43,263 bases of DNA, taken from positions 1 through 43,263 of IMG/VR virus record IMGVR_UViG_3300046517_000678; one strand, given 5' to 3'. The position numbers were made by a program, and so were the translations under genes. The notes below the pieces were generated by a model that saw nothing but the letters and a program-made list of their open reading frames with translations, was not told the DNA's origin and did no database searches. This DNA comes from a virus. The first letter of the stretch is position 1. Every line of letters begins with the position of its first letter. Of the stretch, positions 1 through 43,263 are shown piece after piece.

Positions 1-29
1 AGCCCTTGCCGCCTTCAGGTGTCATGTGA
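1..29 (+). CDS. C-terminal fragment of the Pro/Ala-rich post-portal protein
   Basis: Only the last nine codons and the stop (27-29) are present. They match the end of the complete gene at 38690-39202 (tail QPLPPSGAM there, QPLPPSGVM here). The gene continues off the left edge of the window. Its presence shows that position 1 is the same genome location as 39174, as expected if the sequence closes on itself. Confidence 0.75.
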
Positions 30-310
30 CTCGGCCAACGACGTTGCGCCCAGAGGTAGACACACGCGAGCGCAGTCAGACCGATAGCCCACTTGATGAG
101 GTCCGGTTCATAGGGATGACGGGTGAACTCATCATTGAGTTGGACCAGGCGTGGCCCTACGAAGACCAGACCCAGTGCGAGCGCGAACTGAATAGCGAAC
201 ACGGCGAGGATGATGCCCCGACTGGCGAAGATCAGATAGGCAAAAAACAGGATGGCCGGGCTAAGCCACAGGAGCATCCAGGGGTCGTCGGCGATAAACT
301 GCAAATCCAT
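1..310 (-). CDS. Small three-helix membrane protein, copy 1 (stop codon cut by window edge)
   Basis: Same protein as the complete copy at 39172-39483, running against the surrounding late genes. It starts at ATG (complement of 308-310) behind a strong GGAGG, 6 bases upstream on the minus strand. Three hydrophobic stretches (about residues 10-28, 30-53 and 71-87) suggest an inner-membrane protein, with a basic C-terminus. Of four differences from the second copy that I checked, three (at 208, 210 and 229) are silent in this frame but change the opposite plus-strand reading, which supports minus-strand coding. The fourth (position 22) changes Thr to Ala. A holin or other membrane effector is possible, but the family is not recognised. 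Confidence 0.7.
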   Translation of the reverse strand, partial: MDLQFIADDPWMLLWLSPAILFFAYLIFASRGIILAVFAIQFALALGLVFVGPRLVQLNDEFTRHPYEPDLIKWAIGLTALACVYLWAQRRWPSHMTPEGGKG

Positions 311-336
311 CTCGATCCTCCAACGATCGGGGTGAG

Positions 337-374
337 GGCGCTCCAGGCTTCACATCACCTGGAGCGCCTTTCTT
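337..374 (+). terminator. Hairpin with T-rich tail upstream of the lysin gene (copy 1)
   Basis: An 11-bp perfect stem (337-347 with 358-368) with a 10-base loop is followed by TTTCTT, the form of a Rho-independent terminator on the plus strand. It lies between the divergent membrane gene and the lysin gene. On the minus strand the same hairpin would sit in the 5' leader of the membrane gene, downstream of a possible -10 TATAAG (complement of 372-377). The structure is kept in copy 2 with one G-U pair. Confidence 0.6.
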
Positions 375-402
375 ATAGACGCCGTCGGTTGAGGTCTGGT
401 TG

Positions 403-3400
403 ATGCCGGGCGTCATCCCACTGGAGGACGCGCAGAAGCTGGTCACCGATCGTCTGCAGCAGCACGGCCAGGACGCGCTGCAGGCACTTCAGGATGCCAA
501 CCAGCCACCGCTGCAGAACACACAGCTCCCCGTCGAGGTCCCTGGTCCACAGATCGACCCGAACGAGATCATCCAGCGACTGCAGCAGCACGCTCAGGGT
601 GTGTTCGACGCGGCGCAGCAGGCGAATCAGCCACCCCTGCAGAACGTCCAGATCGACCCGAACGAGATCGTCAGTCGACTCCAGCAGCACGCGCAGGACA
701 CGCTCGCGAGCATGGGCCAGACCCTCGCGCCGGAGCCGCCGCAGCAGCAGCCTGATACCAGCGCACAGGCCGCCGTACAGACGCCACAGACCACGTCGCC
801 GAGCGCGAACGCTCAGACGCAGGTCGGACCCTCCGTAGCGCCTGGTGGGGACCTTCGTGACTACGCCAAGCAAGCCGCGCTGAAAGCGGGCATTGACCCG
901 GACATCTTTCTCAAGCAGATCGACCAGGAGTCGGGGTTCAATCCTGCGGCGAAGTCCGGCGCCGGCGCTATCGGGATCGCGCAGTTCATGCCCGCGACCG
1001 CACAGGGCATGGGCATCGACCCGACCGACCCGTACGCCGCACTGGACGCCGCGGCGCAGCTCGACGCGCAGAACCTGAAGAAGTACGGCGGCGACTACGC
1101 GAAAGCCCTGGCGGCCTACAACGCCGGCCCCGGCAATGTCGACCAGTACGGTGGCGTGCCGCCGTTCGAGGAGACCCAGCGCTACGTTCGGAACATCCTG
1201 GGCGGCGCGGCGAGCGCAGTCGGGACCGCAGTCGACACTGCTCGCGGAACGGTTGCCAACGCGGTCCTGCCGACGCTCAGCCAGTTCGGCGATCGCGAGC
1301 TCAACAGCGCCGAAGCCTATTCCGCGTGCGGACCCGCCGCCGCCGTGCGTTTTGCACAGATGTTCGGACGCAACCCGACCCTCAGGGAAGCGGTCGACCT
1401 GGCGAAGAATGTCGGCTGGACCGCGGACACGGGCATGGCCGGCTTGCAGTCCGAGAGCAAGCTGTTCGACGAAATGAATATTCCGCACCGCGTCATCGGC
1501 GCCGACTGGCAGGCGTTCGCCAGGGAAGCGCAGTCGGGCAACCCGGTTACGCTCAGCACGCCCGGTCACTACTTCACGGCGGATGCGTACGACCCGAAGA
1601 CGGGCGCGTTCCACGTCGGCTCGAGCGGCACCGATCTGCGCCAGGGCAAAGAGTGGATGACTCCGGCGGAGATGGAAGCGGTGATGGGACCGTTGCAGGG
1701 TGGTCTCGCCGCGGACAACCCCAACATTCCAGGCACCTCGCCGCTGTCGCAGGGCACTCGGCCAGCGCCGGCTCCCACCAACATCGTCGAGCAAGGTGCG
1801 AGTGTGCTCGCGGGCGGTCTCCAGCAGGTCGACAGCGCAGTCAAGAATGCGGCTCAGAATGTCGGCGGCGCGATCTCGTCCGCGGTCAACGATCCGAATG
1901 CGGCCGTGTCCAACGTCGGTCAAGCCATCGAGCAGAACCAGGCCAACCCGCCGTTGATGGGAGTACGCAACCAGATCGCGAACGCACCGGTCATCGGTGG
2001 CGCGCTGGGGATGCTGCGCGGACCTGAGTTGTTGAGCGACGAGGAGATTCTTCAGCAGCCGCAGGCCGATACCGCGCGGCAATTGCTCGAGCAGTTCCGT
2101 CAGGCGAGCGTCTCGAAGGGGGTCACGGTTCCGCCAGTCACCGACCAGGATGTCGCCGGCGCTGCTCGGACCATGCTGGAAGGTCAGGCGATCGCGATGA
2201 CGGGCCGCGGGATTGGGCGCGAGCCGTTGCCGGCTGAGCCTGGTGCAGTCACTCCACCGTCTGCTGCTCCAGCGGAGCCTGCGAGCACTCGGATGTACCA
2301 CGGCACCGGCGCGGCGTTCGACCGACCAGGCCAGTTCTCGGATGAGAGCCTGTACGGTCCGGGCTACTACGTGACCAGTGATCCGCGCGTGGCGGGTGGA
2401 AACGTAGCCAAAGGTGGCGAGCCGGTTGGGACGCTCAAACTGGCTGACGACATTACGCCGGTGACGCGTTCTCCGGGTGAGGTGCTTAGTCCGGGTTACG
2501 CACAGGAGCGCACCGGTGCGCCATTGACGGTTAGCGACGTGAGTCGCATTCATAGCGTCCTGGCATCGTCGCCCGAGATGAACCCCGACGTTGCCCGCTA
2601 CATCGGGGGCAGCGCTTCTCCGATCACATCGGAGCTTCTTGGGATGACTCCAGACGCAGCCGCGAGCCGTCTCCGCGCCACGCTCAGTGCATTGAAGATG
2701 CCGATGGAACAGCAAGACGCTGTAATTGCCCGAGCGTTGCCAATGGACGCGGGGCCGAACGTCCGCGCGGTGGACGTGCCGAAGAACCTGAAGCTGCTGG
2801 ACGTGGAAGCAACGATTTCTCCTGATGAAGTACGTGCGATAGCGGCAACGACGCCACCCAATAGCAAGCTCAACGCGATGATTGCCATCTGGGACAAAAG
2901 CGGCAAGATCAACGACCTGCCGGGTCAGTACGTCTACAGCGCCCTGAATGATGTGGGTGGCGGCAGGGTGGCTCCGGGCAACGTCGAGGCAAACCGAATC
3001 CTGCAAGCCGCTGGCTACGATGGGATCACATATCAGGGTGGCAGCCGCATCCCGATGACCGACACGAGCGGCGCGCCAATTGAGCATCAGGCGACGGTGG
3101 TGTTCCCCGAGTCGCTGGACAAGATCCGCAACGCCATCAGCGGTCGTCAGGGTGGCGCGGTGGACCTGCTGCTCGCTGCACGGCTCGGCGGCACGGTCGC
3201 GGGTGGCGCTGCCGGCTACGCGACCACTCCTGAAGACGCCAGCCCACAGGAACGGATTGCGCGCACCGCAGCAGGCGCGGGAGCTGGTCTGCTCGCAACC
3301 AATACTGCGGCAGGATTCGCCGGTGCTGGTCCGCTCGAGCGACAGGTGTTCGAGAATCTTCAGAGCCTGCGCGAGACGCGCTTTCCTCCAACCAGACCGT

Positions 3401-5223
3401 CGCAACCGCCAACCCGAGGACCAATCGCTCAGGCGGTCGACCTCACCAAGCAGTCCATGCTGTCGAATCCCGCGACGCACATCGCCAACGTCATCGGCAA
3501 CACCATCGAGCTCGCGCGTCAGCCCGTGGCGCTCACGCTGGGCGGTCGCGGAGCCGATGCGGTGGCAGGCGTCAGTGCGGTAGGTCGTGCGCTCCCAGAG
3601 GCTGTCGGCGCTGCAGTCTCAGCGTTGCGCGGCAGACAGCTCGGCACGCTGGAACGTCCCGGCGGCACCATCGGAGGTCCTGGTGTCGGCGGCGCGGTCA
3701 AGTCGTCGGTGTTCCGTGCGCTGTCCGCTTCGGACGCATTCACCCGCACGCTGGGCGAGTACCAGGGCATGGCCGCAGAGGCGAGCAGGCTGTTGCGCGA
3801 AGCTGGCATGTCGGCAAGCGATCCGCAGGCAGAGAGCTATCTGGCAAGGCACGCGACCGACCTCTATCGCGCAGGGACGCGCGCCGGCGCGCAGAGCGTC
3901 TTCGGCCGTGTTGCCAGCACCGAGCAGGGGACCGGCGTGCTCGACAACGTCTTCCGAGCGTATTCCAACGAAAAAGAAAAGTTGCTCGCCAGTCCGCGGC
4001 TCCGCGACCAGGCCGGGGGCGCGCTGATGGACTTCGGTATCCCGTTCAGCGGGGTCCCGGTGCAGATGCTCCAGATCGGGCTGAACCGTCTGCCGGTCGC
4101 TGCTCAGGCGACGGGTGCGATTCGCACGATACGGGCGCTGCGTGCGGGCAACATGGGTGCAGCGAAACGTGCCTTTGGCGAAACCACGTTGGAGACCATG
4201 ATCCAGCTCGCCATCGCCAAGAACGTGGGCGATGGAAACATCACCGGGCCGGACGATCCCGAGCATCCGAACTCGGTGCGGGTCGGTGGCAACTGGATGA
4301 GCATGAACGAGATGGGTGCGTACGCGCTGCCGATGCAGATCATGGCGTCGTGGGCCGACGGCTACGAGAAGGGCGGTCACGACGTACCACCCAGCACGCC
4401 AGGTGCGACCGACCTCGAGAAACTGACCAACTACTTCGGGCCACGGTTCGGCGCTGCGCTCAACGCGTCACTCAAACCGTTCCAGCAAGGGATTCCAGGC
4501 GAGAACCTCATCAGGTTCGTCTCGAACCTCGGGCAAGGGGGAGCGACCGGTGCGGGCCTCGGCCTGGCGCAGGACGCGGTCAGTCGCGTCACCGTCCCCG
4601 GCGCCGCGCGCTTTGTGGAGAACGCGACCGACCCGGTCGCGCGCGACATCAACCGCAAGGGAGTCTCGTCCTTGTGGGAAGGGACGATGGCAAACTGGCC
4701 AGGACTCGCGCAGCAACTCCCAGCAAAGATCGATCCCACCACGGGCGAGGTGCTGAACAAAGCGCGTTCGGGTATCGGCACGCTGGTCGGTGGGCAGCAG
4801 GACGTTGCGTCGCCGCTCACCGTCGAGGCTGACCGGCTCCACAAAGCAGGCTTCACGGATGTAGTTGCACCCAAGGCGTATCCTCAGGATGTCACGATCG
4901 GGGGAGCAAAAGTTACGTTGAGCCCAGACGAACAGCGAGCGGTGACGGAGATCACCGGCGCGGCGCTGGACAGGATCGCTCAGCGAATGGACGCGCCCGA
5001 ATACCAGAACGCGCCGGACCCCAGAAAGGCGCTCATGCTGAAGGCGATGATCAACAGTGTCGACGCGGGCCGCGTGGCCGCGGTGACGAAGGTGCTCGGC
5101 ACGGCTGAGCTGCGCTCGCGCGTGCTCGGTGGCCAACGGACCGCCGGCCAATTGAACCAGCAGGCCGCGGCCCCCGAGTTCATCACCAATCCGCTGAATG
5201 ATGCACTGGTAGGTGCTCGCTGA
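403..5223 (+). CDS. Polyvalent virion lysin/ejection protein: transglycosylase + C39-like peptidase + ART-like domain
   Basis: A 1606-residue multidomain protein, probably packaged in the virion and delivered into the host. Residues 1-110 hold three repeats of about 36 residues (core RLQQHAQ, then NQPPLQN). Residues 150-250 are an SLT-type lytic transglycosylase: catalytic Glu176 in QESGF, GAIGIAQFMP and AYNAGPGN. Residues 300-440 resemble a C39/papain-like peptidase, with Cys309 (SACGPAA), His389 (PGHYF) and a nearby Asp. From Met631 an ADP-ribosyltransferase-like domain of the polyvalent type begins (MYHGTG, GPGYYVTSD, then GYDGITYQGG and VVFPESLDKI near 870-910). The C-terminal half is a helical, Ala-rich region with the phage-typical LSNPATHIANVIGN. 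ATG 403 follows GAGGT at 7 bases; a TTG at 400 is also possible. It overlaps the next gene in TGATG. Enzyme activities are inferred from motifs. Confidence 0.85.
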   Translation: MPGVIPLEDAQKLVTDRLQQHGQDALQALQDANQPPLQNTQLPVEVPGPQIDPNEIIQRLQQHAQGVFDAAQQANQPPLQNVQIDPNEIVSRLQQHAQDTLASMGQTLAPEPPQQQPDTSAQAAVQTPQTTSPSANAQTQVGPSVAPGGDLRDYAKQAALKAGIDPDIFLKQIDQESGFNPAAKSGAGAIGIAQFMPATAQGMGIDPTDPYAALDAAAQLDAQNLKKYGGDYAKALAAYNAGPGNVDQYGGVPPFEETQRYVRNILGGAASAVGTAVDTARGTVANAVLPTLSQFGDRELNSAEAYSACGPAAAVRFAQMFGRNPTLREAVDLAKNVGWTADTGMAGLQSESKLFDEMNIPHRVIGADWQAFAREAQSGNPVTLSTPGHYFTADAYDPKTGAFHVGSSGTDLRQGKEWMTPAEMEAVMGPLQGGLAADNPNIPGTSPLSQGTRPAPAPTNIVEQGASVLAGGLQQVDSAVKNAAQNVGGAISSAVNDPNAAVSNVGQAIEQNQANPPLMGVRNQIANAPVIGGALGMLRGPELLSDEEILQQPQADTARQLLEQFRQASVSKGVTVPPVTDQDVAGAARTMLEGQAIAMTGRGIGREPLPAEPGAVTPPSAAPAEPASTRMYHGTGAAFDRPGQFSDESLYGPGYYVTSDPRVAGGNVAKGGEPVGTLKLADDITPVTRSPGEVLSPGYAQERTGAPLTVSDVSRIHSVLASSPEMNPDVARYIGGSASPITSELLGMTPDAAASRLRATLSALKMPMEQQDAVIARALPMDAGPNVRAVDVPKNLKLLDVEATISPDEVRAIAATTPPNSKLNAMIAIWDKSGKINDLPGQYVYSALNDVGGGRVAPGNVEANRILQAAGYDGITYQGGSRIPMTDTSGAPIEHQATVVFPESLDKIRNAISGRQGGAVDLLLAARLGGTVAGGAAGYATTPEDASPQERIARTAAGAGAGLLATNTAAGFAGAGPLERQVFENLQSLRETRFPPTRPSQPPTRGPIAQAVDLTKQSMLSNPATHIANVIGNTIELARQPVALTLGGRGADAVAGVSAVGRALPEAVGAAVSALRGRQLGTLERPGGTIGGPGVGGAVKSSVFRALSASDAFTRTLGEYQGMAAEASRLLREAGMSASDPQAESYLARHATDLYRAGTRAGAQSVFGRVASTEQGTGVLDNVFRAYSNEKEKLLASPRLRDQAGGALMDFGIPFSGVPVQMLQIGLNRLPVAAQATGAIRTIRALRAGNMGAAKRAFGETTLETMIQLAIAKNVGDGNITGPDDPEHPNSVRVGGNWMSMNEMGAYALPMQIMASWADGYEKGGHDVPPSTPGATDLEKLTNYFGPRFGAALNASLKPFQQGIPGENLIRFVSNLGQGGATGAGLGLAQDAVSRVTVPGAARFVENATDPVARDINRKGVSSLWEGTMANWPGLAQQLPAKIDPTTGEVLNKARSGIGTLVGGQQDVASPLTVEADRLHKAGFTDVVAPKAYPQDVTIGGAKVTLSPDEQRAVTEITGAALDRIAQRMDAPEYQNAPDPRKALMLKAMINSVDAGRVAAVTKVLGTAELRSRVLGGQRTAGQLNQQAAAPEFITNPLNDALVGAR

Positions 5224-6977
5224 TGGCCAACGTCCAGCAACTCGTCGACCAACTGAACGCCAACAGTCCAGGGGCGAATTGGACGCTGTTCGGCAACGGC
5301 ACGCCGGTCGAAGAGACGGCGCTGGTCAACGTCCCCGCCGACGCGGCAAGTGGGACTCCGGCGACGACGGTCAACCGTGGCACCGGTCGGTACGTCGTGG
5401 TGATCCAGGACAGCGACGGACATCAGCGAAAGCTGCCGCTCAAGGCCGATCCGATCAAAGGCGGGTTGGTCGTTCCACAGACTGGCGTCAACGACACCGT
5501 TGCTGACACCACGCCGAATGCGAAGGGGCAGGTCGACCCGGCCGCCAGGAAGCCAAACCCGAGTCTGTACAGCGGCAATCTAAAAGACTTGTCGTGGACC
5601 GCAGCGGACCCGATCGTCGACGTTACGAAGAGCGCTCCCCAGGCGTCGCAGGACCTCATCAACGACAAGAGCAAGGCGGACGCTGAACAGTCGCGAGCGT
5701 CGGCCGACTATGCAACTGCCCAAGCCGATGCAGTGCGCGCGAAGCAGGCGTTGGACAACGACCCGCAGAATCGCGCGTTGCAGGACGCGAGTGCACAAGC
5801 AACGCAGGCGCTCAACGCCGCACAGGCCAGGGCCCAGGACGCGAACGCTGCGGCCACCGCGGCTGACACCGCGCTCAAGCAGCAAGCGGCACCGGGTCAG
5901 ATCGCGCTGACCGATGCGCAGCGGCAGGCCCAGGAAGCGAACGCGGTCAAGACTGCCGCGACGACTCCGTCCGAGATCAACCTGAACCAGGCCCAGGCTG
6001 CGGCGAACCTGGCGACCGCGGCGAAGGCGGCCGAGCCGACGGTGCTCACCGCGGACACCGTCGCGCCGCTCATCATGACGATGAATCCGGCGACCGGGAA
6101 GATCGAGTCGCAGCCCAACGGGAACCGGATCACGGCAAGCGAAGCGACGTCGCAGCTCGCCCAGCAGTTGGGTGTCAAGGTCGCTCAGGGCTCGATGTCC
6201 GAAAAGGACGCCCAGGACCTGATTACCGGCGCGATCAACACCATGAACGCGCAGACCCAGCGCATAAGCGCCGAGGCAGCGCAGCAGAACGCGGACACCG
6301 CGCAGCAGCAGAATCAAATCTCCGCTGCTGGCGACATCCTCTCGAACGTCCGCGGCAACGCGCAGACCGGCGCGGGGATGCTCCAGCAGCGCGCGAGCAC
6401 AGCGCAGGGGATGCTCGGTCAGATTCTGGGGATCGCTGGCCAGGGTCAGCGTTCGGGCAACTTCGGCGGCGGGCTGATGTCCGCGCCGGCGGGACTCGGT
6501 GCTGGGATCGTCAACGGCATCAGCGGTTGGACGTCCTCATTGATGGGTGGCCAGGACACGCTGGATTCTGCCGCGCGCCTGGTGCAGATGGCCGACCCGA
6601 AGTCGAACATGGCAGACCCGGCGATGCAGACCGCGGTCGGCGCGCTGACGACCATGCTGGACAAGTACCACCAGGTCACCGGTCAGCCGCATCCCGCAGT
6701 CGCGGCAACGGCAGCAGCGAATCAGAGCCAGCAGAACGGCGGCACTACCGCGCCGGTGACGACCACGCCAAATCCCACGCCTACCCCCATGGGGTCATCG
6801 GGCGCGGTCAACGCTGGTTACGCCGCGACTGGCGGCAATCCATGGGGTAACGCGCCTAACGGTTTTCCAGCGCCGGTGACGGTAGGCTCCAACCCGTACG
6901 CCTCGAGCGGAGTGGGCGCGGTCGGTGCCGGGTTCGCCGCACCGCAGACTGGACCAACGATTGTGATCCACACCTGA
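5223..6977 (+). CDS. Ala/Gln-rich coiled-coil virion protein (putative internal/ejection protein)
   Basis: 584 residues, translationally coupled to the lysin gene (TGATG) and to the next gene in the same way. Residues about 130-260 and 330-380 are rich in Ala, Gln, Asp and Asn, with a helical, coiled-coil look. The C-terminal 130 residues are Gly, Pro, Thr and Asn rich, with low complexity. No enzymatic motif is visible. Position directly after the large lysin and before the scaffold suggests an internal core or ejection protein, or part of the same injected complex. The family is not recognised. Confidence 0.75.
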   Translation: MANVQQLVDQLNANSPGANWTLFGNGTPVEETALVNVPADAASGTPATTVNRGTGRYVVVIQDSDGHQRKLPLKADPIKGGLVVPQTGVNDTVADTTPNAKGQVDPAARKPNPSLYSGNLKDLSWTAADPIVDVTKSAPQASQDLINDKSKADAEQSRASADYATAQADAVRAKQALDNDPQNRALQDASAQATQALNAAQARAQDANAAATAADTALKQQAAPGQIALTDAQRQAQEANAVKTAATTPSEINLNQAQAAANLATAAKAAEPTVLTADTVAPLIMTMNPATGKIESQPNGNRITASEATSQLAQQLGVKVAQGSMSEKDAQDLITGAINTMNAQTQRISAEAAQQNADTAQQQNQISAAGDILSNVRGNAQTGAGMLQQRASTAQGMLGQILGIAGQGQRSGNFGGGLMSAPAGLGAGIVNGISGWTSSLMGGQDTLDSAARLVQMADPKSNMADPAMQTAVGALTTMLDKYHQVTGQPHPAVAATAAANQSQQNGGTTAPVTTTPNPTPTPMGSSGAVNAGYAATGGNPWGNAPNGFPAPVTVGSNPYASSGVGAVGAGFAAPQTGPTIVIHT

Positions 6978-8245
6978 TGGCTGACACCTACGACACCAAG
7001 AACGGTCAGCAGACCGTTAGCACGATGGCGCAGCAGCTCCAGAATGCTGGCTGGGGTGGCGACACCTCGAATGCCGCGTCGGTGGTCAATGCCTACGCGA
7101 CCACGACCGGACAGAGCGTCACACCAAAGAGCACCAGCAGCAGCACGAGCAGCAGCAGCGGCGGAACTCCCACTCCGACTCCAGCACCGGCAGCCAATGC
7201 TGGTGGTGATCTCGGCGGGCAGATCGACAAACTTCTCGCCTCGATCGCCTCTGGCAACAAGCAGGCATTCGACGAGACGGTCCGCGAGTTCAATCAGACT
7301 TACGGACTCGACCAGGCCAAGTTCACCGAAGCGGTCCGCCAGTTCAATCAGGGTTTTCTCATTTCCCAGGCTGGCGTCACGGGTCAGTACCAGGGTGCGC
7401 CGACACTCGCGGCGCTCAAGCAGCAAGCGGACATCGCCGCGCAGCAATTGGCAGGGGCTCAGGCCGATGCCTCGCTGACGGGCACCTATCAGGGTCAGGC
7501 GACTCTGGCGTCACTCAAGCAGCAAGCCGACATCGCGTCCCAGCAACTCCAGAACGCGATGACCGCGGCAGGCTTGACGGGCGTCTACAACGGTCAGCAG
7601 ACGCAAGCCGCGCAGGCACAGCAGTTTGGCCAGGGAGTGACCGCGGCCGGGCTGACGGGTATGTACAACGGTCAGGAAACCCTCGCCGCGCAGGCGCAGA
7701 ACGCCGGCCTGTACGGGTACAACCCCACGGTCAACGCCCAGGGCCAGCCGATCAGTGCGAATGGCCAGCCGCTGACGACCCTCGCGGCGCAGCAGCAGGC
7801 ATACGCGCAGCAGATGGGCGCAGTGAATTCCGCGGCAGCGTTGCAGGCCAATCCGTTCCGTCAGGCGCAGGTGATTGGCCAGGCCGGCCGCATCCTGCAA
7901 GGCATGCCGACCGCCGGGTTCGGTGCTCCCAATACGGTGACCGGGGTCGGGACCGCGGGCGGCAACACGCAGGGTGGGATGGGCTATCTGCAGCAGCTCA
8001 TCGACGACATCAAGGACCCGAGTGCCAATCAGACCACGGCCGACTCGTTCCTGGGCCAGACGCCGACGCCGAACAAGATTGACTCGCAATCGTTCCTGAG
8101 GTCCACGCCAGGGACCCAGAACCTGATTCTCCAGGCCATGCAGGAGAAGTACGGCATTGACCCGAATGACGCGCTGACGCAGATCAAGAACACGCTGCCA
8201 GCGTTCAACGCGCCCAACACCGTCGGGACCATTCGGAGGGGCTGA
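6977..8245 (+). CDS. Gln/Ala-rich repeat virion protein
   Basis: 422 residues. The N-terminal 80 residues are Ser/Thr/Pro rich. The centre (about residues 134-243) carries degenerate repeats built on LTGxYxGQxTLAALKQQ, a pattern I associate with virion proteins of many uncultured phages. The C-terminal part includes IDDIKDPSANQ and a helical end. It overlaps its neighbours by one base on each side (TGATG), so it is made with the two upstream proteins. Likely a structural or ejection protein; precise role unknown. Confidence 0.75.
   Translation: MADTYDTKNGQQTVSTMAQQLQNAGWGGDTSNAASVVNAYATTTGQSVTPKSTSSSTSSSSGGTPTPTPAPAANAGGDLGGQIDKLLASIASGNKQAFDETVREFNQTYGLDQAKFTEAVRQFNQGFLISQAGVTGQYQGAPTLAALKQQADIAAQQLAGAQADASLTGTYQGQATLASLKQQADIASQQLQNAMTAAGLTGVYNGQQTQAAQAQQFGQGVTAAGLTGMYNGQETLAAQAQNAGLYGYNPTVNAQGQPISANGQPLTTLAAQQQAYAQQMGAVNSAAALQANPFRQAQVIGQAGRILQGMPTAGFGAPNTVTGVGTAGGNTQGGMGYLQQLIDDIKDPSANQTTADSFLGQTPTPNKIDSQSFLRSTPGTQNLILQAMQEKYGIDPNDALTQIKNTLPAFNAPNTVGTIRRG
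7376..7705 (+). repeat. Four degenerate in-frame repeats (LTGxYxGQ units)
   Basis: Protein repeats start with VTGQYQGAPT, LTGTYQGQAT, LTGVYNGQQT and LTGMYNGQET. Two full units of about 33 residues are followed by two shorter ones (about 26 and 19). The progressive shortening suggests repeat expansion and loss within the gene. Confidence 0.7.
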
Positions 8246-8379
8246 TGCCGCTGAAGAAGTCCGGGTCCAAGGCGGTGGTGAGCCAGAACATACGCACCGA
8301 GATGAAAGCTGGCCGGCCCCAGCGTCAAGCAGTCGCGATCGCGCTCTCGGTCCAGCGTCGCGCGAAGGGGAAGAAGTAG
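8245..8379 (+). CDS. Small basic phage protein, DUF6496-like
   Basis: 44 residues with pI clearly basic. The core is IRTEMKAGRPQRQAVAIALS followed by a Lys/Arg-rich tail, a pattern seen in many short phage proteins of unknown role (DUF6496-like, assigned from memory of the motif). The start ATG overlaps the previous stop (TGATG), and GGAGGGG lies just upstream. The stop TAG abuts the ATG of the scaffold-like gene. It may bind nucleic acid or an acidic virion protein such as the neighbouring scaffold, but this is inference. Confidence 0.7.
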   Translation: MPLKKSGSKAVVSQNIRTEMKAGRPQRQAVAIALSVQRRAKGKK

Positions 8380-9267
8380 ATGCCTGGCGACTGGGAGAAG
8401 TCCGTCCATCCCGACCTCGTCGACGACGAGCCGGCTGAGCAGCCAGAAACGCCGCGGTCGCGTCCACCACGTAGCCGCGGTACAGATACGGCGACCTCCG
8501 TCCCTCCAACGGACCAGGCCGTAGGCGAGGTGACGTCAGAGGCTATTGCGGACTCTGACGCCGCCGAGCCCTCGCCGGAAGCACCCGCAACACCCGACTG
8601 GTTCTCTCAGGTCCGCGACGCCAAGGACCCGAAGGAAGCGCTGCGGTCGATTCTCAAGAACGTGCCGTATGACGAACTCGAGAAGGACGACGTCTTCTCG
8701 GGGCTGGTCGGCAATGTCGCCGAGCGCCGCGTCAAGGCACTACAGGCCAAGCAGGAGCGCGATGCTCAGGAAAAGGCCAAGCTGGATGCGGCCGCCAACA
8801 ACGATCTCTACACCCTGGGCGAGATGACTCAGCGCGAACTGCAACAGCAGCTCGCGTCGCAGCAAGCAGCCCAGGCTGCGGTTCCCTTCATGGACGGCGT
8901 CACGCTGTTCCAGCAAAGCCGAGACCCAGCCGTCCAGCGGGAGGTCTCGGGCAAAACATTCGGCGCCGGCAAGAGCCACGCCGAAGGAGTGGCAGAATAC
9001 CTCTCGTCAGTTGTCGACACGACGGTCGAGCTCGAGCTGAAGAAGCGCGAGTCCGCACTGAGAAAATCGATGATGAACGAGATCAACGGTGACGAGCCTG
9101 TCCCCGAGCGCGACTCAGGTACCCCCGGTCGCGTCCGCGAAGTGACAGACGAACAGATCGCCGCTATGTCGCTCAAAGAGTACGAGGCGCTGTTCGACGA
9201 GAACGGTAGGCCAAAGCCAGGGGTACGCCATCGGTCCACCCGAGGGATACCCGTTCGACAGCACTAG
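8380..9267 (+). CDS. Putative capsid scaffolding protein
   Basis: 295 residues, immediately upstream of the major capsid gene, the usual place for a scaffold. The N-terminal 80 residues are acidic, Pro/Glu rich and probably disordered. The middle (about 115-170) is charged and helical, Lys/Glu/Gln/Ala rich, and likely coiled coil. The C-terminus contains SLKEYEALFDENGRPKPG and a basic end, fitting a coat-binding tail. No protease motif was noticed, so a fused maturation protease is unlikely. Assignment rests on position and composition. Confidence 0.65.
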   Translation: MPGDWEKSVHPDLVDDEPAEQPETPRSRPPRSRGTDTATSVPPTDQAVGEVTSEAIADSDAAEPSPEAPATPDWFSQVRDAKDPKEALRSILKNVPYDELEKDDVFSGLVGNVAERRVKALQAKQERDAQEKAKLDAAANNDLYTLGEMTQRELQQQLASQQAAQAAVPFMDGVTLFQQSRDPAVQREVSGKTFGAGKSHAEGVAEYLSSVVDTTVELELKKRESALRKSMMNEINGDEPVPERDSGTPGRVREVTDEQIAAMSLKEYEALFDENGRPKPGVRHRSTRGIPVRQH

Positions 9268-9282
9268 CAACTAGCGCTAGTG
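9262..9282. promoter_or_regulatory. Palindromic hairpin between scaffold and capsid genes
   Basis: CACTAGC (9262-9268) pairs with GCTAGTG (9276-9282), and the loop contains a 12-base perfect palindrome (9270-9281). There is no T-run, so it is not a classic terminator. It may be an mRNA processing or stability element separating the highly expressed capsid message from the scaffold. Confidence 0.35.
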
Positions 9283-9304
9283 ACAATAGTAGGGGGTATC
9301 CGAA

Positions 9305-10159
9305 GTGGCCACGGGCGCACTCGAATTTGTTGATAAGACAATTTCCGATGGTATTTTCTCCCCGGACATCTGGAGTAAGCAGGTCCTTCGCGCGACGGAG
9401 TCCAACCTGCTGCTCGCCAAGAGCGTCAACCGCGGCTTCGAGAACGACGCCAGCGTAGGCAAGACGGTCAAGGTGGCCAGCATCGGCAACCTGGCGGCTC
9501 GACCCAAGACCGAGAACACCGCGATCGTCTACGAGACCGTCGCCGAGACCGCGACCACGATCACACTCAACATCTGGTCATACGCCGCGCTCGGCATCGA
9601 GGACATCGTCAAGGTGCAGGCGATCGTCGACGTCCAGAATGAGTACCAGCAGAAACTCGGCTACGCGCTGGCGAAAGACATCGACTCCGCGCTCGCGGTC
9701 GACGTCGCTGGCTTCACCCAGACGGTCGGCACGCTCGGGACCCCGCTCTCGGACGCCAATGTGCTGTCTGCGGTGCAGCTCCTGGACAACGCCGACGCGC
9801 CGCAGACCGAACGGTTCTTCATCATGAGCCCGGCTGAGAAGGTCGCCAAACTGGCACTCGACCGCTGGAGCAATGCCTTATATATCGGCAACACCTCCAT
9901 GCCAGCCAAGAGTGGCATGCTCGGCGACATGTACGGGCTGAACCTGGGCATCACCACCAACCTCGTCAAGCCAGCCGGCGGTCAGGCGAACTGCTTCATC
10001 TTCCATCGGGAAGCGCTGGCCTTGATTCTCCAGCGGAGTCCCAAGTCGCACATCTTCTACGACATCGACGTCTTCACCTGGAAGTTGGCGGTCGAAGAAA
10101 TCTACGGCCACCAGATGATGCGTCCGACGTTCGGCGTGTGGGCAAAGGGCGCGGCGTAA
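9305..10159 (+). CDS. Major capsid protein (HK97-like fold)
   Basis: 284 residues, GTG start at 9305 with AGGGGG about 8 bases upstream. The sequence has the look of short coat proteins of the HK97 fold: an N-terminal arm (residues 1-50), a beta-rich stretch with SVGKTVKVASIGN, a long spine-helix-like segment (DVQNEYQQKLGYALAKDID, about 104-122), and a C-terminal end KLAVEEIYGHQMMRPTFGVW. It follows the scaffold-like gene and precedes small head-completion-type genes. No cleavage or decoration domain was recognised. Confidence 0.8.
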   Translation: MATGALEFVDKTISDGIFSPDIWSKQVLRATESNLLLAKSVNRGFENDASVGKTVKVASIGNLAARPKTENTAIVYETVAETATTITLNIWSYAALGIEDIVKVQAIVDVQNEYQQKLGYALAKDIDSALAVDVAGFTQTVGTLGTPLSDANVLSAVQLLDNADAPQTERFFIMSPAEKVAKLALDRWSNALYIGNTSMPAKSGMLGDMYGLNLGITTNLVKPAGGQANCFIFHREALALILQRSPKSHIFYDIDVFTWKLAVEEIYGHQMMRPTFGVWAKGAA

Positions 10160-10178
10160 GCCGCGTCTACACTCGAAT

Positions 10179-10784
10179 ATGGCAACTGAAACCTTCATCG
10201 ACCGCATGGTCGAAAAGACGCTTGGGCGGACTGACATCCCGCTCAAGCGTGGCCAGAATTACAACTACCCGCTGCGCTGGTTCGCAACCCCGAACGGCGA
10301 CATCGTCCAACTCCAGTCGGACCCGCAGAACCGGGCGCTCTACTCCGACCTCGGCTTCCACCTGCTGACTGACGTCGCTGCTCGCGGCGAGACCATGTCA
10401 GAGGTCGAGGAGTGGGAGAAGCTGGTCCGTCCGGAGGTCATCGCCGAGCAGCGCAAGCGAGCCAAACTGATCAACGCCATCCGCAAGGCGGACACCAAGG
10501 ACCCGACCCTGGGCACGTTGATCGACACCGAGACCATCGACTCGCAGACGACCGAGCAACTTGAAGCGACCATCAAAGACATCCGCTCGCATGGCGGCGT
10601 GGTCCGAGTGGTGGACGTGAAGTACCGAGACGAACCGGAGCCATCACTGCTTCGCGGTGTAGAGACGGACGAGTCTCTGGAAAATCTCCAGAGGAAGCTC
10701 GGTGCTGAAGGTGCGAAGGCAACCACCATCGAGGGCACTGGCAAAGATCCGATCGACGAGTCCAGACGGAGGAGTCGAACATGA
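10179..10784 (+). CDS. Conserved phage protein of unknown function after the capsid gene
   Basis: 201 residues, starting 19 bases after the capsid stop. The N-terminus includes LKRGQNYNYPLRWFATPNG. The centre (residues about 70-140) is helical and charged, and the end is acidic then basic (ESRRRSRT). It overlaps the next gene by ATGA. The sequence TACACTCGAAT lies directly before the ATG; TACACT could be a -10 element for a leaderless message, but this is weak. A head-completion or connector role fits the position only. Confidence 0.65.
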   Translation: MATETFIDRMVEKTLGRTDIPLKRGQNYNYPLRWFATPNGDIVQLQSDPQNRALYSDLGFHLLTDVAARGETMSEVEEWEKLVRPEVIAEQRKRAKLINAIRKADTKDPTLGTLIDTETIDSQTTEQLEATIKDIRSHGGVVRVVDVKYRDEPEPSLLRGVETDESLENLQRKLGAEGAKATTIEGTGKDPIDESRRRSRT

Positions 10785-11101
10785 CAGAGACACCACCACC
10801 CACTGATTTCGTCGCACAGGCGCAACTTGTCCATGACAACGGGCCGTATGTGACGCCACCAAGCACGCTCTACTTCCATTTTCTGAAGACCGACGGCGAG
10901 ACGGTCATTGCTCCCGCGACCAACGCCGAGATGTACTTGCGGATTGGGTACACCATCACCGGCGAGGAGACCATCGAGAACTTCGTCGAGTGGAACGAGC
11001 AGAACGCGACTCGCGCGGCACCGAAGGCTAAGGCCGAAACGTCGCCACCGGCTGCGAAGTCCAACCCCGCTCCTCCGCCGCCCACGAGGCAAAAGGTGTA
11101 A
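10781..11101 (+). CDS. Small virion-region protein with Pro/Ala-rich tail
   Basis: 106 residues. Residues 1-75 form a compact region (PYVTPPSTLYFHFL, MYLRIGYTITGEETI). The last 30 residues are Lys/Pro/Ala rich and probably disordered. It overlaps the upstream gene by four bases (ATGA). No family is recognised; position suggests a head or head-tail protein. Confidence 0.6.
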   Translation: MTETPPPTDFVAQAQLVHDNGPYVTPPSTLYFHFLKTDGETVIAPATNAEMYLRIGYTITGEETIENFVEWNEQNATRAAPKAKAETSPPAAKSNPAPPPPTRQKV

Positions 11102-11104
11102 GCC

Positions 11105-11560
11105 ATGCCACTTGACGGAGGCAGAATCGGCTCGCAGGTCGGCGCCGCGATGGGTCTCTGGACCCATACACCTGTCGACTGGCGTGGCAACGAAACCGGC
11201 CAAGCGCCACCAGGGCCGGCGGGGTGGCCGGCCAACGCATCGGCGGCGACCGCGGTGTTCCCCAATGGCTCGCCAACAGGGGCAACTGGTCAGGCGGTCA
11301 CCATCACGGCGATTTCGGTCACCGGCATCACGGTATCGGGGGGGACCATCAACTTCACCCTGTCGCAGCAAGCGCTGAACTGGGTCGACTACGGCACGAC
11401 TACCGCCTATGGATCGCAGAACACGCAAGGATCTGGAACCGGCGCACAGACGAAGCCGATAGGCGGTCTGACGACAGGCACGCTCTACCACTACCGCATT
11501 GCCGCGGTCGCGAACGGCATCACGACCTACTCAGCCGACGGAACGTTCACCACGTCGTGA
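11105..11560 (+). CDS. Virion protein with a fibronectin type III-like domain
   Basis: 151 residues. Residues about 60-150 have the signature of an Fn3-like beta sandwich of the phosphatase/phage type: VDYGTTTAYGSQ, then GGLTTGTLYHYRIAAVANG and a final DGTFTT. Such domains are often displayed on phage capsids or tails and bind carbohydrates weakly. The first 50 residues are Gly/Pro/Ala rich. The stop overlaps the GTG of the next gene (GTGA). Confidence 0.7.
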   Translation: MPLDGGRIGSQVGAAMGLWTHTPVDWRGNETGQAPPGPAGWPANASAATAVFPNGSPTGATGQAVTITAISVTGITVSGGTINFTLSQQALNWVDYGTTTAYGSQNTQGSGTGAQTKPIGGLTTGTLYHYRIAAVANGITTYSADGTFTTS

Positions 11561-12000
11561 TCGATGAGCACGGTCGGACCGAGTACCTGAGCGTCGCCGC
11601 AGCGCATCGGTCCGACTGTACGTTCGGCCCAGGATTCTTCCGTGTCACGTTCGGTGGTCACACCCGCTTTCTCCAGAACCAGAACGAGGTCGAGGCGCTG
11701 CACTCGTTGGTCGGCGGGATGGTGAAGGAGCTCAAGGTCGAGCGTGACGGCCTGTGCCTGGACGGCACGCCGTTGGTCGGTGACGCCAATACGCCCGACG
11801 TGGTCGACGCTGAATGGTGGCTCGGACTCGAGCGCGTGGCGGCGATGACCGAGCTGGGTCTTACCAGGGAGGCGGACTACCGACGGGTCTACGAGCAGAT
11901 CGAGGCCGCGGTGTACCGTCGCGACAACCGCGAGTCCCAGGGCGGAGTCCACGCGAGCATCGTCATCAAACGGCCAGGCGCACGGGTGGTCAATGCCTGA
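11557..12000 (+). CDS. Hypothetical protein in the head-tail region
   Basis: 147 residues from GTG 11557, which overlaps the previous stop as GTGA; longer in-frame upstream readings run through the Fn3 gene and are not credible. The protein starts MIDEHGRTEYLSVAAA, has GGHTRFLQNQNEVEALHSLV near residues 35-55 and a helical C-terminal half (DAEWWLGLERVAAMTELGL). No recognised family. It ends in TGATG overlap with the next gene. Confidence 0.65.
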   Translation: MIDEHGRTEYLSVAAAHRSDCTFGPGFFRVTFGGHTRFLQNQNEVEALHSLVGGMVKELKVERDGLCLDGTPLVGDANTPDVVDAEWWLGLERVAAMTELGLTREADYRRVYEQIEAAVYRRDNRESQGGVHASIVIKRPGARVVNA

Positions 12001-12218
12001 TGACGACCCAGGCGCCGGTTGTTCCCAGCGACCACATCACCGATGGGTTCTGGATTCACACCGGTCGGTTGCGGGTCAGTTATCGACTGAGCACGGGCAC
12101 CGTGGTCACGATCACCCTGCCGGATGACTGGCAGACCCTGGTCGCGCGTGTAGCGGCGCTCGAGGCGACGGCGGCCAACGTGCCGAACTCTATCGAAGAC
12201 CTGAAGTACGCAGGCTAA
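12000..12218 (+). CDS. Small hypothetical protein
   Basis: 72 residues, ATG overlapping the previous stop by one base. It begins MTTQAPVVPSDHITDGFW, has a short beta-rich middle (GRLRVSYRLSTGTVVTITLP) and a helical end (TLVARVAALEATAANV) that may form a short coiled coil. Likely structural, given its neighbours; function unknown. Confidence 0.6.
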   Translation: MTTQAPVVPSDHITDGFWIHTGRLRVSYRLSTGTVVTITLPDDWQTLVARVAALEATAANVPNSIEDLKYAG

Positions 12219-12230
12219 GGAGAAGGCTTC

Positions 12231-12653
12231 ATGGCAAACGCACTTTTCAATCCGGGCCGTGAAGGCTTCCTGCTCGGAGAGATCGACTGGGATACCGCGG
12301 TGATGAAGGTTGCGCTGGTACGGGCGTACACCTTCAACGCCGCGCACAAGTTTGTCTCGGACGTGACCGGCGCGAGCGGCGTGCTGCACGCCACGTCTGC
12401 CGCGCTCGCGTCCAAGACAGGGACCAGTGGCACCGCGGACGCTGCTGACATCACCTATACCGCGCCGGCTGCGAACGCCAGCGGTCATAGCTTGCTCTAT
12501 TTCCAGAGCAGCGCGGTCACTGGTGGAGGCGACGTGGCGGCATCGGCGCAGCGACTGATCGCCTGGGTGGACACCGGGACCGGGCTTCCGGTGACGCCGA
12601 ACGGCGCGGACATCACCGTCGTTTTCAACGTTTCCGGGCTCTTTACCCTCTGA
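12231..12653 (+). CDS. Putative virion structural protein
   Basis: 140 residues with a clear ribosome site (AAGGAGAAGG, about 8 bases before ATG 12231). It begins MANALFNPGREGFLLGEIDW and is beta and Ala/Ser/Thr rich, ending GADITVVFNVSGLFTL. This overall pattern is seen in small phage surface or tail proteins. Its own strong ribosome site suggests high copy number. Decoration or tail protein is plausible. Confidence 0.6.
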   Translation: MANALFNPGREGFLLGEIDWDTAVMKVALVRAYTFNAAHKFVSDVTGASGVLHATSAALASKTGTSGTADAADITYTAPAANASGHSLLYFQSSAVTGGGDVAASAQRLIAWVDTGTGLPVTPNGADITVVFNVSGLFTL

Positions 12654-12656
12654 AAG

Positions 12657-12971
12657 ATGGCGCTGGTCAGCAGGGAGGTCGGCACGGATGGCCAGGGCAG
12701 CAGCGTGGCCTACTCCTACGACGACGCCTCGCTCCTGATCACCCAGGTCCTCATTACCCAGAACGCGCAGAGCGTCCGCCAGGTGATCGCCAACGTGGTC
12801 GATTCCACTGGAACGGTGCTGTACACCGCGACCAGGGCCGACAAGTCCGGCTACTCGACCTTCCCCGCGAGCCAGTACGGCATCCACATGGCCGCGAGCG
12901 TGGACAAGCTCGGTCACGCATCGGTCGTCTTTCCCTACACCTTTCAAATCAAGTGGGGACCGGCTCAATAG
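12657..12971 (+). CDS. Small beta-rich virion protein
   Basis: 104 residues, starting three bases after the previous stop. It has alternating hydrophobic strands (SVAYSYDDASLLITQVLIT, VRQVIANVVDSTGTVLYTAT), typical of small beta-sandwich phage proteins. It directly abuts the ATG of the 458-residue repeat protein (stop at 12969-12971, ATG at 12972), suggesting co-production. No named family. Confidence 0.6.
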   Translation: MALVSREVGTDGQGSSVAYSYDDASLLITQVLITQNAQSVRQVIANVVDSTGTVLYTATRADKSGYSTFPASQYGIHMAASVDKLGHASVVFPYTFQIKWGPAQ

Positions 12972-14348
12972 ATGGCCTGGGCGGTCGTCCAGAGCAAGCG
13001 CACTGGCTTTAGCGGCTCGTCTCCCTACACCGGCTCTGCGCTGGGCGCGTTCAGCACCAACCCGACCGTCGGCAATCGCATCATCGTGGTCACCGAGCAG
13101 TGGGAGCAGGCGGCTGGTCGTCCACTCGCGACCGTCTCTGATTCGGTCAACGGCAGCTACACCAAACATCTGAGCGCAAGCATCGACGATGGCGGTTTTC
13201 TCGGTGAGGTCGCGATCCACTCGGTGGTGGTGACCTCGAGCGCGAGCACCAACCCGACCGCAAGCTTCTCCGCTTCCACCGCGCACGGCGGAGTTGTCGC
13301 GGCGGTCGAAGTCTCTGGGCTTGGCTCTGTGAATGGGGCCGGCGCGGTAGACGTGCAGGCATCGACCGGCAGCGGCTCCGGCGGGACCGCGGCATCAGGC
13401 GCCACTGGTGCGACGGGCTCCGCCAGCGAGTTTGCACTGTTCATCTACGGCGATGATGGCTGGGGCGTCTCGATGTCCAGCGGTCAGCAGGGGTCGGGCT
13501 GGACCTGGCTGGACGGCCTCTCTGGCGGGCAGACCGGCTCCTACCTGAGCGCCTACAAGGACTCGGGCACATCTGGCAGCACCGTCAATGGCCAGATGGC
13601 GTCCGGCGTGCCGGGAGGGTCGACGACCTGGGCACTTGCCGCCGCGGTCTTCAAGTTGTCAGGCGGCGGGGGTCCGTCACCGCAGACCATCACCGCCGGC
13701 GCCATTGCCACCGCGGAGTCTGTGTACCAGCCGGCGATCATCCAGACGCAACTGCTGATGCCGAACGCCATCGCGACAGGAGTGGTCCTGTACGCGCCGA
13801 CGGTCACGCTGCAGGTCCTTCCAGGGACGATCGCGACCGCGGAGTCGGTGTATCAGCCCACCATCGCGACCAGTGTGGTGCCAGGAACGATCGCGACCGC
13901 GGTGGTGGTGTACGCGCCTACGGTCAATGTGGGCGCCGGCCAGTCCGTCACTCCTGGAGCCATCGCCACTGCTGAAGTGGTCTACGGGCCCACGGTCAAA
14001 CAGAGCGTGCTGCCAGGTGCGATCACGACTGCGGAACTCGTCTACTCGCCGAGCGTCGCGCTGGTCACTCCGCAGACTGTCCAGGCGGGGTCCATCACCA
14101 CCGCGGAGCTTGTTTACGCGCCGGCGTTCGTTGGGTTTACCTTCCCTGACCTCCAGCCTGGCACCATCTCGACTGCGGCTCAGGTGTACGCGCCGGTGGT
14201 TGTGGTGGTCCCGCGCGCGCTCGCTCCACCGCTGCAAGATTCCCCTCCGCTCGGGGCTCCTGAGCTGGTGCTCGCCGGCGCAACTGGAGCACCCTCACTG
14301 GTTGCCATGTTCGACTCTGGAGCACCCTCACTGGTGCCAGTACCGTAA
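12972..14348 (+). CDS. Surface/tail protein with eight YAPTV-type repeats
   Basis: 458 residues. Residues 1-230 form a beta-rich, Gly/Ser-rich domain (for example IIVVTEQWEQAAGRP and SEFALFIYGDDGW). Residues about 238-415 carry eight repeats of 19-24 residues with consensus xPGxIATAExVYxPTV. Similar repeats of the form PGLFTNTxTFYAPTV occur in virion proteins of many phages. The tail has two GAPSLV repeats. Probably displayed on capsid or tail; a carbohydrate-binding or spacer role is inference. Confidence 0.7.
   Translation: MAWAVVQSKRTGFSGSSPYTGSALGAFSTNPTVGNRIIVVTEQWEQAAGRPLATVSDSVNGSYTKHLSASIDDGGFLGEVAIHSVVVTSSASTNPTASFSASTAHGGVVAAVEVSGLGSVNGAGAVDVQASTGSGSGGTAASGATGATGSASEFALFIYGDDGWGVSMSSGQQGSGWTWLDGLSGGQTGSYLSAYKDSGTSGSTVNGQMASGVPGGSTTWALAAAVFKLSGGGGPSPQTITAGAIATAESVYQPAIIQTQLLMPNAIATGVVLYAPTVTLQVLPGTIATAESVYQPTIATSVVPGTIATAVVVYAPTVNVGAGQSVTPGAIATAEVVYGPTVKQSVLPGAITTAELVYSPSVALVTPQTVQAGSITTAELVYAPAFVGFTFPDLQPGTISTAAQVYAPVVVVVPRALAPPLQDSPPLGAPELVLAGATGAPSLVAMFDSGAPSLVPVP
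13684..14214 (+). repeat. Eight tandem coding repeats (xPGxIATAExVYxPTV)
   Basis: Units begin near ITAGAIATAESVY, LMPNAIATGVVLY, VLPGTIATAESVY, VVPGTIATAVVVY, VTPGAIATAEVVY, VLPGAITTAELVY, VQAGSITTAELVY and LQPGTISTAAQVY. DNA similarity between units is high enough for recombination to change copy number. Confidence 0.75.
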
Positions 14349-14363
14349 GGAGTGTCTTGAGCC

Positions 14364-15389
14364 ATGCCCACGCTGCAGCAGTACAGATCGTCGTTCTCCA
14401 CGGAGGCTGGACCGTACATCGGCCCGGACGCCTACGAGGTGCGCGCGATGGGCGGCTCGAGCCTTACGCAACTGGTCTGCACCATCTATCCCATCCAGTC
14501 CGGCATCCCGCAACAGGACCAGCTCATCGACCGACCGCTCTACCGTCCGAACGCCACCCATCAGACCGACCAGAACCGCTACGTGATGGCGTACGACCCG
14601 TCGACGGGCACCATCACTCCTGACATTCCCTGGACAGTCGCTCCCTACTCGGACGCCACCGGCACCACCTACGGGTTTCTCGAAGCACTTACCTATCACG
14701 ACATGGAAGCCTACGAGTACGTCGACCTCGAGGGCTCGGGGATTACCGGGGTCGGCGAACGCTTCGAGGTCCTTGGACCGTTTGACGTTCCGACCAGTCA
14801 TCGCCTCATCAATGAGGGCCTGCGACACTGCTGGCTGGTGGTCGAGGTGGCCTGTATTCCGACCATCTCGACCTCGCGGCACGACCTGAGTATCGCGGCA
14901 CCATGGCTGATCGACTCGGGCGACGTCCTGCAGGTGGGGATGCTGGCCATGGGGGACAATCGCAACCTCGATGACCCGTTCGAGCGCCGGATCATGGGAC
15001 AGGTGGAACGTGACGGTGGGTCCTTCTACCTGAACACCGGCAGTCGCACCTTCAACGATGGCGACCTGATCTACCTCCGCTGCCTGAAGCGGGCGTACGA
15101 TCACTGTCGCGCCGCCGGCGGCTCATTCGGTGACCAGTCCGGCCTAGCTCTGGAAACCGACGAGGCGCCGGTGCCGCGTGACTGGGTGGCGGCCGCGGCG
15201 CTGGTCGCCGGCTGGCGACAGTTCGGACACCTGCTCGAGCCTGCGGCCAATCAGCGACTGGTCAGGGATCAGGCGACCGCGGTGGCCTGGTTCAACGACC
15301 TGGTCCGCGAGCACCTGGTCGCGGACATCCCGCAAAAGAAGCTGTACCGCCAGAGGACCTTCGGGCCAGCAGTCAGGATGGCCGGATGA
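14364..15389 (+). CDS. Putative head-tail adaptor / virion protein
   Basis: 341 residues, ATG 14364, overlapping the next gene by ATGA. The N-terminal two thirds are beta rich (EVRAMGGSSLTQLVCTIYPI; SGDVLQVGMLAMGDNRNL). The C-terminal 100 residues are helical (DWVAAAALVAGWRQFGHLL; RDQATAVAWFNDLVREHL), like helical head-tail connector folds. Position just before the nozzle-like gene fits an adaptor, but this is inference from context. Confidence 0.6.
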   Translation: MPTLQQYRSSFSTEAGPYIGPDAYEVRAMGGSSLTQLVCTIYPIQSGIPQQDQLIDRPLYRPNATHQTDQNRYVMAYDPSTGTITPDIPWTVAPYSDATGTTYGFLEALTYHDMEAYEYVDLEGSGITGVGERFEVLGPFDVPTSHRLINEGLRHCWLVVEVACIPTISTSRHDLSIAAPWLIDSGDVLQVGMLAMGDNRNLDDPFERRIMGQVERDGGSFYLNTGSRTFNDGDLIYLRCLKRAYDHCRAAGGSFGDQSGLALETDEAPVPRDWVAAAALVAGWRQFGHLLEPAANQRLVRDQATAVAWFNDLVREHLVADIPQKKLYRQRTFGPAVRMAG

Positions 15390-17341
15390 GCCTGTACGCC
15401 AAGCGGTCTCCCTGGCCTTTTCACGTCCGGATTGCTGGGACCGGGTTTCTGATTGGCTCGCCGCAGGCTGGCCAGCCGGCGCTGGTGTCCACCAAGTCGC
15501 AGGACATCGGAGCGGTCGCGCCGCCCGATTACTCGTACGCCGGCGCGAATCCGACCAACGATCGGGAAGAACCGTTCCAGCAGCTCACGCTTGGGCTCGG
15601 CCTGGCGATTCAAGAGAAGTGGGACGACCAGCGGTATATGAGCGCCAACGCGGTCGACCTGTCGGTCTGGCCGTGGTTGCTGGGTCCGGAGATCGGAACC
15701 ACCACGCCGGCGAGCGTCGACGCGGTGCACGGCATCAACCGCTTCTTTGAGCTTGGGACGGATCTGTACGCGGCGAACGGTGCCAACGTCCTGAAGAAGG
15801 CGACCGGCGCCGACACCTGGTCGATTGTGAAGACGTTCTCCGCGCCGATCCTGGACGTCTGCGTTTTCTCATCCAACTTCGACGGGGTGCAGCGCGCGTT
15901 CTTCGCGCTCGGGGCGGGAGCGGTCGCTCAGTGGACGTCGAACGGCAGCGCGTACACCGCGATGACGACGTTCACCGCGCTCGCCTTCACCGTGATCGGC
16001 AAAGAGTTCTGGTGGGCCGACGATACCAACCGCCTGAGAAAACTGGACACCAATGCCGACCCGACCAACGAGGCCAACTACACCAGCCTGATTTTCCGCG
16101 CGGGCGATAAGTCGTCGCAGATCAACTCGCTCCTGGTCACCGCGGGCGGCACGCTGGTGGTCGCGAAGACCGACGGCATGTACACCCTGAACGCCGCCGG
16201 CGACGATCGCGAGGTCTTCCCATTTTTGCGCTACGCCGATGTGGGGACCAATGGGAGAACGTGGGGCACCTTCGAGAACGGGTTGTACGTGGCGTACGGC
16301 AACAGTCTGGGGAGGATTGATTCCGACCTGTCCTGGACCTCGGTCGGACCTGACGACCTGTCCTCGAACGTAGCCGGCATCTCTGGGCAGGTGACCGCGT
16401 TCGCAGGTGTAGAGACGATGTTCGCGTATTCCGCGCTGCTCGATCGGAACACCAACACCGGCTACCTGTGCAAGTTCGGCGCGTGGGTCGGGATGGGGGT
16501 CCGCGGACCGCGGCAGTCCACACTGGTCACTGCGCTCGGCTCGCAGGGGACGGGCGAGCCGGTCCACATCGACGCCTGGCATGGCAGCGTCAGCATTCCC
16601 TTCGTCGGGCGAGCGATTCAGCACCTGTTCGTCTCGCAGGTTGGCTCCGCAGTGGCCGGTCACACCAGGACATACATCGGGTTCTCTGACGGCAGCATTG
16701 GCTGGATGCTGAACCCCTGTACTCCCAATCCCGCGGGCTGCGTCGACTACAAGTACTTCGTCGGCGACGGGTGGGTCGACCTGCCATTGTGGCACGGTGG
16801 CTATCACGCTAGCCAGAAGAGCTTGCGTCACTTCAGCGTCACCGGGTCCAAACTTGACCCGAACAATTACGTCACCCTTGACTACCGTCTGGACCCGACG
16901 CCAGGGATGGCGTGGACCCCGTTCGGGAATGTCTTCGACTCGTCGGTGTACGAGCGGGCAATGTTCCCGATCAGCGCGGCGGCCACGTTGGTCGCGCTCC
17001 GTGTGCACTTGCACAACACCGACCACACCTCGACGCCACTGGTGTCAGGCGTCAGCCTGGGGCACGCGCTGAGGCCGCGGCGGGTGATGGAGTTCCAGTG
17101 CGACATCCTGTGTGCGGACGGGCTGGTGCGGCGTGATGGAGTGCCGGTCAGGATGGGGCGCAAACAGATCCAGAAATTGATCGAGGCCGCGGTCGACACT
17201 CCTGGCGCGGTGGCGGTGGTCCTGCCTGACGAGAGCTCGCAGAACCTGTCATTTACAGACTATTCGGTGATGCAATCATTCGACGAGATCGGTCGCCAGT
17301 GGCGAGGTTCTCTCAGAGTCAAAGCCGTGCAATGGACATAA
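15386..17341 (+). CDS. Putative tail nozzle/hub protein (beta-propeller-like)
   Basis: 651 residues, coupled to the upstream gene by ATGA. The long run of repeated beta motifs with short blades (FFELGTDLYAANGANVLKK; ISGQVTAFAGVETMFAYS; GRIDSDLSW) is typical of beta-propeller proteins such as nozzles or hubs of short-tailed phages. No peptidase or tape-measure features are seen. With no long tape-measure gene in the window, this supports a podovirus-like particle. Role inferred from fold pattern and gene order. Confidence 0.6.
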   Translation: MSLYAKRSPWPFHVRIAGTGFLIGSPQAGQPALVSTKSQDIGAVAPPDYSYAGANPTNDREEPFQQLTLGLGLAIQEKWDDQRYMSANAVDLSVWPWLLGPEIGTTTPASVDAVHGINRFFELGTDLYAANGANVLKKATGADTWSIVKTFSAPILDVCVFSSNFDGVQRAFFALGAGAVAQWTSNGSAYTAMTTFTALAFTVIGKEFWWADDTNRLRKLDTNADPTNEANYTSLIFRAGDKSSQINSLLVTAGGTLVVAKTDGMYTLNAAGDDREVFPFLRYADVGTNGRTWGTFENGLYVAYGNSLGRIDSDLSWTSVGPDDLSSNVAGISGQVTAFAGVETMFAYSALLDRNTNTGYLCKFGAWVGMGVRGPRQSTLVTALGSQGTGEPVHIDAWHGSVSIPFVGRAIQHLFVSQVGSAVAGHTRTYIGFSDGSIGWMLNPCTPNPAGCVDYKYFVGDGWVDLPLWHGGYHASQKSLRHFSVTGSKLDPNNYVTLDYRLDPTPGMAWTPFGNVFDSSVYERAMFPISAAATLVALRVHLHNTDHTSTPLVSGVSLGHALRPRRVMEFQCDILCADGLVRRDGVPVRMGRKQIQKLIEAAVDTPGAVAVVLPDESSQNLSFTDYSVMQSFDEIGRQWRGSLRVKAVQWT

Positions 17342-17353
17342 GGGAGTAGACGT

Positions 17354-18523
17354 ATGGCACGAATTGAGACTGATCCCAACTACAACGCGCCGACCTTCTC
17401 GAGAGCGACGGCGCCTACGGACATCTTCAAGAAGGAAGATGTCCAGAACGTCGCCGCGGCGTTCAGCACCCATACCCATGATGGCTCTGGCAAGGGACTC
17501 GCGGTCGCGTTCACCGGTGTGCCGCCCGGTTCCATTCCTGGAACGGCGCTGGCAGATGGCGCGGTCACGTCGGTCAAGATCGCCGACGGCACGATCGCGA
17601 CGGTGGATATTGCGAACGCTGCGGTTACCAATGCCAAGTTGGCCAGTGACACGGACCGTACGAACCTGCTGACCAACGGCGGGTTCGAGATCTGGCAGCG
17701 AGGAACTGGACCGTTCACAGGGAACGTGCATACAGCCGACCGTTGGGATATTGGTCTGGGTGGCTCCGACACCATGAGCGTGAGCGCCGATACCGTCAAT
17801 GTGGATAATGGGAGCCAACGGGCAGCGGCGTGTACGTATGTCCGCAATTCGGGGAACACGAGTTTTTACCAGACGCTCAAGACGTCGGACGAAAGTCTTG
17901 CGGGGCGCGTGGTGACGTTCTCGGTTCGAGTAAAGACCTCTACCGCAAATAGCGTGACCGCGATCATTGCGGGAGATGTCAGCGGCGCAACGAGTAGCGG
18001 TCTGCACAGTGGTGGCGGAACGTGGCAGACGCTGACGGCCTCGGCCACGGTCAATGTCAATGCGACGTCGGTGCTGCCCGTCGTGCAGTTCCAACAGTCC
18101 TGCACGGCCTATGTCGACAACGCGATGCTGGTGGTGGGGAGCCAGTACGCGGACTACGCCCCGCTGCACCCGGCCGACGACCTCGCACGATGCCTCAGGT
18201 ACTACGAAGTGGCTCAGCCCGCAGCTTTGGGCTATGCCGCGATGGGCTTCGCTTACGCCACTACGAATATCGTCGCCCCACTGGCGTACAAGACAGTGAA
18301 AGCAGTTGCTCCTACGGTGACGCTGAGCGCGGCTGCAGCCTGGCAGACCGCCGCAACGAATGGCGCAGGTCTCGCTGCAACAGTAGTGGCTCCCGGTCAG
18401 GTTTCCTCAACGACATGCAATATTGCTATGACCGTAGCGAGTGGGTTAGCTCTTGGTCAGGCGGCGCCCTTTGCAAGTGCGGCAGCCGGGACGGCGACTA
18501 TTTCAGTTGAGGCGAATCCGTAG
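17354..18523 (+). CDS. Tail fibre / receptor-binding protein
   Basis: 389 residues with a good ribosome site (AGGGAG upstream of ATG 17354). The N-terminal 110 residues contain fibre-like repeats (ALADGAVTSVKIADGTIAT; ITNAKLASD-like) typical of trimeric shafts. At about residue 115 begins LTNGGFEIWQRGTGPFT, TADRWDI and later YVDNAMLVVG, a carbohydrate-binding jelly-roll pattern. The C-terminal part with DLARCLRYYEV is common in phage fibre tips. It probably binds a host surface glycan. This is the strongest candidate for host range. Confidence 0.75.
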   Translation: MARIETDPNYNAPTFSRATAPTDIFKKEDVQNVAAAFSTHTHDGSGKGLAVAFTGVPPGSIPGTALADGAVTSVKIADGTIATVDIANAAVTNAKLASDTDRTNLLTNGGFEIWQRGTGPFTGNVHTADRWDIGLGGSDTMSVSADTVNVDNGSQRAAACTYVRNSGNTSFYQTLKTSDESLAGRVVTFSVRVKTSTANSVTAIIAGDVSGATSSGLHSGGGTWQTLTASATVNVNATSVLPVVQFQQSCTAYVDNAMLVVGSQYADYAPLHPADDLARCLRYYEVAQPAALGYAAMGFAYATTNIVAPLAYKTVKAVAPTVTLSAAAAWQTAATNGAGLAATVVAPGQVSSTTCNIAMTVASGLALGQAAPFASAAAGTATISVEANP

Positions 18524-18916
18524 ATGAGTGTACGACCTACTTCTTTCGACGACCCCACGGCGTGGGAGTACATCCACGATGACGCCCCAGGCGGTAGCCA
18601 CGGCGGGACGCTCGACCCCTCCACCGTCACCTACGGCACCAACACGGATCGCACGCCGAATCAGGATGTGGTTCTGGTTCTGTGTCCTGAGTGCGGAGCG
18701 GTCTCGGCCTGGCCTCCCGGCGGTGGTGCCGATGCGCTGATGGGCCAAAGCCTGCATGTCATGGTCGGCCTGACCCAGCCTGCCACGCGCGGCAGCAAGA
18801 GCGCCGATCAGGTGGTAGCCGACGTGAAACAGCGCGTTATCGACACCGATGGAGAACAGCGCTGGGTCCTCGACGACGCGGCGCTCGCAGTCCTGGAAGC
18901 CGCGGCACACAAGTGA
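18524..18916 (+). CDS. Hypothetical protein with one CxxC pair
   Basis: 130 residues, starting directly after the fibre stop (TAGATG). Contains a single zinc-type pair CPECG (about residues 54-58) and a Gly/Pro-rich N-terminus. The rest is compact and helical (ADQVVADVKQRVI). It may be a fibre chaperone or an unrelated accessory; no family recognised. Confidence 0.6.
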   Translation: MSVRPTSFDDPTAWEYIHDDAPGGSHGGTLDPSTVTYGTNTDRTPNQDVVLVLCPECGAVSAWPPGGGADALMGQSLHVMVGLTQPATRGSKSADQVVADVKQRVIDTDGEQRWVLDDAALAVLEAAAHK

Positions 18917-18993
18917 CCGACGCCTACGCCTGGTTCAGTGTCGACGTCGCGTTCTTTGACATGGAGGTGCGATGGTGGCCGACTTCTCTGTAG
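18913..18993 (+). CDS. Possible 26-residue coupling peptide
   Basis: GTG at 18913 overlaps the previous stop (GTGA) and reads 26 codons, ending 22 bases inside the next gene. It is rich in aromatic residues (AYAWFSVDVAFF). It may only keep ribosomes moving to the start at 18972. No other evidence. Confidence 0.25.
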   Translation: MTDAYAWFSVDVAFFDMEVRWWPTSL

Positions 18994-19646
18994 GCCCAGG
19001 CGTCCAGCAAGCGATGGCTGACGCGGGCGATGAGCCGAGGTCGGACGAGGTCTTCATTGTCCTGCGGGAGGGCAACAAGATCAGCCAGACCTTCGGCCGC
19101 GACGCCACCTATTTCTGGATAGAGGCGGATAATCGAACGAACCGCGTCCCTTTTGAGGGGGAGGTCCCGGCTGACGGGGTGGCCTGGGACCCGTGGGCAG
19201 AACAGCCGGCGCAGCTCTACGACTGGACGTGTTCTGCGGCGGCGACGGAATGGACCGAGCGGAGCGTCGGTGCCGGCCGCGGCTCAGACGTCTACAGCAA
19301 CCGCGAGCAGGTCGTGTACGCCATCGGCTACCCATCGAATATCTCGCCGGCACTGGGACTGCATGACGGCAGTGGTGCTCAACTCCAACGGGTGCTCGCG
19401 GAGCACGCAGGACTCGAGACGCAGCAGGGTTGGCTGTCGTTCGACCAGGCGTACAACATCTACTCGCACGTGGTTGGGCTCGGCTCCGGTCAAAGCTTTT
19501 ACCATTGGGTCGCCTTCCGCGGCGCCGCGAACGGCAGGCTGTACATCGCGAACAGCGCGCCGGGATACAGGGGGATCTGGAACGAGCTCACCCGCGCGGA
19601 CTGGGACAACCTCGGCGCCTGGAGCTGTCTCTGGAGCGTGACCTAG
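18972..19646 (+). CDS. C39/papain-like hydrolase, candidate endolysin or virion peptidase
   Basis: 224 residues, ATG 18972 behind GGAGG. A plausible Cys-His-Asn triad is visible: Cys87 in DWTCSAAATEW, His178 in FYHWVAFRG and Asn194 in IANSAPGY, in the order seen in papain-like enzymes. There is no signal peptide. It is followed by two small membrane proteins, so a cell-wall-cutting endolysin is a reasonable guess. A protein-cutting peptidase is equally possible, since no wall-binding domain is seen. Confidence 0.55.
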   Translation: MVADFSVGPGVQQAMADAGDEPRSDEVFIVLREGNKISQTFGRDATYFWIEADNRTNRVPFEGEVPADGVAWDPWAEQPAQLYDWTCSAAATEWTERSVGAGRGSDVYSNREQVVYAIGYPSNISPALGLHDGSGAQLQRVLAEHAGLETQQGWLSFDQAYNIYSHVVGLGSGQSFYHWVAFRGAANGRLYIANSAPGYRGIWNELTRADWDNLGAWSCLWSVT

Positions 19647-19661
19647 AAGGGGGAATCTGAC

Positions 19662-19808
19662 ATGCAAATCGCTGCACCGGTCATAACCATCGGCTGGATC
19701 ATCGCGGTCATCGTGCTTTTGCTCTGCGTGGTCCTGGCGGTCATAGGACGACTCGACGTGCTGGAGGCGCTGCTCATCGGAGGCGTGGCTCTGGCACGGC
19801 TCCTATAG
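19662..19808 (+). CDS. Small membrane protein (holin-like candidate)
   Basis: 48 residues, ATG 19662 preceded by AAGGGGG about 9 bases upstream. Residues 9-28 form one strong transmembrane helix (GWIIAVIVLLLCVVLAVIG), and residues 33-48 are a second hydrophobic stretch. It lies between the C39-like hydrolase and another membrane protein, as in lysis cassettes. Small size and hydrophobicity fit a holin or spanin-like partner. No family is recognised. Confidence 0.6.
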   Translation: MQIAAPVITIGWIIAVIVLLLCVVLAVIGRLDVLEALLIGGVALARLL

Positions 19809-19817
19809 ATTGCTGAT

Positions 19818-20054
19818 GTGGACCACTTCTTCATCTCGCTCATCAACTGGATGGTCGGGGCCTCTACGCCCCTGCTGGCCGGCTTCATCGGCGGGGTGCT
19901 CTCGCAGGCAGTTGTGGTCCTTGCGACGCGGGGCAAGAGCGAGGTGCCCCAAGGATTGAGGGTACAGATCGTCCTGATCTGGCTAGCCATCCTTGGGCTG
20001 TTGTTGATCAACGTGAACCAGGGCGCCAACATCCAGGAACTGCTTACCCGCTAG
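19818..20054 (+). CDS. Two-helix membrane protein, candidate holin
   Basis: 78 residues from GTG 19818. Two hydrophobic helices (about residues 14-36 and 49-66) are separated by a short charged loop with basic residues (TRGKSEVPQGLR), the classic layout of a two-helix holin. It is the last gene of the rightward late series, followed by a non-coding stretch with an inverted repeat. Confidence 0.6.
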   Translation: MDHFFISLINWMVGASTPLLAGFIGGVLSQAVVVLATRGKSEVPQGLRVQIVLIWLAILGLLLINVNQGANIQELLTR

Positions 20055-20152
20055 GTGAACGTGGACATGGGCACGGGTTCTGGAACACCTCCAATAACCC
20101 CCTTCTGGAATTTCGTGCCCAGAGCGACTCAGCGGGGTCGCAAAAGCGAAGG

Positions 20153-20190
20153 CTGAGTGTTCAGGGTAATTGCAAGCTCTGAACACTCAG
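20153..20190. terminator. Perfect 12-bp inverted repeat between convergent operons
   Basis: CTGAGTGTTCAG (20153-20164) and its exact reverse complement (20179-20190) flank a 14-base loop. It sits between the end of the plus-strand late genes (20054) and the end of the minus-strand small-gene operon (20225), where a bidirectional terminator is expected. A weak T-rich tail is present only for the minus direction. The rest of 20055-20224 shows no gene. Confidence 0.5.
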
Positions 20191-20224
20191 TCGAGCCACT
20201 TACCAGATCTACGGGCAGTTATCT

Positions 20225-20425
20225 CTACCAAAGCAGTTTGGATAGATCGTTGCCATACTTCGACCACAGATAGGCGCGTTCTTCATCGCCAGGCATGCGC
20301 GGCCAGTCCGGGAAGTAGTCGAGGAACGGGCAACGAGTCCACCACACCGGCCAGAGCCAGAGCTTCCAGAGGGCCGGCTTCGCAGTCCAGTAGTGGCCGC
20401 AGGTTGGGCACTGTTTGATCGTCAT
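20225..20425 (-). CDS. Small protein with N-terminal CxxC pair, Trp-rich
   Basis: 66 residues from ATG (complement of 20423-20425); a TTG 21 bases upstream is in frame. CPTCGHYW at residues 6-13 resembles one half of a zinc ribbon. The middle is very rich in Trp and Pro. The ATG is preceded by GGTCACCATAAG..., also seen before the gene at 20916-21191. Last gene of the leftward small-gene operon. Function unknown. Confidence 0.5.
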   Translation of the reverse strand: MTIKQCPTCGHYWTAKPALWKLWLWPVWWTRCPFLDYFPDWPRMPGDEERAYLWSKYGNDLSKLLW

Positions 20426-20445
20426 ATCGGCACTTATGGTGACCA
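20425..20445 (-). promoter_or_regulatory. Repeated upstream element, copy B (GGTCACCATAAG)
   Basis: Near copy of the element before the coiled-coil gene: GGTCACCATAA is exact, followed by an 8-base segment with four matches and then ATGAC. Sharing across start regions of two unrelated proteins points to regulation rather than coding constraint. Confidence 0.4.
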
Positions 20446-20688
20446 AGATAGGATCGCTCGCCTTGTGCGAGGTGTGCTGCCAGGCCCGCCGATCCCATAG
20501 CTGACGGTGCGGTTGGCAGCCTTGATGGTCAGGATGCCATCGCCGTAGCTCACCTCGTGGGATGGTCCCCAGTCCACTTCTAGCAGGAGTTCGTCGATCT
20601 CGATCTCGTCATCGGCCTGGACAATCTCGAATGTATTGCCCGGCAGCGTACGCATGACCAGCAGGCCCGGCTTACTAGATCTACCCAT
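20434..20688 (-). CDS. Small acidic hypothetical protein
   Basis: 84 residues from ATG at complement 20686-20688, overlapping the stop of the upstream gene (ATGGGTAG); a TTG at 20703 is an alternative start. Acidic patch IVQADDEIEIDELLLEVDW in the middle and beta-like SYGDGILTIKAANRTVSYG afterwards. No family recognised. Confidence 0.55.
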   Translation of the reverse strand: MGRSSKPGLLVMRTLPGNTFEIVQADDEIEIDELLLEVDWGPSHEVSYGDGILTIKAANRTVSYGIGGPGSTPRTRRAILSWSP

Positions 20689-20923
20689 CTTTAGGTCGAT
20701 CAAGCTTGGTCCCCTCGCGCTCTAGCCCTTCTACGAATAGCCCGGCGACCGTATAGGACGTACTCGGCGCGGCGCCGAACAACAAGCATGTTTGCGCTAC
20801 CCACGCTGCGATCTCGACCAGTTTCTCGCGCTTCGGGCACCCAGCATAAGCGCACGGTTTTGTGCCATCGCCCTGCGTTCCACCGCACGCAGGGCATTGC
20901 ATCTCGGTAGATGATCTAGCCAT
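20681..20923 (-). CDS. Small zinc-finger-type protein
   Basis: 80 residues from ATG 20923 (complement), overlapping the upstream stop as ATGGCTAG. N-terminal CPACGG (about residues 10-15) and a second pair (C at 24, C at 29) form a likely zinc site. The C-terminal half is helical. The overlap layout equals that of its downstream neighbour, supporting a translated chain. Confidence 0.55.
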   Translation of the reverse strand: MARSSTEMQCPACGGTQGDGTKPCAYAGCPKREKLVEIAAWVAQTCLLFGAAPSTSYTVAGLFVEGLEREGTKLDRPKDG

Positions 20924-21191
20924 TTTTATCACTAGCAAGCACTCTCTCAATGCGAAACAGACGGCCTTCGGACGATCTGAACAGCATTTCCTCAGTCACT
21001 CGCAGGAAATCACCCACGAGGTCGCGATTGACGCGAAGTAGAGCAATCTCAGCCGCAAACCGCGCGTTCTGTTCGAGGGCGGCTTTGAGCGCTGCCTGGA
21101 GTGCGTCACGTTCGCGGGTCATCGCGCACCAGTCGCTCTCGGCCAGCGTAATCCACGGTGGTCCGGGTATCTCGTCGTCTTTGGTAGTCAT
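20916..21191 (-). CDS. Small coiled-coil protein
   Basis: 91 residues from ATG (complement 21189-21191). Residues 26-72 are a long charged helix (RDALQAALKAALEQNARFAA, then EIALLRVNRDLVGDFLRV) likely to form a coiled coil. The start is preceded by GGTCACCATAAT, which contains a -10-like CATAAT seven bases before the ATG, so transcription may start at or near the start codon. Function unknown. Confidence 0.55.
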   Translation of the reverse strand: MTTKDDEIPGPPWITLAESDWCAMTRERDALQAALKAALEQNARFAAEIALLRVNRDLVGDFLRVTEEMLFRSSEGRLFRIERVLASDKNG

Positions 21192-21211
21192 ATCAACAAT
21201 TATGGTGACCT
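21191..21211 (-). promoter_or_regulatory. Repeated upstream element, copy A (GGTCACCATAAT)
   Basis: Reading leftward, GGTCACCATAATTGTTGAT leads straight into ATGAC of the coiled-coil gene. A near copy, GGTCACCATAAGTGCCGAT (complement of 20427-20445), leads into ATGAC of the gene at 20225-20425. There is no Shine-Dalgarno sequence in either. CATAAT/CATAAG could be -10 elements of leaderless messages. Confidence 0.4.
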
Positions 21212-21294
21212 CATCCGTCGAGACGGTCCCAGAGGATCATCGCCAACGTTACCGCCAGCAGCGCGGCGAAGAACCAGACCGCCGGCTCAGTCAT
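21211..21294 (-). CDS. 27-residue single-helix membrane peptide
   Basis: ATG (complement 21292-21294) overlaps the upstream stop by ATGA. Residues 5-22 (AVWFFAALLAVTLAMILW) form one transmembrane helix, with an acidic N-terminus and a short charged end. Coupled small membrane peptides are common in phages, for example as regulators of host membrane proteins. Activity unknown. Confidence 0.5.
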   Translation of the reverse strand: MTEPAVWFFAALLAVTLAMILWDRLDG

Positions 21295-21485
21295 GACTCG
21301 AACGAGTGGTAGCGAGCTCGGCGCTCGTCGAGGTGGCAGTCGCAGGTAGTCCAGCTTTCCTCAAACTCGATCGTGAGCAGGACCTCGCAGCGACCGCAGA
21401 CCAGCGTGTGCTGGTCGCGCGCCAGGGTGTGGACGATGACGCAGCTCACGCCGGGTCGACCACAGTTGCCGCAGATACCGTTCAC
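21291..21485 (-). CDS. Small zinc-ribbon protein
   Basis: 64 residues from GTG (complement 21483-21485), which overlaps the upstream stop as GTGA. Four cysteines in two pairs (CGNC at 5-8, CGRC near 30-33) give a zinc ribbon, followed by a third group CDCH. Such small ribbons often bind host RNA polymerase or nucleic acid. Longer upstream readings in this frame cross the neighbouring gene and are rejected. Confidence 0.55.
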   Translation of the reverse strand: MNGICGNCGRPGVSCVIVHTLARDQHTLVCGRCEVLLTIEFEESWTTCDCHLDERRARYHSFES

Positions 21486-21676
21486 TCGAACAGCCACGTC
21501 TCGGCGAGTGCGCGCCGGCCAGCGTCGGTGAGCTCGTACCGCGGGTCTTCCTTTCGTAACCAGGCGTAGCCTTCGCCATAGCAGACCAGCTCTAGCTGGA
21601 TCTCGTCGGCGTGCTCGCGCTCGAATTGCTCCTGGTCGTAGTCGCTGACCCAGCCGTTCACGATTCGATCCGCCAT
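21482..21676 (-). CDS. Small protein, possible winged-helix end
   Basis: 64 residues from ATG (complement 21674-21676), overlapping the end of the upstream gene by 19 bases. The C-terminal half, YAWLRKEDPRYELTDAGRRA, looks like the wing and last helix of a winged-helix domain. The N-terminal half is acidic. Possibly DNA binding; low certainty. Confidence 0.5.
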   Translation of the reverse strand: MADRIVNGWVSDYDQEQFEREHADEIQLELVCYGEGYAWLRKEDPRYELTDAGRRALAETWLFE

Positions 21677-21948
21677 GCGCGGTTCTGGCCGTGGGCTCGG
21701 CCTCCGCAGGAGCACTCACAGTAGTCATGAGTTGAGTTGCGGCATGTCTGTGAGCATGGTCGTTTGCCGTTGAGCTTGACGCGTACCCGGCGACCGTTCA
21801 CGCGCTGGGGAATCTCAATGGCACCTATACGCTTGAGATTGCGGCAGTCCATTGTTGGCGGATGGCCGTATCGTGCTGGGTCGGCGGGATCAAACTGAGC
21901 CGTCCAGACTTCGCCGCAGTCGGGGCACTTGAATAGGTAAGTCATCAT
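21658..21948 (-). CDS. Small protein with zinc-ribbon-like N-terminus
   Basis: 96 residues from ATG (complement 21946-21948), overlapping the upstream stop. An N-terminal CPDCG (residues 8-12) and a C-terminal group of cysteines (CSQTC, CECSC) suggest one or two zinc sites. A basic segment (RVNGRRVRVKLNGKRP) lies between. Nucleic-acid binding is plausible; family unknown. Confidence 0.55.
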   Translation of the reverse strand: MMTYLFKCPDCGEVWTAQFDPADPARYGHPPTMDCRNLKRIGAIEIPQRVNGRRVRVKLNGKRPCSQTCRNSTHDYCECSCGGRAHGQNRAWRIES

Positions 21949-22277
21949 GCCTGTACCCACTCGAGCCAGCGGTCGGCCACGGTGAGCACGTCGGCTGCCT
22001 TCATGGTCGGTCGGACCGCCGCGTATGCCGCGGCGGCTTTGAGTACCGCGAGCCGAGCGATCTGCTGGTCGCGGTGCGACACGCTAGCTGTCGCGGCGGG
22101 AGTCGGCTCGTCGAGCACTTCGATGGCCTTGAGAAAGCCTTTGTCGTCGACGTCGGCGCGGACGTGAGCGCCGATCTCGGGCAGCGCGACGGGGCGGAAC
22201 TTGCTCATGTTCCGCCACTCGCCGCCGAGCTTGATACCGCGGTCGTTGCGCGCCTCGACGGCGCCCTCGACGGTCAT
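21945..22277 (-). CDS. OB-fold-like small DNA-binding candidate
   Basis: 110 residues from ATG (complement 22275-22277), overlapping the upstream stop by ATGA. Residues 10-55 (GIKLGGEWRNMSKF, GAHVRADVDDKGFLKAIEVL) resemble a short OB-fold barrel of the type seen in small phage/bacterial single-strand-binding-like proteins. Residues 66-110 are a helical domain ending DVLTVADRWLEWV. Likely DNA metabolism; the SSB-like protein at 30111-30839 is separate. Confidence 0.55.
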   Translation of the reverse strand: MTVEGAVEARNDRGIKLGGEWRNMSKFRPVALPEIGAHVRADVDDKGFLKAIEVLDEPTPAATASVSHRDQQIARLAVLKAAAAYAAVRPTMKAADVLTVADRWLEWVQA

Positions 22278-22381
22278 CGGCCGAGAGCCTTGCGAGCCAG
22301 GTCGTAGAGCCAGGCGCCGAGGCCGCAGGTGTGGATGTGATCCACGTCGCGCGGGCAGCCACACCAGCAGCTAGAACGCAT
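22274..22381 (-). CDS. 35-residue Cys-rich peptide
   Basis: ATG (complement 22379-22381) lies inside the end of the SWIM gene and the stop overlaps the next start by ATGA. The N-terminus has CWCGC with further Cys and His (HIHTCGLGAWLYD), suggesting a small metal-binding knuckle. The overlap at both ends supports real translation. Confidence 0.5.
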   Translation of the reverse strand: MRSSCWCGCPRDVDHIHTCGLGAWLYDLARKALGR

Positions 22382-22676
22382 AGGTCTGCTCCTGCTGCTC
22401 TTCGCTCTGGATTCGGAGAAAATGTACGGCCCGGATATGTTTGCAAAGCATGTGCAGGCCGACGTCGCCGATGCGGGTGTGGCGCAGGCCGTACTGCTGG
22501 AAGTCCTGGCAGGTGCAGCTCGTCTCGGTGACGAGGTAGTAGAGGCCCTTGACGGTCTGGCTGGGCATGGCGACGACGGGCTCGCCGTCGCGGGTGATGA
22601 GCTGGCGCCACTGGCCGGCGGTCTCGGTGAGGTCCAGCGCACGCGCGCTGCGCTTGTCGACGGGCTGGGCGCTCAT
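22371..22676 (-). CDS. SWIM-type zinc-finger protein
   Basis: 101 residues, ATG overlapping the previous stop (TGATG). It carries the SWIM signature CxC...CxH: Cys54 and Cys56 in CTCQDF, Cys78 and His80 in LCKHI. The N-terminal half reads like the usual flanking beta strands (GLYYLVTETSC). SWIM fingers bind DNA or proteins and in phages occur alone in small genes. Role here unknown. Confidence 0.75.
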   Translation of the reverse strand: MSAQPVDKRSARALDLTETAGQWRQLITRDGEPVVAMPSQTVKGLYYLVTETSCTCQDFQQYGLRHTRIGDVGLHMLCKHIRAVHFLRIQSEEQQEQTYAF

Positions 22677-22888
22677 CAGGCGGCCATGACCGAGCAGCGG
22701 CCGCCCGAGAGGGTCAGGCGTTCGGTGAGCTCGTCCAGACTGGCACGGACGTGGACGCTGCTGTCGTCGCTCAGGACCACGGTGGAACCCTTGGGGAACG
22801 TCGGGCAGATACGGACGATGTGGTTGATATTGATCAGAGTGGCGTCGCCGTCGCGGCCCGCGAGTTCAAGTCGGAGGAAGGTGCTCAT
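22676..22888 (-). CDS. FlbD-like small protein; first gene of the leftward operon
   Basis: 70 residues from ATG (complement 22886-22888). The layout (short beta strands, ININHIVRI, then STVVLSDDSSVHVRASLDEL) resembles the FlbD-like fold, a small domain found in many bacterial and phage proteins. A longer reading from 22918 is possible, but the ATG at 22888 sits 9 bases after a consensus -10, which favours it and implies a leaderless message. Confidence 0.6.
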   Translation of the reverse strand: MSTFLRLELAGRDGDATLININHIVRICPTFPKGSTVVLSDDSSVHVRASLDELTERLTLSGGRCSVMAA

Positions 22889-22897
22889 TGTGCCCAA

Positions 22898-22926
22898 AGT
22901 ATACTCACCATCGAACACCCATGCAA
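22898..22926 (-). promoter_or_regulatory. Consensus-like promoter of the leftward operon (leaderless)
   Basis: On the minus strand TTGCAT (-35, complement 22921-22926), a 17-base spacer and TATACT (-10, complement 22898-22903) are followed after 9 bases by ATG. Transcription should begin at or next to the start codon, so the mRNA would be leaderless. The region overlaps the repressor's own control region. Confidence 0.65.
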
Positions 22927-22928
22927 CA

Positions 22929-22946
22929 TGTATGGTACACTGTATG
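22929..22946 (+). promoter_or_regulatory. Putative repressor operator/promoter
   Basis: TGTATG occurs twice with 12-base spacing (22929-22934 and 22941-22946), around TACACT (22936-22941), a possible -10 for the rightward repressor gene. No good -35 is seen. The position between two divergent promoters and one and a half helical turns of repeat fits an operator that could silence the leftward promoter. Confidence 0.4.
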
Positions 22947-22971
22947 AAAAGGGAAAACGAGACTCAACCAG

Positions 22972-23262
22972 ATGGCAACCGCTGACTCGCAGGACGCGCA
23001 GAGTACACTGAGCGAACTCCTGACCTACACCGATTCAACTACCGTCGGACCTGAGAAAATGCCAGTCCTGACCCGGCTGCGGGACTTGCGGCTTCGTGCC
23101 GCCATGACTCAGGCTGAGTTGGCAGAGCGCTCGGGAGTGGCGCGCACCACCATCATCCGACTCGAGGCCGGCGACCCCGATGCGCTGCCGCCGACCGTCA
23201 AGAAACTGGCCAGAGCACTACACGTCAAACCGTTTGAGCTCTGGGAAGAAAACAAGGAATGA
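22972..23262 (+). CDS. XRE-family transcriptional repressor
   Basis: 96 residues. Residues about 36-90 are a Cro/C1-type helix-turn-helix: LRDLRLRAAMTQAELAERSG, then VARTTIIRLEAG and VKKLARALHVKPFELWEE. The N-terminal 30 residues are Ser/Thr rich. It is the only clear repressor in the window, placed between a divergent small-gene operon and the integrase, so it is the likely lysogeny regulator. No peptidase domain for SOS-driven cleavage is present. Confidence 0.8.
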   Translation: MATADSQDAQSTLSELLTYTDSTTVGPEKMPVLTRLRDLRLRAAMTQAELAERSGVARTTIIRLEAGDPDALPPTVKKLARALHVKPFELWEENKE

Positions 23263-23291
23263 CCCCCGCGTCGGAAGCCACCGACCGGGGG
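23263..23291. repeat. Imperfect GC-rich hairpin after the repressor gene
   Basis: CCCCC (23263-23267) pairs with GGGGG (23287-23291), and GTCGG (23270-23274) with CCGAC (23281-23285), around a 6-base loop with a small internal bulge. There is no T-run. It could be an attenuator or part of an attachment site, as attP sites of serine integrases often lie just upstream of the integrase; neither is proven. Confidence 0.4.
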
Positions 23292-23327
23292 CCGCGACAA
23301 GTCAACCGGTAAAGGAGATGACCTGCA

Positions 23328-23501
23328 ATGAAGAGTGTAGAAGACAAAGACCGCCCAGTTGTCGTGACCGTGACGGAGTACAAGCCAGAGAACCCTTCCC
23401 CAGAGTGGGAGGCTGAACGAGACGCTTCAGCGACGGTCCTGGTGCGGGTACTGATGCGAGCCCGTGAGCGCCTGATTCGCGAAGGCAGATTGCAGCCATG
23501 A
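23328..23501 (+). CDS. 57-residue protein coupled to the integrase (possible directionality factor)
   Basis: ATG 23328 with AAAGGAG 10 bases upstream; the stop overlaps the integrase start by ATGA. Acidic first half (VEDKDRPVVVTVTEYKPENP), then a helical basic half (ATVLVRVLMRARERLIREG). Small proteins next to large serine integrases include recombination directionality factors, which share no common sequence. The role is inferred only from context. Confidence 0.55.
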   Translation: MKSVEDKDRPVVVTVTEYKPENPSPEWEAERDASATVLVRVLMRARERLIREGRLQP

Positions 23502-25192
23502 CAGGTCTCATACGAGCTGCGTTCTACCAGCGGGTCTCGACCGACGAGCAATCGGACCGGGACACGATCCGCAGCCAGGACACGGCGCTGCGCAAGCACT
23601 TCGACGCTCACTTCCGCGACGACTCCACCGAGCCGTGGGTCTACGTCGGCACCTTCCGCGACGACGGCGTCAGCGGCACCGTGCCATTCGACCAGCGCCC
23701 CGACGGGCAGCGACTGCTGAACCTGATCAGGAGCGGCGAGGTCAACATGGTCTGCGTCACCCGCGGCGACCGGCTCGCCCGCGACCGCGGGGTGGCGCAA
23801 ACAATCGCCCGCGAGTTCTACGACCGCGACATCAGTATTGAGGCTACGAGCGAGCACATCGACCTCAAGACATCCACAGGCCAATTGATGTTCGCGATCA
23901 TGTGCGATTTCAGCCACTTCGAACGTGACCTTATCCGCGATCGCACCACCGCTGGCGCGATCCAACTCGTCAGCGAAGGGCGTTTCCTGTGCGGACCGGT
24001 GCCGTTCGGCTACGACGTGGTCAATGATCGCCTGACACCATCGGTGCGCCTGGTCGAGCAGCTCGGGTGTACCGAGGCCGAGCTGGTCATCCAGATCTAC
24101 GAGCGCATCGCCGGCGGGGAGAGCGCCATGAGCGTGGTCCGCTGGTTGCGAGCCTGCGGCGTGCCGTCTATCAGGCGCTACTTCAACAAGAAAAAAGAGC
24201 GCTACCACGAAGAAATTCGGCCGCACTGGCAGCACTCGCGCGTACGAGCCATGCTGCACAGTCCGATCTACTATGGCCAGCGCATCCTCAAGCACGCCGA
24301 GCCTGGCCCCGGTCGTTTGAACCGCGACATGCTCAGGATCGAGCAGTCGGTGCCGCCACTGGTCAGTCGTCAGGTCTGGGATCGCGCTGGCGAAGCGATG
24401 CGTGGCCATGTCTCGAACTTCAACACCGGGACCGATGACGGCTTCGTCTACCTGCTCACCGGGAAGATGGTCTGTGCTGAGTGCGGCTTCAAGATGATCG
24501 GCAACTACCGCAAGGGTGCCCCTGACCACCCCACGCCGCGACTGCTGTACGCCTGCTCGCGCGCGAAGGGACGGTTCCACGCTCAGCGCACGCCCGGCCA
24601 GCACTGCATCGCCGGCACCTACGAAGGCACCCAGATCGAGGAGATCGTTCTCCGTGCGATCGACGACCTGGTCGAGCACCCCGAGCAGACGCTCCAGGCG
24701 CTCGCCGTGCAGCAGGGGGAGCAGCATGGAGTTCTCGCTCAGCAGGAAGGTCATGCCAGGGCGCTGCAGCAACGCATTGCCAGTCTCGAACGCGGCCGCG
24801 CAGCGCTGGTCGAGAGCATGCAGTCAGGTGATCTGACGGCAGTCGAATTCAGGGCAGCGTCAGCAAAAAACACCGATCAGCAAGCCGAGGTGCGGCGCCA
24901 GATGGGGCTGCTGGAAGCCGAGGACGCGCTGGCTAAAGCACTGGACGCGCAACTCCGCGAGGCTCGCGAGATCGTGGCATTCCTGGGTGACGAGTGGCCG
25001 AAGGCACGCGCCGCCAACGACCGCCCAGAGTTACGAGCGATGATCCAGCCGCTGGTGCAGCAAGTGAGAATCAGCAAGGACCGCTCGATTCAGTACACGA
25101 TCCTGTTTGAACGGTCTACCGATTCGCACTGTTCGCACGATTACCTACGAATCGTTAGACCGCTGAGTATCGTCACTCGGCTGGTGGCTTGA
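23498..25192 (+). CDS. int: Large serine recombinase (phage integrase)
   Basis: 564 residues. The N-terminal resolvase domain has catalytic Ser14 in YQRVSTDEQS, the GVSGTVPFDQRP motif and TRGDRLARDR. A recombinase domain follows (GPVPFGYDV; then VVRWLRACGVPSIRRYF), a zinc-ribbon with CAECG (about 329-333) and later Cys pair, and a coiled-coil segment (about 400-480). This is the layout of site-specific phage integrases such as those of phiC31-like elements. It makes the phage temperate. Attachment sites could not be identified. Confidence 0.9.
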   Translation: MTGLIRAAFYQRVSTDEQSDRDTIRSQDTALRKHFDAHFRDDSTEPWVYVGTFRDDGVSGTVPFDQRPDGQRLLNLIRSGEVNMVCVTRGDRLARDRGVAQTIAREFYDRDISIEATSEHIDLKTSTGQLMFAIMCDFSHFERDLIRDRTTAGAIQLVSEGRFLCGPVPFGYDVVNDRLTPSVRLVEQLGCTEAELVIQIYERIAGGESAMSVVRWLRACGVPSIRRYFNKKKERYHEEIRPHWQHSRVRAMLHSPIYYGQRILKHAEPGPGRLNRDMLRIEQSVPPLVSRQVWDRAGEAMRGHVSNFNTGTDDGFVYLLTGKMVCAECGFKMIGNYRKGAPDHPTPRLLYACSRAKGRFHAQRTPGQHCIAGTYEGTQIEEIVLRAIDDLVEHPEQTLQALAVQQGEQHGVLAQQEGHARALQQRIASLERGRAALVESMQSGDLTAVEFRAASAKNTDQQAEVRRQMGLLEAEDALAKALDAQLREAREIVAFLGDEWPKARAANDRPELRAMIQPLVQQVRISKDRSIQYTILFERSTDSHCSHDYLRIVRPLSIVTRLVA

Positions 25193-25345
25193 GCGCCGGG
25201 CATGCCGCAAGCGGCTACCGATGCGGTCGCATTCAGTGCAGTAGACAGTGCGATACCACCGTTCTGAGCGGTAGTCGAACTTGAACCTGAATGCGTACCA
25301 GCCGAGGTGTCCCTTTCTACATCGGGTCGGCAGGGTACTAACCAA
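25145..25345 (-). CDS. Small zinc-binding protein, convergent with integrase
   Basis: 66 residues from TTG (complement 25343-25345), directly abutting the upstream stop (TAG then TTG). CRKGH at residues 9-13 and CTEC at 36-39 make a plausible zinc site, with Arg-rich residues around it. Its end overlaps the integrase end by 48 bases in opposite orientation. TTG is the only start codon; the call depends on this. Confidence 0.45.
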   Translation of the reverse strand: MVSTLPTRCRKGHLGWYAFRFKFDYRSERWYRTVYCTECDRIGSRLRHARRSSHQPSDDTQRSNDS

Positions 25346-25978
25346 CTAAGCGGCCTCCATGAAGCGCTGGTCTCTGACTTTGTCCAGCCAGCCGTTGAGC
25401 TTCGACCAGTTCACGTCCGGCCCATATTTCAGATAGGTGCCGTCGACGGTGTCGAACAACGAGACCATCATCGTGACCGTCCTGCGCTCGCTGTTCACCC
25501 GTCCCTGGTGCGTCGGCTTTCCTGCGGCCCGCGCCCAGCGAGCAGCTGCGTAGCCGCCAGCCTCCGAGAACTTCCAGTCATCGCGTCCGCCCACAAAGAG
25601 AACGTCGAAGCTCGCGGGGTCGGGCAATGCCGTCTCGAAGAATCCATCCTGGGCAACGTAAGCCGCGCGGTATCCCAGTTGGCGAATCGTGGGCAGATAC
25701 GGCACTGACAACTCGAGCGTGGCGCCAGCATCGCCGACCACGTCGGGAGCTACGGCGAACAGGCAGTTCTGACGATAGCGGCGCAGCCCAGCTAGCCACT
25801 CGAGCCAATCGCCGTCGTTCCACTCATCAGGTTTGGCGAAGCGACCGTTATCGCAGGCGAACTTCCAGAACTGGAATGGTCGGGCGTCATTGCCCATGCC
25901 TGGCTGGAACATCAACCCGAGTTCAGGTCGTGGATTGGCGAGCAGCGTCTGGGTCATGACGCCACTCAGGTAGAGCAC
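25346..25978 (-). CDS. DpdA/TGT-like protein (putative 7-deazaguanine DNA transglycosylase)
   Basis: 210 residues from GTG 25978 (complement), or 203 from ATG 25957. It keeps a chain of motifs typical of phage DpdA-like tRNA-guanine-transglycosylase relatives: APDVVGDAGATL, YVAQDGFF, FVGGRDDWKFSEAGG, HQGRVNSERR (about 157-166) and DTVDGTYLKYGPD. Proteins of this family exchange guanine in DNA for 7-deazaguanine derivatives that block host restriction. No precursor-synthesis genes (folE, queC/D/E) are seen in the window, so the base would have to come from the host. It is shorter than typical tRNA enzymes. Confidence 0.65.
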   Translation of the reverse strand: MLYLSGVMTQTLLANPRPELGLMFQPGMGNDARPFQFWKFACDNGRFAKPDEWNDGDWLEWLAGLRRYRQNCLFAVAPDVVGDAGATLELSVPYLPTIRQLGYRAAYVAQDGFFETALPDPASFDVLFVGGRDDWKFSEAGGYAAARWARAAGKPTHQGRVNSERRTVTMMVSLFDTVDGTYLKYGPDVNWSKLNGWLDKVRDQRFMEAA

Positions 25979-25980
25979 GG

Positions 25981-26172
25981 TCAGCAGGCAGCGTAGTACT
26001 GCTGCCCGCAGTGCCCTGTGGAGATCACCTGGACTTCAGCCATCCATTCCCGCGTCCACGCCTGGCGTTCCTCGTAGGTGTGCCAGGACCAGGTGCCGTC
26101 CCATGCCGAAGGTGGATAGGGAGTGGCGGTCTGAGCGAACAGCAGCAGTGCGAGTGCTCGGACGAGAGTCAC
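25981..26172 (-). CDS. Small exported protein
   Basis: 63 residues from GTG (complement 26170-26172), which overlaps the previous stop as GTGA. N-terminal residues 1-15 are a short hydrophobic signal (MTLVRALALLLFAQT). The rest is rich in Trp, Glu and aromatic residues with two cysteines near the end. Secreted or membrane attached; unknown function. Confidence 0.5.
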   Translation of the reverse strand: MTLVRALALLLFAQTATPYPPSAWDGTWSWHTYEERQAWTREWMAEVQVISTGHCGQQYYAAC

Positions 26173-26330
26173 GACTGGGGTCGCTGACTCTCTCTCGCGC
26201 GGCGTAGCAAACGCAACTTCACGAACGCTCGCACCGCGGCCGCGATCGCCGCCGGGTCGGGCTTTTCAGTCACCTCGACCACTCGGTATGGCTGGTCTGT
26301 CGACCGCTCGGTGGCCGTTGGCTGTTCCAC
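26169..26330 (-). CDS. Small hypothetical protein, first in the leftward set
   Basis: 53 residues from GTG (complement 26328-26330), overlapping the next gene as GTGA. An N-terminal Thr/Glu-rich part is followed by a helix AIAAAVRAFVKLRLLRRARE. Its start lies 43 bases after the conserved leader that also precedes the rightward gene at 27147, which supports this start. No Shine-Dalgarno is visible. The frame stays open upstream to about 26490 without an ATG. Confidence 0.5.
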   Translation of the reverse strand: MEQPTATERSTDQPYRVVEVTEKPDPAAIAAAVRAFVKLRLLRRARESQRPQS

Positions 26331-26383
26331 GTAGCCCAGTCTGCCGGCATTTCGGAAACTCGGTGCGCCAATCGGTACGACAC
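26331..26383 (-). promoter_or_regulatory. Conserved leader element, copy 1 (leftward operon)
   Basis: Reading leftward: GTGTCGTACC (26383-26374), TGGCGCAC (26370-26363) and ATGCCGGCA (26350-26342), ending 11 bases before GTG 26330. The same three blocks, in the same order and spacing, occur before ATG 27147. In one frame both copies encode related peptides (VSYRLAH...MPADW here, VSYQVAH...MPARW there), so it may be a leader peptide rather than only a DNA site. Confidence 0.6.
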
Positions 26384-26535
26384 TTTTTGGACCGATGTAC
26401 TGCTCATGTCCGATAGCTGACCGACGCCGGAACGGATGTTCTATACTCTCTGACGCTACGCATGACGTACCGTTGTCGTAAGGGTTTGTTCAGAACGTGT
26501 AACTAACGACGGTCCCCTGGGAGGTTGGATGGTCG

Positions 26536-27045
26536 GTGGAACAGCAAGCGAAAAACAGTCAGCCGTCGCTGCCGGGTGTGCCGTTGAGCATTGTGCCTGG
26601 GCAGGCCATCGCGTATCTGGAAGCGGTCAGGCGTTACTACCAGCCAGGGGTCACGCGGTTGCCGCGGAACGCGGACATCGCTGCGGCACACATGCCGCGA
26701 CTGAACTCGAGGACGTGGGATCGACGCAAAGCCGATCTGCGAGATAAAAAATGGGCAGGCCGAGATTGGATCGAGGTCTGGCCACCACCGCGTGACTGGC
26801 ACCCGTCCTGGGAGCCGCTGCTTTTGGAGTCGCTTGCACCTGTTACGCCTGCGCCGGGCGACCAGGAAAACGGGGTGGTTCACCTGACGTACGACGAGGC
26901 ATACGACCGCACCGGCAAGCTCATTGAGCGGCGTCTGATTCGGACGCTCGGCCACCTGGGAGCGGTTGCCGCGCTCGTTCTGTACAGTCTGTGTCTCCGC
27001 GGACACTTCATCCACGTAACGGGAATGCACGTCAGACTGTCGTAG
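26536..27045 (+). CDS. Hypothetical early protein
   Basis: 169 residues from GTG 26536. Residues about 20-80 are charged and helical (IAYLEAVRRYYQPGVTRLPR, TWDRRKADLRDKKWAGRDW) with a Trp/Pro-rich segment afterwards; the end has a hydrophobic helix (LGAVAALVLYSLCL). A GGGAGG is 13 bases upstream, closer to an out-of-frame ATG at 26529, so the start is uncertain. First gene of the rightward early block; may be regulatory. Confidence 0.5.
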   Translation: MEQQAKNSQPSLPGVPLSIVPGQAIAYLEAVRRYYQPGVTRLPRNADIAAAHMPRLNSRTWDRRKADLRDKKWAGRDWIEVWPPPRDWHPSWEPLLLESLAPVTPAPGDQENGVVHLTYDEAYDRTGKLIERRLIRTLGHLGAVAALVLYSLCLRGHFIHVTGMHVRLS

Positions 27046-27081
27046 TGTGACGTGCTTCTGACGTGCTGTTGGTGCACGTCA
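27027..27081. promoter_or_regulatory. Cluster of four GCACGTCA octamers
   Basis: GCACGTCA at 27027-27034 and 27074-27081 and its complement TGACGTGC at 27048-27055 and 27059-27066 lie within 55 bases, overlapping a -10-like CATAAA (27080-27085). The central pair (27059-27081) forms an inverted repeat with an 8-bp arm. The layout is typical of an operator controlling the operon from 27095/27147 onward. Confidence 0.55.
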
Positions 27082-27094
27082 TAAATAGCGGCAT

Positions 27095-27146
27095 GTGTCG
27101 TACCAAGTGGCGCACGCGAATTTGCTGATGCCGGCACGCTGGTGTC
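27095..27146 (+). promoter_or_regulatory. Conserved leader element, copy 2 (rightward early operon)
   Basis: Contains GTGTCGTACC (27095-27104), TGGCGCAC (27108-27115) and ATGCCGGCA (27128-27136), with the same spacing as in copy 1, ending 10 bases before ATG 27147. The CATAAA at 27080-27085 is 9 bases before the GTG at 27095, so a leaderless peptide from 27095 is possible. Confidence 0.6.
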
Positions 27147-27404
27147 ATGCACGACGGATACGCCAACGCCCGCCCGGTCCGTGTGCCGGCGCTGGCGCGT
27201 ACTGACCTCGGCCCGGCAGGTTGGGACACTCTTCACGAGGTCGCTGACCTGCGTGGTCGACCGCCGCGATTGCAAGTCCTGGCGTTGCTGCGGTGGGCGC
27301 TCTGGCGATCGCTGCAGGGCGACGACACCGAGCTGACGCGGGCGCAACTCGACGAGCTCCTCGGCTCACTCGAACTTTCTCAATCAGCCGAAGCCGCGGC
27401 CTAG
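27147..27404 (+). CDS. Small hypothetical early protein
   Basis: 85 residues from ATG 27147, with no clear Shine-Dalgarno but downstream of the conserved leader. Helical middle (LQVLALLRWALWRSLQGDD) and C-terminal helix (AQLDELLGSLELSQSAEAA). Function unknown. Three bases separate its stop from the next ATG. Confidence 0.55.
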   Translation: MHDGYANARPVRVPALARTDLGPAGWDTLHEVADLRGRPPRLQVLALLRWALWRSLQGDDTELTRAQLDELLGSLELSQSAEAAA

Positions 27405-27407
27405 TCC

Positions 27408-27728
27408 ATGACGCCATCAACACGTGGCGCTAGCTTGCCCTCCATCAGCCAGGCCGAGATGAGCCTGCTGCAGCCGAGCTACTACCGCTACCTGTTCACG
27501 CACGGGCTGGAAGACACAGCCGAACGGTTAGAGCTGGCGACCGTGATGTGGGCTGCTGGTGGCGCGTCGACGCTCAGGCGCTCGGCGTCGATCGGCAGCA
27601 CGGCCCCGACGATGCGAGAGCTAGCGGACCTGCTCCTGTTTGCGGATCTGGTGCGCGAGTCGGAGAACGGCTCGGCCTACTGGTCGACTCCCGAGGACGT
27701 CGCTGACGAGATGGGCGTCACGGACTGA
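27408..27728 (+). CDS. Hypothetical early protein
   Basis: 106 residues from ATG 27408. Helical, Ala/Leu rich (EDTAERLELATVMWAAGG; TMRELADLLLFADLV), ending in an acidic segment. The stop overlaps the next start as TGATG. No family recognised. Confidence 0.55.
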   Translation: MTPSTRGASLPSISQAEMSLLQPSYYRYLFTHGLEDTAERLELATVMWAAGGASTLRRSASIGSTAPTMRELADLLLFADLVRESENGSAYWSTPEDVADEMGVTD

Positions 27729-27940
27729 TGGCCCCGAAGTGTTGGTGCGGAGTGCGCAACCCGTACTTCGCGCCGCTGTACGGGCGTTGCGGCGGTTACG
27801 GGCACATCAGCTGTATCTGCGGTGGCGACTTCTGCGTGTGCCACAACCACGGCGACGTTGAGTGTGACGGATGCGTTGACTGCGAGTTCGGTGATGAGGT
27901 CGACGAGGACGTCGCGGACGAGATGGCGGTGCAGGACTGA
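27728..27940 (+). CDS. Very Cys-rich small phage protein
   Basis: 70 residues with about ten cysteines, most in CxC or CxxC groups: CWCG at 5-8, CICGG, CVCHNHGD and CDGCVDC. The last 20 residues are acidic (FGDEVDEDVADEMAVQD). The CxCGGDFCVCHNHG core recurs in small proteins of many phages. It likely binds one or two zinc ions. It is coupled to the next gene by TGATG. Confidence 0.65.
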   Translation: MAPKCWCGVRNPYFAPLYGRCGGYGHISCICGGDFCVCHNHGDVECDGCVDCEFGDEVDEDVADEMAVQD

Positions 27941-28335
27941 TGGCCACGCTGACTGCGCTGGCCATGCTGGTCACCGTCGCGAGCGTGGATGGTGCAGGTG
28001 TCGCTCCAGCAGCCGCGGTAGCCATGCCAGCCGTCGAGGACGCACCAGACGAGGCACCCGAGCTCGAGGTCGCTGTAGAGCCTGTACAGCGCGACTGGGT
28101 GGACCGGGTGATGGACTGTCTGGCGTGGGCCGAGTCGCGCAACGTGCCCACCGCGGTCAATCCGCGCTCAGGCGCTTCTGGACTCTTTCAGTTCTTGCTG
28201 TCGACCTGGATGACGACGCCGCAGGGTCGCGCTGGGTACTCGCGGTTCGACCCCGTCGCGAGCAGAGAAGCTACTCGCTGGATGATCGGTCAGAACCGCG
28301 GTCGGGAGTGGTCGACCTGGTGGATGTGTGCATGA
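27940..28335 (+). CDS. Secreted Rpf-like lytic transglycosylase
   Basis: 131 residues. An N-terminal hydrophobic signal (about 1-30) and acidic linker lead to a short lysozyme-like domain: catalytic Glu65 in CLAWAESRN, then SGASGLFQFLLSTW and ATRWMIGQNRGREWSTWW. This is the fold of resuscitation-promoting-factor-type muralytic enzymes. Its place in an early operon, away from late lysis genes, is unusual; a role in wall remodelling or superinfection control is possible. Confidence 0.65.
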   Translation: MATLTALAMLVTVASVDGAGVAPAAAVAMPAVEDAPDEAPELEVAVEPVQRDWVDRVMDCLAWAESRNVPTAVNPRSGASGLFQFLLSTWMTTPQGRAGYSRFDPVASREATRWMIGQNRGREWSTWWMCA

Positions 28336-29477
28336 AAGCCGTCTCGCTGTTCAGCGGCGTGGGCGGGTTCGAGCTCGGCTTTCAGCGAGCCGGCATCGAG
28401 ACGGTGCTCCAGGTGGAGCAGGACCCGTGGTGTCTGAGCGTGCTCGAGCGGCACTGGCCGGACTGTGAGCGCCTGAATGACGTTAGGCGTGTTGGCTCCA
28501 GAGACGGTGCCGACCTCGTCTACGGCGGGTTCCCCTGCCAGGACGTCAGCGTGGCCGGAAAACGGGGTGGTCTATCCGCGGAGCGCAGCGGTCTCTGGTT
28601 TGAGTTCCACCGGATCGTGTCCGAGCTGCGGCCACGATGGGTCTGCATTGAGAATGTTCCCGGACTCCTTTCCTCAGGACCAGAGCCGGGCGCCGACCTC
28701 GGTGTCGTACTGCGGGGGCTGGTCGAGCTCGGGTACGGCGTGGCCTGGAGGGTTCTGGACGCGCGATGGTTCGGAGTCCCCCAGCGTCGTCGCCGTGTCT
28801 TCATTGTCGGCTGTCTTGGAGACGCGCGCCGTGCCGCGGCGGTACTGGCTGTCTGCGAAAGCTGCGGCGGGCATTCTGCGGCGGGCGGCGAAGCGGGGCA
28901 AGATCTTGCCTACGCGCTTAATGCAAGCGTTAGAGGCACTGGCGACGGGCACGGCAACGCATGGAACTCCAACTACGTAGCCGATGCCGACGACATTGCC
29001 CCCACGCTTGATGACGGTGCTCAAAGGGCTAGCGTCGAGCTCCCCATGATCGCGGTAGATGTTCAGAACTGCATCGCTCGCCCGGACATCGGAACGCTAG
29101 ACGCGACCAGCAGGAAGAAACTTGGCGCCGATTGGTTGGTCGCTGGCCCGGACCGGGCCGCCGACAACCTGATCGCCTTCCAGCCCAATAGCAGCAGGAC
29201 TGACGAGGAGTGGCGCGAGAACGAGTCGCCGCCGATCAAGAAAGGCAGCGGTGGTGATGGCGCAGTGCCGCCGGCGATATCTGGCTCAATGGGCGTCCGT
29301 CGGCTCACCCCGCTGGAGTGTTCGCGCCTCCAGGGCTGGCCTGATGAGTGGACTCGCTTCACTGCTGACGGCAAGGTGATCCCGGATTCGCACCAGTACA
29401 GAATGATCGGGAATGGGGTGGTTGCGCCCGTAGCGGAGTTCATCGGGCACCGTCTGATGGCGGTAGACCAGGCATGA
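28332..29477 (+). CDS. C5-cytosine DNA methyltransferase
   Basis: 381 residues from ATG 28332 (ATGA overlap). Motif I FSGVGGFELGF near the N-terminus, motif IV with catalytic Cys69 in GGFPCQD, motif VI ENVPGLL, motif VIII QRRRRVF, motif IX RLTPLECSRLQGWP and motif X YRMIGNGVVAPV are all present. The variable target-recognition region (about 180-310) includes ALNASVRGTGDGHGN, common in phage enzymes. It probably methylates phage DNA against host restriction. No matching restriction endonuclease is seen nearby. Confidence 0.9.
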   Translation: MKAVSLFSGVGGFELGFQRAGIETVLQVEQDPWCLSVLERHWPDCERLNDVRRVGSRDGADLVYGGFPCQDVSVAGKRGGLSAERSGLWFEFHRIVSELRPRWVCIENVPGLLSSGPEPGADLGVVLRGLVELGYGVAWRVLDARWFGVPQRRRRVFIVGCLGDARRAAAVLAVCESCGGHSAAGGEAGQDLAYALNASVRGTGDGHGNAWNSNYVADADDIAPTLDDGAQRASVELPMIAVDVQNCIARPDIGTLDATSRKKLGADWLVAGPDRAADNLIAFQPNSSRTDEEWRENESPPIKKGSGGDGAVPPAISGSMGVRRLTPLECSRLQGWPDEWTRFTADGKVIPDSHQYRMIGNGVVAPVAEFIGHRLMAVDQA

Positions 29478-29728
29478 GCGCCGAGGAAGTCGAAGAGATC
29501 CCGGTGCATCGGAACGGCCGCATCAGTGTGCAGGCCATTCGGACTGGTCATGTGGTCAGCACGTGGCAGCTCCAGCAGTCGCGCTATCGGCGCCAGACCT
29601 GGACCGACCGCGCGCTGGTCGCGGGGCTGATGCTCGGGCTGGGTGTCAGCGGCAGCGTCGTCCTGTTCGCCGGCGGTTTTCTCATGTTCATCGGCTGGAA
29701 AACGGCTGAAAGGATCATCGGCCTATGA
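29474..29728 (+). CDS. Small single- or two-helix membrane protein
   Basis: 84 residues, ATG overlapping the methyltransferase stop. A charged N-terminal half (residues 1-45) is followed by a strong hydrophobic helix (LVAGLMLGLGVSGSVVLFAG) and a second short one, ending in a Lys/Arg-rich tail. It overlaps the next gene (ATGA). A possible membrane anchor or superinfection factor; no family. Confidence 0.55.
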   Translation: MSAEEVEEIPVHRNGRISVQAIRTGHVVSTWQLQQSRYRRQTWTDRALVAGLMLGLGVSGSVVLFAGGFLMFIGWKTAERIIGL

Positions 29729-30060
29729 CCACCATGCGCGAGGTGATGCTCGCGCAGATCAAAGAGCGTCCCTTCCAGCGTCAGGTGATCGAGTGGATGC
29801 GACGGTATGGATGGGAGCTGGTCTCGGCCAACAACGACTCGCGGTTTATCTGGTGGGGCACCGATCGCGGTCTACCCGATCTCATCGCGGTCAGGCCACC
29901 ACGGTTGCTCTTCGCGGAACTGAAAACAGAAGCAGTGAAAAGGGGGAACGAACCAGCGCATCAGCAGCGGTGGCTCCGCGCGCTGGACCGCTGTCATGGG
30001 GTGGAGGCGTACTGCTGGCGCCCATCGGACGAAGACGAGATCAAACGGATTCTGAAGTGA
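29725..30060 (+). CDS. VRR-NUC-type nuclease
   Basis: 111 residues. PD-(D/E)xK core visible: Asp52 in GLPDLIAVRPP, then Glu65 and Lys67 in LFAELKTE, with an early helical segment and Gln-rich QRQVIEW that matches the usual VRR-NUC start. Such small phage nucleases act in DNA recombination, repair or packaging. It sits directly upstream of the SSB-like gene, fitting replication or recombination. Confidence 0.75.
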   Translation: MTTMREVMLAQIKERPFQRQVIEWMRRYGWELVSANNDSRFIWWGTDRGLPDLIAVRPPRLLFAELKTEAVKRGNEPAHQQRWLRALDRCHGVEAYCWRPSDEDEIKRILK

Positions 30061-30110
30061 ATTTTCTGAAAGCGTGGTTCACCAGCGACATGGTGGAGAA
30101 GGGGTAAGTG

Positions 30111-30839
30111 ATGCCATTGCTACGACGTGCGAGCGAGAGCTCTCAGAGTGATTGGCGCCCGGTACCGGAAGGACTGGCCAGGTTCGTGGTGGGAAAGCCA
30201 GAGGTGAAGTTGTCGGAAAAGTACGGCAACTACCAGGTGCGATTGCCGTTGAACCTGACTCCGTCAGAGATCGAGCGGGTGCTCGAGGAATACGGAAAGC
30301 CCGAAGACGGAATTCAGCAGAGCTATCGCACCAGCTACACGGTCGGGCTGTCGCTGGGCTACGTCGACAAGACCGGTAATTACAAGTCGACCAAGCTCAC
30401 CGATTTCCTGGCAGCGTGCTGTGCCAAAGAGGGCGCCAAAAAGTTCATGCAGTGGGTGGCTGGCGGCGGCGGTCCACCGCGGCCGGCGGACCTGGACAAT
30501 CAGCAGGCAGAGCTCGCGGCGATCGGCGACTGGCTGGGCTGGTGGGAAGGGCTCGAGGTGTACGGGACTATCACCCATCGTGAGGCTGCCGATGGCAGCA
30601 CTGTGTACGCCAATTTCGCGGGCCCGATGGCCGTAGGCAGTCTGCCCGGTGAAAAGGACGAGGGCTACACGGCGCACGCCCGCGGCAAGCTCCGCGCGCT
30701 GATTGCGGAATCTGGCGAGCAGCGCGAGGACAAGCACCGACCCGAGCGACAAGAAGCACAGGGTTTCCAGCGCTTCACGCCTGACGGAAAGCCGGTCCGC
30801 ACCAGTGGACCCGAGGACGACAACGAACTTCCCTTTTGA
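30111..30839 (+). CDS. Single-stranded DNA-binding-like protein
   Basis: 242 residues from ATG 30111 (GTG 30108 also in frame). The protein has an OB-fold-like region (EVKLSEKYGNYQVRLPLNL; then VYGTITHREAADGSTVYANF) and ends in an acidic tip DDNELPF, the hallmark of SSB-family tails that recruit replication partners. Its position between the nuclease and primase-helicase supports a role in phage DNA replication. It is not a close relative of bacterial SSB by eye. Confidence 0.65.
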   Translation: MPLLRRASESSQSDWRPVPEGLARFVVGKPEVKLSEKYGNYQVRLPLNLTPSEIERVLEEYGKPEDGIQQSYRTSYTVGLSLGYVDKTGNYKSTKLTDFLAACCAKEGAKKFMQWVAGGGGPPRPADLDNQQAELAAIGDWLGWWEGLEVYGTITHREAADGSTVYANFAGPMAVGSLPGEKDEGYTAHARGKLRALIAESGEQREDKHRPERQEAQGFQRFTPDGKPVRTSGPEDDNELPF

Positions 30840-30854
30840 TTGGAGATCTCGCCC

Positions 30855-32852
30855 ATGGCAGGGCCCGGGCATGATGGCAACAGCGCAATCTGGCGCATCC
30901 TGGGCCTGCTGGAACGGGTCAAGAAATCTGGCTCGGGCTGGGAGGCATCGTGTCCTGGGCCGCGTCACAGCGACGGCCAGGACCGACACCCCAGCCTGTC
31001 GGTCGGGCTGGGACTAGATAGCCGAGTCCTGCTGAAGTGTTTCACCGGCTGCGAGCTCGAAGAAATCCTGCGACCCATCGGGCTGAGCATGGCCGACCTG
31101 TTCGAGAAATCACAGACTGGGAACCCGGTCCGTCGCTTTCGGTTGCTCAACAGGAGTGGTGAGGTGGTCGCCGAGCACGTCCGCGAGGACCTGACGGCGA
31201 CCAACGACAAACTGATCCGCTGGGAACGCAACGGCAAGAACGGATTGGGCGGGATGCCGGTCGCGGATCTGCCGTTGTACGGGCTGCCGGCCCTGGAACA
31301 AGCTGACTACCGTGTGCCGGTGGTGGTGTGCGAAGGGGAAAAAGCTGCCCAGGCGTTGATCGATATGGGGTTGCTCGCCGTGGGCACCGTGACTGGCGCA
31401 GCCGGCACCCCATCAGCAGCCTCACTGCAGCCACTACAGGGCCGAGAGAACGTGTGGCTGTGGCCAGATAACGATGACGCTGGTCGCGAGCACATGGCCC
31501 GTATCGCGGCGCTGCTGAAGCCTGCGCCGCAATGGATACGCTGGTCGGCGGCACTGGAGCATGGTGACGCGGCTGATTTCCTGGGTGGTGGCGGGACTGC
31601 GGCCGGCATCGCGAGCATGCTCGAGGTTCCAGAAGCGCGTCACATCTGGCGCTCTCCGGAATTGATGGCGGCAGCGTTTGCACCGACACAATGGGCGATA
31701 CCCGGGCTGGTGCCGGTGGGACTGAGCATTCTGGCTGGCCGTCCGAAGCTGGGAAAATCCTGGCTCGCGCTGGGGTGGGCGGTGGACGTCGCCAACGGCA
31801 ACGCGGCATTTCTCCACAAGATGGCGACCACGCAGGGGGAATGTCTGTACCTGGCGCTCGAGGACGGACCGCAGCGAATCCAAGAACGTCTGGCGATGGT
31901 GTTCGGAGAACGATTACCGCCGTCCGATCTGCACATCGCCTGCGAGTGGTCGCGACTGGACGAGGGTGGGCTCGACGAGTTGGACCGGTGGTTACTGAGC
32001 CACGTCCGAACGCGGCTGGTGGTGGTCGACACGTTCAAGCGTGTTCGGGCAACCGAAAAGAAAAACGCTCGTCTATACGACTCGGACTACGATGCGGTGC
32101 TCCCGCTGGCAGCGCTGGCGCGGTTGCGCGGGGTGGCGATCATGGTGGTGTTGCACACCCGCAAGGGTGAGTCTGATGATCCGCTCGAGCTCATCAGCGG
32201 CACGCTGGGATTGACTGGTGCCGCGGACGGGGTGCTGGTGCTGCGGCGCGAACGTGGTCAGGCCGACGCCTCGCTGTTCGCGACTGGCCGCGACGTCGAA
32301 GAGCAGGACCTGGCGCTGCGCTGGGAAAAGGATGAATTTCAGTGGTCGCTGTTGGGCGCGGCGGAGGACTATCGACGGTCGAAAGAACGCCGAGCCATCC
32401 TGGAAGTGATCGCCAGTGTGCCGGGAATGCCGGCTGGAGAGATCGCCGACGCCGTCCAGAAAACTCGTGGATCGGTGCGGTACCTGCTGTTTGTCATGGT
32501 GCGAGACGGCGAGGTCCGCAATCGCGACGGTAAATACTTCCCATCGAATAGTCGAGCCGGGAAGTCGACCACCGATAACTATAGTAGTAATACAGCCGTA
32601 GGCCAGTACGCCAAAGGCGCGAAAGACGCGCGTGACGCGCGTGCGCGTTCCACTACCCCTATCTCCCCTAACACGGATATCCCTAACAACAACACTGACA
32701 CACTTAGTACCAATAGGCCACTTAGCACCAATAGCCCATATAGCAGTAGTAGTGGTGTTAGGGGTGGTGGAGTATGTAAAAGGTGTGGGCGGGGACCGGA
32801 AACGCACGGGGAGCAGGATCTCGCACAATGCTCCTGGGACGAGGCATCGTGA
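30855..32852 (+). CDS. Bifunctional primase-helicase
   Basis: 665 residues from ATG 30855 (GGAG about 9 bases upstream); a TTG at 30840 is also possible. N-terminal zinc-binding primase part (CPGPRHSDGQDRHPSLSV, CFTGC), a TOPRIM segment (VPVVVCEGEKAAQALID), then a RecA/RepA-like ATPase: Walker A AGRPKLGKS (Lys near 301), Walker B LVVVDTF, and a winged-helix end. Residues about 575-635 are a low-complexity, Ser/Thr/Asn-rich segment encoded by the origin-like repeat block, followed by a C-terminal CKRCG zinc tail. Main replication enzyme. Confidence 0.85.
   Translation: MAGPGHDGNSAIWRILGLLERVKKSGSGWEASCPGPRHSDGQDRHPSLSVGLGLDSRVLLKCFTGCELEEILRPIGLSMADLFEKSQTGNPVRRFRLLNRSGEVVAEHVREDLTATNDKLIRWERNGKNGLGGMPVADLPLYGLPALEQADYRVPVVVCEGEKAAQALIDMGLLAVGTVTGAAGTPSAASLQPLQGRENVWLWPDNDDAGREHMARIAALLKPAPQWIRWSAALEHGDAADFLGGGGTAAGIASMLEVPEARHIWRSPELMAAAFAPTQWAIPGLVPVGLSILAGRPKLGKSWLALGWAVDVANGNAAFLHKMATTQGECLYLALEDGPQRIQERLAMVFGERLPPSDLHIACEWSRLDEGGLDELDRWLLSHVRTRLVVVDTFKRVRATEKKNARLYDSDYDAVLPLAALARLRGVAIMVVLHTRKGESDDPLELISGTLGLTGAADGVLVLRRERGQADASLFATGRDVEEQDLALRWEKDEFQWSLLGAAEDYRRSKERRAILEVIASVPGMPAGEIADAVQKTRGSVRYLLFVMVRDGEVRNRDGKYFPSNSRAGKSTTDNYSSNTAVGQYAKGAKDARDARARSTTPISPNTDIPNNNTDTLSTNRPLSTNSPYSSSSGVRGGGVCKRCGRGPETHGEQDLAQCSWDEAS
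32625..32764. other. Origin-like repeat block inside the primase-helicase gene
   Basis: Tandem GACGCGCGT (32625-32633, 32634-32642), CCCTAACA (32666-32673, 32681-32688) and its inverse TGTTAGGG (32756-32763), the long inverted pair CCCCTAACAC / GTGTTAGGGG (32665-32674, 32755-32764), and two 18-base direct repeats (32701-32718, 32719-32736). The stretch is visibly AT-richer than flanking DNA. Such repeat blocks inside a replication gene are typical of phage origins. Confidence 0.5.
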
Positions 32853-32894
32853 GTCGCGAGGGAGAGGCAGCGTGACCTACGTGCTGTCCGAGTC

Positions 32895-33101
32895 ATGACC
32901 GAACGCATCGAGATCCACGCCCGGGTTGCTCGCGATACCAGCGGGCTGGACACATACGTCCTGGCTGGTCAGCGGGTAAACGATCTGATGGCCGAGCACT
33001 ACGGCCATCAGATCAAATTTATTATCGAACAGCTCCCTGATCCGGTGACGGCCGAGTTGCGAGATGAAATGGATGTCCCGCATCGGGCGCTGAAAAGCTG
33101 A
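32895..33101 (+). CDS. Small hypothetical protein
   Basis: 68 residues from ATG 32895. Short and acidic/basic mixed, with a central helix (LAGQRVNDLMAEHYGHQIKF). No motif. It precedes another small gene by one base. Confidence 0.5.
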   Translation: MTERIEIHARVARDTSGLDTYVLAGQRVNDLMAEHYGHQIKFIIEQLPDPVTAELRDEMDVPHRALKS

Positions 33102-33102
33102 C

Positions 33103-33312
33103 ATGTCGAGATTTCTGCTGGTCGAGCTCGAGCCCGATCTGGCCGAGCATCAGACCACTCGCGAGTCGGTCTTTCGGGCCATCAGCATGACCAGCGGCGT
33201 ACGCCAGACCATCGACCTGAGCGTCATCTCGCAGACCACACTGGACCACATACTTCTCGCCGAGCCGGTCGCGGTGCAGCGTGGGCGCAGACGCCCAACG
33301 GACGCTGCCTGA
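33103..33312 (+). CDS. Small hypothetical protein upstream of terminase
   Basis: 69 residues from ATG 33103. N-terminal helix with acidic face (LLVELEPDLAEHQTTRES), basic C-terminus (RGRRRPTDAA). Its stop is five bases before the terminase small-subunit candidate start. Function unknown. Confidence 0.5.
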   Translation: MSRFLLVELEPDLAEHQTTRESVFRAISMTSGVRQTIDLSVISQTTLDHILLAEPVAVQRGRRRPTDAA

Positions 33313-33316
33313 CCCC

Positions 33317-33685
33317 ATGCAGGACGCTGACCCCATGCAGCATTGCCACGCTCGGGCACAGGGCGCTGGCGGGCGACCGTGTAGGAACAGTCCGATGCGG
33401 GGTCAAAGCGTATGCCGCATGCACGGTGGATCGAGCCCACAAGCACTCGCGAAGGCCGAGGACCGGTTGCATGCATTGGTGCATCCAGCCATAACCGGGC
33501 TGGCCCAGTTGATCGAGACGGCAGACTCGGACTCGGTGAGACTGAATGCCATCAGGGACCTGCTCGACAGGACTGGCTACAAACCTAAGGAGAAACTGGA
33601 GACGACTGGCGAAACCACTATTCGGGTGGAGTATGCGGACGTCATTTCCAAGTTAGACCTCGAACATACCAACGGCCGTGCCTGA
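33317..33685 (+). CDS. Terminase small-subunit-like protein
   Basis: 122 residues from ATG 33317; ATG 33335 and GTG 33281 are alternatives, and a short direct repeat (GACCCCATGCAG twice) surrounds the two ATGs. Zinc-like CRNSPMRGQSVCRMHGGSSPQ (about 28-48) and a helical LAKAEDRLHALVHPAITGLA match small proteins often found just before terminase large subunits. It overlaps the large-subunit gene by 8 bases. It probably recognises the packaging site. Confidence 0.65.
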   Translation: MQDADPMQHCHARAQGAGGRPCRNSPMRGQSVCRMHGGSSPQALAKAEDRLHALVHPAITGLAQLIETADSDSVRLNAIRDLLDRTGYKPKEKLETTGETTIRVEYADVISKLDLEHTNGRA

Positions 33686-34949
33686 ACTGACGATCACGTT
33701 GCCGCGGCCACTCGCCTGGCAGCGCGAGGTCACCACTTCGGTGGCTAGGTTCCGGGTGCTTGCTTGCGGGCGCCGGTCAGGGAAATCCACGCTTGGCCTC
33801 TCTGAACTGGTCCACTGCGCGCTGCAGGGAAAACCGGCCGCGTACATCGCTCCGTCATACAAACTCCTGGCGGACTTCTGGCGCGAACTGAGAACCACCT
33901 GCGAGTCCATTACTCGCACCAAGTCCGAGCAGGACCATCGGCTGGAACTACGTACGCGCGGGGTGATCGAATGTTGGAGCGCGGACGATGCCAACCCGGC
34001 TCGGGGTCGCAAGTACGCTCGCGTCGTCATCGACGAGGCCGCGCTGATCCGAGACCTGATGGATGTCTGGCAGCTCGCGCTAAGGCCAACACTTTCGGAC
34101 CTCCGCGGCGATGCGTGGTTTCTTTCCACTCCCCGTGGCCTAAATGATTTCCACGTCCTGTACCAGTACGGACAGGACCCGCTCCAGTCCGATTGGGCAT
34201 CGTGGCAGATGCCGACCAGCGTCAATCCATTCATTGCAACTGACGAGCTTGAGGCCGCGAAAGCAGAATTACCGGAGCGCGCCTGGTCGCAGGAATATAA
34301 CGCGATGTTCCTCCAACTAGAGGGAGGTGGGGTGTTCCGTGGCGTCGACGCGGTGTCTCGGCTCGAGCAGCGCGGTCCTCAGCGTGGTCACCAGTACGTC
34401 ATCGGGGTGGACTGGGGCAGGACCAACGACTTCACGGCAATATCGGTGATCGACGCAACGCTGATGGAGCAGGTCGCACTGGACAGGTTCTCAGAGATCG
34501 ACTACGAGCTCCAGACCGAACGGTTGCACAAGTGGTGCGACCTGTACCACCCGGTCCTGGTGGTCGCGGAGCACAACAGCATGGGCGGCCCGCTCACCGA
34601 ACGCCTGCAGACGGGGTATGCCAGGCTGCTCGGCCGAGCACGCGCGGCGCTGCCGGTGTGGGCGTGGGAAGCGACCAACGCCAGCAAGGCCGCGCTGGTG
34701 CAGGCGCTCGGGCTGGCGATCGAACAGGGTGCGCTCACGCTGCTGGACCACGCCGTCCAGCAAGCGGAGCTCTTGGGCTATGAAGCAAGCGTCTTGCCAA
34801 GCGGGATGATCAGATATTCGGCTCCGTTTGGACAGCATGACGATTGTGTTATCGCGCTTGGATTGGCCTATCTGGGTGCTGAACGCGAGCAGTCCCCGGT
34901 GCCGGCGCGGTCGCGGTACGGGTTCGCGGCGGCAGGTGGGCGACGATGA
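33678..34949 (+). CDS. terL: Terminase large subunit
   Basis: 423 residues from GTG 33678. Walker A GRRSGKST (31-38), Walker B VVIDEAA with Asp119/Glu120, coupling motif STPRG, then an RNase H-like nuclease domain: Asp245 in GVDWGRTNDF, a VVAEHNSMG segment, and HDDCVIALGLA near 387-397. These are the packaging motor and headful/cos nuclease signatures. It overlaps the small subunit and the next gene (ATGA). Confidence 0.92.
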   Translation: MPELTITLPRPLAWQREVTTSVARFRVLACGRRSGKSTLGLSELVHCALQGKPAAYIAPSYKLLADFWRELRTTCESITRTKSEQDHRLELRTRGVIECWSADDANPARGRKYARVVIDEAALIRDLMDVWQLALRPTLSDLRGDAWFLSTPRGLNDFHVLYQYGQDPLQSDWASWQMPTSVNPFIATDELEAAKAELPERAWSQEYNAMFLQLEGGGVFRGVDAVSRLEQRGPQRGHQYVIGVDWGRTNDFTAISVIDATLMEQVALDRFSEIDYELQTERLHKWCDLYHPVLVVAEHNSMGGPLTERLQTGYARLLGRARAALPVWAWEATNASKAALVQALGLAIEQGALTLLDHAVQQAELLGYEASVLPSGMIRYSAPFGQHDDCVIALGLAYLGAEREQSPVPARSRYGFAAAGGRR

Positions 34950-35170
34950 GAGAGATGATCCGCGGATTGTGGGATGACAGTTGGTATCACTGCCAACTCG
35001 AACTCGCGCTTGGAGAGTGGTCCGGGGTAGGTGACCTTCCAGACCCGGTGCCGGGCGCATGTACCGACACATGGATCGTGCCGGGCATGATCATTGACTA
35101 CTGGGACCACTGGGTCGTCGACATAATGCTGTACAGGGCGTCAGCCCCCCGGCCGGCTTATCAGGTATGA
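34946..35170 (+). CDS. Small Trp/Asp-rich hypothetical protein
   Basis: 74 residues overlapping the terminase stop by ATGA and the next start by 4 bases. Acidic and aromatic (GLWDDSWYHCQLELALGEW; DYWDHWVVDIMLY). No motif recognised. Possibly a small terminase partner, but only position supports it. Confidence 0.5.
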   Translation: MREMIRGLWDDSWYHCQLELALGEWSGVGDLPDPVPGACTDTWIVPGMIIDYWDHWVVDIMLYRASAPRPAYQV

Positions 35171-35796
35171 CCAGGCCCACGCTCCCGCGGTGGCTGCAGG
35201 CTCAGGTCGACTCGACGCGCGCACCGCAAAAGGCACCACCCTCCGATGGTGCGCTCAGGGTCCAGTCGCAGCAGATCCCGCTCGAGTTGCGCCACCATGA
35301 CGCCTGGGCCTGCTGGCGCTACCAGAACGACCGCGACCGCTGGAGCAAGCCACCGTACAACCCCGAGACCGGGGACCGCGCCGAGCCCAGCGACAGCAAC
35401 ACCTGGCTCCCGTTCGATGTCTGTCTGGAGGCGTATCGCTCGCAGCACGCGCCCACCACGGGTGGTCGTCCCTACGACGGCGTCAGCTTCGCGCTCGATA
35501 TCCGCTGGGGCATCGTCGGCGTCGACCTCGACCACGTCGCCGAGCACAAGCGCGACGCGGCCTGGATCATCGACCAGCTCGATAGCTACACCGAACTCTC
35601 CCCTAGCAGCGACGGCTATCGCATCTTTCTCAAGGGGACGCTGCCGGAGGGACGGCGCCGCCGCGACTGGGTCGAGATGTACACCCAGCGACGTTTTCTC
35701 ACGGTGACGGGCCACCATCTCGACCGAACCCCAACCGTGCTGAGACCGTCTCGTTCTCTGTACACCGTCTGGCAGCGATACGTGCAGCAGGGCTAG
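35167..35796 (+). CDS. Stand-alone AEP-type primase-polymerase domain
   Basis: 209 residues. It fits the archaeo-eukaryotic primase family of phage/plasmid PrimPol-type enzymes: SKPPYNPETG near 60-69, catalytic DxD in IVGVDLDH (Asp120, Asp122), SPSSDGYRIFLKG (145-157) and RRFLTVTGHH (174-184). The His usual after SPSGxG is replaced here by Arg (YRI), as I recall the motif, so activity needs testing. There is no helicase domain. Its place between terminase and portal genes is unusual. Confidence 0.6.
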   Translation: MTRPTLPRWLQAQVDSTRAPQKAPPSDGALRVQSQQIPLELRHHDAWACWRYQNDRDRWSKPPYNPETGDRAEPSDSNTWLPFDVCLEAYRSQHAPTTGGRPYDGVSFALDIRWGIVGVDLDHVAEHKRDAAWIIDQLDSYTELSPSSDGYRIFLKGTLPEGRRRRDWVEMYTQRRFLTVTGHHLDRTPTVLRPSRSLYTVWQRYVQQG

Positions 35797-35813
35797 TATT
35801 GGGGTTGCGCTGA

Positions 35814-35842
35814 CCCGCTCGCTCGTTGAGTGGGAGTTTCTT
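35814..35842 (+). terminator. Hairpin with T-rich tail after the AEP gene
   Basis: CCCGCTC (35814-35820) pairs with GAGTGGG (35828-35834, one G-T pair) around a 7-base loop, followed by AGTTTCTT. Weak Rho-independent terminator between the AEP gene and the next start. Confidence 0.4.
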
Positions 35843-35863
35843 CCCGTGAGGAGGATTGTGGTC

Positions 35864-36136
35864 ATGCGCAGTCGGGGCAAAGTGTCCGCAGCGCGTCGGA
35901 CTGTGGAATTTGCGCTCGGTCCCAGAGGAGCTAGGTGGCTGTGGCAGTTGCTGGGGGAAGAGTTTCCTCCAGAGTTTGCGATGGATCGGCTGGCCCGTGT
36001 TCTGACCCAGCCGATATCCGTGCGACTTGAACGCCTGGAGTGGGAAGCATTTGTTCTGGACGCCCTTCAGCGCCGGGCCTCAAACGGCGACTCATGGATG
36101 CATCCTGATCTCCAAGCAGAGGACTTCTACAAGTGA
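35864..36136 (+). CDS. Small hypothetical protein
   Basis: 90 residues from ATG 35864, with GAGGAGG 9 bases upstream; in-frame GTGs at 35846 and 35858 are alternatives. Basic N-terminus (RSRGKVSAARRTV), helical Arg/Leu-rich middle, and acidic end. It overlaps the HNH gene (GTGA). No family recognised. Confidence 0.5.
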   Translation: MRSRGKVSAARRTVEFALGPRGARWLWQLLGEEFPPEFAMDRLARVLTQPISVRLERLEWEAFVLDALQRRASNGDSWMHPDLQAEDFYK

Positions 36137-36477
36137 CGCGCAACTTCGGAGCGCAACTGAGCCTCTGGCCCGACCGCGAGCGCATATGGTGCGTGCGCCG
36201 GCCAACCCGGCAACCGCGCGACCGCTTCTCGTTGGAGTACTGCCTGTGGCTCGCGAAGTCACCGCGGCAACGCTTCGAGGTACTGAGCCGTCAACGCTTC
36301 TGTTGCTGGGAGTGCGGCTACGTCCTGATGCCGCGCTGGGTGCATCTGCATCACCCACTGGGCTACGCAAACCTGAATTACGAGGAAGCGAGCGACCTGA
36401 AGGCAGTCCACGGGATCTGCCATCGTCGTATTCACGAGCAGGAGCAGGCGGCGGCGTGTGGGTGCAAGGCCGCGTAG
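36133..36477 (+). CDS. HNH endonuclease
   Basis: 114 residues from GTG 36133. CWECG (about 57-61), the HNH-type LHHPLGY and the final HGICHRRIHEQ give a zinc-bound beta-beta-alpha nuclease. HNH proteins next to terminase and portal are common and can help cos cleavage during packaging. A free-standing homing role is less likely given the location. Confidence 0.75.
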   Translation: MTRNFGAQLSLWPDRERIWCVRRPTRQPRDRFSLEYCLWLAKSPRQRFEVLSRQRFCCWECGYVLMPRWVHLHHPLGYANLNYEEASDLKAVHGICHRRIHEQEQAAACGCKAA

Positions 36478-36541
36478 CCGGCGTGCAGGTGTAACACTCG
36501 AATAGTCGTTCCAGCGTTCACGCGTTACACTCGCGGGCAGC

Positions 36542-36676
36542 GTGTGCGAGCAGCAAGACTGCACGGCCGAGGCAGAGACGTACTGCCCACTGTGCGAACG
36601 ACTGCTCTGCCGCACCCATGACGAGGTGGCTTATCGCGGCCACGACTGCTTGAGCGGGCCTGCCGATGCCGATTGA
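36542..36676 (+). CDS. Small B-box-like zinc protein
   Basis: 44 residues from GTG 36542, overlapping the portal start by 11 bases. Cys/His spacing CEQQDC, CPLCERLLC, RTHDE and RGHDC resembles a B-box or treble-clef zinc motif. Weak ribosome site. The upstream gap (36478-36541) has no gene but contains two similar motifs, GTAACACTCG and GTTACACTCG. Confidence 0.45.
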   Translation: MCEQQDCTAEAETYCPLCERLLCRTHDEVAYRGHDCLSGPADAD

Positions 36677-38690
36677 CCGCTCCAAGAAGGAGCTCAAGGC
36701 ACCCGATTCTGAGTACCTGACCTCGCTGCAGACCGAGCTCGGCGACCTGTACCTGCAGCAAGATTCTGACATCGACTTGGTCCGCGAGCAGCGCGAGATG
36801 AGAAAGCCAGCGCTGTCGGAGGCCGACAAGGACTACATCCTGGTCCACGTCGACCCGCGGGACCCGGACATCACCGAAGAGGCGTTTCAGCAGACCGCCA
36901 TCCTGACGCTCGAACGTCCCAAGTTGTCCATTGTCGGCGGCGAAGGCGACACCGCTCAGACCGTAGCGTCCAAGCTCGAGCACTTCACTGAGGAAACGCT
37001 CTGGGAATGCGGCACGCGCGAGCCGGGCTCGGACACCATGACCCAGGTCACCGATGCCACGCTGAACGATGGCGGCGGCTGGGCCAAGATCATGTGGGCC
37101 AGCGACCTGTGGTCCGAACGCTACGGGCTCAAGGACCCCAGCAAGGACCCGTCATCGAGCACCGCGGACTACACCGCCTACGACAAGCAGACCGAGGAAG
37201 CCAAGAAGCGCGCGGGTCCACCCTTCGTCTGGAGCTACGTCGACCCGAGGTCTGTGTACCCGCAGCGCTCGGGCGGCAAGCTCACCGAGGTCCTGGAAGT
37301 TTCCCAGATGCCGATGCGTTCAGCGTTCCGGCGCTACCGCCTCGGCTACGACTCGCAGGGGAACATCGTCCCTGAGGAACTGGGCCAGTCGCAAAACGTC
37401 ATCGAAGCCAGTCGCAACATGCTCGCGACCGTCACCTTCCTCGAGCACTGGGATGAGACCTTCGTGTCATACGCGATCTGCGGCCAGAACATGAAGGGCG
37501 ACCCAACGGGGTACATCGTCAAGCAGTTCAAGCATAAATACCCGTTCGGGGTCCCCTACGACTACGCGCCAGGGCTGACCATGAACTGGTGGCGCAACCG
37601 AAAAGTCGGCTGGGGCATCGGTCGCACCAAGCTCTGGCTGGTCCAGTACCGCCAGTATCTGCGTGCCATGCACGCGCAGTACGTGGCCAGGGACCTGCTC
37701 TCCCCCCTGGTGACGTATGGCGATACGCCGGCCTCGGCCATCATCGGTGACGACGGCAAGCCCAAAGAGACCGACCCCACGGTTCACCCTGGCGAGGTTC
37801 TGAACCTCCCGCCAGGACGGCAACTGCAGCGCATCCAGTACCCCGACGCGGCCACGCTCGAAAAGCACATGGCGCTCATCGACGGCGCCATTCGCGACCT
37901 CGAGTCGCCCAGAGTGACCACGCTCTCAGGCATGGAAGGGGCCGGCTTCGCTATCAGCCAGGTTCTTTCATATTCCCGCACGCGCGTCGGTCCCATCAGG
38001 CACGGCATCGAGAGTCTGCTCAAGGGCCAGACCGAAAAGCTGTGGACCCTGATCCGGGACCGCGCCAAGGAGAAGGTCTGGGTGTTCTCAGGGGGGGTCG
38101 ATGTCGGGTCAGGGACCGCGGTCGCAGAGTTCATCGGCTTCGGGCCGTCCGACCTCGAGCGTCCCATGCGGATCAAGTGGGAAGTCCAGGCGCAGCTCCC
38201 GACCGACGAGATGATCATGGCTCGGTACGCCCACGAACGGTTGGCCGCCGGCACCTACGGGAAAGACGAAGCGGTCACCTATCTGGGCGACAACCCCGAC
38301 GAGATCCGCCGCAGCATCGCCAGGGACCGCATCCGCGCCAGTCCCGAATATCAGAAATGGCTGGACGCGGAAGTGTTCATGGAAGCCGGCCGCGGCGACA
38401 TGCTGCAAAAAGCTCAGGAGATGGAACAGCGAGCGCTCGCTGGCAACCTGCCTGCAAACAATCCAGCGTTACCGTCGGGCACGCCCCAACCTGGCGTGTT
38501 CGAGGGTGGCGGACCCGGTGCGGGCGGCGTCCCCGACCTCGGAGCACTCGCGGCCGCTCCGAACGGTGCTGGCGTCGGCCCGCCCGGTTATCCGCAGGTG
38601 GTCGGTGGAGCGCAGCAGCCAGGCGGCACCATGCCGCCGGGCGGCGTCGCGTACGGTCCGCAGGGCGCAGCCGCACCAGGTGGTCAGTGA
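36666..38690 (+). CDS. Portal protein
   Basis: 674 residues. Typical portal-like features: N-terminal helical region with acidic residues, a middle with RKVGWGIGRTKLW and a long helix (LVQYRQYLRAMHAQYVARDLL), and a C-terminal coiled/helical segment followed by a Gly/Pro-rich disordered tail (last about 80 residues). Location after terminase and before the scaffold/capsid series supports this. Overlaps the next gene as TGATG. Confidence 0.75.
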   Translation: MPIDRSKKELKAPDSEYLTSLQTELGDLYLQQDSDIDLVREQREMRKPALSEADKDYILVHVDPRDPDITEEAFQQTAILTLERPKLSIVGGEGDTAQTVASKLEHFTEETLWECGTREPGSDTMTQVTDATLNDGGGWAKIMWASDLWSERYGLKDPSKDPSSSTADYTAYDKQTEEAKKRAGPPFVWSYVDPRSVYPQRSGGKLTEVLEVSQMPMRSAFRRYRLGYDSQGNIVPEELGQSQNVIEASRNMLATVTFLEHWDETFVSYAICGQNMKGDPTGYIVKQFKHKYPFGVPYDYAPGLTMNWWRNRKVGWGIGRTKLWLVQYRQYLRAMHAQYVARDLLSPLVTYGDTPASAIIGDDGKPKETDPTVHPGEVLNLPPGRQLQRIQYPDAATLEKHMALIDGAIRDLESPRVTTLSGMEGAGFAISQVLSYSRTRVGPIRHGIESLLKGQTEKLWTLIRDRAKEKVWVFSGGVDVGSGTAVAEFIGFGPSDLERPMRIKWEVQAQLPTDEMIMARYAHERLAAGTYGKDEAVTYLGDNPDEIRRSIARDRIRASPEYQKWLDAEVFMEAGRGDMLQKAQEMEQRALAGNLPANNPALPSGTPQPGVFEGGGPGAGGVPDLGALAAAPNGAGVGPPGYPQVVGGAQQPGGTMPPGGVAYGPQGAAAPGGQ

Positions 38691-39202
38691 TGGCCACGTC
38701 TCCGAAGCAGAACGAGATCCTGCAGCTCAAGAACGAGATCGCGTCGGAGATTTCACGCGACGCGCCCAACATCGCGCAGGGTGTGTTCGGCGATAACGCC
38801 AACCATCCGGACATGTCCCAGGTGTCCAATCAGCAGCTCGACGACCTGGTCCGCTCGAAGTATGAGTCGGGTGATCGTGCCTGGCTGCAGGCCGAGGCGC
38901 GCCGCGACCCCGTTCAGTTTGAGAAGGTCACCGATCGGCTCGGTGTCACCACGCCGCCACCAGGCTCTCCTGCGCCACCCGACCCGAACGCCTTCGCGAA
39001 CGCGGCTATGGCTAACGCGTCAGGAGCACAACCAACAGCACAACAATTGGCGCCCCCACCACCAGCACCAGCAATGCCCATTCCGCCGGCGTTATCCGCG
39101 GCTCCCGTGGCTCCTCTTGCTCCCCCACCTGTACCAGCGCCGGCTCCGCCCGTCATTCTGGGACCTAACGGTCAGCCCTTGCCGCCTTCAGGTGCCATGT
39201 GA
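38690..39202 (+). CDS. Post-portal protein with Pro/Ala-rich tail
   Basis: 170 residues. Residues 1-85 are helical (EILQLKNEIASEISRDAPN; DLVRSKYESGDRAWLQAEAR). The remaining half is almost only Ala, Pro and Gln (disordered). It overlaps the portal stop (TGATG). A matching fragment of its end begins the window. Function unknown; likely virion or packaging associated. Confidence 0.65.
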   Translation: MATSPKQNEILQLKNEIASEISRDAPNIAQGVFGDNANHPDMSQVSNQQLDDLVRSKYESGDRAWLQAEARRDPVQFEKVTDRLGVTTPPPGSPAPPDPNAFANAAMANASGAQPTAQQLAPPPPAPAMPIPPALSAAPVAPLAPPPVPAPAPPVILGPNGQPLPPSGAM

Positions 39203-39483
39203 CTCGGCCAACGACGTTGCGCCCAGAGGTAGACACACGCGAGCGCAGTCAGACCGATAGCCCACTTGATGAGGTCCGGTTCATAGGGATGACGGGTGAA
39301 CTCATCATTGAGTTGGACCAGGCGTGGCCCTACGAAGACCAGACCCAGTGCGAGCGCGAACTGAATAGCGAACACGGCCAAGATGATGCCCCGACTGGCG
39401 AAGATCAGGTAGGCAAAAAACAGGATGGCCGGGCTAAGCCACAGGAGCATCCAGGGGTCGTCGGCGATAAACTGCAAATCCAT
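39172..39483 (-). CDS. Small three-helix membrane protein (complete copy 2)
   Basis: 103 residues from ATG (complement 39481-39483) with GGAGG 6 bases upstream. Three hydrophobic helices: about residues 10-28 (LLWLSPAILFFAYLIFA), 30-53 (IILAVFAIQFALALGLVFVG) and 71-87 (WAIGLTALACVYLWA), with a charged loop between the second and third. It ends convergently, overlapping the post-portal gene end by 31 bases. Possible holin-like or host-membrane effector; gene order is unusual because all nearby late genes run the other way. Confidence 0.75.
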   Translation of the reverse strand: MDLQFIADDPWMLLWLSPAILFFAYLIFASRGIILAVFAIQFALALGLVFVGPRLVQLNDEFTRHPYEPDLIKWAIGLTALACVYLWAQRRWPSHMAPEGGKG

Positions 39484-39509
39484 CTCGATCCTCCAACGAT
39501 CGGGGTGCC

Positions 39510-39547
39510 GGCGCTCCAGGCATCACATCACCTGGAGCGTCTTTCTT
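39510..39547 (+). terminator. Hairpin with T-rich tail upstream of the lysin gene (copy 2)
   Basis: Same 11-bp stem (39510-39520 with 39531-39541) as in copy 1, one pair changed to G-T, followed by TTTCTT. It is conserved between alleles, while the adjacent bases differ. Confidence 0.6.
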
Positions 39548-39575
39548 ATAGACACCGTCGGTTGAGGTCTGGTTG

Positions 39576-42500
39576 ATGCCGGGCGTCATCCCGCTAGAGG
39601 ACGCGCAGCAACTGGTCACCGATCGTCTGAAGCAGCACGCCCAGGACGCGCTGCAGTCAATCCAACAGGCGAATCAGCCACCGCTCCAGATCACGCAGCT
39701 CCCCGTTGAGGTCCCTGGTCCGCAGATCGACCCGAACGAGATCATCCAGCGACTGCAGCAGCACGCTCAGGGCGTGTTCGATGCAGCGCAGCAAGCCAAC
39801 CAGCCACCGCTGCAGAACGTCCAGATCGACCCGAACGAGATCGTCAGCCGACTCCAGCAGCACGCACAGGACACGCTCGCGAGCATGGGCCAGACCCTCG
39901 CGCCGGAGCCGCCGCAGCAGCAGCCTGATACCAGCGCACAGGCCGCCGTACAGACACCACAGACCACGGGACCGAGCGCGAACGCTCAGGCACAGGTCGG
40001 GCCGTCGGTAGCGCCTGGTGGGGACCTGCGTGACTACGCGCGCCAGGCCGCACGCAAGGCTGGCATCGACCCGGACATCTTTCTCAAGCAGATCGACCAG
40101 GAATCGGGGTTCAACCCGGTCGCGAAGTCCGGCGCCGGCGCAATCGGGATCGCGCAGTTCATGCCCGCGACCGCGCAGGGTATGGGCATCGACCCGACCG
40201 ACCCGTACGCCGCGCTGGACGCCGCGGCGCAGCTCGACGCGCAGAACCTGAAGAAGTACGGCGGCGATTATGCAAAAGCGCTGGCGGCGTACAACGCCGG
40301 CCCCGGCAATGTCGACCAGTACGGTGGTGTGCCGCCGTTCGAGGAGACGCAGCGCTACGTTCGGAACATCCTGGGCGGCGCGGCGAGCACGGTCGGAAAC
40401 GCTGCCAGTGCAGTTGGCACTGCTGCAGATACTGCTCGGGGCACGGTGGCCAACGCGGTGCTGCCGACGCTGAGCCAGTTCGGCGACCGCGAGCTCAACA
40501 GCGCCGAAGCGTACGCCGCGTGCGGACCCGCCGCGGCAGTGCGCTTCTCTCAAATGTTCGGACGCAACCCGACGCTGAGAGAAGCGGTCGACCTGGCCAA
40601 GAACGTTGGCTGGACCGCGGACACGGGGATGGCCGGCTTGCAGTCTGAGAGCAAGCTGTTCGACGAGATGAACATCCCGCACCGCGTCATCGGCGCGGAC
40701 TGGCAGGCGTTCGCCAAGGAAGCGCAGAGTGGGAACCCGGTCACGTTGTCGACTCCTGGGCACTATTTCACAGCGGACGCGTACGACCCATCGTCTGGTG
40801 CGTTCCACGTCGGCTCGAGCGGGACCGATCTCCGTGGCGGTAAGGAATGGATGACGCCGGCCGAAATGGAGCAGCGGATGGGACCGCTACAGGGTGGTCT
40901 CGCGGCGGACAACCCGAACATCCCAGGGACCTCGCCGCTGTCGCAGGGAACACGGCCGGCGCCGGCTCCCACCAACATCGTCGAGCAAGGTGCGAGCGTG
41001 CTCGCGGGTGGTCTCCAGCAAGTCGACAGCGCGGTCAAGAACGCGGCTCAGAATGTCGGCGGAGCGATCTCGTCCGCGGTCGCCGACCCGAATGCGGCCG
41101 TGTCCAACGTCGGACAAGCCATCGAGCAGAACCAGGCCAATCCGCCGCTGATGGGAGTGCGCAACCAGATCGCGAACGCGCCGGTGATTGGCGGCGCGCT
41201 GGGGATGCTGCGCGGGCCTGAGTTGTTGAGCGACGAGGAGATTCTTCAGCAGCCGCAGGCCGATACCGCGCGGCAATTGCTCGAGCAGTTCCGTCAGGCG
41301 AGCGTCGCGAAGGGGCTCACGGTTCCGCCAGTCACCGACCAGGACGTGGCCGGCGCTGCTCGCACCATGCTGGAAGGTCAGTCGATCGCGATGAGCGGCA
41401 AGGGCATTGGTCGCGAGCCATTGCCGGCTGAGCCTGGTGCAGTCACTGCGCCGGCTGCTGCTCCAGCGGAGCCTGCGAGCACGCGGATGTACCACGGCAC
41501 CGGCGCGGCGTTCGACCGACCAAGCCAGTTCGATCCGAATGGCTTGTTCGGTCCTGGGTACTACGTCACCAGCGACCCGCGCGTGGCAGGCGGGATCGTG
41601 GGCGAAGGACCGTCAGCACTTCAACCGCAGATTGACGAACTGCGCGCGAAGGTGGCGGACCCAGCGACTTCAGACCGACTCCGCTTCGTACTCCAGCGAG
41701 ACCTCACGGAACTGGAGAACCAAGTAGCAGAGACACCTACAAACGTGGAGCGCGAGGGCTACGCGCAGCAGAGAGGCACGCACGCGCTAGCTGTACAGGC
41801 CGAGATTGACCGACTGCGCGGGTATCAGTCGATGGGGATGTCCAGTCCCGATGACTTGGCGCGTATCGGCGATCTGGAGACTGAACTACGCACGCTGGGC
41901 GGTCCCAACGTCCGCGCGGTGGACGTGCCCAAGAACCTGACGTTGTTAGATATGGAAGGTCCGGTCACTGACGAGCAGATCCAAAGAATCGGGTCTGCTC
42001 TGGGTGGTTCCAATGGACAACAGTTCGTGGAAATGGCTTCTACGGCAGGACCGCATGCCGGGGCAGGCTTCGAAACGGGAGCCGACCTGTACGACTGGTT
42101 AGGTTCCGCGTTTCTCCATGATGACAAGCGCGCCATGAATCGAGTGTTGCAGCAGGCTGGGTTCGATGGCATTACTTACCAGGGCGGGAGTCGCATCCCG
42201 ATGACGGACGCAGCCGGTGCGCCCATCGAGCACCAGGCGACGGTGGTGTTCCCGCAGTCGCTGGACAAGATCCGCAACGCCATCAGCGGTCGTCAGGGTG
42301 GTGCGGTGGACCCGCTGCTCGCGGCACGGCTCGGCGGCACGGTCGCGGGTGGTGCAGCCGGCTACGCGACCACTCCTGAAGACGCCAGCCCACAGGAACG
42401 CATCGCGCGCACCGCAGCAGGCGCGGGAGCTGGTCTGCTCGCAACCAACGCTGCGGCAGGATTCGCCGGCGCTGGTCCGCTCGAGCGGCAGGTGTTCGAG

Positions 42501-43263
42501 AATCTGCAGAGTCTGCGCGAGACGCGCTTTCCTCCAACCAGACCGTCGCTACCGCCAACCCGAGGACCAATCGCTCAGGCAGTCGACCTCACCAAGCAGT
42601 CCATGCTGTCCAATCCCGCGACGCACATCGCCAACGTCATCGGCAACACCATCGAGCTCGCGCGTCAGCCCGTGGCGCTCACGCTGGGCGGTCGTGGGGC
42701 CGATGCGGTGGCTGGTGTCAGTGCAGTGGGTCGCGCGCTTCCAGAGGCTGTCGGCGCCGCGGTCTCAGCGTTGCGGGGACGACAACTCGCCACGCTGGAA
42801 CGTCCAGGGGGCACCATCGGAGGTCCTGGTGTCGGTGGCGCGGTCAAGTCGTCGGTGTTCCGCGCGCTGTCCGCTTCGGACGCATTCACGCGCACGCTGG
42901 GCGAGTACCAGGGCATGGCCGCGGAGGCGAGCAGACTGTTGCGCGAAGCTGGCATGTCCGCGAGCGACCCGCAGGCCGAGAGCTATCTGGCAAGGCACGC
43001 GACCGACCTCTATCGCGAAGGGACGCGCGCCGGCGCGCAGAGCGTCTTCGGCCGTGTTGCCAGCACCGAGCAGGGGACCGGCGTGCTCGACAACGTCTTC
43101 CGAGCGTATTCCAACGAAAAAGAAAAGTTGCTCGCAAGTCCGCGGCTCCGCGACCAGGCCGGGGGCGCGCTGATGGACTTCGGTATCCCGTTCAGCGGGG
43201 TCCCGGTGCAGATGCTCCAGATCGGGCTGAACCGTCTGCCGGTCGCTGCTCAGGCGACGGGTG
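39576..43263 (+). CDS. Polyvalent lysin/ejection protein, second allele (partial at window end)
   Basis: Open from ATG 39576 to the window end (about 1229 codons, no stop seen). It matches the first copy closely in repeats, transglycosylase and C39-like domains; a 7-residue insertion follows GGAAS at about residue 271. The catalytic Glu (QESGF), Cys (AACGPAA) and His (PGHYF) are kept. From MYHGTG (41487) to about 42190 the ADP-ribosyltransferase-like part differs strongly (no GNVAKGG; new coiled segment with QIDELRAKVADP and VQAEIDRLRGYQ), then the copies agree again. The last 127 bases equal 3991-4117 exactly. Confidence 0.85.
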   Translation, partial: MPGVIPLEDAQQLVTDRLKQHAQDALQSIQQANQPPLQITQLPVEVPGPQIDPNEIIQRLQQHAQGVFDAAQQANQPPLQNVQIDPNEIVSRLQQHAQDTLASMGQTLAPEPPQQQPDTSAQAAVQTPQTTGPSANAQAQVGPSVAPGGDLRDYARQAARKAGIDPDIFLKQIDQESGFNPVAKSGAGAIGIAQFMPATAQGMGIDPTDPYAALDAAAQLDAQNLKKYGGDYAKALAAYNAGPGNVDQYGGVPPFEETQRYVRNILGGAASTVGNAASAVGTAADTARGTVANAVLPTLSQFGDRELNSAEAYAACGPAAAVRFSQMFGRNPTLREAVDLAKNVGWTADTGMAGLQSESKLFDEMNIPHRVIGADWQAFAKEAQSGNPVTLSTPGHYFTADAYDPSSGAFHVGSSGTDLRGGKEWMTPAEMEQRMGPLQGGLAADNPNIPGTSPLSQGTRPAPAPTNIVEQGASVLAGGLQQVDSAVKNAAQNVGGAISSAVADPNAAVSNVGQAIEQNQANPPLMGVRNQIANAPVIGGALGMLRGPELLSDEEILQQPQADTARQLLEQFRQASVAKGLTVPPVTDQDVAGAARTMLEGQSIAMSGKGIGREPLPAEPGAVTAPAAAPAEPASTRMYHGTGAAFDRPSQFDPNGLFGPGYYVTSDPRVAGGIVGEGPSALQPQIDELRAKVADPATSDRLRFVLQRDLTELENQVAETPTNVEREGYAQQRGTHALAVQAEIDRLRGYQSMGMSSPDDLARIGDLETELRTLGGPNVRAVDVPKNLTLLDMEGPVTDEQIQRIGSALGGSNGQQFVEMASTAGPHAGAGFETGADLYDWLGSAFLHDDKRAMNRVLQQAGFDGITYQGGSRIPMTDAAGAPIEHQATVVFPQSLDKIRNAISGRQGGAVDPLLAARLGGTVAGGAAGYATTPEDASPQERIARTAAGAGAGLLATNAAAGFAGAGPLERQVFENLQSLRETRFPPTRPSLPPTRGPIAQAVDLTKQSMLSNPATHIANVIGNTIELARQPVALTLGGRGADAVAGVSAVGRALPEAVGAAVSALRGRQLATLERPGGTIGGPGVGGAVKSSVFRALSASDAFTRTLGEYQGMAAEASRLLREAGMSASDPQAESYLARHATDLYREGTRAGAQSVFGRVASTEQGTGVLDNVFRAYSNEKEKLLASPRLRDQAGGALMDFGIPFSGVPVQMLQIGLNRLPVAAQATG

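Follow-up and report, generated by a model that had tools for sequence, protein, structure and literature searches.

Two operons diverging from a 0.8-kb region of this phage are each preceded by a copy of one conserved element, and the pair appears to form two matched promoter-operators, P-left and P-right, in the SOS-linked control region for lysis and lysogeny of a temperate phage, with the gene between the copies acting as described below; we give this reading a probability of about 0.5. The region adds a new case to a kind of phage switch that is already familiar, and by the tests made here it belongs to none of the known systems. The window is the whole stretch of DNA that was analyzed, 43,263 nucleotides (IMG/VR record IMGVR_UViG_3300046517_000678), and it was compared with three relatives, G001, G002 and G003, giving a set of four related phage contigs. 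The features of the window considered here are:

22972-23262, plus strand: Cro/CI-type HTH_3 protein of 96 amino acids (HTH_3 match at E 4.5e-13; no peptidase domain found), 5' of the serine integrase; candidate lysogeny repressor
23498-25192, plus strand: large serine integrase, within a cassette exchanged relative to G001
26169-26330, minus strand: first leftward gene, 53 amino acids; an unrelated small gene stands in its place in G001
26336-26383, minus strand: left element copy, TGKCGYAC sites at 26375 and 26363, then TGCCGGCAGACTGG; 3' end 5 nt from GTG 26330; kept in G001 and G002, rearranged in G003
26430-26441: LexA-type box GAACGGATGTTC, abutting a -10-like TATACT (26442-26447) 5' of gene 26536; in the same place in all four phages
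26451-26481, plus strand: middle-promoter array, TGACGCTA at 26451, TGACGTAC at 26463 and TGTCGTAA at 26474, just 3' of the middle -10; counterparts at 16827, 16837 and 16849 in G003 and at 33312 and 33323 in G002
26536-27045, plus strand: gene 26536, an orphan of 169 amino acids between the two elements, with a putative HTH-like middle part and a putative hydrophobic C-terminal stretch
27038-27115, plus strand: right-promoter array, TGDCGYRC-type sites at 27038, 27048, 27059, 27070, 27096 and 27108, with a degenerate slot near 27083; G003 counterpart at 17480-17527
27095-27142, plus strand: right element copy, sites at 27096 and 27108, then TGCCGGCACGCTGG; 3' end 4 nt from ATG 27147; kept in G001, G002 and G003
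27147-27404, plus strand: gene 27147, an orphan of 85 amino acids that opens the rightward (early lytic) operon; among full-length proteins, the one found to be best conserved with the divergent G002 (82%)

A preliminary description of this DNA had noted three blocks in the same order and spacing just before GTG 26330 (minus) and ATG 27147 (plus), and exact location of all three confirmed the observation. GTGTCGTACC lies at 26374-26383 (minus) and 27095-27104 (plus), with no other exact copy in the window; TGGCGCAC lies at 26363-26370 (minus) and 27108-27115 (plus), and ATGCCGGCA at 26342-26350 (minus) and 27128-27136 (plus). The start-to-start spacing from TGGCGCAC to TGCCGGCA is 21 bp in both copies, and TGCCGGCA ends 11 nt short of the start codon in the left copy (GTGTCGTACCGATTGGCGCACCGAGTTTCCGAAATGCCGGCAGACTGGGCTAC-GTG(26330), minus strand) and 10 nt short of it in the right (GTGTCGTACCAAGTGGCGCACGCGAATTTGCTGATGCCGGCACGCTGGTGTC-ATG(27147), plus strand). 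The pair is the top-scoring inverted self-match of the window (about 48 nt, 80%), tied with one other. An equal or better score arose in 4 of 20 first-order Markov randomizations of the window, which is borderline against chance, and the self-match was therefore left out as proof. The match within the window is unconvincing by itself; it is conservation in the relatives that indicates that the element is real.

The near relative G001 came from an exact-pattern scan of viral contigs, and the more divergent G002 and G003 were recovered with the 27147 protein as query. Profile searches of the contigs gave no relative beyond these three, neither of two scans through 84,980 genomes of bacteria and archaea, with the 27147 and 26536 proteins, gave a prophage copy, and no close isolated relative of the phage group was found. 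Four extra viral contigs carrying the 33-base full pattern, from a later exact-pattern scan, have no other part of the region and were set aside as chance matches; further matches to the inner half of the pattern in viral contigs were unrelated.

When the motif set was searched for in the related phages, as the preliminary description had proposed, its blocks proved to be conserved at both sites, with the left copy of G003 rearranged. The consensus in the relatives is TGGCGYAC-N13-TGCCGGCAnnCT, 10-11 nt 5' of the start codons. The pattern TGGCGYAC-N14-18-CCGGCA has two matches, one per strand and solely at these two sites, in the window, G001 and G002, and one match, the right copy, in G003, whose left copy has a spacing 7 bp shorter and a second TGCCGGCA; a reversed control pattern had none in any of the four. 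With a weight matrix the true copies scored 42-46 bits, shuffled genomes at most 19 and any other place in the real genomes at most 14, the informative part being the absence of other sites, as training the matrix on the true sites inflates what those sites score. Between TGCCGGCA and the start codon, each of the three distinct rightward copies has 10 nt, and each leftward copy in the window, G001 and G002 has 11 nt. Both copies point outward, and each keeps a fixed distance to the start codon that follows it, which on the left belongs to a leftward gene and on the right to the gene that opens the rightward replication/packaging operon.

The element contains a smaller repeating unit. In each window copy, TGTCGTAC and TGGCGCAC are variants of a single 8-mer that lie on the same strand at a distance of 12 bp, and this 8-mer, TGDCGYRC, occurs in same-strand arrays with 10-13 bp spacing at the left, middle and right promoters, pointing along transcription at all three. 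The 0.8 kb between the window start codons holds 11 such sites, where the rest of the genome would predict 0.9 (p about 4e-9, an optimistic value, as are all p-values here, because the pattern was first spotted by eye in the same sequences); the counts are 8 against 1.2 expected in G002 and 11 against 1.6 in G003. Same-strand pairs 11-13 bp apart all fall inside the control region in each genome (4/4, 3/3, 1/1 and 2/2). Because the pattern had been recognized in these sequences, site models built from one phage were also tried on a different one, which is the fairer test. With the model trained on G003, the four top-ranking tandem pairs of the window fell at the middle promoter, the right element, the left element and the array 5' of the right element, and the model trained on the window placed the three best G003 triples at the right, middle and left promoters. 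The G002 arrays are weak, with just the middle-promoter pair ranking first, and with one of two models. The full element is found at two places only and the tandem pairs are confined to 26336-27115.

Neither GTG 26330 nor ATG 27147 is preceded by a Shine-Dalgarno sequence; a clear one is also missing from several other genes of this phage, and gene 26536 has one (GGAGGT). A CANRCT block resembling a -10 lies 6-7 nt 5' of the start codon, and the TGGCGYAC block is centred near -35. Scans of the region gave no consensus sigma70 promoter and no intrinsic terminator. From the missing Shine-Dalgarno, the fixed distance to the start codon and the positions of the two blocks, P-left and P-right are probably leaderless and dependent on a bound protein. 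The failure to find a sigma70 promoter and the other genes without a clear Shine-Dalgarno sequence count against the overall reading.

The middle promoter differs in carrying a GAACN4GTTC box, the single copy in the window, where 0.36 would be expected by chance. In G003 the equivalent copy is likewise the only one; G001 has two copies and G002 four, each including the equivalent one. The middle array starts about 10 nt downstream of the box. A putative LexA box thus appears to overlap the promoter of a control gene, as in SOS-controlled lysis-lysogeny regions, an integrase and a repressor-type gene are both present, and the gene between the elements looks DNA-damage-inducible. The two element copies, the tandem arrays and the LexA-type box at the middle -10 are kept in the four phages, less clearly in G002.

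The products of genes 26536 and 27147 matched no family in Pfam or PHROG at a threshold as loose as E 10, and no convincing match to a solved structure was obtained. By our reading of the family sequences, the 26536 proteins have a helix-turn-helix-like stretch, DIAaaHxPRLxxRTWDRRK, and in three relatives, close to the C end, a segment of marginal hydrophobicity (19-residue Kyte-Doolittle mean 1.64-1.68); the structure model is unusable (pLDDT 44), and DNA binding by this product is a guess. The rightward operon continues after 27147 with small genes, an SLT-domain gene, a DNA methylase, an endonuclease-like gene, a primase/helicase and the terminase. A 45-nt repeat (84% identical, 27692-27736 and 27904-27948) gives genes 27408-27728 and 27728-27940 the same C-terminal tail, EDVADEM-x-V-x-D, and a similar tail is kept on the first gene in G001.

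On the other side, nucleotide homology between the window and G001 ends at 23339 and restarts at 26327; positions 23340-26326, with the integrase and leftward genes, are wholly different, while both flanks are 93-94% identical. The integrase and leftward genes were exchanged as a cassette with its edges at two start codons; on the right the edge is the left element, at the start codon of that element. The protein of the small gene ahead of the integrase (23329-23500) shows weak similarity to that of the first leftward gene (49% over 41 amino acids, E 0.004). The leftward operon also holds a DpdA-like (tRNA-guanine transglycosylase-like) gene at 25346-25978, whose matches are only to actinobacteriophage proteins, a hint of an actinobacterial host; no tRNAs were found as a further clue.

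In the mechanism that we propose, transcription would begin about at the start codons, and a phage protein would bind the repeats head-to-tail and control both outward promoters jointly. The host SOS response would open the middle promoter, P-mid, whereupon the 26536 product would be made. This product would act on P-left and P-right, either directly as an activator or by lifting repression, and would limit its own promoter through the P-mid array. P-left would drive the integrase-linked small gene, which may encode an excision factor, and the lytic genes would be driven by P-right, so that excision and lytic growth would be switched together. The SOS-opened 26536 product is the most likely actor on P-left, P-right and its own promoter; we infer the identity of the binder, and the sign of its action as activation or repression, from sequence. 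More specific, and doubtful, is the proposal that an orphan, SOS-controlled, possibly membrane-linked family of regulators binds tandem asymmetric 8-bp sites and activates a pair of homologous leaderless promoters together, one of them serving a swappable integrase/excision cassette and the other the lytic operon. The same promoter-operator on both sides would explain how an exchangeable integrase/excision cassette stays wired to lytic induction. The region offers a compact, testable switch run by proteins without known families, and two orphan proteins are named as candidate regulators.

The lambda immunity region (OL-cI-OR) shares the layout proposed here, a regulator-like gene with matching operators on either side, each serving one of two divergent early operons. 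Lambda operators, however, are dyads to which dimers bind, and CI cleaves itself, whereas the sites in this phage are asymmetric and stand in tandem, and a LexA-type box accompanies the gene between them. Phage GIL01, which uses host LexA directly, resembles this phage in having a LexA-type box at a control-region promoter; in GIL01, however, LexA and gp7 repress the lysogenic promoter P1, whereas here the box is at the middle promoter only (PMC4551915). The L5-type repressors of Cluster A mycobacteriophages (L5, TipsytheTRex) have asymmetric, dispersed sites oriented with transcription, an orientation shared by the sites here, and are of similar length with an N-terminal HTH (PMC9283540). The L5 sites, however, are of 13 bp and scattered at more than 20 places, whereas the 8-bp sites here stand in tandem within one 0.8-kb region. 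No sequence relation to the Cluster A system was found, and its mark, 13-bp asymmetric sites spread through the genome in short intergenic gaps, differs from the pattern here, with the full element at two places and the tandem pairs in one region.

Phage 186 is alike in two respects: its Apl protein recognizes direct repeats with a spacing of 10-11 bp, located at early promoters and att (PMC7498355), comparable to the same-strand repeats that follow each other at roughly one helical turn at the early promoters here (weak in G002), and a LexA-controlled phage gene, Tum, feeds its switch (PMC3121763). It is unlike in its tyrosine integrase, its face-to-face pR and pL and its further Apl sites at attP; here the promoters face away from each other, the integrase belongs to the large serine recombinases, no TGDCGYRC array was found in its vicinity, and the proteins have no match among known families. 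The 27147 product may nevertheless bind the arrays as 186 Apl and P2 Cox bind tandem repeats, and repress the early promoters once lytic growth has begun, which we regard as possible and unlikely. Its size and position are fitting, it is strongly conserved (82-87% in the relatives), and cooperative tandem binding would account for the degenerate single sites. However, Apl and Cox partner tyrosine integrases, and for 27147 no HTH or known fold was detected, with a poor model (pLDDT 57) and no significant match in a fold search. As to the small winged-HTH family of Apl, Cox and Xis, the 27147 and 26536 products gave no family match, and the structure models of both are poor.

We hold it equally improbable that the HTH_3 protein of gene 22972 is a lysogeny repressor acting on the shared elements to shut P-left and P-right, with the 26536 product as an SOS-induced antirepressor, as in the Gifsy, 186 (Tum) and N15 prophages. 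The gene is conserved in all four phages, and its product, lacking a peptidase domain, would need an antirepressor; LexA-controlled antirepressors acting on non-cleavable repressors are known (PMC3121763). Cro/CI-type proteins, however, normally bind dyads, whereas the sites here are asymmetric tandem repeats, and the promoter region of 22972 itself has neither a TGDCGYRC array nor TGCCGGCA. It has instead (22882-22972) a conserved TGTA-N3-TACA dyad, TGCAACMTGTATGNTACACT in the relatives, which is likely the gene's own operator.

Very improbable is a mobile or invertible segment that carries gene 26536 and has the inverted copies as its ends. The copies do surround one gene, with a serine recombinase nearby and the G001 homology breaking at the left copy; but orientation and place are identical in four phages, the left and right copies retain distinct sequences, no transposase or invertase lies inside, and the break is the edge of the exchanged integrase cassette, which excludes gene 26536.

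Least probable is a leader peptide encoded by the element. The preliminary description had left the choice between such a peptide and a regulator binding site on both sides of 26536-27045; the binding site is supported, as the element is conserved, at a fixed distance from the start codons and part of the tandem-site set at three promoters, and the peptide is not. The frame VSY-x-x-AH...MPA-x-W is present as it was written, VSYRLAHRVSEMPADW (minus) and VSYQVAHANLLMPARW (plus), and is readable as a single frame in both window copies. In the relatives, however, it is stopped or changed: TGA closes it in the G003 left copy (VAYRLAYP*), MPA becomes VPA in the rightward copies of G002 and G003, and GCGCAC/GCGTAC within GCGYAC swaps His for Tyr at conserved DNA positions. 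No common start codon was found among eight element copies, and hence no conserved short ORF before the operon of the kind that marks a leader-peptide attenuator. Conservation thus tracks the DNA blocks rather than codons, and since the integrase and leftward genes are swapped at the left element's edge, the element is kept in G001 while the downstream leftward protein is unrelated.

Two other readings of the DNA were discarded, a sigma54 promoter for its wrong GG-GC spacing, read from the sequence, and a structured RNA for want of an Rfam match in the window. Elsewhere in the window, a 1607-amino-acid protein (400-5223) with an endolysin/transglycosylase domain near its N end is probably a virion-associated lysin.
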